64,000 bases of DNA from Candidatus Gastranaerophilales bacterium (lineage in GTDB: Bacteria; Cyanobacteriota; Vampirovibrionia; Gastranaerophilales; Gastranaerophilaceae), in contig CALVEL010000005.1 of assembly GCA_944326565.1 (NCBI GenBank), positions 62,001 to 126,000 of the forward strand. The letters are read 5' to 3'. Position numbers and translations under genes: made by a program. The notes under the pieces are model-generated. The model did no database searches. It was not told the origin of the DNA and saw only the letters and a program-made list of their open reading frames with translations. How positions within the stretch are numbered: position 1 is the first letter of the stretch; each line of letters starts with the position of its first letter. This document shows, one piece after another, positions 1-64,000 of the stretch.

Positions 1-1
1 A

Positions 2-679
2 TATATTGATGAAAAAGAACCAGTAGCAGCCGCTAATGTAACATATCCTGCTGTAGATGAGTTAGAAGAGATGGTATTTAACCAAGCAACTCCAAAAGAA
101 GATATTAAAAAACGGCTCTCAAAACTTGAAATGAAAATATTCGGCAAAGAATATAATGACGATCTTGCAACCCGTACTGACAGATTAAAAGCTGAAATTA
201 AACCGCAATCTTTAATGGACAATCAAATAGCACAATCTTCAAATGAATTTTATGATGATTATGTACCACCATTAGGCGCAGATTATCACTTAAATAAATA
301 TCAACAATTTGATACTTTTGACTATGACAGTTTTAACGCAAGACAAGCTGCTATGGAAGAAGCTTATCAATCAGGAAATTATGGAACTCAAATGCCACCA
401 TCACCTAAAAAATACAGTTTAACAACAGTTGAAAAAAATGTACTAAATCAAACATTCAAAAACGATTCAACAGAAAGTCGACTTGCAAGATTAGAAAGTG
501 CAATGTTCGGTACTCAATTTGACGGAGAAGATGAACAGACAAGAATGGCTAGGATTTCCAGTGCATACAATGCACAAAAATCCGCTAATAAATATGACAG
601 CAACAAATTTACGCAAAATATGACGACTGCTATGCAAATAGGAACTTTACTTTTAATGGTACTAGCTTGTATTTTATAA
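2..679 (+). CDS. Repeat protein with C-terminal membrane anchor (5' end outside window)
   Basis: The frame is open from base 2, so the gene starts before the window; the first internal ATG is at 71. The visible part has two copies of a motif of about 45 residues. In the first, LEEMVF...DIKKRLSKLEMKIFG leads to a TRTDRL end; the second, about 95 residues later, has VEKNVL...SRLARLESAMFG and a TRMARI end. The shared pattern is LE-x-x-v-f, RLxxLE, FG, R-x-x-r-I/L. Between the copies lies a Tyr/Asp/Asn-rich linker. The last 20 residues are a hydrophobic segment ending in a short tail, so the protein is probably tail-anchored or C-terminally anchored. No enzymatic motif is visible and I do not recognise a named family. 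It is followed by a strong terminator shared with the convergent AsmA-like gene. Confidence 0.8.
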   Translation, partial: YIDEKEPVAAANVTYPAVDELEEMVFNQATPKEDIKKRLSKLEMKIFGKEYNDDLATRTDRLKAEIKPQSLMDNQIAQSSNEFYDDYVPPLGADYHLNKYQQFDTFDYDSFNARQAAMEEAYQSGNYGTQMPPSPKKYSLTTVEKNVLNQTFKNDSTESRLARLESAMFGTQFDGEDEQTRMARISSAYNAQKSANKYDSNKFTQNMTTAMQIGTLLLMVLACIL

Positions 680-682
680 AAT

Positions 683-710
683 AAAAATCCCGCTAAATTG
701 CGGGATTTTT
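683..710. terminator. Bidirectional rho-independent terminator
   Basis: A perfect 11-bp stem (AAAAATCCCGC / GCGGGATTTTT) with a 6-base loop lies between the convergent ends at 679 and 713. The A-run on one side and T-run on the other let it serve both strands. Confidence 0.93.
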
Positions 711-712
711 AA

Positions 713-3700
713 CTAGAATTTAAATAAATTTTTAATTTCATCTACACTGTCTTTTACATTTTGTACTTGATTTTTTAAATCTTCTTTTGCTTGCTGTGTC
801 TGATCTTTAAACTGTTGAGCCTGTTCTTTCAAAGCCTCTTGCTTTTGTTGATTTTGTTCTTTAGCAGTTTCAATATTTGTCTTAATTGTCTGCCTTATAT
901 TTTCAGCACTATTTTGTATTTGCTCTTTTAAAGACGCACCTTCAATTTCTGACAAATCAGGATTTGAAAGCCATTTAAAAGATTTAACTGATGACTCGCT
1001 GTCTATCCCACCGTTAAATAAAACTTTAAAATCCTTATATTGAGCATTACCACTGGACAAATCAGGAATTGCATCAATATTCTCATTTTGAGGACTAGAT
1101 GTCATTGTCTTTATTATACTTGATGTTAGGGCGCCAAATTTTGGAATATAAGAAGTTAATTTATCTACCGATAATTCTCCCAGCGGTCCAAGTGCTCCAA
1201 CTACATCACTACCCATACGACCTAATATTACTAAATTGGCTGTTCCGTTTAGGATATTATATTTACCTGTAATATAATATGCCATAGATGGTCCGCTTGT
1301 TTTGATTGTAAGGTTTTCTGCCCATCCGTTGTTAAATGTCATATCACCTTTTATATACTGAAAATTAGCACTGTTTTTAACTACAGGAATTGTTGATACT
1401 GCAGCTAGAGCTGTTCTCATTACTACATTTTTTACAATATTATCCGCAGCGAGAAGGTTTTCAAGTTTACCTATACTCAAAAATGCGCCCTCATTAACTT
1501 CAAAAGACATCTTACCTTTAAGATTTTTAATCATTTCAACATCCGTAGAACCTGATAAAGTAGAATTTACCGTAAATCCAAGTGTACCAGAAAGTGCATT
1601 TTTAATACCCGCAGCCCCTTCAATTGCCTTAATGGCATCCATACCTGAGCCTTTAAAATCAATTCCAATTTTACCATTCATTAAGTTATAAGCAATATTA
1701 CCACTCACATTTCCAGCAAAAGCATTGCCAGAAATATTTTTTAAATAGAATATTCCGTTTTGCAAACTGTATGAAAAATCAGAATTAAGATTTTCTGCAA
1801 CAATTCCGCCTGATGTCATTTTATCAAGAGTTGCTTTACCATTTGCTATTGCACCTGATAAATTTGCAGAGAGATTTTCCATAGAAAATTTCATTTCAGG
1901 AATTGACAAATACGGAACTTCTATATTACCTTTCATTGTAGGATTGAGTGCTGTACCGCCTAAAATAAGATTTCCCATCACTGATATAGAAGAATCATCC
2001 CTAAATCCTGGTACAGGCATTTTTAATATTTGCGGTACATTTAAATTAATTGACAATTTTTGAGATTTTGAAAGATTATCAATACTACCATTCATTTGAA
2101 TTAATGAATTGCCTTCAGATGTTAATGATGTATCTTGAATTTTTAATGAATCATTGGAATATATCAAAGAACTTTTTATACTTGAGGGTCTATTTTTTAT
2201 TGCTTCAATATCTAAAATTTTGAGATAATTATCAGGAGTTGAATTAAGAGATAGATCTATTTTCTGCATCTTATCATTTCCTGTCAAATACAATGCTAGA
2301 GGCAGAGTTCCTTTAGCTGTAACAAAGCTTTTAAATTCGGCAGGAATCATATTGCGTAAATCATTTGCCTGTAAATTACCTTTAGCAGAAATATCAATAC
2401 AGATATCTTTAGACATATAGTCATTTATACCGCCTGAAATATCGATTCTTGAATTATCGACCATTAAATAAGCACTATCTATAACTATATCATTTTCATC
2501 CATTGTAATTTTTGCAGCAGGAGCTTTAATCTTGAAAAGAGGATTTTCTATAATAGAAGACGTAATACTCAAAACACCTTCATATAAACTATTCTCAGTC
2601 GTAAGATTAAGATTACCGTTTACTAATGATAAAGTTGTATCAGATGGCATATTTTTTACTTTTAAATTTTCGAGTGCTAAATTAACGGCAGGTACAGGAT
2701 CATTAAGTCTACCCTTCAATGTCGCTTCAAGAGATAATGTACCTGATTTAAAGTCATTCTCTTTTATAATCTGAATTTGTCCTAAAGCAGCTAAAAGAGC
2801 TTTTATGGGTAATTTATCCGCTATTAGGTATAAATCAGCATTCGCTTTTGTATCGATTGTTCCATAAAATTTTAAAGGCTGATTAAGCACATAGAAAGAA
2901 ATATTTTTAATATCAAGTTTATTATCAGAAAAGTCTACATCTGCATTTATATTATCAATTGCAATATTATACAGTCCATACTTAATCTTTGCCTCAGGAA
3001 CTTTTAAATATCCTGAAGATTCTACCTTTTTTGTATTACCGACAATAGAAAATTCTGCATTGATATCCCCTGTACCGCTTAATGTATCAAAATCATTTAT
3101 ACCAAAAGATTTTGATACACTATCCAATAAATTTATCAAATGACCAATACCTGCATTCGCTGTCATATGAACATCATATGAAGGTTTTTTACCTGTTTTA
3201 AAATTAGACAAAATTGAAATTTTTTCATCTACAGCAGGATATAAATCAGTTGAAATTTTAACTTTTTTATCATTTAATTCAGCTACAATACTACCTTCTG
3301 GGAGTTTTTCTCCATCTACAGCAACTGTCATTCCTTCAATTGAGAAAATGCCTTTATAGTTTATATCATTAAATTTGCCATAAGTTTTTATATTAGCTCT
3401 CAAATTGGCTGATAATTTATTATTATGAATCTTTTCAAAAATATCAATTATATTAAATTTATAAGCATCTTCTTGAGTTTCTGTTATTTTAATTTCTTTT
3501 GTCGTATTTTGTGAAAGGAGCAGCTCATTAAGATCGAGATTTGGCATAATATAGTTTTTTAATTTTACATCATATGTAAAGTGCTTTTCTCCATCTAAAA
3601 ATATTTCACCTGCGGCATCTATTTTAACCTTTTTGTTCAATATAAAATCTGTAATATTAAAATAACTGCCAGCCAAATAATACTTCTTATCCGTAGGTAA

Positions 3701-4228
3701 ATCGACAAAAGCTATATAGAATTTTTTCAAATATACATTAGGCAAGTGATTGGATAGTTTAAATCCAAATGGTAATTCAGCTACTACATTATTGTCTTCT
3801 TCATTAGCAGATAAATCAGTTTTTATATAATCTTCAATAAGGAAATGTCCATCCTTTTTTACACTGAGTTTAACTTTTGCATTATTAACAGATACTTTAT
3901 CCAATTCAATTTTTTTAACTAATAATGGAAGCAGGGATAACTTAACTTCAAAATTATCAGCAAACAGAATAGGCTCATTATTAGGAAGCATAATTTCAGT
4001 ACGCCCTAATTTTATACCAGCTGTTAGTTTTGGAGTTGTCACAAAAGTTATATCATCTAATACTATATTTAATCCAGTCGAATCTTTTACAAGTTTTACA
4101 ATATCTTCATTATATTTAGCAATGATACCGTTTAAGAAAAAAGGTGAAATCAAAAATATAAAGTATAAAATCAATATAGCACTGCTAATTAATATAGCTC
4201 CAAACTTCAATACTTTTCTACTACTCAT
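713..4228 (-). CDS. AsmA-like / DUF3971-type large envelope protein
   Basis: About 1171 residues. One N-terminal membrane segment (about residues 6-30) is followed by a typical AsmA start (VKDSTGLNIVLDDITFVTTP), then a very long region of beta-type repeats rich in G/N/S/D, as in the AsmA/TamB/YhdP group. These proteins span or bridge the periplasm and are linked to phospholipid transport to, or upkeep of, the outer membrane. The last 70 residues are a Gln/Lys-rich coiled coil (about six runs of QxxxxxxxK type), unusual for the family. The frame also permits a TTG start at 4243, but the ATG at 4226-4228 is better: it has AAGGGG just upstream with a 4-base gap. It is last in a minus-strand run after miaA (gap about 50 bases). 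The family call is firm; the exact subfamily and substrate are not. Confidence 0.82.
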   Translation of the reverse strand: MSSRKVLKFGAILISSAILILYFIFLISPFFLNGIIAKYNEDIVKLVKDSTGLNIVLDDITFVTTPKLTAGIKLGRTEIMLPNNEPILFADNFEVKLSLLPLLVKKIELDKVSVNNAKVKLSVKKDGHFLIEDYIKTDLSANEEDNNVVAELPFGFKLSNHLPNVYLKKFYIAFVDLPTDKKYYLAGSYFNITDFILNKKVKIDAAGEIFLDGEKHFTYDVKLKNYIMPNLDLNELLLSQNTTKEIKITETQEDAYKFNIIDIFEKIHNNKLSANLRANIKTYGKFNDINYKGIFSIEGMTVAVDGEKLPEGSIVAELNDKKVKISTDLYPAVDEKISILSNFKTGKKPSYDVHMTANAGIGHLINLLDSVSKSFGINDFDTLSGTGDINAEFSIVGNTKKVESSGYLKVPEAKIKYGLYNIAIDNINADVDFSDNKLDIKNISFYVLNQPLKFYGTIDTKANADLYLIADKLPIKALLAALGQIQIIKENDFKSGTLSLEATLKGRLNDPVPAVNLALENLKVKNMPSDTTLSLVNGNLNLTTENSLYEGVLSITSSIIENPLFKIKAPAAKITMDENDIVIDSAYLMVDNSRIDISGGINDYMSKDICIDISAKGNLQANDLRNMIPAEFKSFVTAKGTLPLALYLTGNDKMQKIDLSLNSTPDNYLKILDIEAIKNRPSSIKSSLIYSNDSLKIQDTSLTSEGNSLIQMNGSIDNLSKSQKLSINLNVPQILKMPVPGFRDDSSISVMGNLILGGTALNPTMKGNIEVPYLSIPEMKFSMENLSANLSGAIANGKATLDKMTSGGIVAENLNSDFSYSLQNGIFYLKNISGNAFAGNVSGNIAYNLMNGKIGIDFKGSGMDAIKAIEGAAGIKNALSGTLGFTVNSTLSGSTDVEMIKNLKGKMSFEVNEGAFLSIGKLENLLAADNIVKNVVMRTALAAVSTIPVVKNSANFQYIKGDMTFNNGWAENLTIKTSGPSMAYYITGKYNILNGTANLVILGRMGSDVVGALGPLGELSVDKLTSYIPKFGALTSSIIKTMTSSPQNENIDAIPDLSSGNAQYKDFKVLFNGGIDSESSVKSFKWLSNPDLSEIEGASLKEQIQNSAENIRQTIKTNIETAKEQNQQKQEALKEQAQQFKDQTQQAKEDLKNQVQNVKDSVDEIKNLFKF

Positions 4229-4276
4229 AATACCCCTTACCAATAATTTATTTTATATCGATATTATATCATAAAA

Positions 4277-5146
4277 TCACTTTTTTAACCTTACGGGCTC
4301 ACAATTCCATTTTATTAAAGAATTTTTTCTGAACCAAGTTAGCTGACGTTTTGCATAATTTCTCGTATTTTGTTTTATCTTTTCTTTTGCTTCTTCTAAT
4401 GATATCTCGTTATCTAAATATGACACAATTTCTTGATAGCCGATTGTATATATAATATTTTTTATTCTGCCATGTTTTTTCAAAAGATACTCGGTTTCTT
4501 CGACCAAACCATCTTTTATCATTATATCAACTCTTTTATTAATTCTTTCATATAAAATATCTCTAGGATAATTTAAACCAATCCATTCTACATCAAATTT
4601 GGGTTCTTTTTTGTATTCTGATAAAGGTTTTTCAAGATGTTTAGCTATTTCTATTGCCCGGATTATTTTCTTTTTATCATTCTTTGAAATTTCTGCTGCA
4701 CGCACAGAATCAGTCTTTAGAAGAATTTTATATAATTCATCAAAAGACAATAATGAAAGCTCTTGCCGTAAGTCATAATCAGGCTCAACTTTCGGAACAT
4801 CATAATTTTCAAGCAGTAATCTAAAATAAAGTCCAGTGCCACCTACAATTATAGGTAATTTGCCTCTTGCGGAAATATCTAAAATCTTTTTTTCTGCCTC
4901 CTGTGCATAAAGTCCAGCAGAATAATCCACCTCAGGTTCGACAATATCTATCATATGATGAGGAATTCCCTCTCTTTCCTCAATAGAAGGCTTTGCTGTT
5001 CCTATATCAAAGCCTATATATACAAGCCTTGAATCAGCCGAAACAATTTCCCCGTTATTTTTTTCAGCAAGCGATATTGCAAAAGAAGTTTTTCCTGATG
5101 CTGTAGGGCCTACCACCGCAATTACTTTAGGTTTCTGAATCATCAT
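4277..5146 (-). CDS. miaA: tRNA dimethylallyltransferase MiaA
   Basis: Adds a dimethylallyl group from DMAPP to N6 of A37 in tRNAs that read UNN codons. The P-loop GPTASGKT is near residue 13. It is followed by the family's SADSRLVYIGFDIGTAKPS segment, HHMIDIVEP, the catalytic GGTGLYFR region, and the C-terminal TIGYQEI and RNYAKRQLTWFR motifs. The length (about 290) is normal. The frame opens at 5176, which would overlap the upstream membrane-protein gene by 50 bases. The ATGATG pair at 5146/5143, preceded by GGAAAA, gives a family-typical start and an overlap of about 20 bases; 5155 is also possible. Translational coupling with the upstream gene is likely. Confidence 0.95.
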   Translation of the reverse strand: MMIQKPKVIAVVGPTASGKTSFAISLAEKNNGEIVSADSRLVYIGFDIGTAKPSIEEREGIPHHMIDIVEPEVDYSAGLYAQEAEKKILDISARGKLPIIVGGTGLYFRLLLENYDVPKVEPDYDLRQELSLLSFDELYKILLKTDSVRAAEISKNDKKKIIRAIEIAKHLEKPLSEYKKEPKFDVEWIGLNYPRDILYERINKRVDIMIKDGLVEETEYLLKKHGRIKNIIYTIGYQEIVSYLDNEISLEEAKEKIKQNTRNYAKRQLTWFRKNSLIKWNCEPVRLKK

Positions 5147-5975
5147 TTTTTCCATATCCAGCAAATTCCTGCTCATAGAATGTAAATATAAGCACTACAA
5201 AATATAGGATAAAATAGAAACAGACCACCATAACCAGTAAATATAATATTGGATTTAAAATTGCAAATGTACTGAGAAATGAAACTACTAAATTTAATAT
5301 TGACAAATAAATGAATAATGCTAAAGTTTTAGGGAATTTAACAAATACTTTTTTTACCGATTTAAACAGAGCAACAATCGGATTTCTTGCTGAATAGATT
5401 ATTTCTGGCACCCAAAGCATTAACATAAATGATAATAGCGTTGTTGTTCCCATAATCAATAAATTCCATAGGTTAAGTTTTATAAGCTGATCAACTGTAA
5501 GCGAATCAATAAAATTTTTCATATCTTCAGCAGATGTCAAAGCTGTCGTAATTTGCTCCTGAGTAAATACATTACCGATATAATGAGAACCGATTTTATA
5601 TACAAAAGTACCTGCAAAAGATATCAAAACCAAAAAAATTATTATCAAACCAATAAAAGAGAGAAAATATTTTCCAATCCCATATGGAATTTCTTTAAAG
5701 ATATTCAATGTTGCTTTTGCACGATCTTCATCCATTACATATACTTGTTTAGATACAACAATAGCCTTTTGGACCATATAAAACCAACCTGATAAAAAAG
5801 CTCCAGTCATAAATAATACCGTAACAAAGGCAAGAATCATTTCTGCAGGAACATTTACTACAGCATTTGAAAAAGCAAAGTAGAAAGACAATACCCACAT
5901 AAAAAGCACAAGTGGTATTGCTAAAATTATACAATCATTTGCAGTTTTAAACGCTTCTTTATAAAGTTTAAACAT
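5127..5975 (-). CDS. Polytopic membrane protein of unknown function
   Basis: 282 residues with about six hydrophobic membrane segments (around residues 15-35, 40-65, 98-125, 165-190, 215-238 and 240-270) and little else. A short soluble loop (KQVYVMDEDRAK) and one of about 30 residues between segments 3 and 4 are the main hydrophilic parts. The general look (long loops between membrane pairs, no charged transport motif) resembles DUF4013 or glycerophosphodiesterase-membrane-domain proteins, but I cannot assign it. It lies between the CoA-activase-like gene (45-base gap) and miaA (overlap), in the same minus-strand run. An AGAGGT stands about 12 bases before the ATG. Confidence 0.75.
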   Translation of the reverse strand: MFKLYKEAFKTANDCIILAIPLVLFMWVLSFYFAFSNAVVNVPAEMILAFVTVLFMTGAFLSGWFYMVQKAIVVSKQVYVMDEDRAKATLNIFKEIPYGIGKYFLSFIGLIIIFLVLISFAGTFVYKIGSHYIGNVFTQEQITTALTSAEDMKNFIDSLTVDQLIKLNLWNLLIMGTTTLLSFMLMLWVPEIIYSARNPIVALFKSVKKVFVKFPKTLALFIYLSILNLVVSFLSTFAILNPILYLLVMVVCFYFILYFVVLIFTFYEQEFAGYGKNDDSET

Positions 5976-6020
5976 ATATCTATATTTACCTCTGATATTT
6001 GATTTTTAATAACCTACCAT

Positions 6021-7214
6021 TTACTTAGTAATTTCTTCTTGTTTTTTATCAATATTCTGATCTATTTGTCTACGGCGCTTACGTCTGCGCATCAAATCAA
6101 CAAATGCTTCTAATCTTGTTATATAACCAGCTTTACCAGTCTGCTCATCCATAATCAACGGCAATATCGGAATATCACAATTTTCCCTCATTGCAGGAAA
6201 TATATTCTGAGACATGATTTCAGGCATACAAGTAAACGGACTTATATGTATAATACCATCAATTCCACGCTCATTAGCATATGCAACATCTGATACACAT
6301 TCCAATGCATCCCCACCTATGTCCCTCATAAGATAAGGTTTGGCAAGACGATTTGCTCTTTGCAGGTGTGTCTCACCTTTTCTAAATATTTTCGGTATTA
6401 TCGCATCCTTTAAGAAACTGCTTACTGTAAGACTTTTTCTCGTCTGTACACCCATTTTACCAAGTTCTTTTACAATATCTTGATTTGAAAATTTATCGCA
6501 TACCAGATATATTTCACCAGTGATATCAACGTTTAAAACTTCGCGATTTTTATCAAATTTTACTTTATCCATTTCTGCAAAAGCAAGTTTTTTAGCCTTA
6601 TTAAGCTGTCTTGTATTCATCGCATCATCAACTATCTTAATTGCCTTTATAAAATGTTTTTCTGCATCACCATAAGTCAGTTCTCGGGCTCTTAAATAAG
6701 ATAATCTCGTCTCCAAATCATCAAGTACAAAAACCTTTCTTATTGCAAGAATTATTGCACGCAAAAAAAGTACAGGATCATTCTTACCGCTGATTTCTTT
6801 AAGAAAACGGTACATTCCTTTAATACCATCATACAGTTGAAGTTCAATGTAATTTGCCTGATAACCTAAATCAGAAAGAGCATTTTTTATACAAGCTCCA
6901 TATTCACCTAATCTGCATATACCAGGAGAGGTAATCATTGCTACATAATCAGTACCCCCTTCAATCGCTTCAATAAAATTGCCAAGTATTAATTTATAGG
7001 GAAGACAAATCGCTTCAGGGGAATGCTTTGTACCTAATGAAAGAGTCCTTTTACTTGTATAAGGAGGTACATATGGCTCCACCCCTACCTTTCTTAGAGC
7101 TGCTGACCACGCTATATAAATAGTTCCCATATGAGGAAATGATACTTTTATTTTCTTATTATATTTTGTCAATTTAACTGCCTTTCTTTTTGGGTATTTT
7201 ATATATTTATTCAT
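6021..7214 (-). CDS. DUF2229 / CoA-protein-activase-like protein
   Basis: 397 residues related to the C-terminal part of the large activases of 2-hydroxyacyl-CoA dehydratases (DUF2229 and dehydratase-D-component-like folds). Evidence: the opening VSFPHMGTIYIAWSAALRKVG, the conserved HSPEAICLPYK, ITSPGICRLGEYGAC, and the late ISPFTCMPEIM motif. Several cysteines in these motifs are likely ligands of a [4Fe-4S] cluster. The ASKHA ATPase half found in full-length activases is absent, so this is the stand-alone DUF2229 form. The C-terminus is a basic tail (RRRKRRRQ). It overlaps the end of gcvPB by 8 bases, so it is probably co-translated with it. No dehydratase subunits lie in the window; the substrate is unknown. 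Confidence 0.82.
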   Translation of the reverse strand: MNKYIKYPKRKAVKLTKYNKKIKVSFPHMGTIYIAWSAALRKVGVEPYVPPYTSKRTLSLGTKHSPEAICLPYKLILGNFIEAIEGGTDYVAMITSPGICRLGEYGACIKNALSDLGYQANYIELQLYDGIKGMYRFLKEISGKNDPVLFLRAIILAIRKVFVLDDLETRLSYLRARELTYGDAEKHFIKAIKIVDDAMNTRQLNKAKKLAFAEMDKVKFDKNREVLNVDITGEIYLVCDKFSNQDIVKELGKMGVQTRKSLTVSSFLKDAIIPKIFRKGETHLQRANRLAKPYLMRDIGGDALECVSDVAYANERGIDGIIHISPFTCMPEIMSQNIFPAMRENCDIPILPLIMDEQTGKAGYITRLEAFVDLMRRRKRRRQIDQNIDKKQEEITK

Positions 7215-8631
7215 TAAAACTTAAATCAGGATGACGAGCAGCAAGCGTTTCGTCAACACGTTTAACTGGTGTATTGTGAGGTGCTGAAATTAAATTTTCA
7301 GGATTTTTTACCGCCTCATTATAAATTTTTACCATTACATCAACAAATTCATCCATACGAGCTTTAGTCTCGCTTTCCGTAGGTTCTATCATCATTGCTT
7401 CATGGACTATTAGAGGGAAATATACCGTAGGAGGATGAGTATTTTCATCCATTAAAGCCTTTGCTATATTTAAAGTTGAAATACCATATTTGTGTTTTAA
7501 ATCTTCTCCTGATAAAACAAATTCATGCATACAAGGCAAATCATAAGGTAATTGGTAATATTTTTTTAACTTTTCTTTTAAATAATTAGCATTCAAAACA
7601 GCATTTTCACTGGCATCTTTTAAATTTTCACCCATCATCAAAATATACGCATAGGCTTTAATCAATACACCAAAACTGCCGTAAAAATCCCTCACATTAC
7701 CTATAGAATGCTGTAAATCATATTTTCTGTAATATTTTCTACCGTCAAAATCTACAACAGGCACAGGTAAAAAATCTTTTAAATTATCTACAACACCCAC
7801 TGGACCTGCACCTGGACCACCACCGCCATGTGGAGTTGCAAAAGTTTTATGAAGATTTAAATGAACTACATCAAAACCCATTAATTTTGGATTAGTATAT
7901 CCCATTATAGCGTTGAAATTAGCTCCGTCATAATATAGCAAAGATCCGTTTTCATGCATTATTTTTGATATTTCAAGGACATTTTCTTCAAAGATTCCTA
8001 ACGTATTTGGGTTAGTCATCATAATAGCAGCGACATCAGAATCAATAATTGATTTTAAATCTTCTACATCAACTTGACCTTTATCATTAGATTTTACAGA
8101 AACAATTTCAAATCCGCATAAAGCAGCACTTGCAGGATTTGTACCATGTGCTGAATCAGGAACTATTACTTTTTTTCTATGCTCACCTTTAACTTCAAAA
8201 TATTTTTTTATAATCATCATGCCAGTAAGTTCACCATGAGCACCAGCTGCAGGCTGTAAAGTAATAGCATCCATTCCTGTTATTTTTTTTAAAGCTTCTT
8301 GAAGTTTATACATCAATTCAAGTGCGCCTTGGCAATCATCATCAGCTTGTCCAGGATGAAGATTTGTAAATTCATCCAATGATGAAAGTAATTCATTTAC
8401 TTTAGGATTATATTTCATGGTACATGAACCTAAAGGATAAAATCCCTTTTCAATACAAAAATTTCTATCTGACAATTCTTTGTAATGACGTAGAACTTCA
8501 AGTTCACTTACATTGGGTAGATTACAAGAGGTATCTCTTAAAAATTTTTCATTTATAAAATCAACTGATATCTCCTCATCTATAAAAGTTATACCATCCG
8601 TATTTGTATCTTTTTCAAAAATTGTTTTCAT
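7207..8631 (-). CDS. gcvPB: Glycine dehydrogenase (decarboxylating) subunit 2
   Basis: The C-terminal half of the split P-protein of the glycine cleavage system. It decarboxylates glycine with PLP and passes the aminomethyl group to lipoyl-GcvH. Visible are the start GCTMKYNPK, the QPAAGAHGELTG region, DSAHGTNPASA, and the PLP lysine in HLNLHKTFATPHGGGGPG. The length of 474 is normal for the split form. The partner gcvPA, gcvT and gcvH are not in the window, so the complex must be completed from elsewhere or this copy is isolated. It starts 5 bases after the sigma-factor stop, and its end overlaps the activase-like gene. Confidence 0.95.
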   Translation of the reverse strand: MKTIFEKDTNTDGITFIDEEISVDFINEKFLRDTSCNLPNVSELEVLRHYKELSDRNFCIEKGFYPLGSCTMKYNPKVNELLSSLDEFTNLHPGQADDDCQGALELMYKLQEALKKITGMDAITLQPAAGAHGELTGMMIIKKYFEVKGEHRKKVIVPDSAHGTNPASAALCGFEIVSVKSNDKGQVDVEDLKSIIDSDVAAIMMTNPNTLGIFEENVLEISKIMHENGSLLYYDGANFNAIMGYTNPKLMGFDVVHLNLHKTFATPHGGGGPGAGPVGVVDNLKDFLPVPVVDFDGRKYYRKYDLQHSIGNVRDFYGSFGVLIKAYAYILMMGENLKDASENAVLNANYLKEKLKKYYQLPYDLPCMHEFVLSGEDLKHKYGISTLNIAKALMDENTHPPTVYFPLIVHEAMMIEPTESETKARMDEFVDVMVKIYNEAVKNPENLISAPHNTPVKRVDETLAARHPDLSFNE

Positions 8632-8636
8632 ATTTT

Positions 8637-9248
8637 TTAGATTATCCCCTGTTTTTTTAAGTCTTTTTTTATCTTATCAAGGCCAGCCTGAATAATTCTT
8701 GATATTCTTGATTGAGAAATATCAAATTCTTCTGCAATTTCCCTTAGTTTTTTTTCTTTAAAGAATTTATACTCAATAAGTTCGCGTTCTCTTCTGGGGA
8801 GCTTTTTCATAGCCTCAATAATATGCACTTTGAGTTCTGCAAATTCAACAGACTCCTCAGGAGTCTTATCCTCAGCTTTAATTTGTGTCGGGACTTCTGC
8901 TTCCTGCAGTTCATCAATTGACAAAATTGTCTTATAAACTTCTACTCTTACTTCTTGCTCTTCTTCTAATTCTTGCAGTTTTTCTTTTTTATTCTTCAAA
9001 GAATACCATTTATAACGGCGTCTTACTTCGTTTCTTATTGCCCATTTTATAGCTGTTGAAAGATAAGTATTGTTATAATTCTCGGGTGATTTGTTTTTAA
9101 ATAATACATACAAAGTATGATTGCCAATATTTATCAATTCTGGCAATTCTATCAAATGCGAAACAGAAAACTTTTGATACTCAACCTTAGCTATTGTTTC
9201 TATTAAATTTTTATATTCCCTTAGGTTAACCCTTTGTTCAGCTGGCAT
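8637..9248 (-). CDS. Alternative sigma-70-family factor, paralogue of the one at 62929
   Basis: About 203 residues. Region 2 runs over the first ~90 residues, with the region 2.3/2.4-like stretch STAIKWAIRNEVRRRYKWYS. Then comes a Glu/Lys-rich linker, and a clear region 4 helix-turn-helix (LPRRERELIEYKFFKEK, then IAEEFDISQSRISRII). No normal region 3 is seen. The frame extends to an ATG at 9296, but the ATG at 9248 aligns with the start of the homologous sigma gene at 62929 and is preferred; neither has a good SD. It is the first gene of a minus-strand run (gcvPB, activase-like, membrane protein, miaA) and may control its own operon. No anti-sigma factor is seen beside it. Confidence 0.85.
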   Translation of the reverse strand: MPAEQRVNLREYKNLIETIAKVEYQKFSVSHLIELPELINIGNHTLYVLFKNKSPENYNNTYLSTAIKWAIRNEVRRRYKWYSLKNKKEKLQELEEEQEVRVEVYKTILSIDELQEAEVPTQIKAEDKTPEESVEFAELKVHIIEAMKKLPRRERELIEYKFFKEKKLREIAEEFDISQSRISRIIQAGLDKIKKDLKKQGII

Positions 9249-9378
9249 GACTACAACACTTATCCTAGAATCTAATTCCTGCCAACATAATATCAAAAAA
9301 AATTATAGAATACCAGATAATTTAATTTTCCTTAACATATTTTATAGTAAAAGCAATAACAACAATAAGGAGATTTAT

Positions 9379-10263
9379 ATGAAAGTTTTATTCTGTACAG
9401 ACGGATCAAAAATAAGTTTTAATTCTTTACACAATTTTGCTTACTGGCAAAAAAATGCCTTGATTGATACTATTTGCGTAATAGACTGGAGTTTTATACC
9501 TGAGGATTTAAGCATCGAAGCAGAAAATTTTTCAACTAACTGTGCAAATATAGCTGATGGAATTCTTGAATACACAAAATCAGCGACTGAAAAACTTGGA
9601 ATGCTTTTTGGAGAAAAACTCAAATACTGCGGGAATGCAATTGAAAGCATTTTAGAACAGGCAGAATTAGAAAAATATGACCTTATTTTAATGGGTTCTC
9701 ATGGCAAAAAAGGGCTTCAAAAATGGTTAGGGTCAGTATCAAGAGAAATTGCTTACAACAACAAATTATCTACATACATTTCAAAACGAGAAAATAAAGG
9801 GAAACGAGTGCTTTTTACTACAGATGGCAGCGAAAGTGCTAATTATGCAATTCAAGAAGGTATTGAAAATTTAAATCTTGAAAATAAAGAAATATATTTA
9901 TGCACCGTAAATGAGACACCAGATATGTTATTTTTAGACAGCGCTTTAGATACAAATTGGATTTTATCAATAGAAAACAAACTGCAAAAATATGCGCAAG
10001 AGACTCTTGATAACTTGAAAGAAAAATTCAAAAAAAAACATATTGACATAAAAAAAAGTATAATTTTAAGCGGTAACCCTGCGAAAAAAATAATTGATTT
10101 TTCAGAAAATGAAGAAATAGACCTTATTATAATGGGGAGTAAGTGCAAAAGTAAAATGCAGGATTTTCTTTTAGGCTCGATCAGTAAAAAAGTCCTTGAA
10201 TACTCAGCTTGCGACATACTAATTTATAAAAATGTTAAAGAAGATTTGCCATCTATTAAATAA
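9379..10263 (+). CDS. Tandem universal stress protein (UspA-type)
   Basis: 294 residues made of two UspA domains, about 1-135 and 136-294; each begins with a beta strand and a T-D-G-S motif (VLFCTDGSK and VLFTTDGSE). The first has a near-canonical ATP-binding end, MGSHGKKGLQKWLGS; in the second the matching stretch is MGSKCKSKMQDFLLGS, where the second glycine is replaced by Cys, so ATP binding may be weakened there. The start at 9379 is set by AAGGAG at 9367-9372 with a 6-base gap; the longer open frame back to 9247 is not used. Divergent from the sigma-factor gene. Role inferred: stress or energy sensing in the cytoplasm. Confidence 0.9.
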   Translation: MKVLFCTDGSKISFNSLHNFAYWQKNALIDTICVIDWSFIPEDLSIEAENFSTNCANIADGILEYTKSATEKLGMLFGEKLKYCGNAIESILEQAELEKYDLILMGSHGKKGLQKWLGSVSREIAYNNKLSTYISKRENKGKRVLFTTDGSESANYAIQEGIENLNLENKEIYLCTVNETPDMLFLDSALDTNWILSIENKLQKYAQETLDNLKEKFKKKHIDIKKSIILSGNPAKKIIDFSENEEIDLIIMGSKCKSKMQDFLLGSISKKVLEYSACDILIYKNVKEDLPSIK

Positions 10264-10292
10264 TTGACTGTAATACAAAAAAGTGCGATAAT
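10264..10292 (+). promoter_or_regulatory. Sigma-70-type promoter for a leaderless transcript
   Basis: TTGACT (10264-10269), a 17-base spacer ending in TGC (extended -10), and GATAAT (10287-10292). The start codon of the permease gene begins 7 bases after the hexamer, where transcription should start, and there is no SD sequence. Confidence 0.75.
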
Positions 10293-10298
10293 CGGCAT

Positions 10299-11171
10299 AT
10301 GTTTAAATATTATGGCAAATATACACCATATCTTTTTTTATTACCTGCTGCTGTTGTATTGGTAATATTTTTCTTTATACCATTTTTTCAAACTTTTATT
10401 TTAAGTTTTCAAGATTATTCAAATAGCATTTATCAGGCCCAATTTGCAGGTTTAGACAATTACATCAAACTTTTCAAAAGCCCCATATTTTATAAAGTGC
10501 TTGTAAATACATTTATTTATCTTGTTGTTGCTGTACCTATATTAGCTGTTATCCCTCTATTTTTAGCGATTTTGCTAAACCAAAAAATAAGAGGAATAAC
10601 TCTATATAAAATATTGATATATCTCCCAGTAATTGTCTCAATAGTAGTTGCTGCAATTGCTTTTAAATGGCTCTATGCAGATGAAGGTATACTTAATTAT
10701 ATTGTAACTGCAATCGGATTTGAAAGGATAGGCTGGCTTACTGATCCCCATTGGGCATTATACTCTGTAATAATCGTTACCATTTGGAAAGGTATAGGAT
10801 ATTACATGATGATTTATCTCGCAGCTTTAATGAGTGTACCCAAAGAACTTTATGAGGCATGCGATATTGACGGAGCAGGATTTTTAAGAAAACACCTTAC
10901 AGTCACTATACCTCATATTATGCCTACTATAGCTCTTGTTACAACAATTAGTGCAATTTCTGCTATGAAAGTCTTTGCAGAAATATATGTAATGACCAAA
11001 GGCGGTCCTCTTAACTCAAGTAAAACCATAGTATATTACATATACGAAAGAGCTTTTGAAAATTTAGACCTTGGTTTTGCCTCAGCTATGGCAGTAATTC
11101 TATTAATTATAGTGCTTGCACTTTCTTTAATCAATGTAATATTCTTTGAAAAAAACAGGTATCAAATATGA
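10299..11171 (+). CDS. Sugar ABC transporter permease (MalF/UgpA type)
   Basis: 290 residues, six membrane segments. The start (YTPYLFLLPAAVVLVIFFFIPFFQTF) is typical for the first permease of carbohydrate CUT1 systems. The EAA loop is EACDIDGAGFLRKHLTVTIP, which contacts the ATPase. Overlaps the second permease by 4 bases (ATGA). The substrate-binding protein and the ATPase are not in the neighbourhood; CUT1 permeases often share one ATPase (MsmX/UgpC type) encoded elsewhere, but a missing binding protein is less usual. Substrate unknown. The promoter just upstream places the start codon at or near +1. Confidence 0.92.
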   Translation: MFKYYGKYTPYLFLLPAAVVLVIFFFIPFFQTFILSFQDYSNSIYQAQFAGLDNYIKLFKSPIFYKVLVNTFIYLVVAVPILAVIPLFLAILLNQKIRGITLYKILIYLPVIVSIVVAAIAFKWLYADEGILNYIVTAIGFERIGWLTDPHWALYSVIIVTIWKGIGYYMMIYLAALMSVPKELYEACDIDGAGFLRKHLTVTIPHIMPTIALVTTISAISAMKVFAEIYVMTKGGPLNSSKTIVYYIYERAFENLDLGFASAMAVILLIIVLALSLINVIFFEKNRYQI

Positions 11172-12013
11172 TAAAAAAATTAACCGAAAAAATTACAATA
11201 CACAGCGTTTTAATTTTTGTCTCGCTTTTATCAATTTTCCCTTTTATATGGCTTATATCAACTTCATTAAAAGGGAATAGCGAGAACATTTTTGCTTACC
11301 CTCCGACAATAATTCCAACTGACTTCACTTGGGCTAATTACGCAGGAGTCTGGCAAAAAGTTGATTTTATAGGATACTTTATAAATTCTATGATTGTAGC
11401 TGGAGGAACAGTGATTTTAAATCTAATTTTATCAGCTATGGCAGGCTATCCGCTTGCAAGAATGGAATTTAAAGGTAAAAAAATAACCTTCTTTGCAATA
11501 CTTGCAACGATAATGATACCATTTCAGGCTATTATGCTTCCTGTATATCTTATAACTTTGAAACTTCATCTTGTAGACAGCGTAAATAATTTTATGGGAT
11601 TTATTGGATTAATAATGCCTTTTGCAGTAAGTGCATTCGGTATATTTCTTATGCGTCAGGCATTTTTAGGGATACCTAAAGAAATGGAAGAAGCAGCAAT
11701 AGTCGATGGATGTAACGTTTTTCAAATTTTTACAAAAGTATTAATTCCCATGGTTAAACCATCACTTGCAGTACTTGCTATTTTCACATTCATAGGCAGC
11801 TGGGGAGAGTTTTTATGGCCAAGCATTGTATTAACTAAAGAGACTATGTACACTTTACCTGTCGGGGTAAATAATTTACAAGGAATGTTCAGTTCAAACT
11901 GGAGATTTATCGCTGCAGGATCGATTTTAGCAACAATACCTATAATTATATTCTTCTTATGTATGCAAAAATATTTTATTTCAGGTGAAAATGAAGGTGC
12001 AATAAAAGGCTAA
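11168..12013 (+). CDS. Sugar ABC transporter permease (MalG/UgpE type)
   Basis: 281 residues, six membrane segments. The second permease of the CUT1 pair: opening HSVLIFVSLLSIFPFIWLIS, then STSLKG, and the EAA loop EEAAIVDGCNVFQIFTKVLIP. Translationally coupled to the gene before it through an ATGA overlap. Ends 15 bases before the convergent TPR gene with only a weak A/T hairpin between them, so read-through is possible. Confidence 0.93.
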   Translation: MIKKLTEKITIHSVLIFVSLLSIFPFIWLISTSLKGNSENIFAYPPTIIPTDFTWANYAGVWQKVDFIGYFINSMIVAGGTVILNLILSAMAGYPLARMEFKGKKITFFAILATIMIPFQAIMLPVYLITLKLHLVDSVNNFMGFIGLIMPFAVSAFGIFLMRQAFLGIPKEMEEAAIVDGCNVFQIFTKVLIPMVKPSLAVLAIFTFIGSWGEFLWPSIVLTKETMYTLPVGVNNLQGMFSSNWRFIAAGSILATIPIIIFFLCMQKYFISGENEGAIKG

Positions 12014-12027
12014 AAAATTCAATTTTT

Positions 12028-13125
12028 TTATTCACCATAAAGAATATCTTCATCATCTTCTTCATCTTTTACAAATAAATTGTAAGATCCGCATGTACTA
12101 TAGTTTTGTATAATCGCCTCATCAAAATCATCAGACATTACTAGATGCCCTCTTACATACTTTACATTTCCAGCAGCAATATCTAAAGGCGTTCTGTCAT
12201 CTGTAGTATTTTCAACAAGATAGTTTATCCTGCCTTTTGTTTCCATATAAGTTCTTGAAACATCATTCAAAACTTGAAATACATATCTCTGTCTGTTCGT
12301 CATACCTTCTGCTTCTATTAATAAAGTAGTAGCTTTTTGCATTTCAACGACAGATTCTTTATAATATTTCAAATGACGAAGCAACAATGCTAAATTATAA
12401 TGAGCTTCATAATTAAAAGGCTCAAGTTCTATAGCTTTACAATAAGCAATGCCAGCATTTCTGTAATCGCCGTATAGATGGTAAGCTAAACCTAAATTAT
12501 AATGAGCATCATAGCTGTCTTTTAAAATCTTTATAGCTTCTTTATAAGACGAAATAGCATACTTCAGATATTTAGACTCATAATCTTTTTTACCTTCTTG
12601 ATAAATATATTTTTGTCTATATGCAACCCCTTTATTATAATATGCAAGTCCTATATTTGTCTTATAACTTTTCATGTTATTAAAAACATAAGGAATCCAA
12701 ATTAAAAATTTCTTCCTAATACCCAAAATAGTGTTATACTGGTCAATAGCACCATCAAAATCTCCAAGTCTTTCTGCTGAAATAATCCCATAATTCATTC
12801 TTGCAATTATGTAATTAGGATTAGCTTGAATTGCATTTTCATAAGCATCTACAGCAGAGTAGTAATCTTCATACAAAACATAAATATTACCTAAATTAAA
12901 CCATGCACTATAATGTCCTGGATATAACGCTAAGCCTCTTAGATAGTAATCAATAGCTTTTTGCAGCTTTAATTTTCTTAAAGCTCTATCACCTCTCCAT
13001 ACAAGATACATTCCCCGACACTTATTTATCTGTGTTGCGTACCAATCAGTATAGAAATAAGCCGTCAGTACAATTGCTATTATTATAAAAAATGAAAAAA
13101 TCTTTGAAAATTTACGCCTGTTCAA
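12028..13125 (-). CDS. Membrane-anchored TPR protein
   Basis: 365 residues. One N-terminal membrane segment (about 8-28) is followed by TPR repeats. Clear ones are at LKLQKAIDYYLRGLALYPGH, YYSAVDAYENAIQANPNY, a weaker one around FDGAIDQYNTILGI, and later YKEAIKILKDSYDAHYNLG, YRNAGIAYCKAIELEPFN and a further one. The C-terminal ~70 residues are not TPR and end in a strongly acidic tail (DEEDDEDILYGE). The start is TTG, supported by AGAGGT upstream. Likely an inner-membrane scaffold for protein contacts; the partner is unknown. Confidence 0.85.
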   Translation of the reverse strand: MNRRKFSKIFSFFIIIAIVLTAYFYTDWYATQINKCRGMYLVWRGDRALRKLKLQKAIDYYLRGLALYPGHYSAWFNLGNIYVLYEDYYSAVDAYENAIQANPNYIIARMNYGIISAERLGDFDGAIDQYNTILGIRKKFLIWIPYVFNNMKSYKTNIGLAYYNKGVAYRQKYIYQEGKKDYESKYLKYAISSYKEAIKILKDSYDAHYNLGLAYHLYGDYRNAGIAYCKAIELEPFNYEAHYNLALLLRHLKYYKESVVEMQKATTLLIEAEGMTNRQRYVFQVLNDVSRTYMETKGRINYLVENTTDDRTPLDIAAGNVKYVRGHLVMSDDFDEAIIQNYSTCGSYNLFVKDEEDDEDILYGE

Positions 13126-13293
13126 AATATACCTCTATTGCTCATTTTAATATTTTTATCAGTATTTAGCAAGTATATTAAGTATTTTTTAATTGTAACA
13201 AAATATTAAAATAATATATACTCAAAAGCAATTAGATAAAAAAGAAAAACTTTATATAAGTAAGGTAGGTTAAAATAAATTGGAGGTTAGGTT

Positions 13294-14121
13294 ATGACAG
13301 GTCCATTGTTCGCAATGCCTATAGCATCATCATTCGGATATCCGAATATGTATGATTCTTATAGCAATCAGGTATTTTTGAATGACTTAACCGGAATGAA
13401 CTGGTATACACCGCCATTCAACTATAATATGTATAATCCTATGGATATGCAAAGCAGTATATTCAATTGCATGCCTTATTGTATGCCTAATATGAATTAC
13501 AATTCTGATGCATATTATCAAAATATGGACAAATATTATGAAAATATGATGAATAATCAAGTCAGATATCAGCAAAGAACAAGAGAAGCTGATATTACAC
13601 TGAATGCAGCATATAAAAATATGAGACAAAAAGGTCTTGTATTAAATGAAAAAATTCAGCTAAATGAACAAGAGCAAATTATGCCAGCTTTTAAAGATTA
13701 TGTAGAAAGCGTAAGAAGCTACTATGGTAAAGATGCAGATGACGAAGATCTTAAAAATACAGCTTTAGAACTTTATCAACAACAATTCGGAAATACAATC
13801 CAAAAAGATATCAGAACAAACGGCAGCGACTCATTCTTACACGGTCTTAAACAAGTTGGTCTTTTAGGTTTTGGTGATAAGACTTCAGCAGAAGATAATA
13901 TTGCAAAAATCACAGGACAGCCAAAAGGTAAAACTGAAAAATACAAAGAATGGGGTGGAAATGCCTTAGCTGGAGTTGGTTTGACTGGCGGTGCCTTAGC
14001 TCTATCTGGTAAACTTCGCGAATTTTGTGAAATTTTAGGCAAACGTAAATACGGTAAAGCAGCTTTAATCGGTGCAGGTATAGGCTGGTTAGGCGGCAGA
14101 ATTATAGATTTGTTCTCTTAA
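13294..14121 (+). CDS. Hypothetical protein, Tyr/Met/Asn-rich start and glycine-rich hydrophobic end
   Basis: 275 residues, no recognised domain. The first ~95 residues are rich in Tyr, Met, Asn, Pro and Phe and look disordered. The middle (about 95-200) is helical and charged. The C-terminus has two glycine/alanine hydrophobic stretches (ALAGVGLTGGALALSG and AALIGAGIGWLGGRIIDLF), either membrane-inserting or packed helices. No signal peptide. A good SD (GGAGGTTAGGTT) precedes the ATG. It stands alone between an AT-rich upstream region and a strong terminator, so it is probably well expressed as a single gene. Confidence 0.75.
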   Translation: MTGPLFAMPIASSFGYPNMYDSYSNQVFLNDLTGMNWYTPPFNYNMYNPMDMQSSIFNCMPYCMPNMNYNSDAYYQNMDKYYENMMNNQVRYQQRTREADITLNAAYKNMRQKGLVLNEKIQLNEQEQIMPAFKDYVESVRSYYGKDADDEDLKNTALELYQQQFGNTIQKDIRTNGSDSFLHGLKQVGLLGFGDKTSAEDNIAKITGQPKGKTEKYKEWGGNALAGVGLTGGALALSGKLREFCEILGKRKYGKAALIGAGIGWLGGRIIDLFS

Positions 14122-14161
14122 TTTTCCCAAATAGTGTAAATATTAATGTGTGTGTATTTTT

Positions 14162-14187
14162 AAGGACTGTTCCCCACAGTCCTTTTT
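14162..14187 (+). terminator. Rho-independent terminator
   Basis: Stem AAGGACTGT / ACAGTCCTT with loop TCCCC, then a T-run; 40 bases after the stop at 14121. Confidence 0.93.
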
Positions 14188-14205
14188 ATTTTATAAGATA
14201 AAGAA

Positions 14206-14245
14206 TTCCCGCCCTCTTTTTATTTAAAGGAGTGAGGAGCGGGAA
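14206..14245. repeat. Inverted repeat / hairpin between terminator and TPR gene
   Basis: TTCCCGC at 14206-14212 pairs with GCGGGAA at 14239-14245; inner CCTC pairs with GAGG with one bulged A. A GC-rich hairpin in AT-rich DNA, after a terminator and about 90 bases before the next promoter. It could be a second terminator or part of a small RNA; no T-run follows on the plus strand. Confidence 0.5.
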
Positions 14246-14331
14246 CTAAATCAGTAAAAGAGACATCACCAACATTATTATTTACTTTTTTTATAAGTCA
14301 AATTTTTGTGGATATTTTTTTTAATTTAGAA

Positions 14332-14337
14332 TATAAT
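14332..14337 (+). promoter_or_regulatory. -10 box TATAAT, leaderless start
   Basis: TATAAT ends 6 bases before the ATG at 14344; no SD lies between. No good -35 is seen at standard spacing. Confidence 0.55.
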
Positions 14338-14343
14338 CAGATT

Positions 14344-14931
14344 ATGAAAAGATTTTTTATACTATTAATATTGGGGATATTTACTACATTACCTGTATAT
14401 TCATCAGAAAATGAAAATACCGCTTCAGAGCAGGCAAAATTATTATATGCTGATAATAATATTGAAGATAGTTTTAATACTCTACTATCAATCCCAGAAG
14501 AAGAAAGAACCGCAGAAAATTGGCTTTTACTAGGAAATCTTCTACAAGATAAAGAAAGATATGATGATGCAGTATTCATGTATACAAAATCAATTTTGAA
14601 AGATGAGAAATTCTATAAAGCCCACTATAATCTCGGGAACTGTTATTTGAATTCTGATAAGCCAAATCTTGCTATAGAAGAATATAAAAAAGTATTAAAA
14701 TTAAAAAATGACTACGCATACGCCTATTATAATTTGGGATGTGCTTATATAAAACTTGGGGAATACAGAAAAGCTAAAAATGCTTTTTTGGATGCAATAT
14801 ACTTTAAAAATACAGAACCTGATTTTTATTATAACATTGCATATACATACAAAAAACTGAATAAAGAAAAGGATGCAAAAGCATACTTGGAAATATACAA
14901 CAAAGTTATGGAAAACAAAATTGAAGAATAA
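14344..14931 (+). CDS. Exported TPR protein
   Basis: 195 residues. Signal peptide MKRFFILLILGIFTTLPVYSS, then about four TPR units (AENWLLLGNLLQDKERYDDAVF, FYKAHYNLGNCYLNSDKPNLAIE, YAYAYYNLGCAYIKLGEYRKAK, PDFYYNIAYTYKKLNKEKDA). Probably periplasmic or a lipid-free envelope protein. The longer frame from 14308 would bury the signal peptide, so 14344 is chosen. 9 bases separate it from the HAD gene, so the two are co-transcribed. Confidence 0.88.
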   Translation: MKRFFILLILGIFTTLPVYSSENENTASEQAKLLYADNNIEDSFNTLLSIPEEERTAENWLLLGNLLQDKERYDDAVFMYTKSILKDEKFYKAHYNLGNCYLNSDKPNLAIEEYKKVLKLKNDYAYAYYNLGCAYIKLGEYRKAKNAFLDAIYFKNTEPDFYYNIAYTYKKLNKEKDAKAYLEIYNKVMENKIEE

Positions 14932-14940
14932 AGGGACATT

Positions 14941-15630
14941 ATGAAATATAAAGGCATAATATTTGATTTTAACGGAACACTTTTATTTGATTCCGAAAAA
15001 CACCTCGAAGCTTGGCGTGAATTTTCAAAAAGACTTCGAGAAACCCCTTTTACGAATGAAGAGATGCGAGATTTTATGTTTGGTCGCACAAATGAAGATA
15101 TAATAGCTTATGCAATTGGAAAAAAGCCCGATCCTGAACTTGTTGAAAGACTTGGACAAGAAAAAGAAGCTGTCTATAGAGATATGTGCAGAAAAGATAG
15201 AGAAAATTTTAAACTGGCACCTTGCGCTGAAGAACTATTAGATTTCCTATGCGAAAACGATATTCCGCATACAATTGCCACAATGTCAGGAATCGAAAAT
15301 GTTGAATTTTATATAGAAGAATTCAAACTTGAACGCTGGTTTGATATCGAAAAAATTGTATATGCTAATGGTAAAATTCCGGGCAAGCCGGCTCCTGATA
15401 TTTATCAAATTGCAGCAAAAAATTTAAATTTAGAACCTAAAGATTGTATTGTTGTAGAAGATGCAGTATCAGGGATTAAAGCTGCTGAAAATGCAGGTAT
15501 CGGTAAAATTATTGCCATTGCATCAATGGAACCTATTGAATTATATAAAAAAATGTCTTGTGTAGGGGAGATTATTACCAACTTCAGTCAATTGGACAGA
15601 AATCAATTTTTAATCAAAGAATCTGTTTAA
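14941..15630 (+). CDS. HAD-superfamily hydrolase, beta-phosphoglucomutase-like
   Basis: 229 residues. Motif I is FDFNGTLLFDS: the nucleophile Asp is present but the usual second Asp (DxD) is Asn. Then a cap domain of about 65 residues, motif II around TIATMSG, motif III lysine near GKIPGKPAPD, and motif IV as VVEDAVSGIKAA. The cap type and layout match the subfamily of beta-phosphoglucomutase and sugar-phosphate phosphatases. In that group the second Asp is the acid/base, so Asn there should lower or alter phosphatase activity; I believe DFNGT is known in a subgroup of gut HADs. SD AAGGGA before the ATG. Substrate unknown. Confidence 0.88.
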   Translation: MKYKGIIFDFNGTLLFDSEKHLEAWREFSKRLRETPFTNEEMRDFMFGRTNEDIIAYAIGKKPDPELVERLGQEKEAVYRDMCRKDRENFKLAPCAEELLDFLCENDIPHTIATMSGIENVEFYIEEFKLERWFDIEKIVYANGKIPGKPAPDIYQIAAKNLNLEPKDCIVVEDAVSGIKAAENAGIGKIIAIASMEPIELYKKMSCVGEIITNFSQLDRNQFLIKESV

Positions 15631-15722
15631 TTATTAAATAATATTTACATTTATGATAGATAATACAAAATATGTTTTAATAAAAATGGAATTAATATAT
15701 TTTTGAATAGTTGGAGGGATAG

Positions 15723-16049
15723 ATGATTTTAACAAATATTGAAAGTGTTCCTGGCATGAAAATTACAGGTCATTTTGGCATGGTATCAGGAAGTACAGTA
15801 AGAGCAAAAAACTTTGTAAAAGATTTTGGAGCCGGTCTTAAAAATATGGTAGGTGGAGAATTAAAAAGCTATACTGAACTTTTAGAAGAAGCTCGAAAAG
15901 AAGCAATTAATAGAATGATCCAACAGGCAGAAAAAGTCGGAGGAAATGCAATTATAAATGTAAGATTTGCTACATCAGCAATTACATCAGGAGCTGCAGA
16001 AGTATATGCATATGGAACTGCGGTAAAAGTACAGCCAATTGAGGGATAG
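15723..16049 (+). CDS. YbjQ/UPF0145 family protein
   Basis: 108 residues, full length for the YbjQ (UPF0145, 'heavy-metal-binding domain') family. It has the typical TNIESVPG start, GLKNMVGGELKSY, and GGNAIINVRF before VYAYGTAV. Forms a ring-shaped oligomer in known structures; function not established. First of a three-gene operon with a membrane-anchored paralogue (3-base gap) and an M48 protease. SD GGAGGG just upstream. Confidence 0.93.
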   Translation: MILTNIESVPGMKITGHFGMVSGSTVRAKNFVKDFGAGLKNMVGGELKSYTELLEEARKEAINRMIQQAEKVGGNAIINVRFATSAITSGAAEVYAYGTAVKVQPIEG

Positions 16050-16052
16050 ACT

Positions 16053-16508
16053 ATGGGTGACTTGTTATTAATATTACTAATTCTTATTATAACATATTTT
16101 ACAGGTAGCATACTTGAAAAAAATCACTTCAAAAAAATTAAAGCTCGTGAAATAGCTCTTGTTAAAAAGCCTGTTGTATCTTTTGGCAAAAAACTTACAA
16201 CAAATAAAAAAATTAAAAAAGTAGAATTTGTGACAGGAGAAGTCGTCATAAGCGGAGACTATTTTAAAAATTTTGTTTCTGCATTCCGGAACTTTTTTGG
16301 CGGACGCATGGTGTCATTTGAATCATTAATGGATAGAGCAAGACGCGAAGCACTTTTAAGAATGCGAGAAAAAGCTAAAACAGCTGATATTATTGTTAAT
16401 GCACGTCTTGAGTCTACAATGTTAAATATTTGTGAAGATAACTCAAATAATCTTATTCCGCAAGTCGCAGTTATCGCTTATGGAACCGCAGTCACTTATG
16501 AACGATGA
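16053..16508 (+). CDS. Membrane-anchored YbjQ-like protein
   Basis: 151 residues: one N-terminal membrane segment (about 3-20), a basic linker, then a YbjQ-type domain (GDYFKNFVSAFRNFFGGRMVSFESLMDRARREALLRM, ADIIVNARLES, and VIAYGTAV). It pairs with the soluble YbjQ gene just before it. The last 11 bases overlap the start of the M48 gene. Likely it tethers a mixed YbjQ ring to the membrane near the protease; this is inference from gene order. Confidence 0.87.
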   Translation: MGDLLLILLILIITYFTGSILEKNHFKKIKAREIALVKKPVVSFGKKLTTNKKIKKVEFVTGEVVISGDYFKNFVSAFRNFFGGRMVSFESLMDRARREALLRMREKAKTADIIVNARLESTMLNICEDNSNNLIPQVAVIAYGTAVTYER

Positions 16509-17307
16509 AAATAATTATAATTACGAAACTCAAATTAACTTAATAGAAGATAATGTTAATATATCAAAAACATCTGATATAAAAGAATTCTTCATACTAA
16601 CTACTGCAATAATTGTAATGGTATGCGGGATCTTTTTTGTTTCTGATATCGTAATGCAGATTTTCATTAATAATATGTCCTATCAAACACAAAGGAAAAT
16701 AGAAAATTTTTTAAATGCGGATTCAAAACTTACCAGTCAATCCACAAAAGCTAACCAAAAAGAAATATTAGAATTGAAAAAAATTCAAAAAAAATTGGAA
16801 GCAAATGATTTAGAATTAAAACAGTTTAAAAAATTAGAAATAGGCATTTCAGACAATGATGCAATCAATGCTTATATATATCCTAATGGTGAAATATATT
16901 TTACAACAGGGATATTAAAAGAACTAAAAAGTGAAGACCAAAAAGCTTTTGTATTAGCACACGAAATTGCGCATTACAAAAACAGAGATCACCTAAAATC
17001 AATAGGCAGAAGTATTCTTGCTCTGGCTACAATAAACTTAATAGGGCTTGGTGGCGGAGAATTTACAACAAAAATTATGTATTCAATATATAACATAAAT
17101 GATTTGAAATATTCCCAAAAACAAGAAATAGAAGCGGACAAATATGCAGGCAAACTCATAAAAAAAATATACGGCACAAATAAAGGTGCAACCGAATTTT
17201 TTAAATTAATTGACCAAAAGCAGCACTTCCCTGAATTTATACATTATTTCAGCACACATCCGTCACCATCCACTAGGATAAAGCTAATAGAAGAAACCCG
17301 CTTGTAA
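16498..17307 (+). CDS. M48-family membrane zinc metalloprotease
   Basis: 269 residues from the ATG at 16498. A membrane segment lies at about 32-58, then a charged helical stalk, then the protease domain with HEIAH (about 155-159) and the downstream glutamate ligand in EADKYAG; the end HPSPSTRIKLIEE is typical of M48 peptidases. The longer open frame from 16432 would run 77 bases into the YbjQ gene and is rejected. Likely acts in membrane protein quality control. Co-occurrence of YbjQ proteins with M48 proteases is, to my knowledge, common in bacteria. Confidence 0.93.
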   Translation: MNDENNYNYETQINLIEDNVNISKTSDIKEFFILTTAIIVMVCGIFFVSDIVMQIFINNMSYQTQRKIENFLNADSKLTSQSTKANQKEILELKKIQKKLEANDLELKQFKKLEIGISDNDAINAYIYPNGEIYFTTGILKELKSEDQKAFVLAHEIAHYKNRDHLKSIGRSILALATINLIGLGGGEFTTKIMYSIYNINDLKYSQKQEIEADKYAGKLIKKIYGTNKGATEFFKLIDQKQHFPEFIHYFSTHPSPSTRIKLIEETRL

Positions 17308-17329
17308 CTGACAAAAGTTATAATATAAT
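17302..17329 (+). promoter_or_regulatory. Promoter for the DnaQ-like gene, leaderless
   Basis: TTGTAA (17302-17307), 16-base spacer, TATAAT (17324-17329), then 7 bases to the ATG at 17337; no SD. An alternative overlapping TATAAT sits at 17319-17324. Confidence 0.6.
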
Positions 17330-17336
17330 AAATATC

Positions 17337-17879
17337 ATGAGCAAAACTATAGAAAACATAGCTATAATTGAATTTCCATCAGATTACACCGTAATAGATA
17401 TAGAAACAACCGGGCTTTCTTATAATAAAAATGAAATAATAGAAATTTCTGCCCTTAAAGTCAGAGCCGATAACATTATTGGAAAATTTTCCAAACTGAT
17501 CAAACCTCAAGAAAAAATATGCAGTTTTATAACTCATCTAACCGGAATAACAAATGATATGGTGAAAAATGCAGAAAACATAGAAAATGTTTTACCTGAA
17601 TTCATGAAATTTTTGTCAGGAGATATAATTTTAGGACACAATGTAAAATTTGATATAAATTTTCTACAACATAACTTGGAAAATAATAAATTAGACAGAT
17701 TAAAAAATAAAAAAATAGATACAATGTTTCTAGCTAGAAAATATTGCAGATTACCAAGCCACAGTCTCAAAAATTTAGCAAAACATTATGAAATAGATTT
17801 AAAAGGACACCATAGAGCGCTAGTTGACTGCGAAATAACAAACAAAATCTACCAAAACATAAAAAAACAGCTGATGTAA
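17337..17879 (+). CDS. DnaQ-like 3'-5' exonuclease (DEDDh)
   Basis: 180 residues, one exonuclease domain. ExoI motif DIETTG (D21, E23), ExoII around GHNVKFDINF, and ExoIII as HHRALVDC, giving D-E-D-D with His. It could be a stand-alone proofreading subunit of DNA polymerase III or a repair or RNA-trimming exonuclease; PolC-type and epsilon-type sequences look alike at this level. No polymerase gene is adjacent. Confidence 0.92.
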   Translation: MSKTIENIAIIEFPSDYTVIDIETTGLSYNKNEIIEISALKVRADNIIGKFSKLIKPQEKICSFITHLTGITNDMVKNAENIENVLPEFMKFLSGDIILGHNVKFDINFLQHNLENNKLDRLKNKKIDTMFLARKYCRLPSHSLKNLAKHYEIDLKGHHRALVDCEITNKIYQNIKKQLM

Positions 17880-17898
17880 AAAAGATCTATTTTTGTTC

Positions 17899-17904
17899 TA
17901 TAAT
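17899..17904 (+). promoter_or_regulatory. -10 box TATAAT before the broken PLD gene
   Basis: TATAAT ends 7 bases before the ATG at 17912, with no SD; leaderless arrangement. Confidence 0.5.
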
Positions 17905-17911
17905 AACCGTA

Positions 17912-19246
17912 ATGAAAAAGATTTTTGTATCCTTAATATTAGTTTTCATGACTATTAGTTTGCCTGTTTTTGCTTCTGTAAAAGAAAATTCTAATATTCA
18001 GATTTATTTTGTCAATCCAGTAAATAAGACAAAAACATCAAAAAGTGGAGAGGGAAAAGCTATAAATGCATTATTAAAGTTAATAAATAATGCACAATAG
18101 AGTATTGATTTTGCTATTTATGGAATAAGTAATGAAGATGAAATTTTTCAGGCACTAATTAATGCACAAAACAAAGGAGTGAAAGTCAGGGGTATCGTTG
18201 ATATGGATAATGAAAAGAAGAATCCATATAAAGATACTTATGATCTGCTAGAAAAATTAAATAATATAAAAACAGATTATAAAGAATTAACTGATTTTAA
18301 ATCTCCTAAATCTGATTATGTACAACATGTAACTTATAATATAGGTGGGAAAATTGTAGAAGCTTCTTTTGTAAATGAAGGTATTAAAGATTACAATGAC
18401 AAGATAATGCATAATAAATATTTTATTATAGATAAAAAAATTGTTTGGACAGGTTCAATGAACATCAGTAATACTTGTGCAAGTTATAATTCAAATTCTA
18501 GTGTCGCTATAAATTCAAAAGAACTTGCAGAAATTTATACAGAAGATTTTGAGCAAATGTTTATTGAAAATAAACATCATAACGAAAAGCAAAATAATAT
18601 AAATACAAAATATATAAATATTGATGACAATACAAAAGTTGTTACTTTTATTTTACCCGAAGATAAAGAAACTTATAATATAGTGAGCGGTTATATTAAT
18701 AGAGCTCAAAAGTATATTTATGTCCCGATGTTCTTTTTCACTCACACCAAATATTCTCAGGACTTAATTAATGCACATAACAGAGGGGTAAAAGTAAAAG
18801 TTATATTAGATGCTACATCAGCAAGAACAGGTTATTCAAAACACGAAATTATGAGAATGGCGGGTATTCCTGTGAAAATTGAAAACTGGGGCGGGAAAAT
18901 GCATGAAAAATCTCTAATTATTGATGATAAATATTTATTAATTGGTTCAATGAATTTCACAAGTGGTGCTCATTACCAAAATGATGAAAATAGTCTAATA
19001 ATTGAAAACAAAGAAATAGCAATAAAATCACGAAAAAGATTTGAGAAATTATGGAAATCAATACCTGATAAATGGTTATACTCTATTCCTAAACCAGAAG
19101 GAGAAGATTCTAAATATTCTTGTTTTGACAATATTGACAATGATCATGATGGACTAATTGATGAAGATGATCCAGATTGTGAATGTTTATATAAAGGAAA
19201 ACAAAATAAATATATTTATAATCAAAAAGGACCTATAATTGATTAA
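17912..19246 (+). pseudogene. Phospholipase-D-like nuclease gene with in-frame amber stop
   Basis: One reading frame of 445 codons interrupted only by a TAG at 18098-18100. The first part has a signal peptide (MKKIFVSLILVFMTISLPVFA). The text resumes in the same frame straight after the stop (SIDFAIYGISNEDEI) without loss of alignment to the PLD-nuclease pattern, in which a charged or polar residue sits at the stop position. Both catalytic HKD motifs are intact: HNKYFIID with GSMN, and HEKSLIIDD with GSMNF. The C-terminus carries a Cys/Asp-rich calcium-binding-like motif (DNDHDGLIDEDDPDC). A weak GTG restart at 18179 would lose the first strand and the signal. A single C-to-T change of CAG would explain the stop. 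Overlaps the convergent PP-loop gene by 14 bases. Confidence 0.85.
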
Positions 19247-20012
19247 TTAATGAAAAATTTTTATGACTTTTAGTATCATTTTTGATTTTTGCATAAATTG
19301 CTCGAATTTTTTTCATATTTTCAGGTAATATCATTTCTTTAAGAGACATATTAATATTCCACCCATATATTTTAGCTTTTTTATCGTTGAATTTTTCATA
19401 CTTCATAGCTTTAAAAAATAAATCCGGATGATTTTCATATAAATTCAACCAATCATTTGGAGATTGATAAAAACAAAAATAACAACCTGAACGCTTACGC
19501 CACTTGTAATAATCAGGTAAATTTATACCTACGTCATATAAAATTTTAAAGACGTCATATTTACTAATACAAAATTCTTGAAACGGATATTTTAGAATAA
19601 TTTGTTTATTACTGTTACTTATTCCTCGACCCAATTCATCAGATCTTATACCAACATAAGTATATATAATTGCATTTTTATTCTTTTCTAAGTATTTCGA
19701 GTTAATATATTTTTCATAAACTCGAATTTTTAACTCTGTCGTGCACCAACGATTTACAATAGAAGGCAAAAATTTTCTTATGTCATATAAATGGTCAAAA
19801 GATTTTTCAGGTTTAAGCACTGTTATTTTTTTATTTAAAAATATTTCTATTTTGTTTAGATAATCATAAGTCTCAGGAATTTCATGTTCTGTATCACAAA
19901 ACACAAGTTCTAATTTTTCAAAAATTTCAGGCATATTCTCTTTCATAAAAAATGCTAGTGCTGTTGAATCTTTACCGCCAGATAGAGATAAAATATGATA
20001 TACTTTTTCCAT
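19233..20012 (-). CDS. PAPS-reductase-like PP-loop protein
   Basis: 259 residues. The PP-loop SGGKDST (11-17) binds ATP. The family pattern continues with FCDTEHEIPETYDYL, RWCTTELKI, and a two-Cys motif RSGCYFCFYQSPNDW. This matches the phosphoadenosine-phosphosulfate reductase superfamily, which includes CysH, DndC and many phage and island proteins. Neither the CysH C-terminal catalytic Cys motif nor other sulfate-assimilation or dnd genes are seen, so the reaction is unknown; tRNA or nucleobase sulfur or adenylation chemistry is possible. Good SD AAGGAG upstream. Next to the broken PLD gene and tRNA-His. Confidence 0.82.
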   Translation of the reverse strand: MEKVYHILSLSGGKDSTALAFFMKENMPEIFEKLELVFCDTEHEIPETYDYLNKIEIFLNKKITVLKPEKSFDHLYDIRKFLPSIVNRWCTTELKIRVYEKYINSKYLEKNKNAIIYTYVGIRSDELGRGISNSNKQIILKYPFQEFCISKYDVFKILYDVGINLPDYYKWRKRSGCYFCFYQSPNDWLNLYENHPDLFFKAMKYEKFNDKKAKIYGWNINMSLKEMILPENMKKIRAIYAKIKNDTKSHKNFSLINQL

Positions 20013-20411
20013 TAGTTCTCCTTATATTACGTATATTAAAAGCAGACCTTCGCTACTTACGCCCCGCCTACGCGTGCCGTGCGTAGCTACGCTGTCTAAC
20101 AAGTCACTCAAAAATTCCGCTCTAGGTTTCGTCAATGCGGAATTTTCTCGGACAACAAAAGCACAGCAAAGCATCTGCTTCACTGTGCTTAAAAACTTTC
20201 AGTTACTCCTTGCAAACACATAAATCATCTAGGATTTTGCTTAACAAGAGGTATATTACCTTTTATATTATTCACTAATTTCAATAGAACTTATAAGATT
20301 TTAATAATTTTTTAATTTTTAAGTTATAAACTTACAGAATATTTACTCAGTCAAATAAATCTTGGGGTAAATTCTAAGGTTAGACCCCTCGAAACGAGCA
20401 TTATACCTAAT
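20013..20411. other. Gene-free accessory stretch with hairpins
   Basis: No credible gene. It holds a locally GC-rich patch (20050-20095) with the 12-bp palindrome GCGTAGCTACGC at 20081-20092. Next is a hairpin with a 10-bp stem (AAAATTCCGC 20111-20120 / GCGGAATTTT 20137-20146), then a second strong one (AAGCACAG 20159-20166 / CTGTGCTT 20183-20190, with an inner AAGCA/TGCTT stem). The rest is AT-rich. The composition and structure differ from the surrounding intergenic DNA and suggest a mobile-element remnant or structured RNA. Confidence 0.55.
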
Positions 20412-20431
20412 AAAAAAGACCCCGAAGGGTC
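20412..20431 (-). terminator. Terminator of the tRNA-His transcript
   Basis: On the minus strand GACCC-TTCG-GGGTC is followed by a run of six T; it lies 13 bases after the tRNA 3' end. Confidence 0.9.
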
Positions 20432-20443
20432 AATTTCAATAAA

Positions 20444-20520
20444 TGGGGCGCCAGATGGGATTCGAACCCATGCATATCGGAACCACAATCCGAGGTCTTA
20501 ACCGCTTGACGACTGGCGCC
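20444..20520 (-). tRNA. tRNA-His (GTG)
   Basis: A 77-base cloverleaf. Acceptor GCGCCAG/CTGGCGC with the histidine-specific G at -1 (20520) facing C73, and an encoded CCA (20444-20446). Anticodon stem TCGGA/TCCGA holds the loop TTGTGGT, anticodon GTG. The T arm is ATGGG-TTCGAAT-CCCAT. The 3' end faces the accessory patch 17912-20411. Confidence 0.97.
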
Positions 20521-20582
20521 ACAAATCAGGGTACTTTATTATAGTAACATAAAAATATTTTTTGTCTACTTATTTTTTAATA

Positions 20583-20610
20583 AAAAACAGGACTTGTATG
20601 TCCTGTTTTT
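20583..20610. terminator. Terminator downstream of the rpaB-like gene
   Basis: Perfect 11-bp stem AAAAACAGGAC/GTCCTGTTTTT, loop TTGTAT. It ends the minus-strand regulator gene and separates it from tRNA-His. Confidence 0.92.
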
Positions 20611-20638
20611 ATCTAATTTAAAATGCAGAATTAACGAC

Positions 20639-21388
20639 CTAACTTATTCTTTGAAACATATATCCGATTCCGCGAGCTGTTAATATTAACTCAGGATTAG
20701 CTGGATCTGATTCCAGTTTTGAACGCAATCTTGAAATATGGACATCAACAACTCTTGTATCAATACGATGATCTGGCGGATACGCCCAGACATGCTGTAA
20801 TATTTCATTTCTTGAAAATGCTTGACCAGAATTATTTACAAGCAATTCTAACAAACTAAATTCCATACCTGTCAATCTTATACGTTCATTTTTTCTAAAT
20901 ACTTGACGGCGAGCTGTATCTATTTTTATGTTACCTGTTGTAATAACATTTTTAGTAACTTTTCCTGCCGGAGTAACTGTTTCTCTATTATTTGTACGTC
21001 TTAGCACTGCTTTTACTCTTGCTTCTAATTCTTTTGGTGAAAAAGGTTTAATAACATAGTCATCAGCACCTAACTCAAGTCCTGTAATTCTTTCTGAGAC
21101 ATCTCCTAATGCGGTCAAAATTATTATCGGTACATCAGCTGTTCTTCTGATTTCTCTTGTTACACCATAACCATCCATCTTAGGCATCATTACATCCAGC
21201 ACTACCAAATCAGGATTGTATTTATTAAACGCAGCAACAGCTTCCTCACCATCAGCTGCTGTATAGACATCATAACCTGCCATTTTTAGACGTGTCTCTA
21301 AAATTCGTCTGATACTAGCTTCATCATCAGCTAACAAAATTCTTTGACGATCATCTGTTTCATTTTGTAATTCAGCATTTTCAGTCAT
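20639..21388 (-). CDS. rpaB: OmpR-family response regulator, RpaB/Ycf27-like
   Basis: 249 residues. The receiver domain (about 16-130) has DD at 21-22, phospho-acceptor D65, T92 and K114. It carries the near-diagnostic phrases DDEASIRRILETRL, PDLVVLDVMMPKMDGYGV, LTALGDVSERITGLELGADD and KPFSPKELEARV, which I recognise from cyanobacterial and plastid RpaB/Ycf27. The C-terminal winged helix (about 150-246) ends RVVDVHISRLRSKLE and RGIGYMF. In Cyanobacteria RpaB is essential and represses or activates high-light genes through HLR1 sites; a non-photosynthetic bacterium must use it for something else. No histidine kinase is adjacent. The symbol is by similarity. Confidence 0.88.
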   Translation of the reverse strand: MTENAELQNETDDRQRILLADDEASIRRILETRLKMAGYDVYTAADGEEAVAAFNKYNPDLVVLDVMMPKMDGYGVTREIRRTADVPIIILTALGDVSERITGLELGADDYVIKPFSPKELEARVKAVLRRTNNRETVTPAGKVTKNVITTGNIKIDTARRQVFRKNERIRLTGMEFSLLELLVNNSGQAFSRNEILQHVWAYPPDHRIDTRVVDVHISRLRSKLESDPANPELILTARGIGYMFQRIS

Positions 21389-21639
21389 AATTCATTCTTT
21401 TCCTTACTTAAATAAATCTAACACCTCAATAAAAACATATATAATTATTACAAAATATATACTTTTTTAAATTTTTATAACGTTATATTAACCTAATTTA
21501 CAAAAAATTGCAAGTACTTTTTATAACTTTTAGCTAAAATTAAGTAATTATTTTAAAATATAAATACTATAACAGCTATATCCGCTGCTACTTAGCGTGC
21601 AGTCTCCATCTTTGCTTATTCGCTAAAATTGAAAGAAAA

Positions 21640-22374
21640 TTAAAGTCTTTTTTCGACTATTTGTCTAAACTTTTCAAGATCGTCAGCCGTATCTATTCCA
21701 ACTGGCACAAAATCAACAACGGAAGTTTTAATTTTCATACCATTTTCCAATGCTCTTAACTGTTCAAGACTTTCTGTTTTTTCTAAAGGTGTTCGTGCTA
21801 AAGAGGTCATTTTAACTAATGCCTCTCTCTTATAGCCGTAAATTCCAAGATGACCGTAGAACACGTCTTCAATCTGGTTTCTTTCATAAGGGATTTTAGA
21901 ACGCGAAAAGTATAACGCAAATCCGCTTTTATCTTTTACACACTTGACTAAATTAGGATTATTAATTTCATTTTCATCATGCAATACTCTTACGAGAGTA
22001 GAAATATCAGCCAAATCGTCATATTTTACATTTTTAATAACTTCATCAATTGCAGAAGGTTCGATTAACGGCTCATCTCCTTGCAGATTGACAATATAGG
22101 AAATTTCAGGATGTCTGTCGACAACTTCTCTTATACGGTCAGAACCGCATTTATGATTTATTGAAGTCATTTCTACTTCTCCACCAAAAGCCTTGACAGC
22201 ATTATAAATTCTCTCATCATCAGTAGCCACAATAATCATATCCGCTAATTTTGCTCGCATTGCCTTTTCATAAACCCACTGTATCACAGGTTTTCCCGCA
22301 ACTTTTAATAACGGTTTTCCTTCTAATCTTGACGATCCATAACGTGCCGGAATAATTATTGCTGTTTTAGACAT
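21640..22374 (-). CDS. kdsB: 3-deoxy-manno-octulosonate cytidylyltransferase
   Basis: Activates KDO as CMP-KDO for LPS inner-core synthesis. 244 residues, normal length. Nucleotide-binding start IIPARYGSSRLEGKPL, then MIIVATDDERI, VEMTSINHKCGSDRI, YIVNLQGDEPLI and YGHLGIYGYKRE. SD GGAGGTAAG directly before the ATG; 19 bases after prmA. It implies an LPS-bearing outer membrane. Confidence 0.96.
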   Translation of the reverse strand: MSKTAIIIPARYGSSRLEGKPLLKVAGKPVIQWVYEKAMRAKLADMIIVATDDERIYNAVKAFGGEVEMTSINHKCGSDRIREVVDRHPEISYIVNLQGDEPLIEPSAIDEVIKNVKYDDLADISTLVRVLHDENEINNPNLVKCVKDKSGFALYFSRSKIPYERNQIEDVFYGHLGIYGYKREALVKMTSLARTPLEKTESLEQLRALENGMKIKTSVVDFVPVGIDTADDLEKFRQIVEKRL

Positions 22375-22393
22375 CTTACCTCCAACTTAAAAA

Positions 22394-23299
22394 TCACTTT
22401 CTTACAACAAGTGCCACCCACTGATCTTGATGCATTTCTTCAATTAAGTTCAAATTATATTTTTTAATTGCATCCATTACAACAGGCTTTTTTTCATCCA
22501 AAATACCTGATAGCACCATTATCGCAGCATCTTCCATTATACTTTTCAAATCACCCATTATTTCAGCAAGTACATTATGTAAAATATTAGCGCATATAAA
22601 ATCAAATTTTTCATTAATTTTATCAGCCGTATTTAATTCAAAGGTACAAACCGTATTATTTTTGATTGCATTTTCTTTAGCCACATCGATAACAGTCGGG
22701 TCATTATCACATCCATATACATTTTTAGCTCCAAATTTATAGGCACAAATAGCTAAAATTCCTGATCCCATACCAATATCAGCCATCTTAGCATTTTTAA
22801 TCATATATTTTTCAATAGCTTTCATACACAACTGAGTTGTCTGATGTGTACCTGTTCCAAAAGCACAACCAGGCTCTAGTGTTATTACAACTTCATCATC
22901 CCTTTTAGAAGAATATTCAATCCAATCTGGAACAATTGTAATCCTATCTGAGACATAAGTCACATCCCACTTTTCTTTCCATTTTTTTGACCAGTCTTGA
23001 TTTTCTTTTTCAAAAATTTCAAATTCAAAACTACCGAGTTCTTCATCAGAAAAACCACGACTTTTTAAAATTTTACGCTGCTTACTCAAAAAAACAGATA
23101 TATCATCAGAACTTATACAAGAATCAGTAAAAAAAACTTTCAAAGTCCCCTCTGTTGAGGAGACCATTTCTAAATCTTTATAAGTTTCCTCAGCTAAAAT
23201 AACACCTTCGCAAGGTAAATTTTCAAAACAAATTTCTGAAAAAATATCTTCAATCTCAGGATTTATTTTAACTTGAAGCTCAATATATTTATCGGACAT
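22394..23299 (-). CDS. prmA: Ribosomal protein L11 methyltransferase
   Basis: SAM-dependent trimethylation of L11. 301 residues. Family signature EPGCAFGTGTHQTTQLC, SAM motif I as MADIGMGSGILAICAYKFGA, VYGCDNDPTVID, and the catalytic-loop-like ICANILHNVL. Starts 2 bases after accA ends, in the accD-accA-prmA-kdsB operon. SD GGAGTAATA. Confidence 0.95.
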   Translation of the reverse strand: MSDKYIELQVKINPEIEDIFSEICFENLPCEGVILAEETYKDLEMVSSTEGTLKVFFTDSCISSDDISVFLSKQRKILKSRGFSDEELGSFEFEIFEKENQDWSKKWKEKWDVTYVSDRITIVPDWIEYSSKRDDEVVITLEPGCAFGTGTHQTTQLCMKAIEKYMIKNAKMADIGMGSGILAICAYKFGAKNVYGCDNDPTVIDVAKENAIKNNTVCTFELNTADKINEKFDFICANILHNVLAEIMGDLKSIMEDAAIMVLSGILDEKKPVVMDAIKKYNLNLIEEMHQDQWVALVVRK

Positions 23300-23301
23300 T
23301 A

Positions 23302-24252
23302 TTACTCCAAAAAGGCACCCATTTTTCTAAACTTGTCATATCTTGAAGATTTTAATTCCGTCTTAGGCATTTTAGAAAGCTCATCAATTGCTGACATAAC
23401 AGTTTTTTTCAATTCTTGCGCCATTGCATTGTAATCATGATGAGCACCGCCTAAAGGCTCTTTGATATCACCATCAATTATATCAAATTTCATCAAATCC
23501 GGAGCAGTAATTTTTAGAGCTTCAGCAGCTTCACTTGCCTTTGAAGCATCACGCCATAAAATAGACGCACATCCTTCTGGTGAAATTACTGTATAGTACG
23601 CATGCTCTAAAAGATAGACTTTATTTGCAACCGCAAGACCTAAAGCCCCACCAGAGCATCCTTCACCTGAAATTACAGCTACTACAGGTACCTCCAATTT
23701 TGCCATTTCTCTCAAGTTTACAGCTATAGCACCACCTTGGTTTGTTTCTTCAGCACTAATACCTGGGTAAGCACCTGGTGTATCAATAATTGTGATAATA
23801 GGAATATTGAATTTATTTGCATGTTTGAACAATCTTAAAGCTTTTCTGTATCCTTGAGGCTGAGGCATACCAAAATTGTATTCCAAATTTTCTTTTGTTG
23901 ATTTACCTTTCATTGTACCGACAATCATTACAGGTTTCCCGTCAATTTTTGCCAAACCTCCAATTATTGCACGATCATCCATTCCTTCATGGTCACCATG
24001 AAGTTCTATAAAATCTTCACAAATTAAATTCACATAATCCAAGAAGTTAGGTCTTTCTGGATGCCTTGCTATTTGTAATTTTTGTGAAGGTTTCAAATTC
24101 GCATACAAATCCTTTTTGTAATCTTCTGCTTGCTGTTCAAATGTTTCTATTTCTTTTGTTAAATCCATGCCGGACTCCAAACTTATTTTTTTTAGTTCAT
24201 CGATTTTTTCTTGAATTTCTGTAATCGGTTTTTCAAAATCCAAAACTGTCAT
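23302..24252 (-). CDS. accA: Acetyl-CoA carboxylase carboxyltransferase subunit alpha
   Basis: 316 residues. N-terminal helical part (LDFEKPITEIQEKIDEL), then the family landmarks RHPERPNFLDYV, LHGDHEGMDDRAIIGGLA, GMPQPQGYRKALRL, DTPGAYPGISAEE and SGEGCSGGALGLAVAN. Forms the alpha2beta2 carboxyltransferase that makes malonyl-CoA with AccD, encoded just upstream. SD GAGGTAAGAG. Confidence 0.97.
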   Translation of the reverse strand: MTVLDFEKPITEIQEKIDELKKISLESGMDLTKEIETFEQQAEDYKKDLYANLKPSQKLQIARHPERPNFLDYVNLICEDFIELHGDHEGMDDRAIIGGLAKIDGKPVMIVGTMKGKSTKENLEYNFGMPQPQGYRKALRLFKHANKFNIPIITIIDTPGAYPGISAEETNQGGAIAVNLREMAKLEVPVVAVISGEGCSGGALGLAVANKVYLLEHAYYTVISPEGCASILWRDASKASEAAEALKITAPDLMKFDIIDGDIKEPLGGAHHDYNAMAQELKKTVMSAIDELSKMPKTELKSSRYDKFRKMGAFLE

Positions 24253-24280
24253 CTCTTACCTCATTTAATCTCTAAAAAAC

Positions 24281-25159
24281 TTATTTAATTGTAACTGGCT
24301 CATGCATTGAAAGCAAATTACCTAACACATCAGGCAACTCACTACGTCTAGCTACTACATCGACCTGACCGTATTTCAAAAGATATTCAGCAGTCTGGAA
24401 ATCAGAAGGCAATTTTTGTCTTATAGTTTGTTCTATAACCCTGCGTCCAGCAAAACCAATTCTTGCACCTTGTTCGGCAATAATAATATCTCCTAACATT
24501 CCAAAGCTAGCAGTCACACCACCAAAAGTCGGCTCTGTTAATAAATTTATATATAAAAGCCCTTCATCATCTAGACGAGAGACAGCACAGGATGTTTTTG
24601 CCATCTGCATAAGACTCAATGCACTTTCTTGCATTCTAGCCCCCCCTGATGATGTAATTGCTAATACTGGTAATCTTAATTCGATAGCCTTTTCAATTAT
24701 TCTAGTCACTTTTTCACCCACAACAGATCCCATTGATCCACCCATATAATCAAAATCCATAATTGCTGTTGCAAGTCTATGACCTTTTATTGAAGCTAAG
24801 CCTGTAATTACCGCATCATTTAGACCAGTTTTTTCATGAGCTCTTGCTATACGATTTTTATAGCTTTCTGTATCGACAAAATCCAAAGGATCCGTAGGTT
24901 TAATATCAGCAAAAAGCTCTTCAAAACTACCCTCATCAAAAAGTTGTTCAATCCTTGTTCTTGCATTTATTCTAAAATGGTAATCACATACAGGACATAC
25001 CATTTTATTTGAGGCTAAATCTTCTTTTAAAAGCTGAGCATCACAATGTACGCATTTCGTCCACAAATCAGGATTTTTTTCAACTTCAGCTTTTGCCTCT
25101 AATGCACGTCTTTGTATTTGAGCTTCTTTACGTTTTTCGAACCAATCTTGAATAGTCAT
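24281..25159 (-). CDS. accD: Acetyl-CoA carboxylase carboxyltransferase subunit beta
   Basis: 292 residues. Four-Cys zinc ribbon C36-C39 and C55-C58 (CVHCD...CPVCD), which binds DNA/mRNA or the complex in other species. The crotonase-fold half has YMGGSMGSVVGEKVTR, SSGGARMQESALSLMQMAKT and FAGRRVIEQTIRQKLP. First gene of the operon with accA, prmA and kdsB; accB and accC are elsewhere. Confidence 0.97.
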   Translation of the reverse strand: MTIQDWFEKRKEAQIQRRALEAKAEVEKNPDLWTKCVHCDAQLLKEDLASNKMVCPVCDYHFRINARTRIEQLFDEGSFEELFADIKPTDPLDFVDTESYKNRIARAHEKTGLNDAVITGLASIKGHRLATAIMDFDYMGGSMGSVVGEKVTRIIEKAIELRLPVLAITSSGGARMQESALSLMQMAKTSCAVSRLDDEGLLYINLLTEPTFGGVTASFGMLGDIIIAEQGARIGFAGRRVIEQTIRQKLPSDFQTAEYLLKYGQVDVVARRSELPDVLGNLLSMHEPVTIK

Positions 25160-25223
25160 ACTTTATATCCCTATAATAAAAATATCTTTTAACATGAGTA
25201 TTATACAACAAAAAATTATTATG

Positions 25224-26009
25224 TCACTTTTTACGGTCTTTGTTTACAAAAAAGTTTTTTAACTCAGGTGATATATGCAAATTTTGCAAAGCTAAATGAT
25301 ATTTTTTAATATTTGCAATATTTTCCTGTTCTTCTAGTAAATCACGTTTTGGAGGTGGCTTAATACTTTTTTTAACTCGTTCAAACTCACTTTCAGCTTT
25401 ACCGTCCATAACTTTTGCTATAATTTCATCAATATTACTGCCTCCAGTCTGATATCTTGAAGCGATTTCAGAAACAGTTGCACCTTGAGGTAATCGATAT
25501 AACCAATTTACAGTAAGAATATCCCCTGTGGAAACTTTATTTATACCTTTTTGGTGAGGAGTATACATTATATCTCTTTTATTCGGGCTATGCCCTAGCC
25601 CAATTGCATGTCCTATTTCATGCAGAATTGTGTGATAGACCTCATTTTCATCCATATAATCTGCATGCACAAGCCCTTCGGTAAGTCCTATTGAGACTTC
25701 CGCACCATATAATCTGTGTTGAGCATCATATGAAAAGTTGCAAAGACCTAAAGCTTTGCGTTCAACTCGTTTCCATTCAATATTTACATTCGATTCAAGA
25801 AGAGAATCCACAATTCTAAATGAGACCTTACCCTTAGTTGCATTTTGCCATTCATCTAGGGCTCTTTTTACCATACCTCTATATTTGTAATCCTGTCCGG
25901 CCTTTGAATAAAACTTCATTGGCGCAATATAGACATTCAATGGCATAAAAGTCCACCTCATTAATCGACCGTTTTTTAAAGATTCCGAAACATAAGTGTG
26001 TGTTTGCAT
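25224..26009 (-). CDS. Matrixin-type zinc metalloprotease without a visible signal peptide
   Basis: 261 residues. Metzincin motif HEIGHAIGLGH (H130, E131, H134, H140), then the Met-turn IMYTPH (M148), with a substrate-cleft strand upstream. The C-terminal ~60 residues are helical and charged, ending in a basic tail. The ATG at 26009 gives no signal peptide, which is odd for a matrixin; the sequence just upstream is AT-rich with a -10-like TATACA about 8 bases before the start and no SD, so the start may be leaderless. It may act in the cytoplasm or use another export route. Divergent from ybaB. Confidence 0.85.
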   Translation of the reverse strand: MQTHTYVSESLKNGRLMRWTFMPLNVYIAPMKFYSKAGQDYKYRGMVKRALDEWQNATKGKVSFRIVDSLLESNVNIEWKRVERKALGLCNFSYDAQHRLYGAEVSIGLTEGLVHADYMDENEVYHTILHEIGHAIGLGHSPNKRDIMYTPHQKGINKVSTGDILTVNWLYRLPQGATVSEIASRYQTGGSNIDEIIAKVMDGKAESEFERVKKSIKPPPKRDLLEEQENIANIKKYHLALQNLHISPELKNFFVNKDRKK

Positions 26010-26069
26010 ATTTTTATTGTATAATAAAATTATAAAAAAGAGAAGTCAGACTTAACGGAGGATATTAGC

Positions 26070-26402
26070 ATGAATATAATGCAAATGATGAAACAGGCTC
26101 AATCTTTACAAAAGAAACTAAAAGATACACAGGAAGAGCTTGCAAATATAGAAGTAACAGGCGAAGCTGCCGGCGGAAAAGTTGTTGTCACTTTTGACGG
26201 ACAAGGCAAATTCAAATCACTTAAACTTACACCTGAAGCTATCAACCCTGAAAATCCTTCTTCAGTTGATGCTGATTCCGTTGAAATGCTTGAAGATATA
26301 ATTACTGCAGCCATTACTCAAGCTAGTGAAAAAGCTTCAGCTCAGATGGAACAAAAAATGAAAGCCGTTACAGGCGGAATTAATATTCCGGGACTATTCT
26401 AA
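26070..26402 (+). CDS. YbaB/EbfC nucleoid-associated protein
   Basis: 110 residues, normal length. Helical start MNIMQMMKQAQSLQKKLKD, then the DNA-binding tweezer core (VTGEAAGGKVVVTFDGQGK), and VEMLEDIITAAITQA. SD GGAGG. It is followed one base later by recR, the usual pair; dnaX, often upstream, is not here. Confidence 0.95.
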   Translation: MNIMQMMKQAQSLQKKLKDTQEELANIEVTGEAAGGKVVVTFDGQGKFKSLKLTPEAINPENPSSVDADSVEMLEDIITAAITQASEKASAQMEQKMKAVTGGINIPGLF

Positions 26403-26403
26403 T

Positions 26404-27000
26404 ATGATTTATCCTAAATCAATAGCTACACTGATTGAGCATTTCCAAAAGTTTCCCTCAGTCGGGCCTAAATCTGCTCAGAGAATGGCATTTTATATGC
26501 TTAGAATGCCGGATAGTGAGGTGCAAAAATTTGCACAAGCTATTATTGAAGCTAAAAGAAATACAAGGACTTGTGAGATTTGCTTTAATCTTTCATCTAC
26601 AAGTCCTTGTGAAATTTGTACAGACCCCAAAAGAGACCGTTCAATTATATGTATAGTGGCAGAGACAAAAGATTTGATTGCAATTGAAAAGACCAATGAA
26701 TTTAAAGGACTTTATCACGTTTTGCAGGGACTTATCTCGCCTATGGACGGCATTGGTGCAGATGATATCAGAATTAAGGAGCTTTTAAGCCGTCTGACGT
26801 CTGAGGAAGTTAAAGAAGTCATTCTTGCACTTCCGCCGTCCGTTGAAGGCGAGGCAACAAGTCTTTATTTGACAAAATTAATTAAACCGTTCGGAATAAC
26901 AATTTCACGAATTGCATTCGGACTTCCAGTCGGTGCAGATCTTGAATACGCCGATGAAATTACGATTGCAAAAGCAATTGAAGGCAGAAGAGAGATATAG
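26404..27000 (+). CDS. recR: Recombination protein RecR
   Basis: 198 residues. HhH start (FPSVGPKSAQRMAFY), four-Cys zinc finger (CEICFNLS...CEICTDP), then the Toprim domain (IICIVAETKDLIAIEKT) and the RecR C-terminal segment (RIAFGLPVGADLEYAD). Acts with RecO/RecF in gap repair. Stop TAG at 26998-27000; the pseudopilin gene ends 2 bases away on the other strand. Confidence 0.97.
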   Translation: MIYPKSIATLIEHFQKFPSVGPKSAQRMAFYMLRMPDSEVQKFAQAIIEAKRNTRTCEICFNLSSTSPCEICTDPKRDRSIICIVAETKDLIAIEKTNEFKGLYHVLQGLISPMDGIGADDIRIKELLSRLTSEEVKEVILALPPSVEGEATSLYLTKLIKPFGITISRIAFGLPVGADLEYADEITIAKAIEGRREI

Positions 27001-27002
27001 AA

Positions 27003-27805
27003 TTACCACGGGTAACTATCAGGAATTTTCCAGCCGTTATGCATTATAAGTGCACCGCAGTAAAAGCCGGAATATTTAGAAGATGTTTTGCTGCAAGCAT
27101 AATTTGCATTTGTTAAAAGGTGCTCATCCGTAAAATGTTCACCCCAAAATTTAATTCGATAGCTTTTTCTATTATTAGGATTAGGGTAGCCGTATATGTC
27201 AAAAACAAAAATATCATACCCGATTTGATTTGGCTTTTGATGTCCGTTTATATCCACAAACATCCATATATAATTAGCCGGCGTATTAGGAAGAAAATAA
27301 ACATACATACCGTCATTTGTTTTTACAAGATAACTTGCTAAAAACAGGCCGCTTGCAGGCTCTCCGCTAAATACCTTTAAAGAATAATTTTCCTTTGTAA
27401 AACAATTTGGAGAATTACATTCTTTTGCATCCTTAAGATAAGGCATGTAATATCTTCTGAAAAAGGTATTCATATTCGCATCATAACCTTGTTTTGGAAA
27501 CTCCCAATCAGCCATTTCGCCGTTTTCGTACTCCGAAAGTCTTGCAGCATTAGTTATTACTGAATAGAACTTTTTAAGCTTCTCAACAGTAACCTTTTTC
27601 TGGTACTTTCCCATAACCGCAGGCAATGTCATGGCGGCAACAATACCGATTATGCCCAAGGTTATCAACACCTCCGCCATTGTAAATGCATGTCTTGTCA
27701 AACAGCCCTTTTCTATACGGCCAGACAATAATTTTAATTTAACCCGGTACAGGAGCTTATTTAACGGGTGCCCCCCCCCCCTGAAAGTTCAGTCATACTC
27801 TGCAT
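27003..27805 (-). CDS. Type IV pilin/pseudopilin, out of frame at a G11 tract (likely phase-variable)
   Basis: The body encodes a class III-signal pseudopilin: basic stretch TRHA, then FTMAEVLITLGIIGIVAAMTLP, a hydrophobic helix, and a ~200-residue globular domain with cysteines typical of secretion/pilus minor pilins. As sequenced, the pilin frame can begin only at a TTG (27728) with no SD. A strong start, ATG at 27803-27805 with AGAAGGAG 6 bases before it, lies upstream but is separated by 11 consecutive G (plus-strand C at 27771-27781); in that frame translation stops at TAA six codons after TCA. Adding one G (or removing two) fuses the ATG to the pilin, giving about 267 residues with a 40-residue leader ending RHA|FT. 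A -10 TATAAT is at 27833-27838. Ends 2 bases from recR. Confidence 0.8.
27771..27781. repeat. Homopolymer tract of 11 C (G11 on the coding strand)
   Basis: Eleven identical G/C bases in very AT-rich DNA, placed within the first codons of the pilin gene, between the Shine-Dalgarno/ATG and the membrane-helix code. Such tracts change length by slipped-strand mispairing and switch translation on or off in other bacteria. Confidence 0.9.
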
Positions 27806-27832
27806 TTCTAGCTCCTTCTGTTTTAACACGTC

Positions 27833-27838
27833 ATTATA
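27833..27838 (-). promoter_or_regulatory. -10 box of the pilin gene
   Basis: TATAAT on the minus strand, about 27 bases upstream of the ATG at 27805 and before the SD. No good -35 was found at 16-18 bases. Confidence 0.5.
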
Positions 27839-27864
27839 ATACCATGATTCCCCTTTTTATGCAA

Positions 27865-27893
27865 TTGCAATTATACATGAATTAAGCTAAACT
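27865..27893 (+). promoter_or_regulatory. Promoter for the OppF-like gene, leaderless
   Basis: TTGCAA (27865-27870), 17-base spacer, TAAACT (27888-27893), then 7 bases to the ATG at 27901; no SD. It lies back-to-back with the pilin promoter region. Confidence 0.5.
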
Positions 27894-27900
27894 TTATTTT

Positions 27901-28860
27901 ATGAATAATTGTCTTGTTGAAATTAGAGATTTGCATGTTGAGTATAAAACTGACAAAGGAGTCTTGGGCGGTACTCAAATCATTCATGCAGTAAACGGCG
28001 TAAATCTGGAAATCAAAAAAGGAGAAATTCTTGCAATAGCAGGAGAATCTGGATGCGGAAAATCAACGCTTGCTAAAACTATCATCAGACTTGAAAATCC
28101 GATAAAAGGCGAAATTATTTTCAAAAATAATGATTTATTGAAAATGACACTAAAAGAGCTAAAAGATTTCAGAAAAAATATTCAAATGATTTTCCAAAAC
28201 CCTTATGCAAGTCTTAATCCTAAAATGAAAATTTATGACACGCTGAAAGAACCTCTTAAAATCAATACTAATTTATCGGATAACGAAATTAAAAAGATTA
28301 TAGAAGATACATCATGCAAAGTTGGACTTGATAAAGAATGTCTTAGTCTATACCCACACGAATTTTCAGGTGGTCAAAGACAAAGGATCGCGATTGCGAG
28401 AGCTCTTGTGCTTAATCCTGAATTTATACTTGCAGATGAGCCTGTCAGTGCATTAGATGTAAGTATTCAGGCACAGATTATTAATCTTTTAAAAGATTTG
28501 AATAAAGAATATAATTTAACCTTTTTATTAATTACTCATGATATGAGCGTTATAAAATATCTTGCTGACCGTGTCGCTATTATGTATCTTGGTGAAATCA
28601 TTGAAATCGGAACTGTTAATGAAATTTTCAATAGTCCAAAACACCCTTATACAAAAGCGCTTTTAAGTGCTGTACCTGAAATAAATAAAAATAAAGAAAA
28701 AATTCTATTACAAGGTGAATTACCCTCCCCCGCGAATCTTCCTGACGGCTGCAAATTCCACACTAGATGTCCTCAAGCTATGATGAAGTGCAAAAACAAT
28801 ATACCTGAAAATATTGACCTAAGCACAAGCCATTGTGTAAAATGCTTTTTATATAACTAG
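27901..28860 (+). CDS. Oligopeptide/dipeptide ABC transporter ATPase (OppF/DppF type)
   Basis: 319 residues. Walker A GESGCGKSTL, Q-loop QMIFQNPYASLNP, signature SGGQRQRIAIARAL, Walker B ILADEP, and the oligopeptide-transporter C-terminal domain with PHPYTKALL-like HPYTKALLSAVPE and the cysteines CKFHTRCPQA...C, which in related proteins bind an Fe-S cluster. Normally works beside OppD and two permeases, none of which are adjacent. No SD; leaderless. Confidence 0.92.
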   Translation: MNNCLVEIRDLHVEYKTDKGVLGGTQIIHAVNGVNLEIKKGEILAIAGESGCGKSTLAKTIIRLENPIKGEIIFKNNDLLKMTLKELKDFRKNIQMIFQNPYASLNPKMKIYDTLKEPLKINTNLSDNEIKKIIEDTSCKVGLDKECLSLYPHEFSGGQRQRIAIARALVLNPEFILADEPVSALDVSIQAQIINLLKDLNKEYNLTFLLITHDMSVIKYLADRVAIMYLGEIIEIGTVNEIFNSPKHPYTKALLSAVPEINKNKEKILLQGELPSPANLPDGCKFHTRCPQAMMKCKNNIPENIDLSTSHCVKCFLYN

Positions 28861-28892
28861 CAAATTTTTAAATTCAGAAGTTTTTATCTAAT

Positions 28893-29681
28893 ATGATAAA
28901 AATTGGACAAACCGCAAAATTACCGCTTGATTTATGCAGAGGCAACACTATAAAACGGAATCAGCTTGCACATAGACTTAATAGAAAATTTTTTAATAAG
29001 ATAAATAAAGATTTTAATACAAAGGATATCTCACCTGAAATTTTCGAAAAAAGGCTTTGCGAAATAACAAAAAATAAAATTGAATGTACCATAGCAGATT
29101 CTTCTGAGCAAAAATATAAAGGGGCTTGTCGTATATTTTTAGATGAAGATAATCAAAATGAAATTGCTGGATTTTCATTATGTATACCTTTAAACAAGTA
29201 TGATAAAAAAGTTGCTCTTTATGATGCTGATATTTTTATGCACGAATCTTTTCATTTTTTTTATGAAATAACAAACCCTAAAAATCTTAAAAGAAATTTA
29301 AAAGCAATTGAAAACAACTTAATCTTGAAAACAGAAGAATTCTACAAAAAATATTTATACAGCAAAGAAAAATTTGATAAAAAAACTTTAGAAAAGAATA
29401 TTTTACCGAATTTTTTAAAAACTCTTTCAAAACCAGAAAGAATTGACTTTTTACAAAACAGCAGATACCGTCTTAGTGAAGAAATGCAAGCTTTTAAAGA
29501 TGGAGCTAAGTATTATGATAAAATCCAAGACAATCATCTGGACTTAATAAGTGAAAAAATTAAAACCGAAAACGGTGAATCGTATAATTTTAAAAAGAAA
29601 ATAAACTTGCTTAACCGAACACTTGCAAAAGAATTACAAGCTCAACGAAATGAACTAAAAAATATATTCATGCTAAAATAA
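28893..29681 (+). CDS. Uncharacterised protein with an HExxH metalloprotease-like motif
   Basis: 262 residues, no family recognised. HESFH at 117-121 lies in a strand-then-helix context (YDADIFMHESFHFFYEI); a glutamate pair in SEEMQAF (about 196-197) is placed where a third zinc ligand of gluzincins would be. N-terminal part is basic, C-terminal part helical. No signal peptide. Only 4 bases before smpB's ATG, but smpB has its own -10 box, inside the end of this gene. Proteolytic activity is inference from the motif only. Confidence 0.7.
   Translation: MIKIGQTAKLPLDLCRGNTIKRNQLAHRLNRKFFNKINKDFNTKDISPEIFEKRLCEITKNKIECTIADSSEQKYKGACRIFLDEDNQNEIAGFSLCIPLNKYDKKVALYDADIFMHESFHFFYEITNPKNLKRNLKAIENNLILKTEEFYKKYLYSKEKFDKKTLEKNILPNFLKTLSKPERIDFLQNSRYRLSEEMQAFKDGAKYYDKIQDNHLDLISEKIKTENGESYNFKKKINLLNRTLAKELQAQRNELKNIFMLK
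29674..29679 (+). promoter_or_regulatory. Extended -10 box before smpB
   Basis: TGC-TAAAAT ends 6 bases before the ATG at 29686, overlapping the end of the upstream gene; no SD. Confidence 0.5.
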
Positions 29682-29685
29682 CTCT

Positions 29686-30138
29686 ATGGATAAAAAAGTT
29701 ATTACAACGAACAGAAAAGCATTTCATGACTATACTATTTTTGAAAAATATATAGCAGGTATTGTATTGAGCGGGACTGAAATCAAATCAATAAGAAAAA
29801 ATGCTATAAATTTAAAAGACAGTTTCTGTAAAATTGAAGATAATGAAATATTTTTATACAATTGCCATATTTCACCATATGAGCAAGGTAATAGATTTAA
29901 CCATCAAGCTGAAAGAGTTCGAAAATTACTTTTGACAAAAAAAGAAATTCTCAAAATGCATTCTAAAGTCAAAAAAGACGGATATTCAATTATCCCTTTA
30001 GAAGTTTTTATCCTGCATGGCTTCGCTAAAATTGAAATAGGACTAGCTAAAGGTAAAAAGCTCCATGACAAACGCGAAGATATAGCAAAAAAAGATCAAA
30101 AACGAGAAATGGATAGAGCAAGTAAAATAAAATATTAA
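29686..30138 (+). CDS. smpB: SsrA (tmRNA)-binding protein
   Basis: 150 residues, normal length. NRKAFHDYTIFEKYIAGIVLSGTEIKSIRK, FLYNCHISPYEQG, and the basic C-terminal tail (KGKKLHDKREDIAKKDQKREMDR) that enters the ribosomal mRNA channel. Rescues stalled ribosomes with tmRNA, which is not in the window. Followed by a strong terminator. Confidence 0.97.
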   Translation: MDKKVITTNRKAFHDYTIFEKYIAGIVLSGTEIKSIRKNAINLKDSFCKIEDNEIFLYNCHISPYEQGNRFNHQAERVRKLLLTKKEILKMHSKVKKDGYSIIPLEVFILHGFAKIEIGLAKGKKLHDKREDIAKKDQKREMDRASKIKY

Positions 30139-30166
30139 AAAGACCGATTTAACAATCGGTCTTTTT
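30137..30166 (+). terminator. Terminator after smpB
   Basis: Stem AAAAAGACCGAT/ATCGGTCTTTTT, loop TTAACA; perfect 12-bp symmetry, overlapping the smpB stop. Confidence 0.94.
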
Positions 30167-30190
30167 ATTTATAAAACATAAGAAAAAATT

Positions 30191-30694
30191 TTAATCTTGA
30201 ACAAATTTATCAACAATTTCAGCGGATTTCTTGCCGGTTTCGAAAGTCTTTTCAAATTTTACTGCGCTGCTTTCGCAAATTGTCTCATCTTGCTTTGTGC
30301 TTGAATTTGTCTTGTTTGTTTTATTCATCTTATTATTTTTAAGCTCTTTTTCAGCCTGAGCAAACTTTTCTTTAAACATTGACTCATATTCTTCAATACT
30401 ACATTCACCGTCAATACCAAATTCTTTCGCTCTTATTCTATAATAATTTAATAAATTATTCATAGCTTCACCTTCTTGATTAGCTAAATCTTTTTTCCCT
30501 TCATTTGCTACGTATTCTTTTATAATCGCATTTGACAATTCATCAAAAGATACTCGCATTGAGCTATTTTCATTTTTTTCACTAAAATCCTGTAATATTT
30601 TATTTGCTATTTCTTCTGAGACAGGTTCATAAGCAATATCCTCACTTAAATTTCCTGAAACTGCTCTTACATCATTAGCGCCAAATTCAAACAT
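30191..30694 (-). CDS. Hypothetical acidic helical protein
   Basis: 167 residues, mostly helical, charged, no signal peptide or membrane part. A low-complexity Asn/Lys/Thr linker (about residues 121-134) separates a longer N-terminal helical part from a short C-terminal one. No family recognised. A clean AAGGAG lies 6 bases before the ATG, so it is probably a real, well-translated gene; it stands alone. Confidence 0.7.
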   Translation of the reverse strand: MFEFGANDVRAVSGNLSEDIAYEPVSEEIANKILQDFSEKNENSSMRVSFDELSNAIIKEYVANEGKKDLANQEGEAMNNLLNYYRIRAKEFGIDGECSIEEYESMFKEKFAQAEKELKNNKMNKTNKTNSSTKQDETICESSAVKFEKTFETGKKSAEIVDKFVQD

Positions 30695-30806
30695 AATTTC
30701 TCCTTATCTAATATCTATACATTTTAATATAACGGTATTTGACAAAAAAACTTTAATTGTACTATTTACAATTTACAAAAATTTACTTATATGAGATGAT
30801 AAATTT

Positions 30807-31766
30807 ATGAAAGTAATAATTTTATCAAAAGGTAAAATGCTCACCAATATTATAAAAGCAGCAATTGACACAAACTGTGAAATAGCAGGTGTAGTTAGGT
30901 ATGAAAGAACTTTTCTTACACCATTTCAGTTGTTTTTGCATGACTTTTTTAAAACAAATTCTGACGTAACTTTCATAAAAAAGTATAAAATTCCCGAAAT
31001 AAATGTAAAATCAGCAAACAGTGAAGATTTCAGAAATTTTGTATTAAAAAGCAATGCAGATATTATAATCGTAGGTACTTGGCGAGAAAAAATTTCAAAA
31101 CAGACATTTTCAATGCCCAAAATAGGTACAATAAATATACACCCTTCACTATTGCCAAGATACAGGGGGCCCAATCCATATATACAGGTCATTAAAAGAG
31201 GAGAGAAAAAAACAGGAGTCACAATTCATTTAATAGATGAAAATCTTGACACCGGACCTATTTTGATGCAAAAAGAAATTGATATACTGCCGACTGATAC
31301 AGGTAAAGAGCTTAGAGAAAGAACTTATATTACAGCAAGAATACTTTTAAAAGAATTCTTAGAGAAAATTCAAAAAGAAGTAATTATTCCCATAAAACAA
31401 AATGAGACAAGAGCTACTTATTATGGGAATATTGATGAAATAGAGAAAATGCTTGATTTTAAAAACAAATCAGCAGAAGAACTCTACGCAACAATTAGAG
31501 CACTTCACCCTTGGATGCCTTGCTACATTACATTAGGAAAGAATTTTTTAAGTATAAATCCATATAAATGCAGTTATATAAAATTACATGAAAAATATAC
31601 CCCTGGAGAAATTATAAAAAAAGATATAAAAAATAAATCTCTTACAATTGTATGTAAATGCGGGAATGCCTTAAAAATGGATGAGTTGAGACTTTGGGGA
31701 TATTTTAAAAGAATTTTTACGAAAAGTTTCATAAACAGTATAAAACTACACACTTTCACTGATTAA
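30807..31766 (+). CDS. Formyltransferase-family protein (Fmt-like)
   Basis: 319 residues. The N10-formyl-THF transferase core is clear: INIHPSLLPRYRGPNP with the catalytic Asn and His, TGVTIHLIDENLDTGPIL with the catalytic Asp. A C-terminal domain of about 100 residues follows. Compared with bacterial Fmt, the N-terminal GTPxFA motif is missing and the C-terminal domain is divergent, so it may be the genome's divergent Fmt or a sugar-nucleotide or other formyltransferase. Stand-alone gene, no SD; the -10 (GATGAT) would give a very short leader. Confidence 0.8.
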   Translation: MKVIILSKGKMLTNIIKAAIDTNCEIAGVVRYERTFLTPFQLFLHDFFKTNSDVTFIKKYKIPEINVKSANSEDFRNFVLKSNADIIIVGTWREKISKQTFSMPKIGTINIHPSLLPRYRGPNPYIQVIKRGEKKTGVTIHLIDENLDTGPILMQKEIDILPTDTGKELRERTYITARILLKEFLEKIQKEVIIPIKQNETRATYYGNIDEIEKMLDFKNKSAEELYATIRALHPWMPCYITLGKNFLSINPYKCSYIKLHEKYTPGEIIKKDIKNKSLTIVCKCGNALKMDELRLWGYFKRIFTKSFINSIKLHTFTD

Positions 31767-31780
31767 TATTCAGCGGTAAG

Positions 31781-33199
31781 CTAAAATTTAAAATTTCTTT
31801 CCCCATTATGGATTTTAGCCAAATCTTTTTCGACAATTTCTTTAATTTTCTTATCCTCAAGCGTGTCCACTTCTTTTGCAATAAGTTTTTCTCCAACAGT
31901 TTTTGTATTAGAAGACGCATAATCTTCCAAAAACTCTTTTAAAGTCAAAATAGCATTCGGATGACAAAAATTATGAATCTGCTGGCTTTTACATATTTCC
32001 ATAAATCTGTCACCAGTTCTTCCGCTTCCATAGCATGCTGTACAAAAGCTAGGTAAATATCCTAATTCCATAAGCCATCTTATAACTTCATCTAAAGACC
32101 TTCTGTCTGATACATCAAACTGTGAAGAATCCTCATCCTCAGGCATCGGATTAAAATATCCGCCAACACTTGTCTTTGATCCACCACTTATTTGAGAAAT
32201 ACCTAAATGCAAAACTCTTTCTCTACATTTTTCACTTTCTCTAGTTGAAATTATCATACCTGTATAAGGTACAGCTATTCTAATACAAGCAACTATTTTG
32301 GCAAAAATATCATCATCAATTCCATTATCAAACTCATCAGGATTAATATCATCCGCTTTTTTAATTCTTGGAACACTTATTGTATGAGGCCCCACACCGA
32401 ATGCAGCTTCTAAGTGTTCTGCATGCATTAAAAGAGCAGAGAACTCATATCTATAAGACTCCAGCCCGAAAAGCACCCCCAATCCGACATCATCAATACC
32501 ACCTTGCATAGCTCTGTCCATAGCTTCTGTATGATAAGCATAATTATGCTTTGGACCTGTCGGATGAAGTTTTTCATAACTTTCTTTGTTATATGTTTCC
32601 TGGAATAGGATATATGTACCAATTCCTGCTTCATGCAGTTTTTTGTAATTTTCTACCGTTGTCGCTGCTATATTTACATTTACACGTCTTATTGCGCCGT
32701 TTTTATGTTTTACACTGTAAATTGTTTTGATAGACTCTAAAATATACTCAATAGGGTTATTTACAGGATCCTCACCTGATTCAATAGCTAACCTTTTATG
32801 TCCCATATCTTGAAGTGCTATTACTTCTTTTTTAATTTCTTCTTGAGTTAATTTTCTTCTCGGTATGTGCTTGTTTTTTGCATGGTATGGGCAATATACA
32901 CAGCCGTTCACACAATAATTTGACAAGTATAAAGGTGCAAAAAGTACAATTCTGTTGCCGTAATAATCTTTTTTTATTTTTTCTGCAAGTGCAAAAATCT
33001 CTTTATTTTTTTCTTCGATTTCACAATCTAAAAGTACAGCAGCTTCTCTGTGAGAAAGTCCCTTCCCAAGCTTTGCTTTATCTAAAATTTTATCAATCAA
33101 ATCAATATTATTTTTATTTTTTTCAGCATATTCTAAAGAAGCCAAGACTTCTTCATTATCTATAAATTCTTCGGCTTTGTGTGATTTGGGATTGTACAA
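31781..33199 (-). CDS. hydG: [FeFe]-hydrogenase maturation radical SAM protein HydG
   Basis: 472 residues. Radical-SAM motif CVNGCVYC (C96, C100, C103) and the second cluster-binding CX2CX22C at 386-412, which separates HydG from ThiH. Other landmarks: SGEDPVNNPIEYI, ILFQETYNKESYEKLHP, GGSKTSVGGY. Cleaves tyrosine to supply CO and CN- ligands for the H-cluster. Start is TTG, backed by AGGAGG with an 8-base gap. hydE, hydF and the hydrogenase itself are not in the window. Confidence 0.95.
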   Translation of the reverse strand: MYNPKSHKAEEFIDNEEVLASLEYAEKNKNNIDLIDKILDKAKLGKGLSHREAAVLLDCEIEEKNKEIFALAEKIKKDYYGNRIVLFAPLYLSNYCVNGCVYCPYHAKNKHIPRRKLTQEEIKKEVIALQDMGHKRLAIESGEDPVNNPIEYILESIKTIYSVKHKNGAIRRVNVNIAATTVENYKKLHEAGIGTYILFQETYNKESYEKLHPTGPKHNYAYHTEAMDRAMQGGIDDVGLGVLFGLESYRYEFSALLMHAEHLEAAFGVGPHTISVPRIKKADDINPDEFDNGIDDDIFAKIVACIRIAVPYTGMIISTRESEKCRERVLHLGISQISGGSKTSVGGYFNPMPEDEDSSQFDVSDRRSLDEVIRWLMELGYLPSFCTACYGSGRTGDRFMEICKSQQIHNFCHPNAILTLKEFLEDYASSNTKTVGEKLIAKEVDTLEDKKIKEIVEKDLAKIHNGERNFKF

Positions 33200-33338
33200 A
33201 ACTGCTACCTCCTCTTATCAATATGATACAACTACAAGATTTTTTTACAAGACACGAAAAATTTATACAGATCTATATTTTTTATGCATTGACTTATCAA
33301 TCTATTTAAAATAAAATCTTTTTAATAAGGAGTTTCAA

Positions 33339-34325
33339 ATGATAATATCAATCTTACCATTTAATATACAAAATCCAACAAACTTTAAGGGAGCAAAATT
33401 AAATAAACAAGCTGCTAAGGAAATAGAAACTATTGTAACTCCTTTTTTAGAAGAATTTAAACTACCTCAAAATGCAGTTTTGCTAGAGCAACTTAGTACA
33501 AAACTTAAAAAACTTGAAATCTCTAATAATAAAATTCTACCAGAATATAAAACAAACGAATTCGAATCTGTAAAAAGACTAAAACTTGCAAAATTAAACG
33601 CTAATAGGAATGAATTTGAGTACCTTGAAAAGAAATCTGAAAATTGGTATGCAGGAATTGATGCTCAGATTATGGCACAAAAAATAAGAAAAAGCGGTCT
33701 GTTTGATGTACCTGATTTCTTAAACGGAGCTTTTGTATTATATAAAAAACTGAGAATGGATATCCAAAACGGTCTTGCAAATATGACTTATAAAAAATTA
33801 GCCCCTGTACAATACGAAAAAGAACAAAAAATATATAATGCAAAAAATAATCTATCAATGAGTTCTTACTGGTACAATGATGTAAATTCTTATGTAAAAA
33901 TTATACAAAAACAATTGGATAATAATTCATTAACAGAAAATATTTATATTAACTTAATGCAAAAAATATCAGATGCAATGAAAACTCACAAAAAACTATT
34001 ACCTGAAATAAAAAAAGCCACAGAAACAGCAGACACAATTAATAAAGAAATTTCAATAACCCAAGAAGATGAAAATATTATAAAAAACTTACACAAACCT
34101 GCTCTAAGAGTTATAAGCAGAAATGTCAGTAAGTTCAATCAAAAAGTACAAAATATCAACCTTAGTGATGAACAGGAAAATTTTCTAAACGCGCTATTCA
34201 AAAAGCAGCAAAATGCAATAGAAAAACTGTGGAATACTATTGAAAAGAATAAAAAAGCAACTTTTACACCAAAGAGCCAAAACTTACAGACTAATTTTCC
34301 TATAGATGATGATATGCCGTTTTAG
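33339..34325 (+). CDS. Hypothetical coiled-coil-rich protein
   Basis: 328 residues. After a short start (MIISILPFNIQNPTNFKGAK) it is almost all helix with many charged and Gln/Asn residues. No signal peptide or membrane segment. AAGGAG lies 6 bases before the ATG. No family recognised. Convergent with mnmA. Confidence 0.72.
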   Translation: MIISILPFNIQNPTNFKGAKLNKQAAKEIETIVTPFLEEFKLPQNAVLLEQLSTKLKKLEISNNKILPEYKTNEFESVKRLKLAKLNANRNEFEYLEKKSENWYAGIDAQIMAQKIRKSGLFDVPDFLNGAFVLYKKLRMDIQNGLANMTYKKLAPVQYEKEQKIYNAKNNLSMSSYWYNDVNSYVKIIQKQLDNNSLTENIYINLMQKISDAMKTHKKLLPEIKKATETADTINKEISITQEDENIIKNLHKPALRVISRNVSKFNQKVQNINLSDEQENFLNALFKKQQNAIEKLWNTIEKNKKATFTPKSQNLQTNFPIDDDMPF

Positions 34326-34341
34326 TCAAATAATAATTCCA

Positions 34342-35403
34342 CTAATCGACTACAACTCCACCACCTATTAGATGGCCGTCAGACAAATCATAAATTACAC
34401 CGGCTTGACCTGATGTCACAGAATTTACAGGCTCATAGAATTTTATATCAGCAAAATTATCAAAAATTCTTATATGAGCTTTTTTAGCATTCATATTATA
34501 TCGAATTTTTACCATAGCATCAAATTCTTTTATCTGATTTTCATCTAAAGGCTCAACTATATTTAAATCAAGAATTTTTACATTATCTTTGTAATTATCT
34601 TCTTCTCGTCCTAAGTATACAATATTTTTTGAGGCATCAATTTTAATTACATACAATGGATACGGAGCAGCAATACCAATACCTTTTCTTTGTCCAATGG
34701 TATATTGATAGCAACCGCTATGTTCTCCCCATTTTTTATCAGTTAAAATATCAATAAAATCACCGCGTTTTATACCGAATTTATCAATCAGATATTTTTT
34801 TACAGTCATAGGTTTTTGGATAAAGCAAATATCTTGACTTTCTTTAGATGATTTTGTCGGAAGATTATATTTTTCAGCTATCTCTCTTACTTCTGCTTTA
34901 GTATACTTAGCAAGCGGAAAAATCGTCTTTTTAAGATGCTCTTGTGTTAACTTATATAGAAAATATAATTGATCTTTATACTCATCCTTAGCAGGATAAA
35001 GTCTGAATAAGCCGTCATTTTCTACAATACTCGCATAATGTCCTGTTGAATAGACATCAGCCCCGAGCTTTTCAAATGCATAATTAAACAGCTCCCCCCA
35101 TTTTATAAATTTGTTACACATTATACAAGGATTTGGAGTGCGCCCGTTTTGATAATAATCTTCAAAATAATCTATAACCTTTTTTTGAAAAGTTTTAGTT
35201 GCATCATATACATAATGCTCAATTCCAAGAGCACTCGCTACCTTTTGAGCATTTTCGATTACAACATCAGCTGATGATGAATTTATCATCTTGCCAGTTA
35301 ATCCTATGACTTCATACCCTTGCTGTTTTAATAAAAAAGCAGCAACAGAACTGTCAATCCCGCCACTTAATGCAACAACCGCTTTTTTCCCGTTCTTTTC
35401 CAT
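34342..35403 (-). CDS. mnmA: tRNA-uridine 2-sulfurtransferase MnmA
   Basis: 353 residues. PP-loop SGGIDSS, catalytic cysteines in NPCIMCN and SQDICFI, STGHYA, and the C-terminal beta barrel ending SGQAGVIYDLSDGHLIGGG. Adds sulfur to C2 of U34 in Lys/Glu/Gln tRNAs. Leaderless start: TGC-TAGAAT ends 6 bases before the ATG. Confidence 0.96.
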   Translation of the reverse strand: MEKNGKKAVVALSGGIDSSVAAFLLKQQGYEVIGLTGKMINSSSADVVIENAQKVASALGIEHYVYDATKTFQKKVIDYFEDYYQNGRTPNPCIMCNKFIKWGELFNYAFEKLGADVYSTGHYASIVENDGLFRLYPAKDEYKDQLYFLYKLTQEHLKKTIFPLAKYTKAEVREIAEKYNLPTKSSKESQDICFIQKPMTVKKYLIDKFGIKRGDFIDILTDKKWGEHSGCYQYTIGQRKGIGIAAPYPLYVIKIDASKNIVYLGREEDNYKDNVKILDLNIVEPLDENQIKEFDAMVKIRYNMNAKKAHIRIFDNFADIKFYEPVNSVTSGQAGVIYDLSDGHLIGGGVVVD

Positions 35404-35409
35404 ATGTGA

Positions 35410-35415
35410 ATTCTA
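35410..35415 (-). promoter_or_regulatory. Extended -10 box before mnmA
   Basis: TGC-TAGAAT then TCACAT and the ATG at 35403; no SD. Confidence 0.6.
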
Positions 35416-35514
35416 GCATAAATATAAAAAATGGTCATTATATTTACTTTAAACGAATATGTTTGACATACCCCTTTTAAGCCGTAAAATAAGATTAGTT
35501 AAGGAGAGAAGGAT

Positions 35515-36789
35515 ATGGAAATTAAATCAGTAATTTTAGCAGCAGGCAAAGGCACAAGAATGAAATCTGATACCCCAAAAGTTTTACACAAAATTTTCGA
35601 AAAAACACTTTTAGGATACGTATTAGATAACGTAAAAAATATAACTACCGAAGACTTTGTCATAGTAGGACATCATGCTGAAGAAGTTACTGAATTTGTT
35701 AATAAAAACTACAACAATGCTAAGACTGTCCTTCAATCGCCGCAGCTCGGTACAGGTCATGCTGTGTCTATGGTATGTCCTTATCTTGAAAACTACAAAG
35801 GACAAGTCCTTATTCTATGCGGTGATACCCCGCTTATAAAAGAAGAAACCCTTAAAGCTTTTATTGAATACCATAATTCTAAAAATTCCGATTTGACTGT
35901 AATGAGTACAATTTTTGAAAATCCGACAAATTACGGAAGAATAATAAGAGATACCGATAACACTCTAAAATACATTGTAGAAGAAAAAGATGCAACACAA
36001 GCGCAAAAAGCTGTTAAAGAAGTGAATGCAGGCATTTACATCCTAAATTGGGATAAAATAAAACCAGCATTTTCTCAATTAACAAGTAATAACGCACAAG
36101 GCGAATATTATCTTACGGACATAATTGCTTGGGGTAAAAAGAATAATCTGAACGTTAACGCATTTATCTTGGAAAACAGCGATGAAATTTACGGAATAAA
36201 TTCAAGAAAAAACCTTGCGGAAGCTACCAAAATTATGAATATAAGAAAACTCTCAGAATTAATGGATAACGGAGTGACTATTGTAGATCCTGATTCCACA
36301 TGGATTTCTGAGGATACTGAAGTCGGAGCTGATACAATAATTTATCCTGCAACATACATAGAAGGCAAGAATAAAATCGGCAAAAATTGTAAAATTGGAC
36401 CTTGTGCACACCTAAGAGGAAATGTCGAAATAGCAGATAATTGTAAAATCGGTAACTTTGTAGAAGTTAAAAACTCAAAAATCAATCACAGTACAAATGC
36501 AGGACATCTTAGCTACATAGGAGACTCCGAGCTTGGCGCAAACATCAATATCGGAGCTGGAACAATCACTGCAAACTACAACCCTATTACTAAAGTAAAA
36601 AGCAAAACTATAATGAAAGATCATGTAAAAATCGGATCGAATACTGTAATTGTAGCACCTGCTACTCTAGAAGAAGGTGTGAATGTAGGAGCAGGGAGTG
36701 TTATCACAAAAGATATTCCTTCTTGGGCACTGGCTCTAACTAGAGCACCTTTAAAAATTCTTACAGATTGGGTAAAAAAAGCTAATTAA
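35515..36789 (+). CDS. glmU: Bifunctional UDP-GlcNAc pyrophosphorylase / GlcN-1-P acetyltransferase
   Basis: 424 residues, slightly short for GlmU. Uridyltransferase half: VILAAGKGTRMKSDTPKVLHK, LCGDTPLI. Acetyltransferase half: a left-handed beta helix with GHLSYIGD (catalytic His), GAGTITANYN, and the APATLEEGVNVGAGSVI end. Makes UDP-GlcNAc for peptidoglycan and LPS. SD AAGGAGAGAAGGAT. Confidence 0.95.
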   Translation: MEIKSVILAAGKGTRMKSDTPKVLHKIFEKTLLGYVLDNVKNITTEDFVIVGHHAEEVTEFVNKNYNNAKTVLQSPQLGTGHAVSMVCPYLENYKGQVLILCGDTPLIKEETLKAFIEYHNSKNSDLTVMSTIFENPTNYGRIIRDTDNTLKYIVEEKDATQAQKAVKEVNAGIYILNWDKIKPAFSQLTSNNAQGEYYLTDIIAWGKKNNLNVNAFILENSDEIYGINSRKNLAEATKIMNIRKLSELMDNGVTIVDPDSTWISEDTEVGADTIIYPATYIEGKNKIGKNCKIGPCAHLRGNVEIADNCKIGNFVEVKNSKINHSTNAGHLSYIGDSELGANINIGAGTITANYNPITKVKSKTIMKDHVKIGSNTVIVAPATLEEGVNVGAGSVITKDIPSWALALTRAPLKILTDWVKKAN

Positions 36790-36856
36790 TTTTACCTAGG
36801 GTAATAAGAATTTATTTCCAAACCGTTATATTGTATTATACTTATTCTATTTATGA

Positions 36857-36862
36857 TAAAAT
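36857..36862 (+). promoter_or_regulatory. Extended -10 box before the MFS gene
   Basis: TGA-TAAAAT ends 7 bases before the ATG at 36870; no SD. Confidence 0.5.
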
Positions 36863-36869
36863 TATTCCG

Positions 36870-38270
36870 ATGAGTCAAAAACAAATAAAATGGACAATAT
36901 TTGTAATCACAGCAATCGGTAACTTTATAGCCATGCTTGATTCAACAACAGTAAACCTTGCGCTTTACCCTATGTCCGTAGACTTAAACGTAACTATGAG
37001 CCAAATACAATGGGTAATGATTGCATATATGCTTGTACTTACTGTATTTTTACCGTTTTTTGGAAAACTCGGCGATATATTACCAAAAAATAAATTATAT
37101 TCAACAGGTTTTGCTATATTTGCTCTTGGGGCTTTTTTAAATACAACAGCTACAAATTTCGGATTATTAATCGCATATCGATGTCTTGAAGCACTTGGGG
37201 CTTCTATAATGCTTTCAAACGCTCAAGCAATCATTGCAACTATATTCAAAAACGAAAACAGAGGAAAAGCTCTTGGCTTAAACGGATGTCTTGTAGCGAT
37301 AGGTGGAATGAGCGGACCTGCTTTGGGAGGAATTTTGATTAATGCTTTTGGCTGGCATTCTGTATTTATTCCTTGTATTCCAGTAGCACTTTTAGGAGCC
37401 TATTACGCATATAGAGTCCTGCCTCACCATCACAAAAATAATGAAAAAAAATCTTTTAAATTTGACTACAAAGGCTTTCTATATTTTACAATAAGCCTAT
37501 TCGCTCTTTTATTGGCAATTTCAGAAGGGCACAGCTGGGGATGGAATTCTTTAAGAATTATCCTGCTTGGAGTAATTACTCTAATTTTTGGGACTTTGTT
37601 CTATATAAGAGATAAAAAAATAAATTATCCCCTAATTAATTTTGATATTTTCAAAATTAAACCCTTTACATTTGGAAACCTTGCAGTAATGACGTCTTAT
37701 ATGGCTATGTATACAAACAGCATTTTATTACCTTTCTTTTTACAAGAAATTTTGAAATATAATGCATTTGTAACAGGAATGCTAATTTTGCCATATTCTG
37801 TAACACTTTCATTTATAGCTCCAATCAGCGGGAGACTGTCGGGTAAATACGGAAGCAGATATTTGACAATAGCCGGACCTATTGTATATTGTATTGCACT
37901 ATTAATGTTCACCATTTACAGTGAAGATGTAAAAATGTGGCAGATAATTCTAGCATCAGGAATTATGGGAATCGGCAACGGACTGTTTCAATCTCCATCA
38001 AATAATGCTATTATGACAAGCGTTCAGAAAAATGAAGTCGGTATCGCATCAGGAATTCTTGCACTGTCAAGAAATATGGGAAATATTCTTGGTGTTGCTG
38101 TAACTATCACATTGTTTGAAACTTTTAAAAATATTTTTCTTGAAATTAGCAAAATATATAATTTAGCTTTTTTAAATGCCTATAGAATTACGATGTGCTT
38201 CGGTATATTACTTGGTTTATGCTGTCTAAGTTTTGCTTATATTGCATACAAACCAATAAAACAAAAATAA
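36870..38270 (+). CDS. MFS transporter, DHA2 (EmrB/QacA-like) family
   Basis: 466 residues with about 14 membrane segments. Motif D1-like MLDSTTVNLALYPM in helix 1, motif A-like GKLGDI, and motif C-like GGMSGPALGGIL. Drug or metabolite/H+ antiport is likely. The longer frame from 36831 is not used; the ATG at 36870 fits the family and the -10 box placement. No partner EmrA/TolC gene is adjacent. Confidence 0.9.
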   Translation: MSQKQIKWTIFVITAIGNFIAMLDSTTVNLALYPMSVDLNVTMSQIQWVMIAYMLVLTVFLPFFGKLGDILPKNKLYSTGFAIFALGAFLNTTATNFGLLIAYRCLEALGASIMLSNAQAIIATIFKNENRGKALGLNGCLVAIGGMSGPALGGILINAFGWHSVFIPCIPVALLGAYYAYRVLPHHHKNNEKKSFKFDYKGFLYFTISLFALLLAISEGHSWGWNSLRIILLGVITLIFGTLFYIRDKKINYPLINFDIFKIKPFTFGNLAVMTSYMAMYTNSILLPFFLQEILKYNAFVTGMLILPYSVTLSFIAPISGRLSGKYGSRYLTIAGPIVYCIALLMFTIYSEDVKMWQIILASGIMGIGNGLFQSPSNNAIMTSVQKNEVGIASGILALSRNMGNILGVAVTITLFETFKNIFLEISKIYNLAFLNAYRITMCFGILLGLCCLSFAYIAYKPIKQK

Positions 38271-38307
38271 TCAACTTGAAAATTTATTATCAGTGATATA
38301 AAATTAA

Positions 38308-38324
38308 AGTGTAAAAATTACACT
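38308..38324. repeat. Inverted repeat upstream of typA
   Basis: AGTGTAA-AAA-TTACACT, a perfect 7-bp palindrome with a 3-base centre, 27 bases before the typA start. It could be an operator or the terminator of the MFS gene (no T-run follows). Confidence 0.45.
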
Positions 38325-38350
38325 AAACAATTTATAAATGGCAGGTATAT

Positions 38351-40150
38351 ATGACAAAAACAAATGAAAATATTAGAAATATAGCAATTATTGCACACGT
38401 TGACCATGGTAAAACAACACTTGTTGATTGCCTTTTAAAACAGGCAGGAGTTTTTAGAGAAAACCAACACGTACAAGAAAGGGTATTAGACAGTAATGAC
38501 CTGGAAAAAGAACGTGGTATTACAATTTTATCTAAAAATATCGCCATAGACTACAAAAACACAAAAATAAATGTAGTGGATACTCCAGGACACGCAGATT
38601 TTGGCGGGGAAGTAGAACGAGTATTAGGAATGGTAGACGGAGCATTATTAATAGTTGATGCAGCAGAAGGCCCAATGCCTCAAACCAGATTTGTTCTTTC
38701 AAAAGCACTTGAATTGGGATTAAAAATAATTGTTGTTATAAACAAAATCGATAAACCTGCAGCTGAGCCTTTGACAGCACTTGATAAAGTGTTTGATTTA
38801 TTTACCGAACTAACAGACAGAGAAGATTTAATAGATTTTCCATTTATTTTTTCAAGCAGCTTAAATGGGTTTGCAATAAAAGATCTTGAAGATGAACGAA
38901 AAGATATGGTACCTCTTTTGGACTGTATATTAGAGAACATTCAACCACCAAAGTGTGATGCTACTAAACCTTTCCAATTCAGAGCAACAACTCTTGACTA
39001 TAATGAATATGTAGGAAGAATTGTAATCGGCCGTATTGAAAACGGATCTGTAAAATCTCAAGAGCAAGTATGTGTAATTCATGCTGATGGCAGTCAGGAA
39101 CGAGGTAAAATAACAAAACTATTCGGATTCCACGATTTGGGCAGAATTGAAATTAATGAAGCATCTGCCGGTGATATTGTAGGTATTGCAGGTTTTTCTG
39201 ATATTCAAATCGGAGAGACAATTTGTGATTTAAATAATCCTTCCGCATTACCATTAATTAAAGTTGATGAGCCGACATTGCAAATGAATTTTTCTGTAAA
39301 TGACAGCCCTTTTGCTGGAACTGAAGGAAAGTTTGTTACATCAAGACAATTAAGAAAAAGACTTTATAATGAGCTAGAAAAAAATGTAAGTCTTCGTGTA
39401 GAAGATACTGATTCTACTGATGTATTCAAAGTCTCAGGCAGAGGTGAATTACATTTAGGTATTCTAATTGAGACTATGAGACGTGAAGGTTATGAATTCC
39501 AGGTATCAAAACCTGAAGTTATATACAAAACAATAAATGATGAATTATGCGAACCTTATGAAAATTTGATAGTTGATGTTCCCGAAAGCTGCGCAGGAGG
39601 GTGCATTGAAAGACTTTCCAACAGAAAAGCCGAAATGAAAGAAATGCAAAATGCAAAAGGCAGAACAACATTGACTTTTCATATACCCGCAAGAGGACTT
39701 ATCGGTTTTAGAAGTGAATTTATAAGAATGACAAGAGGTGAAGGTATTATGTACCACACATTCTTGCATTACAGACCTTATGCTGGAGACATACCTCGTC
39801 AAAGAAACGGCTCAATTATTGCCATTGAACAAGGTGAAGCAATTCCTTACGCTTTAGCTCAATTTGAAGACAGAGGTGTATTTTTTGTAACACCAAAAAC
39901 CAAAGTATATAGAGGCATGATTATAGGTGAATGCAACAAACCTCAAGATATTGTCGTAAATATTTGCAAGACTAAAAAACTCACTAATATGAGAAGTGCA
40001 ACAGCCGATGTTATGGTGACATTGCAAGCTCCCAAAATCATGGCATTAGAAGAATGCCTTGAATATATCGGAGATGATGAGCTTGTTGAAATAACGCCAA
40101 TAAATGTCCGTATAAGAAAAGCTGATTTAAATAAAAAAATATATAACTAG
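38351..40150 (+). CDS. typA: Ribosome-associated GTPase TypA/BipA
   Basis: 599 residues, standard length. G1 [10 protein letters not shown], switch [19 protein letters not shown]4 NKID, then EF-G-like domains II, III and V and the BipA-specific C-terminus ([20 protein letters not shown]). Acts in ribosome assembly and stress. Ends in TAG at 40148-40150. Confidence 0.97.
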
Positions 40151-40182
40151 AAAAAAGTGCCGAATAAAATCGGCACTTTTTT
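40151..40182. terminator. Bidirectional terminator between typA and the DMT gene
   Basis: Perfect 13-bp stem AAAAAAGTGCCGA/TCGGCACTTTTTT, loop ATAAAA, between convergent ends at 40150 and 40188. Confidence 0.94.
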
Positions 40183-40187
40183 TAATG

Positions 40188-41090
40188 TTATTCTTTCACA
40201 GCAACAACTTCGACAGCTTTTTGCTTTTGTGCAATTAGAACACAAATTGTTTGCAAAATTACAGACAAAATAATCAATCCGAGCCCTATATAAAATGCTA
40301 AATTTAATTCCTTAGCCTCATTAAATATAATCATTGCCAAAATAATAGTATAAACCGGCTCAAGATTGTATGTAAGATTTACTGTAAAAGCAGACAATTT
40401 TTTAAGTACTTGAATTTGAAGTTTGTAGAGCCAGACTGTACAAAACATTGAGAGGATGCATAAATAAAAGAAATCATGAAATGTTGGGATAATCGTTGTA
40501 AGTCCAACAACTTTAACATAAAAAGGTATCATTATCGAGGTTAAAATTAGACCTCCTAACAATTCATAAAATAACATTGTATTAGAAGTATGTCTTTTCA
40601 TCACAATTTTATTTAAAATCGTAAACAGGGCATCAAAAGCCGCTGAAATTACACCAAGAATTAACCCTAGTCTATGTTCAAAATCAAAACTAAAAATAAG
40701 AATAATCCCTGAAATTGTAATCATACTGAACAATATTTCACGAATGGAAAATTTTCTTTTCAAAATTATAGGCTCCAAAATAGCAGCAAACAATCCAACA
40801 GTTGAATAAGCAACCAATCCTACACATACATTTGAAAACTTAATACTTCCATAAAAAAGAATCCAATGAATCGCCAATAATGCACCAAGTCCTGTTATTT
40901 TCCAAAATTCTTTTATATGAACCCTACAAAATCGTTTTGTAACTATTAATATAAAAAAGAAAAAAGCACTTGTAATTAAAAAACGATTCCATACAAGCAA
41001 AAATTCATTTGTCGTAATTATACGTCCGAGAATACCGGTAAAGCATGAAATAAATATTGATAAATGTAATTTAAAAAAAGACTGATTCAT
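40188..41090 (-). CDS. EamA/DMT-family transporter
   Basis: 300 residues, ten membrane segments in two five-helix EamA repeats; typical phrases GLVAYSTVGLFAAILEPI, GVISAAFDALFTILNKI and LEPVYTIILAMIIFNE. Metabolite export or uptake; substrate unknown. Short AT-rich leader without SD. Confidence 0.92.
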   Translation of the reverse strand: MNQSFFKLHLSIFISCFTGILGRIITTNEFLLVWNRFLITSAFFFFILIVTKRFCRVHIKEFWKITGLGALLAIHWILFYGSIKFSNVCVGLVAYSTVGLFAAILEPIILKRKFSIREILFSMITISGIILIFSFDFEHRLGLILGVISAAFDALFTILNKIVMKRHTSNTMLFYELLGGLILTSIMIPFYVKVVGLTTIIPTFHDFFYLCILSMFCTVWLYKLQIQVLKKLSAFTVNLTYNLEPVYTIILAMIIFNEAKELNLAFYIGLGLIILSVILQTICVLIAQKQKAVEVVAVKE

Positions 41091-41158
41091 AGAGCATTAA
41101 GTTATAATTAACAAACCACTCCAACATTATCAATCACATTAAAAAAAGGTCAAATTAA

Positions 41159-42604
41159 TTATTTATCTGCCAAATCTTTATACATTTGAAGATATTGCAA
41201 AGAACTTTTTTTCCAAGAAAAATCTGCCTCCATAGCTGATTTTCTCATCGCATTTAGGGTATATTTATCACTATATACATACATAGCACATTTAATCGCA
41301 TCAACCATAGCATTTGAATCATATCCCCAGAATTTAAATCCCGTAGAATTATCAAGAGGATAGCCTACCACAGTATCTTCGAGACCACCTGTTGCTCTTA
41401 CTACAGGCAATGAGCCATAACGCATTGCAATTAATTGGCTTAGTCCACAGGGCTCAAACTTAGATGGCATTAAATAAAAATCACTTGCTGCATAAATTTT
41501 ATTTGCTAAATCTGCATTATAGCCGATACAAGCCCTAATATTTTTAGTATTATTAGAGAGCCAAATTAAAAGGTTTTCATAATCTTTATCCCCAGAGCCT
41601 AAAAATACAAAATCTGCATCAAGATTGGATAAAATATTTTCGGCTCCTCTTATAAGATCAATACCTTTTTGTGAAACAAGTCTTGAAATCATTACAAACA
41701 AAGGTCTGTCTGGATTATAATTTAATCCAAAATATTCGCATATATATTTTTTATTTTCTTCTTTATTTGCAATCGATTTTATATCATAATTTTTTATTAA
41801 AGTCTTATCCGTTTTAGGGTTAAACACATCATAATCAATTCCGTTTAATATACCGCAAAGTTTATTTTGTGCACCACGAAGTGTATAATCCATACCTTCA
41901 CCGTATTCACCCGTTAGAATTTCTTTTGCATAAGTAGGAGATACTGCAACAACTCTATCAGAATAATTTATTGCACCTTTCATCCAATTAACTCTGCCAT
42001 AGTGTTCGACACACCATTCATTATATACTATATCTTTTCTCATATTGGCAAAATCAAGTATGCTTTCAAACCAAACACCTTGATATGCAAGATTATGAAT
42101 TTCAAATACAGTTTTGGTATTTTTCCAAAAATCATCAAATTTATAATTGCTATGCAAATAGACAGGAATCATAGCAGTATGCCAGTCATTAGCATGAATT
42201 ACATCAGCTCTGAAATTTAAAAGTTTTGCATATTCCATTGTAGCAAGAGAAAATGCGATATATCTTTCATGTTCGTATTGTGGATCGAGCCATTTTGGAT
42301 AGACTTCCTGAAAACAAGAAAAATACCAATCATTATGTACAAAAAATACATTTATTTTAGTACCGGGCAATTTGGTCATAAATAATCTAAATTTATGCCC
42401 GTTACGACCAAACGTAAGCCACATTTCAGAATTTTCAAGTTCTTTAATTCCGTATTTTTTTTGATCAATACAACCATGTAATGGTGTAAAAATAGCAATT
42501 TCTGCATCTTTTTCTAAATATTTAGGAAGACTGCCAACAACATCAGCCAAACCTCCGGCCTTTGAAAAAGGTGCAACCTCAGCTGCAGCAAAAAGAACTT
42601 TCAT
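41159..42604 (-). CDS. glgA: Glycogen (starch) synthase
   Basis: 481 residues, GT5 family. ADP-glucose-binding start VLFAAAEVAPFSKAGGLADV (K15), HANDWHTAMIPVY, GILNGIDYDVFNP, and the GT-B signature SKFEPCGLSQLIAMRYGSLP with TGGLEDTV. Its ATG shares one base with the stop of the 1175-residue gene upstream (TAATG) and has GAGGAA before it, so the two are co-translated. Implies glycogen storage. Confidence 0.96.
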   Translation of the reverse strand: MKVLFAAAEVAPFSKAGGLADVVGSLPKYLEKDAEIAIFTPLHGCIDQKKYGIKELENSEMWLTFGRNGHKFRLFMTKLPGTKINVFFVHNDWYFSCFQEVYPKWLDPQYEHERYIAFSLATMEYAKLLNFRADVIHANDWHTAMIPVYLHSNYKFDDFWKNTKTVFEIHNLAYQGVWFESILDFANMRKDIVYNEWCVEHYGRVNWMKGAINYSDRVVAVSPTYAKEILTGEYGEGMDYTLRGAQNKLCGILNGIDYDVFNPKTDKTLIKNYDIKSIANKEENKKYICEYFGLNYNPDRPLFVMISRLVSQKGIDLIRGAENILSNLDADFVFLGSGDKDYENLLIWLSNNTKNIRACIGYNADLANKIYAASDFYLMPSKFEPCGLSQLIAMRYGSLPVVRATGGLEDTVVGYPLDNSTGFKFWGYDSNAMVDAIKCAMYVYSDKYTLNAMRKSAMEADFSWKKSSLQYLQMYKDLADK

Positions 42605-45600
42605 TATTCCTCACTTTCTATATCTTCAGCTTGTTCTGGTACTCCGATATTAACATGTACAGCACCAACACCTGAATTTGTTAAGTTACTTTCATCATCA
42701 GGATCCTCCTGCGGTATATAATGCGCAGGATCCGTATCGAAGGTAAATTTAATATTATGTTTTTGAGTTAAGTAATTGCATTGAGAAATACAAATTTGCG
42801 CCTTATCTATATTTCTTTTATACATTTGTATTTTATACATTTGATATTTAAACAATAAAAGCAAGTACTCATTTGAATTATCTGTTTTTTCAAGTTGTAT
42901 CAAAGAATTATTTACAATACCATAAGCTACTGTATAACGCCCCTGTCTTATATTCATTTCACACATCAGAAGCCAAGCTATATAAGTTAAATTCGTCATT
43001 CCATTATCACCGGACATTCTGATAATTTTATATATAATCAATGAGGCTTTATCATATGATTCAAGAGATAAATATGCATATCCTATAAGTAAATCACAAA
43101 AATATTCTATCTGATGAAGTCTATTATATTTTGCAAGACGCTTAGCAATATAAATTTCCTCAGCAAACGCATTAGCATCCTCAAAAGATTTATTAAAAGC
43201 TTCCATAATATGGTATAGACACCCTGAAAATTTATCTAATTCGGAGACCATAACGGGACTGTAGGTATTTCTATTGCCATGCAAAAAGTCCTGTAATGCA
43301 ATGAATATATCGTAAGAAGGCGGAATTGATGAAATATCACCTTTTACAATATTCAAAAATTCATTTACATTACCCTTCAATTGAAGAACATTTGATAGTG
43401 CTATAAATCCAACAGTATCTGTAATAATCTGCATAAACTGAGCATTATCTAAAATATCAGGTCTTAGCATATCAATATTTGATTCATTTACAACACTTAG
43501 AACTTTATAACCGACATCCAAACAGTCTTCCCAAGCCCCGATACTAAATAATATTTCCACATGTATCAAAGAAATCAGGAAGAAATATTTATTAAAATCA
43601 GGTGAAGAAGGATCTATTGAACCGCTTGGAAGTTTTGATAAAATTTTATGGGTTAATTCTAAGGCATAGTTGTAATTACCCTTATTAATACACCCTTGAA
43701 TCATCACATTGCATATCTTTATTATATTTTCTGAATCATTTGCTTTTTCAAGACAATTAAGAGTATTCTCCATAATCTTCTGAGTTTTGTCTGGCAAAAA
43801 TTCATATATATTCTCAGCTACATTTTTAGACAAATCAAGTTTGTATTGCTCGATTTCTTCGACTTTTTCATCATCTTTATTTTTATCTAACAAATCTAGA
43901 ATTTTGTCGGTACAATTTACATAAGCATTAAAATCACCCATTGACATATTAATTTTTGCTAAGTTTTCCCATTCAAGAAATTCTGCTTTCTGGTCTTCTA
44001 AAAGATTATATAAATAAGCTTTTGTAGGAGAAGGCATATTATCTGCAAAAACTTTTTCAAACAAATCTTTTGCAACTGATTTAAGTAAATCTTTATTGAG
44101 TATTGCTAACACGCTATCTCTAAGCAAAATATAATTTGGGAAATACATACAATTGTTCCAGAAATATATATACCCCATATCTGAAAGTCTTTGTATTATA
44201 TCGTCAATATTTTTGTACCCTAAACTCTTAATTGTCTGCTGATCAATGCGAGTTCCTAAAAGTACACAAGTAACTAAAAACTTAATAGCATCTTCATCGT
44301 CCTCAAGTAAATTTAATCTGCGTTTCATCAATTTATTCAGACTTGAAGGAATTATAATCGTTTTAGGATTTATTAGTTTAATACCGTCATCAGTAGCTTC
44401 GTATACTCCGCTTTCTATCAGATACTGAATTGCTATATCCAAAAATAGAATACTGCCATATGAATATTTAGCAATTCTGTGGAAATAAAAACTATCCATA
44501 ATTTCTTTATAGTAATCTTTATTTTCCTCAATCATTTTTTCAAAAGAAGTCGGTTTCAATGAAATTTCAGTATAATAAGGCTTGGTCATTAATGAATAGG
44601 TATCTTTATGAAGTGTAAAACTCTTATCATAAGAAATCAAATAGCTAATTTTTAAGCTTTCAAACTGCTCAAAAATAAACTTCATAGCTTCATAAGAACT
44701 TGAATCAATTTTATCAAAATTTTCTATAAAAATTAAAGTTTCAGGAATAGCATTTAAAAGGGTATAGAAAATATCATAATACTTTAATCTGAGATTTTCT
44801 AGCCCAGTAGACTGACGCTCAGACAGGGTTATCAAATCTTTGATTAAATTTTCTGGATCTATAGCTTTAAACATTGAAAAGTCATTAGTATTAAACAATT
44901 TTTGAGATACAGTATATTCAAATATTGCCGATACAAGCTCTCTAAAAAATGAATATGGAGAATACTTCATTTCATCATAACAAGTCACACTTATTATATT
45001 TTTATATATGTTCAACTCCTCAATCATTGAAATTATTTTCAACGAATAAGGTACATACAACTGCGGAGTCTTAATTGCACAGATACCATAAGGATATTCA
45101 GACAATTTATTCACGACATGATAAAACACATCAATATTTTCCGCACGTATGAAATCACATTTAATATCATTGAAATGAATAGTTTCAATATCATAAATTG
45201 CATCAGGATCCAAAGGACTTTCAAGTTTACTTAGCGCCTCTCCATCCAACTTATCCTGTTCTACAAGCATATTTTGAACAAAATTAGGTATTTCTAACTC
45301 TTCATCAGGTTTTTCTTCCAACTCTTCATAATTAATTTTTATATGACTGTTAATATCCACTTCATGGAACATTACCATCTGGTCTTTAATCAATACTGAA
45401 TTAAGTTGACTTGTCCTGTAAGTAGAATCCAATGCATCCTGAACATAATTATCTGCAATAACCTGAAAAGTATTTAAAACTTTTTGTTTCAAACTATCAC
45501 TTTGACGAACCATACTAATATTAAATCCTGATTTAATATCATAAGGATTATCAGTAACACTTCGTTTTAGAAGAAATATATTACATCTTACTGTAGCATT

Positions 45601-46131
45601 TTTCTTATTTGTCAACTTATAGTTCATTTTGGTAATTTCAGTAAGAATATTTACAGCTGCAGTAATAGCCGTATTTACACTGCTGTTAAATGTGTAATCT
45701 TTATCAAACCGAATTATATAAGTATTATTTAAAACCTGCCGTCTTACACCTGCTGATCTTGATATATTAAGTATTATATTATCAAGTTTAGATTTAAATT
45801 TATTTAATAACTGAACAGAGCCTAAAAGGTTTCTCAACTCATTAACATTGGGAAAATCAATTGTCATAAGAGCAAAACTATCAGTGTTTGACTCATTCAA
45901 AATAACACTTTCTTCTAATGAAAATCCGCATTTTTTACATTTTTTATCTGCAGTCTGGTTAACTTTTCCACATTTATTACATTTAGTGACTATAACATAA
46001 CCGCATTTTTTACAAGTATTGGTCTTATTAATGGTTTTACAAATAGGGCATACAACCTTAAGCACCTTCTTACAATTAGGGCATACGGTTGTTTTTTCAT
46101 CTATTTCTAAACCACATTTTGGACATTCCAT
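42604..46131 (-). CDS. Zinc-ribbon / degenerate cyclase-like / STAND-like / TPR protein
   Basis: 1175 residues. The N-terminus has three zinc ribbons, 12 cysteines in CxxC pairs (C3/6-17/20, C28/31-40/43, C51/54-65/68). Residues about 85-265 look like a class III nucleotidyl cyclase fold (ALMTIDFPNVNEL, then AITAAVNILTEI) but lack the second metal Asp. Residues ~320-620 look like the ATPase of signal-transduction (STAND/AAA-16) proteins, with a Walker B-like LIFIENFDKID near 465, but the place of the P-loop reads GICAIKTPQLYVPYS without GxxxxGK. Residues ~730-1130 are TPR-like helical repeats. Probably a protein-interaction or regulatory scaffold. First gene of an operon with glgA. Leaderless promoter. 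Confidence 0.78.
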   Translation of the reverse strand: MECPKCGLEIDEKTTVCPNCKKVLKVVCPICKTINKTNTCKKCGYVIVTKCNKCGKVNQTADKKCKKCGFSLEESVILNESNTDSFALMTIDFPNVNELRNLLGSVQLLNKFKSKLDNIILNISRSAGVRRQVLNNTYIIRFDKDYTFNSSVNTAITAAVNILTEITKMNYKLTNKKNATVRCNIFLLKRSVTDNPYDIKSGFNISMVRQSDSLKQKVLNTFQVIADNYVQDALDSTYRTSQLNSVLIKDQMVMFHEVDINSHIKINYEELEEKPDEELEIPNFVQNMLVEQDKLDGEALSKLESPLDPDAIYDIETIHFNDIKCDFIRAENIDVFYHVVNKLSEYPYGICAIKTPQLYVPYSLKIISMIEELNIYKNIISVTCYDEMKYSPYSFFRELVSAIFEYTVSQKLFNTNDFSMFKAIDPENLIKDLITLSERQSTGLENLRLKYYDIFYTLLNAIPETLIFIENFDKIDSSSYEAMKFIFEQFESLKISYLISYDKSFTLHKDTYSLMTKPYYTEISLKPTSFEKMIEENKDYYKEIMDSFYFHRIAKYSYGSILFLDIAIQYLIESGVYEATDDGIKLINPKTIIIPSSLNKLMKRRLNLLEDDEDAIKFLVTCVLLGTRIDQQTIKSLGYKNIDDIIQRLSDMGYIYFWNNCMYFPNYILLRDSVLAILNKDLLKSVAKDLFEKVFADNMPSPTKAYLYNLLEDQKAEFLEWENLAKINMSMGDFNAYVNCTDKILDLLDKNKDDEKVEEIEQYKLDLSKNVAENIYEFLPDKTQKIMENTLNCLEKANDSENIIKICNVMIQGCINKGNYNYALELTHKILSKLPSGSIDPSSPDFNKYFFLISLIHVEILFSIGAWEDCLDVGYKVLSVVNESNIDMLRPDILDNAQFMQIITDTVGFIALSNVLQLKGNVNEFLNIVKGDISSIPPSYDIFIALQDFLHGNRNTYSPVMVSELDKFSGCLYHIMEAFNKSFEDANAFAEEIYIAKRLAKYNRLHQIEYFCDLLIGYAYLSLESYDKASLIIYKIIRMSGDNGMTNLTYIAWLLMCEMNIRQGRYTVAYGIVNNSLIQLEKTDNSNEYLLLLFKYQMYKIQMYKRNIDKAQICISQCNYLTQKHNIKFTFDTDPAHYIPQEDPDDESNLTNSGVGAVHVNIGVPEQAEDIESEE

Positions 46132-46137
46132 ATGAGT

Positions 46138-46165
46138 ATTATACCACTTCGCACGTTATAAACAA
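46138..46165 (-). promoter_or_regulatory. Promoter of the 1175-residue gene, leaderless
   Basis: TTGTTT (46160-46165), 16-base spacer ending in TGG, TATAAT (46138-46143), then ACTCAT and the ATG at 46131; no SD. Confidence 0.7.
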
Positions 46166-46179
46166 ATTACTAAGAAATT

Positions 46180-47349
46180 TTAATTATACCTGATTCCAGC
46201 ATCTTTCATACGTCTTATACACTCTTTAATTGTATCGACATCTTTGGTTAATGCGACACGGAAATAACCTTCGCCGCAAGAGCCGTAACCATTACCAGGC
46301 GGGACTACAACATGAGCTTTTTCAAGCATTTGTGTAACAAACTCCTCACTTGTCATACCTTTCGGTACAGGAAGCCATAGATAAAAAGTTGCTTTAGAAG
46401 GCTTTATATCCCAGCCGAGTTCTCTAAAACCACTCTCAGCAGCATCACGTCTGTCTTGATACATTTTATTCAGACTATCAATTAAGGATTGATCAACTGT
46501 AAATGCTGCAGCTGCTGCATCTTGAATAGCTTTGAACGTTCCGCTGTCAATATTGTTTTTAATTGTACCTAAAGCTTTTACAGCACCAGCATTACCGCAT
46601 ACAAAACCAACACGCCAGCCTGTCATATTATATGATTTTGAATGAGAATAAAACTCAATTGCAACATCCTTACCACCTTCAACTTGAAGAACAGAAGGAG
46701 CTTTGTATCCGTCAAATGTCATCTCTGAATATGCCATATCAGAACATAATAAAATATCATATTTTTTACAAAAATCTACAGCTTTTTTATAAAAATCCAA
46801 ATCAGCAACAGCACCTGTCGGATTATTCGGATAATTTAAAAACATCAACTTGGATTTTTTTGCAATATCTTCTGGAATTTTATCAAAGTCAGGAAGATAA
46901 CCGTTTTCTTCCAACAAAGGCATTGAATAAGGTGTTCCGCCCGCAAAAATTGTGGCATTTTTATACACAGGATAGCCTGGATCTGGCACAAGTGTATAAT
47001 CACCTTTATCTACAAAAGCGAAAAATATATGAGCTATCGCTTCTTTTGAGCCGATATTTGCAAGCATTTCAGTATCGGGATTTAATTCAACATCAAAACG
47101 TTTTTTCATCCAATCACAGGCTGCTTTTCTGAATTTTTCAGTACCGTTATAAGGAGGATAATCATGATTTTTAGGATTATCAATAGCCTTGTGCATCTCT
47201 GCAACTACAGGAGCTAGAGTAGGTGTATCTGGATCTCCGATACCTAAGCTGATTATATCAATACCTTTAGCTTTTGCTTCTGCTATTTTTCTGTCTATTT
47301 CTGCAAACAGATAAGGTGGAATCTTTTCCAAACGTTCTGATATTTTCAT
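46180..47349 (-). CDS. dapL: LL-diaminopimelate aminotransferase-like class I aminotransferase
   Basis: 389 residues, PLP fold type I. Start RLEKIPPYLFAEIDRKIAEAKAKGIDIISLGIGDPD, NIGSKEAIAHIFFAF, FLNYPNNPTG, PLP lysine in HSKSYNMTGWRVGF. The start and SKSYNMTGWR fit the DapL group, which makes LL-diaminopimelate in one step for lysine and peptidoglycan; aspartate aminotransferase activity cannot be excluded. SD AGAAGGAGAGATT. Confidence 0.87.
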   Translation of the reverse strand: MKISERLEKIPPYLFAEIDRKIAEAKAKGIDIISLGIGDPDTPTLAPVVAEMHKAIDNPKNHDYPPYNGTEKFRKAACDWMKKRFDVELNPDTEMLANIGSKEAIAHIFFAFVDKGDYTLVPDPGYPVYKNATIFAGGTPYSMPLLEENGYLPDFDKIPEDIAKKSKLMFLNYPNNPTGAVADLDFYKKAVDFCKKYDILLCSDMAYSEMTFDGYKAPSVLQVEGGKDVAIEFYSHSKSYNMTGWRVGFVCGNAGAVKALGTIKNNIDSGTFKAIQDAAAAAFTVDQSLIDSLNKMYQDRRDAAESGFRELGWDIKPSKATFYLWLPVPKGMTSEEFVTQMLEKAHVVVPPGNGYGSCGEGYFRVALTKDVDTIKECIRRMKDAGIRYN

Positions 47350-47446
47350 AATCTCTCCTTCTTTACATTTTTCATATCCGTTAATTTTATGCTATCATGA
47401 AATATATAAATAGACAATTCATTAAAATTTGTATCAATAAAGTATT

Positions 47447-48520
47447 ATGAGTATAATTTCAGACGATAACAATTTCAAAATAAATAATCACAAAGAACAC
47501 AAAAATCCTGTAATAAAAGCAGAAAGCTCTGAATGCGATAAAAATTTCGAAAATTCAATCCGTCCAAAGTCTTTTGACACATATATCGGACAAAGCGCAT
47601 TAAAAGAGACGTTAAAAATAACAATTGCTGCAGCAAAAAAAAGAGAACAGCCTCTTGATCACCTTTTATTTTATGGTCCCCCGGGGCTTGGTAAAACTAC
47701 TTTAGCTGGAGTAATAGCAGAACAAATGGGTGTAAATATAAGAATAACTTCAGCTCCTGCATTAGAACGTCCAAGAGATATTATCGGAATTTTAATGACC
47801 TTAAAAGCCGGAGAAATTCTTTTTATAGATGAAATTCACAGACTGAATAAAGTCGCAGAAGAAATTTTATATCCTGCAATGGAAGATTTTTTCTTAGATA
47901 TGACGACAGGAAAAAGTCAGACTGTAAAAACTCTTAGAGTACCGCTTCCAAAATTCACTCTAATTGGAGCTACAACAAAAGCAGGTGAACTATCAGGACC
48001 ATTAAGAGACAGATTTGGTATTATCCACAGACTTGAATTTTATACCGAAAATGAACTAGCACAAGTAATTACAAGGACTGCAGGAATTTTGAATATTGAA
48101 ATTACAAATGAAGGTGCACACGCTATCGCAAGACGTTCCAGAGGAACTCCTCGTATTGCAAACAGACTTGTAAAAAGAGTCAGCGACTTTGCAATAGTAA
48201 AACATGACGGTAAAATTACAGAGGATATTGCTAATGAATCCCTTGATATTTTAAAAATTGATAACTACGGACTTGATAATACAGACAGAAATCTTTTGAA
48301 ACTTATTATCGAAAAATATGATGGTGGTCCTGTAGGTGTAGAAACTATTGCTGCAGCAATAGGTGAAGATGTAAGAACTATCGAGGATGTATGTGAGCCA
48401 TATCTATTGCAGGCCGGACTTTTGCAAAGAACTCCTAGAGGTCGAAAAGTTTCTCCTGCTGCATACAGACATTTAGATTATAAAGATATTGACATCAATG
48501 AACAAAAAAGTTTATTTTAA
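47447..48520 (+). CDS. ruvB: Holliday junction branch-migration helicase RuvB
   Basis: 357 residues. Family start [21 protein letters not shown], Walker [12 protein letters not shown], Walker [11 protein letters not shown], sensor [19 protein letters not shown], arginine finger region [10 protein letters not shown], and the C-terminal winged helix ([15 protein letters not shown]). It has an N-terminal extension of about 35 charged residues. ruvA is not adjacent. Confidence 0.97.
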
Positions 48521-48546
48521 CAGAATAAACATCTGTTTTATTATTA
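48519..48546 (+). terminator. Weak hairpin after ruvB
   Basis: AACAGA (48519-48524) / TCTGTT (48532-48537) followed by a T-rich stretch; short stem, so weak or partial termination. Confidence 0.35.
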
Positions 48547-48565
48547 TTTAAAAAAGGGATATCAT

Positions 48566-49666
48566 ATGAAAAAAATTTTATTAGCTTTATTTATTATAAT
48601 AAACTTTCTAACTCCTGTATTTGCAAACGAGGATTCTGTATTACCTTCTGAAATAGGTCTAGTTGAATCAATTCAAAACATATATAACGATGATGAAACT
48701 AGCAATGAAGGCACCAAACAAATTGTCAATGTAAAGATTTTAACAGGTGAATATAAAGGCGAAACAAAAGAAATCCTTAATATTTTAACAGACAACCCTG
48801 CATATAATATCCCTCTTGAAAAAGGAAATAAAATAATTTTACACCTAGAAGAAGATCCGACTGGCGGAATGAACTTTTTTATAGCTGATATAAAAAGAGA
48901 TTCATCTATATTACTTTTTGCCGGAATCTTTTGCCTAATTCTGCTTGCTATCGGACATAAAAAAGGATTATTCAGTTTAATTTCAATAATTGCAACCGTA
49001 GGGTTAATATTTTTTGTGATGGTTCCTTTAATTTTAAACGGATTTTGTCCTATTATATCAGCAATAATAGTAGGCGCTTTAAGTACCATTGTTACTATAT
49101 ATCTTGTTGGAGGACTAAATTATAAAAGTACCTCTGCAATTATAGGGACCATGCTCAGCTTAATTTTTGCAGGAATTCTTTCCATACTCGCGATTTATAT
49201 TGCGCATCTGACAGGATTTTCAGGGGAAGAAAGTATATTTTTATATGGTGTAAGGCCAGATTTAAGTTTTCAGGGAATACTTTCTGCTTCTATGATTATC
49301 GCAGCTCTCGGAGCATTAATGGATACATCAGTATCAATTGCAAGTACAATCAATGAAATTCATGAAACAGATAATTCTTTGGGTGTTATGAAACTTTTTC
49401 AATCTGGTATGAATGTCGGAAGAGATGTTATTGGCACCATGTCGAATACTTTAATCCTCGTATACTTAGGAAGCGCACTCCCGCTTGTACTGCTTGCAAA
49501 TAACATAGATTTACAAAAATTCTTTAATCTAAATCAGGTATCTACTGAAATTCTATCTGCTATAATCGGAAGTATTGCAATACTGGCTTGTGTACCGATT
49601 ACTGCAATTATTTCAGCCTATCTTATAAAACACAGAAAAAACAAGGATGTTGAGTTTAATTTTTAA
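48566..49666 (+). CDS. YibE/F family membrane protein
   Basis: 366 residues. Signal peptide (about 1-20), a beta-rich extracytoplasmic domain (VNVKILTGEYKGETKEI), then about seven to eight membrane segments with the family phrases LLAIGHKKGLFSLISI and ALGALMDTSVSIASTINEIHE. YibE/F proteins are uncharacterised transporters. SD AAGGGATATCAT. Lies between ruvB and ribF. Confidence 0.9.
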   Translation: MKKILLALFIIINFLTPVFANEDSVLPSEIGLVESIQNIYNDDETSNEGTKQIVNVKILTGEYKGETKEILNILTDNPAYNIPLEKGNKIILHLEEDPTGGMNFFIADIKRDSSILLFAGIFCLILLAIGHKKGLFSLISIIATVGLIFFVMVPLILNGFCPIISAIIVGALSTIVTIYLVGGLNYKSTSAIIGTMLSLIFAGILSILAIYIAHLTGFSGEESIFLYGVRPDLSFQGILSASMIIAALGALMDTSVSIASTINEIHETDNSLGVMKLFQSGMNVGRDVIGTMSNTLILVYLGSALPLVLLANNIDLQKFFNLNQVSTEILSAIIGSIAILACVPITAIISAYLIKHRKNKDVEFNF

Positions 49667-49674
49667 ATTTATTA

Positions 49675-49680
49675 TATAAT
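49675..49680 (+). promoter_or_regulatory. -10 box TATAAT before ribF
   Basis: TATAAT then TATCTT and the ATG at 49687; no SD. Confidence 0.6.
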
Positions 49681-49686
49681 TATCTT

Positions 49687-50580
49687 ATGCAGATATTTAA
49701 AGATTTAACAAAAATACCAGAATTATCGATTGCATTAGGATTTTTTGACGGATTACACAAAGGTCATAATGCGGTTATCAAAAATACTGTAGATTTTGCA
49801 AAACAAAACAATATAAAATCAGCTGTAATCACTTTTCAAGACCACCCTTGTTGTTTTTTCTATAGCACAAAACCCAAATATATTCTGACAAAAGATGAAA
49901 AACGGGAAAAAATTGCAGAACTTGGCATTGATTATCTTTTTGAACTTGATTTTGAAAGCATATCAGGGCTAAAAGCTGAAGAATATTTGAAGGATGTACT
50001 TGTAAAATATTTCACGCCAAAAGCTATTACTACAGGCTGGAATCACAATTTTGGATACAAACAATCAGGAAATGTTAAGTTCCTTGCACTAAATGCAGAA
50101 AAATATGATTATAAATATTTTGAAATACCACCTCAAAAAGAAGGTATTAAAAACATAAGCAGTACCACTATAAGGGATTACCTTTTTGACGGGCTGATTG
50201 AAGATGCCAATAAAATGCTTGGGTATAAGTTTTATATAAAAGGTAAAGTTATTGAAGGTCAAAAACTCGGTCGCACAATAGGTTTTAGAACCGCAAATAT
50301 AATTTATCCGCAAGAACTTGTAGAGTTGCCATTTGGAGTATATAGCGTTGATGTCGATATTGATGGTCTAAATTACAAAGGAATTACAAATTTCGGAATA
50401 CGTCCTACTGTATCTGAAAGTAAAATTTGCTCTCTTGAAACTCATATTCTCAACTTTGATAATGATATATATGGCAAAACAATTACTATTAATTTTAATA
50501 AAATGATTAGAGAAGAAAAAAAATTCAACTCGGTCGAAGAATTAAAAAAGCAAATTAAAAAAGACATTCAGAATTTGTAA
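49687..50580 (+). CDS. ribF: Bifunctional riboflavin kinase / FAD synthetase
   Basis: 297 residues. Nucleotidyltransferase domain with GFFDGLHKGHNAVI and the STTIRDYLFDG motif, then the riboflavin kinase domain (GRTIGFRTANI, GVYSVDVDIDGLNYKGITNFGIRPT, LETHILNFDNDIYG). Makes FMN and FAD. Predicted leaderless. Confidence 0.95.
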   Translation: MQIFKDLTKIPELSIALGFFDGLHKGHNAVIKNTVDFAKQNNIKSAVITFQDHPCCFFYSTKPKYILTKDEKREKIAELGIDYLFELDFESISGLKAEEYLKDVLVKYFTPKAITTGWNHNFGYKQSGNVKFLALNAEKYDYKYFEIPPQKEGIKNISSTTIRDYLFDGLIEDANKMLGYKFYIKGKVIEGQKLGRTIGFRTANIIYPQELVELPFGVYSVDVDIDGLNYKGITNFGIRPTVSESKICSLETHILNFDNDIYGKTITINFNKMIREEKKFNSVEELKKQIKKDIQNL

Positions 50581-50589
50581 TAGTGATTT

Positions 50590-51135
50590 TTATTTAATGA
50601 GAGCCTGAACTTCTTTAAAATGAGGGTTTTTAGCGGTCTGAAGCCATTCAAAAAGAACGATTTCTACACAAGAGACTTTCACTCCATTATCTGCCATCAA
50701 TTCAATACCTTGTTTAAATTCGTATTTATTTCTGCTTGCGCAGGCATCTTTTACGACATATACTTCAAAACCTTCTCTTAAAAGCGCCGCTGCTGTCTGG
50801 TGAACACAAATATGAGTCTCAATTCCGCAAATTACAATTTGTTTTTTATTATATGATTTTATTTTATCCAAAACTCCATTTTCAGCTAATGCGTTAAATG
50901 AAGTTTTTTCAAACACAGGAGTATTTTCTGGGAACTCTGCAGATACTTCAGATACAGTAGGACCAAGACCTTTTGGATATTGCTCGGTCACTATTACAGG
51001 AATTGAGAGAACCTTTGCAGATTTTACTAGATTTGAAACTCTTTTTACAATAATATTTTTATCCAGTGCATTTACCAATTTTTCTTGCACATCTATAATT
51101 AATAATAACGAATTTTCTGGAATTAATACATTCAT
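50590..51135 (-). CDS. Isochorismatase-family cysteine hydrolase
   Basis: 181 residues from the ATG at 51135. Catalytic Asp in LLIIDVQEKL, Lys in FEKTSF and nucleophile Cys in GIETHICVHQTA. Closest in look to the YcaC/ISOC1 group; substrate unknown. The frame extends to 51159, but AGGAGATATA directly precedes 51135, whose A is the last base of the upstream stop (TAATG), so the two genes are coupled. Confidence 0.9.
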   Translation of the reverse strand: MNVLIPENSLLLIIDVQEKLVNALDKNIIVKRVSNLVKSAKVLSIPVIVTEQYPKGLGPTVSEVSAEFPENTPVFEKTSFNALAENGVLDKIKSYNKKQIVICGIETHICVHQTAAALLREGFEVYVVKDACASRNKYEFKQGIELMADNGVKVSCVEIVLFEWLQTAKNPHFKEVQALIK

Positions 51136-52376
51136 TATATCTCCTGCCTTTCTATACATGTCTTGTAATCATTTATGAATATTTCCATTATATCCGTTAA
51201 CACAGGCTGAGTAAGCTCTTTTACCGACAGTACCATCTCTTTATTTTCCGGACTTTCAAGTCCACTATGTGTGACATATATAACAACTTTACCCAACCCG
51301 GGATATACAATAGTCAAACGACTTATCTGCTTCCTGCTTTTAAGATTAAAAATACACTGATTTTCATTGGTAAACTCTTCTATAATCGTTCCTTCAAGTT
51401 TACCTTCATATGCCTCTTTCATTTGAAAAAATACCGGGGTTATAATTTTATTTAACTTTTTATTAAATATATTACGGAATAGTTTGAAATCTTTTTGAGT
51501 ACTAGTTGGCTCTAAAACCCAATCTTCATCGGGCAAAAATTCATTTTCCTCATAAAATACATAATCATTAGCACTTAACATAGCATCGGTTAGAGCAGAA
51601 GAAGTCTTTTGCTCTATTTCTTTAAAATCTTTGCCATTTACAGATGATATCCCAGCTTTTATACGGAAATCTCCGCTCAAAGCTTTCTGTATTTTTTCAA
51701 AAACCTTTAATGCTCCGCATCTGTCAGAATTTGAAAGTAATATATAGAATTTTCCGCTTGCAAGTTCTATTACAAGGTCAGAATCTCTAACAGAAGTCTT
51801 AACCGCATTTGCCAATTCTTCAAATGAAAACTTTGCTCGGTCTAACTCATCGTAGGTTACAATAATAAATACAGATTGATTGAAACTATTTTCTAAAAGA
51901 GCATCCGAAATAATTTCATTTGCTGAACTCACAGTATAAAATCCATATTCTGAAAGCTCGTTTTTAGTTTTTAGCAATTTTATATTCATCTCTGATGATT
52001 TTTTCAAAGACATATATTTCATAAGGTTAACTGACTTTATCAATACTTCTGATATGTCTGCATCTGATAAAATATAATCATAAATACCCAAATCATACAT
52101 TGCCATTATAAAATCAGGATTGTTTCTATTTACAACCAAAATAATTTGAGACTCTGGCGATTTTAATCTGATTATCTTGATTTGCTCTTCAGTTTCCTCT
52201 TCTGTCGCCGCGTGATGCAAAAATATAATATAAGAATCAAATTTTTCAAGCTCAATTAGAGCATCTTCAAAACTGCATACTTTTAACTCATCAGAATTTC
52301 TGAGCAAAACTAACCTTTGACTCAAACTTTTTGACAACTCTAAATTATCAGATATTAGTATAATATTATTTTTCAT
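51135..52376 (-). CDS. Degenerate receiver + degenerate GGDEF-like regulatory protein
   Basis: 413 residues. Residues 1-120 have the layout of a receiver domain (IILISDNLELSKSL start, FDSYIIFLHH where the phospho-Asp should be, about residue 54 is His), so it should not be phosphorylated normally. Residues ~165-280 resemble a GGDEF fold (RDSDLVIELASGKFYILLSN), with ASGKF at 206-210 in place of GGDEF, so no cyclase activity is expected. The last ~110 residues form an extra domain (HSGLESPENKEMVLSVKELT). It follows ftsX by 6 bases and is probably part of the ftsEX operon. Confidence 0.75.
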   Translation of the reverse strand: MKNNIILISDNLELSKSLSQRLVLLRNSDELKVCSFEDALIELEKFDSYIIFLHHAATEEETEEQIKIIRLKSPESQIILVVNRNNPDFIMAMYDLGIYDYILSDADISEVLIKSVNLMKYMSLKKSSEMNIKLLKTKNELSEYGFYTVSSANEIISDALLENSFNQSVFIIVTYDELDRAKFSFEELANAVKTSVRDSDLVIELASGKFYILLSNSDRCGALKVFEKIQKALSGDFRIKAGISSVNGKDFKEIEQKTSSALTDAMLSANDYVFYEENEFLPDEDWVLEPTSTQKDFKLFRNIFNKKLNKIITPVFFQMKEAYEGKLEGTIIEEFTNENQCIFNLKSRKQISRLTIVYPGLGKVVIYVTHSGLESPENKEMVLSVKELTQPVLTDIMEIFINDYKTCIERQEI

Positions 52377-52382
52377 AAAAGA

Positions 52383-53291
52383 CTACACTTGCAAATGTTT
52401 TTTAATACACAAGAAACTTCCACCTGCACCAAAAAGGGTACCCATAGCAAACATTATAATAATTACGATATTCTGTGCATAAACTGGTGAAGGCACCATA
52501 AAAAATTGATGCATGTTTACAAGCCCATTTTGAACAAAGTTCAATGGAATTAAGGCAATTACAGACCCCATAAATCCATAGAAAGCACCTTGCATAATTA
52601 AAGGGAATCTTATATACCAGTTGCTAACACCCATAAGACGCATAATTTCAATTTCATCTTTTCTTGATTGAATTACGAGCTGAATTGTGTTGTTAATAAT
52701 AGTAATCGTTAGTATTGCCATTATAATGACTACAAATATCGTTATTGTATTTACAACATGATTAAGCGTTTGAATACGTTTTGCCAACTCCTGAGCATAA
52801 CTCATATCCTCTACAGAAGAGAGCTCTTTAATCTTATTAAATACATTATCAATATTCTCTGGCTTATCTACTTTAACATGCAAAGTATCTGGCAATGGAT
52901 TTGAGACATCAGGCAAACTCATCTCTCGCTTTAGATTAGCCCAAGATACATCTTTAGGAATAATTTTGACACTCTCGACATACTCAAATTCTTTAATACG
53001 ATTTTTTACCGTATTTGCATCAGAACCAGATTTTAAATAAACTGATATCTCAAGTACATTCCCTAATTCATGAGCAAATGATGAAATTGACATAGCTGTT
53101 CTGAAAAAAGACCCGAATATCGTTAATATTGCAGCCATCGTTGTAATTATTACAAGATTTACAATACCTGTTCTTCTTATATCATTAAAAGTTTCCATAG
53201 AAAGTCTGTATAAAATTCTAAGCTCACAGAGCCAATCTTTTGGAATATGTTTTTTTACCTGCTTTTTTATTTTAAGTTTTTGATTATTCAT
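52383..53291 (-). CDS. ftsX: Cell-division ABC permease FtsX
   Basis: 302 residues, four membrane segments: one near residue 45-70, then an extracytoplasmic domain (VYLKSGSDANTVKNRIKEF, KELSSVEDMSYAQELAKRI) and three at the end. With FtsE it regulates peptidoglycan hydrolases at division. Overlaps ftsE by 8 bases. Confidence 0.95.
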   Translation of the reverse strand: MNNQKLKIKKQVKKHIPKDWLCELRILYRLSMETFNDIRRTGIVNLVIITTMAAILTIFGSFFRTAMSISSFAHELGNVLEISVYLKSGSDANTVKNRIKEFEYVESVKIIPKDVSWANLKREMSLPDVSNPLPDTLHVKVDKPENIDNVFNKIKELSSVEDMSYAQELAKRIQTLNHVVNTITIFVVIIMAILTITIINNTIQLVIQSRKDEIEIMRLMGVSNWYIRFPLIMQGAFYGFMGSVIALIPLNFVQNGLVNMHQFFMVPSPVYAQNIVIIIMFAMGTLFGAGGSFLCIKKHLQV

Positions 53292-53961
53292 ACGTACCTG
53301 CTTGTATATCCCTTACAACTTCCCCTTTATCAAGTGTAATTACACGTTTTCTAAAATAATCAACCATTGCGTTATCATGAGTTGATACAATTACAGTAAT
53401 TCCTCTTTGATTAATTTGATCCAAAATTTGCATAATTTCTAATGAATTTTTAGGATCTAAATTACCTGTAGGCTCATCTGCTATTAAAAGCGGAGGTCCG
53501 TTTACAATAGCTCTTGCAATACCGACTCTTTGCTGCTCACCGCCTGATAATTCAGCAGGAGTAGCACGCATCTTTTCATATAATCCAACTATTTTCAATG
53601 CACCCGTAACTCTTGCATTTATTTCACGTGAGCTTATTCCAAGTGTCCTTATTACATATGCGACATTGTCATATACACTTTGATTTTGTAATAACTTATA
53701 ATCTTGAAAAACTATTCCCATGCAACGGCGAAGATTCGGTACTTTATCATTTGATAAATTTGCAATATTAATTCCGCCGATAGTCACAGTACCGCTTGTA
53801 GGTCGTTCTTCATTATACAACAATTTCATTAGAGTTGATTTTCCTGCCCCAGAAGCCCCTACAATAAACACAAACTCTCCGGACATTATATCTAAATTTA
53901 TGTTCCTTAAAGCGTAATTATCATTTTTATACTTTTTTGTAACTGATCTGAATTGTATCAT
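53284..53961 (-). CDS. ftsE: Cell-division ATPase FtsE
   Basis: 225 residues. Walker A GASGAGKSTLMKLL, Q-loop GIVFQDYKLL, signature LSGGEQQRVGIARAI, Walker B LLIADEPTGNLDP, H-loop VSTHD. The 20-base gap to the transketolase C-half gene suggests one operon. SD AAGGATTAAG. Confidence 0.96.
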   Translation of the reverse strand: MIQFRSVTKKYKNDNYALRNINLDIMSGEFVFIVGASGAGKSTLMKLLYNEERPTSGTVTIGGINIANLSNDKVPNLRRCMGIVFQDYKLLQNQSVYDNVAYVIRTLGISSREINARVTGALKIVGLYEKMRATPAELSGGEQQRVGIARAIVNGPPLLIADEPTGNLDPKNSLEIMQILDQINQRGITVIVSTHDNAMVDYFRKRVITLDKGEVVRDIQAGTYE

Positions 53962-53981
53962 TAATTCTTAATCCTTTTATT

Positions 53982-54935
53982 TTATTTTTTATTATCAATT
54001 TCTTTTTTTATTGATTCAACGAGTTTTTCAGAAGAAAGTCCATAATAATCAAGAAGGAAATTCCATTTACCGCTTTGCCCAAAAACATCATTTACACCAA
54101 TTCTTTTAACTTTAACTGGTGCATTTTCGGATAATAATTCGCAAACAGCACTTCCTAATCCGCCTATTATTGAATGGTTTTCTACAGTAATTACTAGTCT
54201 CGTTTTTCTAGCACTTTCAACAATTGAAACCTCATCAATAGGTTTGACAACTGGGACATGGATAATTTCTATAGAATATCCAAGTTTTTTCAGACTTTCT
54301 GAAGCTTCAATAACTTCAGCTAAAGTCTCTCCATTAGTAACCAAAGTTACATCATTACCTTTTTCTATTACTACAGCTTTTTTATAGTTGAATTTGTAAT
54401 TTTCATCAAAAATATCACACACATTAGTTCTAGGAATTCTAATATACATAGGCCCATAATGTTCTGCTGCATATTTAATAACCTGTTCACATTCTCTGCA
54501 ATCAGCCGGCACAATAACAGACATTCCAGGTAAGCCACGCATTAAAGAAATATCTTCCAAAGCCTGGTGGCTTGCTCCATCTTCACCAACAGTCACACCT
54601 CCATGCGTGCCTATAATCTTTACATTGAATTCCGGGTAACAGACAGAATTTCTTATCTGATCGTAAGTACGTCCAGTTGCAAACATTGCAAAACTTGAGA
54701 TAAAAGGGATTTTTCCCTGCGATGCCAGTCCTGCTGCTGTTGCTACCATATCTTGTTCTGCTATACCTGAATCAAAAAACCTATCTGGAAAACCCTTTGC
54801 AAAAATCTGCGTCTGTGTAGAGCATGCCAGATCCGCATCCATTACAACTATATTCTTGTTAATATGCCCCAATTGTTCTAATGCTTTACCAAAAGCTGAA
54901 CGAATTGATTTTGTTTCTTTCTTATTTAATATCAT
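53982..54935 (-). CDS. Transketolase, C-terminal subunit (split form)
   Basis: 317 residues from the ATG at 54935 (a TTG precedes it at 54938). It covers the pyrimidine-binding domain (VVMDADLACSTQTQIF, GIAEQDMVATAAGLA, FAMFATGRTYDQIRNSVC, THGGVTVGEDGASHQALEDI) and the C-terminal domain. The catalytic Glu (IAEQDM) is present. A matching N-terminal TPP-binding half is not beside it: upstream lies 265 bp of AT-rich DNA and an oppositely oriented gene. DXS-like enzymes are longer, so the split transketolase call is preferred. Confidence 0.9.
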   Translation of the reverse strand: MILNKKETKSIRSAFGKALEQLGHINKNIVVMDADLACSTQTQIFAKGFPDRFFDSGIAEQDMVATAAGLASQGKIPFISSFAMFATGRTYDQIRNSVCYPEFNVKIIGTHGGVTVGEDGASHQALEDISLMRGLPGMSVIVPADCRECEQVIKYAAEHYGPMYIRIPRTNVCDIFDENYKFNYKKAVVIEKGNDVTLVTNGETLAEVIEASESLKKLGYSIEIIHVPVVKPIDEVSIVESARKTRLVITVENHSIIGGLGSAVCELLSENAPVKVKRIGVNDVFGQSGKWNFLLDYYGLSSEKLVESIKKEIDNKK

Positions 54936-55200
54936 CAAGTCCGGCCTCGTATTTATTTACCAAACATATACAACTCAATAAACATAATAGCATAAACAAT
55001 CTATAAAATTCAAAAAAGCACAATTTATTAAGCAAATTGTAAATTTTTAAACGTCAAAACATACACCAGACAATGTTTTTGCTATTATTATGTTAAGAAT
55101 TATTAAAAATATGATTATATTTAGCAATTTATTTTATTCAGGGTTATTAAAACAGTAGAATAGGAATAGAATAAATTATTTATTGAAAGGAAATGATAAA

Positions 55201-56322
55201 ATGATGCAAATTCCAAATTTTCCAAACCCTTACATGCAAGTAGCCCAACCACAACCTCAACCACAGAGCTACAATGCTGTAAAAATTGATGTACACAATC
55301 CATCAGTAATTGCCCCTGGCGTTGCACAAGCATTACCTCAAGCAGGTCAATATGCACAACCGACAATGCCATATTACAGCTACCCACAAACTCCGGTATA
55401 TCAATATCCTCAAGCACCTGTTCAACCTTATTACATGCCGGTACAACAACCAGTTGTAATACCTCCTCAAGTAACAGAACAAGCTCCACAAGCTCCAGTT
55501 GTACCTACAGCACCTCAAAATGTTGCAACAGAAGTAGCTCCTACAGATGTAAAAGTTCCAGAACCTGTAGTAACAAAACCTCAAGGAGAAAAAGTTACTA
55601 GCGCTAAAGCTCCTGAAGTTGAAACTCCAGAACCGTTAGAGCCTCAAGTTGATTTAAACGCTTTTATATCAAAACTTACCAACCCTGACTATGAAGTCCA
55701 AGCAACAGCAATGGAAGAAATAGCTAATATGGTAAAAGATAATCCTCAAAAAGCAACTGAATTATTAGATGTAAAAGTAATGGATACATTAAACAATATT
55801 ATAAACACAGATTCTACAAAACTTGCAGGACCTACACCAGAACAGATCACAGCAAGACAAAAATTAATGAAAAACGAACAATTAACAGATGCTGAAAAAA
55901 CATTAGCTACAACAATTACACCTATGGAACAAGCTGAAAGAAATAAAAGCTATGCAATGTTTACAACAGCAATCTTGCAAAAACTATATTCAGATGAAGT
56001 TGCTAAACTGACTAATACAACAGTACCTTTAACTGAATTACCTGGTGCAGTTTCTATAGTAGAACAATTGAAAAACAATCCAAACCCGATGGTAAGGACT
56101 TCAGCAATTGAAGCATTATCATATATACAACAACCAGCATACAAAGCTGACTTGAATACATTATTCACAATCGCTAAAAACGATCAAGACAAAGGAGTTC
56201 AAGAAGCAGCATCAGTAGCACTCAATAAACTAAATCAAATGAAAGATGAACAACCTGCTACTGAAAATAAACAAGTTCAAATGACTCCAAATGAAAATCC
56301 TACAGTAGCACAAGCTGCATAG
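55201..56322 (+). CDS. Pro/Gln-rich protein with HEAT-like C-terminal part
   Basis: 373 residues from the ATG at 55201, which has AAAGGAAATG just upstream (the frame opens at 55183). Residues 1-150 are low-complexity, Pro/Gln/Tyr/Val-rich (repeated QYPQAP, QPYYMPVQQP style) and likely disordered. Residues ~155-360 are helical with HEAT/ARM-like units (NPMVRTSAIEALSYIQQP, KGVQEAASVALNKLNQ). No signal peptide; a scaffold-like protein of unknown role. Unusual composition makes the antisense frame look open, but it is not a gene. Confidence 0.8.
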   Translation: MMQIPNFPNPYMQVAQPQPQPQSYNAVKIDVHNPSVIAPGVAQALPQAGQYAQPTMPYYSYPQTPVYQYPQAPVQPYYMPVQQPVVIPPQVTEQAPQAPVVPTAPQNVATEVAPTDVKVPEPVVTKPQGEKVTSAKAPEVETPEPLEPQVDLNAFISKLTNPDYEVQATAMEEIANMVKDNPQKATELLDVKVMDTLNNIINTDSTKLAGPTPEQITARQKLMKNEQLTDAEKTLATTITPMEQAERNKSYAMFTTAILQKLYSDEVAKLTNTTVPLTELPGAVSIVEQLKNNPNPMVRTSAIEALSYIQQPAYKADLNTLFTIAKNDQDKGVQEAASVALNKLNQMKDEQPATENKQVQMTPNENPTVAQAA

Positions 56323-56352
56323 TTAATCAAATTCCTTTCTTTAAATAAGAAT

Positions 56353-56380
56353 AAAGCCCTTAATTTAATTTAAGGGCTTT
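56353..56380. terminator. Bidirectional terminator
   Basis: Stem AAAGCCCTTAA/TTAAGGGCTTT, loop TTTAAT; between convergent ends at 56322 and 56397. Confidence 0.9.
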
Positions 56381-56396
56381 TATAATGAATATTTTT

Positions 56397-57101
56397 TTAT
56401 CTATTTAATACTTGATTTTCTTTAGCTGAAGGTTTTGGAAGAAGATTTTCATATCCTGCAAGTTGAGACATTTGCTCTCCCCATTGATAAATAATCTCAT
56501 CTTCAGGTAACTTATAAGAAATAGGCTTGCCTATATGTAATTTAACGTTTCTTCTAGTAAAAGGTTTTAGTTTAGGATACCCATCAAATCCTTCAATTCC
56601 GACAGGGACAATGTCTGCTTTAGCATTTTTGGCTATAACAACAAAACCTTTTTTAACTTCATCAAGCTTTCCATAAGGTCTTATTCCGCCTTGGGGAAAA
56701 ACACCTAACGACCAACTTGTTGATAAAATATCTCGAACAGTCTTAAATGTTGCAATTTCTGGTTTAGTTCTGTCTACAGCAAAAGCCCCTAATCTTTTAA
56801 CAAGCCAACTTAGTTTCTCACCATCTACAAAAAGCTCTTTTTTGGCCATATATGCAATAGGTTTTCCTGTAGCCATTGAGACCATAGGCGGATCAAAAAT
56901 TGACACATGATTAGCAGTATAAATAAACTTGCCGTTCTTAGCTTGTTTAGGCATATTTTCTCTGCCGGTAATCTCGTAATTATAGAAAATTTTCATAAAC
57001 GGGATTACTACCGTATGTAAAAAAGTCATATAAAAAAGCGTTCTCAAAAATCCATACTCTGATGGATATCGCCTATTATAATTTCTTTGTTTTCCTGTCA
57101 T
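56397..57101 (-). CDS. PlsC-like 1-acylglycerol-3-phosphate acyltransferase
   Basis: 234 residues. Catalytic NHVSIFD (H65, D70), then FPQGGIRPYG binding motif and VPVGIEG. A tandem paralogue of the next gene upstream (gap 8 bases). SD AGGAGTATGT. Acyl-chain preference unknown. Confidence 0.9.
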   Translation of the reverse strand: MTGKQRNYNRRYPSEYGFLRTLFYMTFLHTVVIPFMKIFYNYEITGRENMPKQAKNGKFIYTANHVSIFDPPMVSMATGKPIAYMAKKELFVDGEKLSWLVKRLGAFAVDRTKPEIATFKTVRDILSTSWSLGVFPQGGIRPYGKLDEVKKGFVVIAKNAKADIVPVGIEGFDGYPKLKPFTRRNVKLHIGKPISYKLPEDEIIYQWGEQMSQLAGYENLLPKPSAKENQVLNR

Positions 57102-57109
57102 ACATACTC

Positions 57110-57775
57110 CTAACTAATCTTTTCTTCCTCTTCAACATATTTGAAGCCGGTTAATTCCTGAATTGAATCTTTCCATTTTAAAACAACATCATCCGTATCA
57201 TCACTGTATGGAATAGGTTTACCTATTTTCACAACAATCTGACCTGAAAAAGGTATTCTTTTTACTTCTTGAGTACCAACTATACCGACTGGCAATACCG
57301 CACACTTTGTAATTTTTGCAAGCCCAGCAAAGCCCTTAGAAATATTCGAAATAGTACCAGGTTCCCCTCTTGTACCTTGAGGGAATATTCCAAATACCCA
57401 TTCACTTTTTTTTATGTTTAAAACTGTCTTTATTGTAGAGGGCCCCAGACTTTCTCTATTGACAGCAAAAGCTCCAAGCCAATCCATCCACCATCTTAAA
57501 AATTTTATATCAAATAATTCTTTTTTAGCCATAAACGATACTCTTCTTGGCATAACAGCAGCTACAAGAGGAGGATCTAAAGTTGAAAGATGATTAGGAC
57601 ATACAATATAAGCGTTATCCTTCGGCACATTCTCAAGTCCTTCTACTCTCAATCTGTATACAAGCTTAAACCTTATCATATAAAAGTATTTACAAACAAG
57701 TATCTGAAAAAATGTTCTAAATTTATTAAAAGTTGACGAAGGTCTGTTTGAATAGTTCTTCTTTTCTTGGCTCAT
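57110..57775 (-). CDS. PlsC-like 1-acylglycerol-3-phosphate acyltransferase (paralogue)
   Basis: 221 residues. NHLSTLD (H62, D67), FPQGTRGEPG, VLPVGIVGT. The two PlsC-like genes share layout (FMAKKELFD, GAFAVNR or GAFAVDR), so they arose by duplication; one may be the main PlsC. SD AAGGGAG. Confidence 0.92.
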   Translation of the reverse strand: MSQEKKNYSNRPSSTFNKFRTFFQILVCKYFYMIRFKLVYRLRVEGLENVPKDNAYIVCPNHLSTLDPPLVAAVMPRRVSFMAKKELFDIKFLRWWMDWLGAFAVNRESLGPSTIKTVLNIKKSEWVFGIFPQGTRGEPGTISNISKGFAGLAKITKCAVLPVGIVGTQEVKRIPFSGQIVVKIGKPIPYSDDTDDVVLKWKDSIQELTGFKYVEEEEKIS

Positions 57776-57884
57776 TATATGTACTCCCTTGTAATATATT
57801 ATATACCAAAATAAATATTGAACAATAGTTATTTTTTATATATAATCTAGCCAATAAGATAATTATATGAAAAAGGAGAGACTA

Positions 57885-60152
57885 ATGGCTTTACCCAGAG
57901 AATCAAAAAATGAGCTAGAAAATGAGTTATTTAAAAGTGTATATGAAAAGACCCCTGATTATGTAAAAAAACTCGATTTATTAGACTTTAATCAAAAGGG
58001 AGAATTTACATTTACTCTTAAAAAAGAACATCTTAATCCATATGATGAAAAGAAAAATCCTGAAGGTTTAAATTTAAAAGAATGGTTTGCTAATTACGCA
58101 AAAGAAGCAAAAGTTTCAACAGCTGGAATAAGAGGTCCACAAAACATCCTATATCCACAAGATACAAGATTTCCCATTAACTTGGTGGGTATAGTCCTTG
58201 CGACTTTAGCGAAGGCTCTAGTAGCAAAAGAAAAATATCCCAACAAAGAAATTTTAAAAATTGCAGGAAGAGAAGTAAGATATAATTCTGACCTGTATTT
58301 AGAAGCTATTGCAAGAGTACAGGCAGCTCAAGGAATTAAAACCTTAGTTCCTTATGAAAAAAAGACTATTCCTATCTGGCTTGCATCGTTTTTAGCATTT
58401 AAACTTGATTTACTAGGAGGAGAATATATAACCTCTAGTCATGGTATCTCAGTCAAAAATGCAACAAAAGACTTGAATTCTCAAGGTAGTCAGTATTTAC
58501 CAGAAGAAAGTCTTGAATTTGTAAATAAAATACAAGAAATATTTGACAAAACAGAAAAAGACGGGAAATATGAAATTAAAATTTCAAAATCAGACAGTGC
58601 ATTAATTGATGAAAAAATAATGCAAAAATTGGAAGACGGTACAAATCTTTATGTTGAGTACCTAAAATCAGGTGTAGCGCAAAAGCATAATTTAAATCTA
58701 ATTAAAGACTATGAAGACAAAATAGTAATAGAAAATGTCGGGGGCTCTGCCTATAGAACATTAAGCAGAGTTTTGAAAAAACTTGATATAGCAGAGAAGT
58801 TTGAATGGTTTAATACAACAGAAGATCCTTTCTTCCATTCAATAGGTAAATATAACCACACACCAAAAGGCGAAAAAGCTTTCTATGATTACTCTGTAGA
58901 TGCTACTGTACTTTCTAAAAAGCCAAACGGTGAAAAATATTTCCCGGTAATTGAGACAATGCACTATGAGGACAGACTTAAACATTATCCTTATTTGACA
59001 ACAGTTTTAATTACTGATCCAGACCATGACAGATTAACAATTGCGCAAAAAGAAAGTATCCTAAGAATTCCAAAACTTGAAGAAGCTGGTATTGACTATA
59101 TTAAGCTTGACGATAGGTCAATATTAACTGTGTTTACAGCAAATCAAGCTTTTTTGATGTTAATGGATTTTCAAGCTAAGCAATTAAAAGCACAAGGTTT
59201 ATGGAAAAATCATCCGAGATTTATGATAAAAACAACAGCTTCTGCTCTCAGCTGGGATGAATGGGCTAAGCATCAGGGTGTAAAAGTAGTAAATGTACCT
59301 GTAGGCTTTAAAGAAATTGCCAATATAATGAAAAAAGTAGAGCTTAAACTTAAAAAAGCACCAAACCAGGATGTAGTAATTGATGATGTATTTTCAAACC
59401 CGATTAACCTAGGTATAAATCCCAGATTGATTTTTGCTGGTGAAGAAAGCGGCGGAATGATTATGGGAACTGAAGATTTGATTAAATCTAACAACGGAAG
59501 ATCTGCTGTTGCAATGAGAGAAAAAAGTGCAACAGAAGCAATAATCGTAGCATCAGCTTTGATTTCAAAACTAAAAGATATATCATTATCAAGATATCTT
59601 GTACAAATTTTTGATGAATGTTCAATTAAAGGCAGATATGACACAAGAATTGATATAGCCTATTATAATGAGTCTGAACCTGATATTGAAAAATTAAAAC
59701 TTGCCAAAACAGAAGGTGAAAAAAAACGCACACAAAACGATTTATTTTATCTTTCTATGGCGATAGCAGTAAAAGAAGGGAAAATGACCTTGGATGATGT
59801 CAAAGAAGTATTAAATGATTCATTCAAAAGCCTTTGCTTTGACTCATTACAATCAATAAAATTCGTAGGTGACGGAACTTATTTAGAATTTAATGACAAA
59901 TTTATAGAAATAAGACCATCAGGCACTGATGCAAAAACAAAAGCCTATGGAGGTGGACTTGATAAAAATGTATTAGAATTGTACGCTACAAATCTTGGAA
60001 ATTATCCGGGATACAGAACCGAATTACATAAAAAATTCATAGATGACGACTTCTACAATTCTACAAAAGAAAAAGCTATGGATTATTACTTAACTTTTGT
60101 AGATAAAGATGCAAATAATGAAAAATTCGAAATTCCTGAATATAAATTTTAA
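57885..60152 (+). CDS. Long phosphohexomutase (phosphoglucomutase/phosphomannomutase family)
   Basis: 755 residues from the ATG at 57885, chosen for AAGGAG 6 bases upstream (the frame opens at 57867). Four alpha-D-phosphohexomutase motifs: active-serine loop TSSHGIS (usual form TASHNP), metal loop TDPDHDRLT, sugar loop GEESGG, and phosphate loop RPSGTDAK. The length exceeds the usual 450-600. Probably makes glucose-1-phosphate for glycogen and envelope sugars; substrate not certain. Confidence 0.88.
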   Translation: MALPRESKNELENELFKSVYEKTPDYVKKLDLLDFNQKGEFTFTLKKEHLNPYDEKKNPEGLNLKEWFANYAKEAKVSTAGIRGPQNILYPQDTRFPINLVGIVLATLAKALVAKEKYPNKEILKIAGREVRYNSDLYLEAIARVQAAQGIKTLVPYEKKTIPIWLASFLAFKLDLLGGEYITSSHGISVKNATKDLNSQGSQYLPEESLEFVNKIQEIFDKTEKDGKYEIKISKSDSALIDEKIMQKLEDGTNLYVEYLKSGVAQKHNLNLIKDYEDKIVIENVGGSAYRTLSRVLKKLDIAEKFEWFNTTEDPFFHSIGKYNHTPKGEKAFYDYSVDATVLSKKPNGEKYFPVIETMHYEDRLKHYPYLTTVLITDPDHDRLTIAQKESILRIPKLEEAGIDYIKLDDRSILTVFTANQAFLMLMDFQAKQLKAQGLWKNHPRFMIKTTASALSWDEWAKHQGVKVVNVPVGFKEIANIMKKVELKLKKAPNQDVVIDDVFSNPINLGINPRLIFAGEESGGMIMGTEDLIKSNNGRSAVAMREKSATEAIIVASALISKLKDISLSRYLVQIFDECSIKGRYDTRIDIAYYNESEPDIEKLKLAKTEGEKKRTQNDLFYLSMAIAVKEGKMTLDDVKEVLNDSFKSLCFDSLQSIKFVGDGTYLEFNDKFIEIRPSGTDAKTKAYGGGLDKNVLELYATNLGNYPGYRTELHKKFIDDDFYNSTKEKAMDYYLTFVDKDANNEKFEIPEYKF

Positions 60153-60178
60153 TAAACAGGCTTTAATGCCTGTTTATT
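60151..60178 (+). terminator. Terminator after the phosphohexomutase
   Basis: Perfect 11-bp stem AATAAACAGGC/GCCTGTTTATT, loop TTTAAT, then T-rich; overlaps the stop codon. Confidence 0.9.
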
Positions 60179-60193
60179 TTTACTGTGATATGA

Positions 60194-60199
60194 TATAAT
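60194..60199 (+). promoter_or_regulatory. Extended -10 box before metF
   Basis: TGA-TATAAT then TTACCT and the ATG at 60206; no SD. Confidence 0.6.
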
Positions 60200-60205
60200 T
60201 TACCT

Positions 60206-61057
60206 ATGAGACTGGAAGATATATACAAATCAGATAAAACAAAAATCTCTTTTGAAGTTTTTCCACCCGATATTGATGCAAAAACCTATGATTTGTGTAA
60301 AGAAATAAATATTTTAAAAAAATACACCCCTCAATATATTTCACTCACCTGCGGATCAGCAGGAAAAAATAATGAAAATTACAAAAATACTCTACAAATT
60401 TTAAAAAAAAATACAGAAATTGATATTATGCCTCACTTTACCTGTATTTGCAATAATAAAAAGTTTATTGACTCCAATCTTGAGTTTCTAAAAAAACTTG
60501 GTATTGAAAATATTCTTGCACTGCGAGGAGACAGACCTGAAAACTACGATATTGGAAATTATGAGTTTCATTACGCAAATGAGCTAGTAAAATATCTGAA
60601 AGAAAAAACAGATTTTTCTATTGCTGTTGCAGGCTATCCAGAAGGACATATCGAAAGCTGTTCTTTTGAGAACGATATAATAAATTTACAAAAAAAAGTA
60701 AACCAAGGTGCTAAAATTATAATTACTCAAATGTTTTTCGATAATAAAAAATTCTTTGAATATAAAGAAAAACTTATTAAAAAAGGGATAACAATTCCTG
60801 TAATAGCAGGCATAATGCCGATAATAAGCACCAGACAACTTGATAACATGATAAAACTTGCAAAAGTAACATTGCCTGCAAAACTAATGGATAAAATTGA
60901 AAAATATAAAGAGAATAACGATTATATAAAAAAACTAGGCATTGAATTTGGCAGTATACAATGCAAAGAACTAATTGAAAATAAAATAAAAGGTCTGCAC
61001 TTCTTTACATTGAATAAGTCATATTCAACATCAAAAATTTTAGGAAATATATTATAA
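60206..61057 (+). CDS. metF: 5,10-methylenetetrahydrofolate reductase
   Basis: 283 residues, normal length. FEVFPPD (catalytic Glu), PHFTCICN, ILALRGDRP, VAGYPEGH, IITQMFFDN and VIAGIMPI. Supplies methyl-THF for methionine. Leaderless start predicted. deoC begins 25 bases after it. Confidence 0.96.
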   Translation: MRLEDIYKSDKTKISFEVFPPDIDAKTYDLCKEINILKKYTPQYISLTCGSAGKNNENYKNTLQILKKNTEIDIMPHFTCICNNKKFIDSNLEFLKKLGIENILALRGDRPENYDIGNYEFHYANELVKYLKEKTDFSIAVAGYPEGHIESCSFENDIINLQKKVNQGAKIIITQMFFDNKKFFEYKEKLIKKGITIPVIAGIMPIISTRQLDNMIKLAKVTLPAKLMDKIEKYKENNDYIKKLGIEFGSIQCKELIENKIKGLHFFTLNKSYSTSKILGNIL

Positions 61058-61082
61058 AATTGGAAAAATAAAAGGAGAGATT

Positions 61083-61739
61083 ATGGAAAATATTAACAGA
61101 CATATAGAACACACCTTATTAAAACAAGACGCAAAATATGAAGACTTTATCAAACTATTTGAGGAAGCTAAAAAATACAACTTTTTAGGTGTTTGCATAA
61201 ATCCTCTATATGTAAAATTAGCAAAAGAGTATCTATCTGGAACTGATGTGAAAATCATAACAGTAGTAGGATTTCCATTAGGAGCCAATAAAACAGAAGT
61301 AAAAGCTTATGAGACCAAACTGGCTATAGAAGACGGTGCGGATGAAATAGATATGGTAATAAATGTCACTGCTTTGAAAAACAAGGATTATGGCTTTGTA
61401 AAACTTGATATTGAAACAGTAAAAGATTTTTGCAAGGACAAACCATTAAAAGTAATTTTAGAAACTGACCTGCTTGATAAAGAAGAAATTAAAAAGGCAT
61501 GTGAAATCTGTATTGAGGCAAAAGCTGATTTTGTAAAGACCTCAACAGGTTTTGTAAAAGGCGGAGTTGGTGCAAAAGCTGAAGATGTCGAATTGATGTA
61601 TAAAACAGTTTCGCCATACGGTTTAAAGGTAAAAGCTTCAGGAGGGATAAGAGACAAAGAAACAGCAATAAAAATGCTTAAAGCTGGGGCTGAAAGACTT
61701 GGAACAAGCAGTGGTGTAAAGATTATGGAATCCAACTAG
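61083..61739 (+). CDS. deoC: Deoxyribose-phosphate aldolase
   Basis: 218 residues. NRHIEHTLLKQDAKYEDF start, VVGFPLGANKTEVKAYE, the Schiff-base lysine in DFVKTSTGFVKGG, and VKASGGIRDKETA. SD AAAAGGAGAGATT. Links deoxynucleoside breakdown to glycolysis. Confidence 0.97.
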   Translation: MENINRHIEHTLLKQDAKYEDFIKLFEEAKKYNFLGVCINPLYVKLAKEYLSGTDVKIITVVGFPLGANKTEVKAYETKLAIEDGADEIDMVINVTALKNKDYGFVKLDIETVKDFCKDKPLKVILETDLLDKEEIKKACEICIEAKADFVKTSTGFVKGGVGAKAEDVELMYKTVSPYGLKVKASGGIRDKETAIKMLKAGAERLGTSSGVKIMESN

Positions 61740-61828
61740 CAAAAAAATTTGACAGATTTTAACATAATAAAGATTTATTAAACAAAAATTTGACCATGCT
61801 ATAATATTCATTAAGATAAGGAAGTAGT

Positions 61829-62926
61829 ATGGGTGATGAAGATAAACAGTTTGATGCCACCCCAAGGAAACTTGAACAGGCAAGAAAAGAAGGACAGGTT
61901 GTAAAGTCAAAAGATTTTTCAACCGCAGTGTCTTTGCTTATATTGTTTACTGCAATATATGCTCTTGCGCCTTTCATTTGGGGACAAATTGCACAGCTTT
62001 TTACTCTAATGTATGAGCAAATACCTAATACACATCTTGAGAAAATAGGAATGGCATATATTTTTTCAGTAACCGTAAAAGCCGCTGTACTTATAATAGG
62101 ACCTATACTTTTTCTAGCTTGGCTTGTTGCAATATTAGCAGATTTTATTCAGGTAGGTCCGCTTGTCGCAACAGCTCCTCTCGCACCAAAACTTGATAAA
62201 CTTAATCCGACAAAATATTTTAAAAATATTATGTCAATAAAAACACTTTTTGAATTATTCAAAAATATCGTAAAAGTTCTCCTGTTAGGATATATAGGCT
62301 GGGTTGTATACACTGCACACATTGAGCATATTCTAATGCTCGCAGCTATCGATAACAATTTTGCAGTATTAATTGAATTTGGAAAACTTATTACTGAATT
62401 TATATTTAAAGCCTGCATTGCATTTTTAGTTATATCAGCTGCTGATTATGGAGTCACAAAGTGGAAATTTCTAAAAGACCAAAAAATGTCCTTTAAAGAA
62501 ATAAAAGACGAATATAAAAATACAGAAGGTGATCCAAATGTCAAAGCAGCACTCAGACAACGCCGTATGCAAATGCTTCAGCGTGGTATGATGGATGCAG
62601 TCCCTGATGCTGATTTTGTTGTTACAAATCCGACACATATAGCATGCGCTTTAAAATATAAAGCTGAAGAAATGGATTCTCCGATGCTTATTGCAAAAGG
62701 AACCGAGCTTATCGCTAAAAAAATTATAACAATAGCAAAAGAACATAACGTACCTGTAATAGAGAATGCTCCTGTCGCAAGAGCACTATTTAAAATGGTA
62801 GATTTGAACCACCAAATTCCGCCTGAGTTATATAAAGCTATCGCTGAAATTTTACTTTTTGTTTACAACTTGAAAAATAATAAAAATCAAAGTAGAATAA
62901 GAAAAGAGCCTAACAGTAAAAAATAA
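61829..62926 (+). CDS. flhB: Flagellar/type III export switch protein FlhB
   Basis: 365 residues. Start DKQFDATPRKLEQARKEGQV, four membrane segments (about 30-50, 80-110, 147-165, 185-205), and the cytoplasmic domain with the autocleavage site NPTH (267-270) and the substrate switch. SD AAGGAAGTAGT; a -10-like TATAAT lies at 61799-61804. It is the only export gene in view. FlhB is favoured over the injectisome form SctU because a sigma factor follows; this is not certain. Confidence 0.93.
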   Translation: MGDEDKQFDATPRKLEQARKEGQVVKSKDFSTAVSLLILFTAIYALAPFIWGQIAQLFTLMYEQIPNTHLEKIGMAYIFSVTVKAAVLIIGPILFLAWLVAILADFIQVGPLVATAPLAPKLDKLNPTKYFKNIMSIKTLFELFKNIVKVLLLGYIGWVVYTAHIEHILMLAAIDNNFAVLIEFGKLITEFIFKACIAFLVISAADYGVTKWKFLKDQKMSFKEIKDEYKNTEGDPNVKAALRQRRMQMLQRGMMDAVPDADFVVTNPTHIACALKYKAEEMDSPMLIAKGTELIAKKIITIAKEHNVPVIENAPVARALFKMVDLNHQIPPELYKAIAEILLFVYNLKNNKNQSRIRKEPNSKK

Positions 62927-62928
62927 TC

Positions 62929-63591
62929 ATGATTATGCAAGAAAAGAATAAATTACAAGAATACCTTGATATAGTTAGAAAAGTCGCAAAAGTAGAGCAT
63001 CGAAGAATTCCCTCACATATGGTGGAATATGAAGAGCTATTGTCAATCGGTATTATTGCAATACAAGCTATAATTAAAAATAAAACACCTGAACAGCTTG
63101 CTAGGTATAATTCAGCATACATTGCAACCGCTGTACGTTGGGCTATAAGAAACGAATTAAGAATAAGATATAAATGGTACTCTTTAAAACATAAAGCTGA
63201 TGATGAAGTAGAACAGGATGAAGAAGTAGAAGGCATGGATATGCAAAAAGCAAAAGTCCGTGAAACTATTTATGAGACAGTTCTTTCAATTGATGGGCTT
63301 GCATCAGCTGCTAGTGATAACGATTCACCTTTTGACTTTTTAAAAGATAATCATGCGATGCCTGATGAACAAGCTGAAATTACAGAACTTGGCAGAATGA
63401 TTAGAGCCGCAATTTCAAAATTGCCACCTAAAGAAAGAACTGTTGTTGAATACCGCTTTTACAGAAATATGCAGGTAAAAGATATTGCAACACAAATCGG
63501 ACTTTCTCCATCAAGAGTTACACGTATCGTCCAATCGTCATTGAACTTTGTCAAAGAGTATTTGAATAACCACGAGCAATATGATTATTAA
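62929..63591 (+). CDS. Alternative sigma-70-family factor beside flhB
   Basis: 220 residues (ATG at 62929 or 62935). Region 2 (about 1-80) with ATAVRWAIRNELRIRYKWYSLK, an acidic linker (DDEVEQDEEVEGMD), and region 4 (LPPKERTVVEYRFYR, IATQIGLSPSRVTRIV). The same architecture and distinctive WAIRNExRxRYKWYSLK motif as the factor at 8637-9248; a clear paralogue. It starts 2 bases after flhB and may serve motility/export genes like FliA, though region 3 is not visible. Confidence 0.88.
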   Translation: MIMQEKNKLQEYLDIVRKVAKVEHRRIPSHMVEYEELLSIGIIAIQAIIKNKTPEQLARYNSAYIATAVRWAIRNELRIRYKWYSLKHKADDEVEQDEEVEGMDMQKAKVRETIYETVLSIDGLASAASDNDSPFDFLKDNHAMPDEQAEITELGRMIRAAISKLPPKERTVVEYRFYRNMQVKDIATQIGLSPSRVTRIVQSSLNFVKEYLNNHEQYDY

Positions 63592-63594
63592 GCT

Positions 63595-64000
63595 CTAGTC
63601 TTTTTTATCTTTGTTATCAACATTTATTATACGACCATCAGACTTTACGATTATAGGCTCTGTTTGTTTTTTTATATATTGAGCAACTACAACGTCTTTG
63701 TCATAATCAAATATTTTTTTAGCATCTTTTAGCCTGTGCGGTAATCCTAATCCACCATCTTCTCCTACAATACAAAAATCATCGGAGGCTACAGAATATG
63801 TTTTATCTTTTCTTGGATTATTGATATCTATAGGATGCTCTTGATTGTTCTTATCAACAAAAGACATAGAAAGCAGTTTTCCCTGATTGTTAAAGGTATA
63901 CTTTAATCCTGAGACTTGCACGATACCAGGACGGTGATCCTTTGATTTTAATGTAACTTCTGTACGTCTTTTTATAGCATTTACAATTTCTTCCTCTGTC
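63595..64000 (-). CDS. 5'-nucleotidase C-terminal domain (gene extends beyond window)
   Basis: The frame is open to the window end (no start inside). The end of the protein matches the 5_nucleotid_C domain: PGIVQVSGLKYTFNNQGKLL, TYSVASDDFCIVGEDGG (the family's Y-x-V-A-x-x-D-F and GGDG-like loop), followed by a Lys/Asp-rich tail. UshA-like, periplasmic nucleotide/sugar-nucleotide hydrolase is likely. It is 3 bases from the convergent sigma-factor stop. Confidence 0.8.
   Translation of the reverse strand, partial: TEEEIVNAIKRRTEVTLKSKDHRPGIVQVSGLKYTFNNQGKLLSMSFVDKNNQEHPIDINNPRKDKTYSVASDDFCIVGEDGGLGLPHRLKDAKKIFDYDKDVVVAQYIKKQTEPIIVKSDGRIINVDNKDKKD

Follow-up and report, generated by a model that had tools for sequence, protein, structure and literature searches.

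Does a run of 11 G between the sole strong translation start and a type IV pilin-like gene control whether that gene is made, and if so, is the present length of the run an accident of the moment at which the DNA was sequenced? The gene lies on the minus strand of what we call the window, the whole stretch of 64,000 nucleotides analysed here. A sequence-only reading of it had held that the pilin is caught OFF at a contingency tract in a Melainabacteria-like organism, and the host does belong to Gastranaerophilales ('Melainabacteria').

The window locus

Along the minus strand come a Shine-Dalgarno (SD) sequence AAGGAG (27812..27817), 6 nt, then ATG CAG AGT ATG ACT GAA CTT TCA, the 11 G (27771..27781) and CACCCGTTAA. 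The ATG (27805-27803) opens a leader mini-ORF of 14 codons (27761..27805), MQSMTELSGGGGTR plus stop, whose frame after the 11 G reads CACCCG and then TAA (27763-27761), so that a strong SD and ATG with a frame that stops just past the run are indeed what the DNA holds. The tract is the sole run of at least 8 G in the 64-kb window, for which shuffling predicts 0.11 eight-G matches. An 84-nt spacer, HPLNKLLYRVKLKLLSGRIEKGCLTRHA (27687..27770, minus strand), leads from the tract to the mature pilin-like protein of 227 aa plus stop, which begins FTMAEVLITLGIIGIVAAM (27003..27686, minus strand). The pilin frame is without a stop from the tract down to the one at 27003 and differs from the frame of the ATG. 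An intact pilin with an N-methyl motif thus lies out of frame as sequenced, as claimed earlier, and the arithmetic of that claim is correct: 12 G would fuse the ATG to the pilin in 267 codons.

The identity of the protein was judged from its motif and from profiles. It has the prepilin cleavage/methylation motif (G/A, then F-T-x-x-E) and the hydrophobic helix, HAFTMAEVLITLGIIGIVAAM. Its score with TIGR02532 (prepilin cleavage/methylation domain, NCBIfam) is 21.1 bits, above the cut-off of 16.3; it also exceeds the cut-off of Pfam DUF6613 and falls just below that of Pfam N_methyl (19.6 vs 21.2). Assignment to GspG, the major pseudopilin of type II secretion, was rejected (TIGR01710, 20.9 bits vs a cut-off of 88.85). 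The genome encodes a PilB/GspE-type ATPase and two ATPases of PilT size (PF00437, 4 matches above cut-off), along with one match above cut-off to the prepilin peptidase family (PF01478).

Out-of-frame pilins are under purifying selection. In each pair for which it was computed, dN is lower than dS (dN/dS 0.29 for the window pilin and its orthologue L154 of a sister species), and these pilins have therefore been used at some time.

A leader shared by many pilins

The arrangement recurs across the genome of the window, for which the comparison covered every tract locus and most pilins without a tract. In its 1.87 Mb the window pilin has about 80 matches, and runs of 10 G or more number 33; of these, 31 lie in same-strand translated leaders directly 5′ of pilin genes; one of the other two (L074) is 5′ of a pilin-like frame, and the last (L073) is without a clear gene. 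Tract-less pilins mostly have an ordinary short ATG leader, e.g. MKKA/FTMAEV.

Where the spacer between tract and pilin is longer than 60 nt (36 loci, up to 300 nt), none of the 1553 codons of the pilin frame is a stop, and the other frames have 157 and 136 stops. A pilin frame that stays open back to the tract indicates that translation reaches these pilins from the tract. In most short-spacer loci the tract-pilin interval lacks a start codon; in the direct-fusion class (38-nt spacer) there is no in-frame ATG from tract to pilin, and third codon positions vary most. Since the long spacers are open and the direct-fusion class is without an ATG, we take the leader start to be the one that most pilins with a tract normally use. 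Codon-position entropy within the leader ORF gave no coding bias.

Some pilin leaders are very long, up to about 220 codons (L171, L185, L187, L157, L296, L306); they resemble intergenic repeat DNA, and the pilin frame through them is still open.

The commonest leader of the genus is AAGGAGCTGGAAATGCAGACTATGATTGAAATT(N), G10-14, CACCCGAAAATAAGCTCCT. Of about 99 leaders in the genus, nearly all have the same SD as the window locus, and the leader ORF phase, M..GGGGTR[KE] followed by a stop, is conserved genus-wide. The string GGGGGGGGCACCCG is present in 13 genomes of the genus, the window's own included, out of 14 (G005 has none), and in 0 of 45 other genomes sampled from the family, order and class. 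A longer leader pattern was searched in GTDB r220 (one genome per species), where 49 of the 51 stretches matched are titled Gastranaerophilales, Melainabacteria or uncultured bacterium. The relatives pattern HGGGGGGGGNACCCG matched only runs of 8-9 G and was set aside. Viral contigs contain no copy.

Tracts of at least 10 G are present in 183 of 239 Gastranaerophilaceae genomes, with a maximum of 176 in one genome of 2.2 Mb. Genera g7 and g22 also have pilin leaders with ten C (Pro-Pro-Pro; e.g. L251, L270, L278, L309, L311), and in these two genera all 13 of 13 such leaders are in the same phase, like the poly-G leaders there. The G10 tracts of g7 and g22 that appear to be non-coding are mostly poly-C leaders of pilins on the opposite strand. 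As a separate observation, G005, a genus member 99% complete, has no tract of at least 10 G.

Frame bias, tract length and pilin bodies

Among 87 pilin loci of the genus with an SD-supported start, 66 have the pilin offset by one base in a common direction, 12 have it in frame and 9 have it offset the opposite way (p = 4e-16), and the window's own genome gives 23, 5 and 3 in the same order (p = 8e-6); these p values treat loci as independent though copies are related, and the count of distinct leader types, 48, 9 and 8 (p = 4e-11), is fairer. The number of G follows the length of the leader before the tract: a pre-tract length of 2 mod 3 goes with G12 (38 of 41), 0 mod 3 with G11 (11 of 16), and 1 mod 3 with G12 or G13. 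The window locus and L154 are in the minority off-phase.

Other genera have biases of their own. G034 (genus g22) has 31 of its 37 G-tract pilins one base out one way and 5 in frame, with a tract of nearly always exactly 10 G; G022 (g10) has 27 of 36 one base out, in the direction opposite to G034, and 7 in frame. Each well-sampled genus has one preferred off-phase, whose direction is genus-dependent. This difference in direction argues against a systematic homopolymer miscall, which would have to add a surplus G in some genera and drop one in others.

Versions one G apart, ON versus OFF, were found twice, within one genome (L128 with G12, L163 with G11) and between species (L048 with G12, L135 with G13); the other 10 of the 12 recent pairs (4.3% diverged) have equal tract lengths. 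L154, in a 2-kb region 90% identical to the window, has 11 G as the window does. At the level of the family, then, both in-frame and out-of-frame lengths occur in nature, as the 12 of 87 loci in frame in the genus and the one-G pairs show; the window locus itself has one length only, 11 G in two species.

The order SD/ATG, 11 G, pilin is that of a contingency locus, with a repeat between a good start and the gene body. In such a locus length is free and all phases occur; here one off-phase is found in most copies per genus, and the phase bias, with the number of G tracking leader length, rules out simple drifting contingency loci. What survives of the claim that the pilin is OFF by an 11-G contingency tract is the poly-G gate between the sole strong start and the pilin, a design recurrent in dozens of pilins per genome, and the existence of one-G ON/OFF pairs. 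What the data do not support is the notion of a copy simply caught in a random state, given 11 G in L154 also and one off-phase maintained.

In the assembly of a relative, G109 (L389-L408), 18 of 24 N-gaps in 400 kb adjoin G or C runs and several others are within the same leaders. Discordant tract lengths among reads would account for such a pattern; so would polymerase or sequencing stutter.

Leader and tract can stay in place while the pilin behind them is replaced. At conserved sites, both flanks of which are 75-90% identical, related species have the same leader and tract with an unrelated pilin body (L044/L185, L060/L187, L065/L186, L063/L142, L067/L132, L057/L146, L123/L172, L132/L174), and such exchange recurs in genus g10 (site at L297:1-2326). 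The window pilin with its downstream DNA (27003-27760) is 97% identical to L154 and the upstream flank 81%, and the pilin body has therefore seemingly moved; the difference suggests a recent transfer or conversion of this body between the two species.

Explanations and known systems

We lean towards the 11 G being a reading-frame gate in the pilin leader, with DNA-level phase variation of the pilin repertoire that is biased OFF, and consider this somewhat probable. Ribosomes would initiate at the SD-supported ATG of the leader; given the right tract length modulo 3 they would read through into the prepilin, and otherwise they would reach a stop, which most copies have within a few codons. Slipped-strand replication would alter the tract length and make each pilin heritably ON or OFF, the usual state would be OFF by one base, and only a few of the cell's pilins, a set that shifts over time, would be displayed. 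The anatomy, its recurrence, the open pilin frames, the one-G ON/OFF versions and the purifying selection are shown by the analysis; heritable slippage within populations, and the resulting change in pilus composition, we infer. Poly-C leaders behave like poly-G leaders, as a DNA-level process would lead one to expect. Two facts do not fit simple random switching, namely that one off-phase is kept per genus and that the 11 G of the window are found in its orthologue too. The evidence against the gate goes further: free slippage should visit both off-phases, yet one is over-represented, with the number of G compensating for upstream length; few recent pairs differ in length, the tracts of the window and L154 being identical; and a TTG downstream could bypass the gate.

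The phase bias is better explained by the main rival, programmed slippage, where the off-by-one frame would be the working state: some ribosomes or RNA polymerases would slip and produce low, set pilin levels with the DNA unchanged, and the in-frame copies would be constitutive variants. Such a process accords with one off-phase being kept across species and leader lengths, with an ATG frame that in most copies stops soon past the tract, and with the purity of the homopolymer, where other GGN codons would encode glycine just as well. There is a precedent in herpes simplex virus thymidine kinase, in which a run of 7 G that has gained or lost one G makes product all the same, low-level frameshifting on the G run restoring the frame (PMC5009743); that case is unlike the present one in concerning a eukaryotic virus and accidental mutants, whereas the loci described here are usually off-frame in nature. 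Several results nevertheless make programmed slippage a rather unlikely explanation. The direction needed differs by genus (skipping one base in g1 and g10, re-reading one in g7 and g22), the window locus needs a shift opposite to that of most of its genus, and poly-C leaders act the same as poly-G. A programmed ribosomal frameshift would have a conserved direction and signal; direction varies here by genus and locus, neither a shift codon nor a stimulator was found to be conserved, and the stop is preceded by differing codons. Genera and loci of opposite sign weaken the case for a fixed +1 programmed frameshift in particular. We give an equally tentative place to a broader conjecture, by which dozens of pilins per cell would be made only through slippage of ribosome or RNA polymerase on a G or C run, at low, noisy levels, as a family-wide recoding switch with bodies exchanged behind a constant leader.

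The window tract might also be irrelevant, with the pilin starting at a TTG (27701-27699, minus strand; MTRHA/FTMAEV) and the leader ORF at most a regulatory upstream ORF. This TTG is 5 codons 5′ of the mature F and 4 nt after a weak AAGGG (27706-27710), which makes a prepilin leader of normal length, and it is conserved in L154; the sequence-only reading, which allowed the pilin frame no proper start, only a TTG without a ribosome site, put the matter slightly too strongly. A further TTG lies at 27728. Long-spacer loci L042, L050, L066, L070, L071 and L155 likewise have internal ATGs near the pilin with partial SDs. However, the spacer back to the tract is open in the pilin frame at 36 of 36 long-spacer loci, which an internal start would make needless, and such starts are absent from most short-spacer loci; we regard this explanation as improbable.

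That the leader is mainly an RNA element, its SD pairing with AGCTCCT just past the mini-ORF stop (27751..27757, minus strand; the complement of AGGAGCT in the SD region) and mini-ORF translation controlling downstream expression, is very improbable: 7-10 bp of SD/anti-SD pairing are kept in most leaders, own partners beat all 200 swaps and a few loci (L124, L150, L175) have compensating changes, but the minimum-energy fold that includes the pairing is no more stable than shuffles (z = 0.63), the element is genus-specific whereas the poly-G design is family-wide, and the missing pilin start and the open frame are left unexplained. The complementarity, which could sequester the SD, may still add some control. 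A promoter scan gave matches no better than those in shuffles.

A frame gate would have relatives in other bacteria. Translational phase variation by homopolymer tracts, in sets called 'phasomes', is known in Neisseria, Campylobacter and Helicobacter; PMC5953494 and PMC5084427 are papers on the subject. The likeness lies in homopolymers of about 10-13 G or C near the 5′ end of surface-protein genes, in a one-base change that joins or splits start codon and protein, and in many loci per genome. PilC of these systems has a poly-G tract. Unlike them, the present loci gate the pilin subunits themselves, by the dozen in each genome and family-wide in a non-photosynthetic cyanobacterial lineage, with one off-phase strongly preferred and a leader common to many genes. 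Neisseria gonorrhoeae has about 11 scattered phase-variable opa genes (PMC3745409). These too are dispersed paralogues that are switched one by one, each through a translational repeat of its own, and they yield combinatorial surface variants. The opa repeat is CTCTT; the opa product is an outer-membrane protein, whereas the repertoire here is larger and of pilin type. In the pilE/pilS antigenic variation of Neisseria a conserved pilin N-terminus is kept and the variable part exchanged, as here, but in the present loci it is the entire pilin body that differs from species to species at a conserved site, and a tract gates translation.

Homopolymer-gated surface genes are known; the new elements are that dozens of pilin subunits are the target, that the lineage is this one, that the design spans a family, that one off-phase is preferred and that bodies are swapped behind a leader that stays constant. 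The earlier suggestion of novelty for the lineage agrees with a literature search, thin on subscription journals, that found no paper on phase variation in Gastranaerophilales.

If the frame gate is real, these non-photosynthetic relatives of cyanobacteria in the gut carry, as a whole family, a very large homopolymer-gated repertoire of pilin subunits, and the surface fibres on display could be a small set that differs from cell to cell. This would help to explain why about 80 pilin genes are kept in one genome, and it would raise the puzzle of why one off-frame persists so long. Ordinary gene callers would mis-start or mis-place many tract pilins.

A second pilin-like family (xTLGEILISMAIIGALVLILMP) was also seen, at L126, L118, L148, L165 and L074, often near contig ends; the L126 protein was called pilin-like by eye. 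The poly-G leader of this family, MKHRQ...GGGHPYNKLL, is related.
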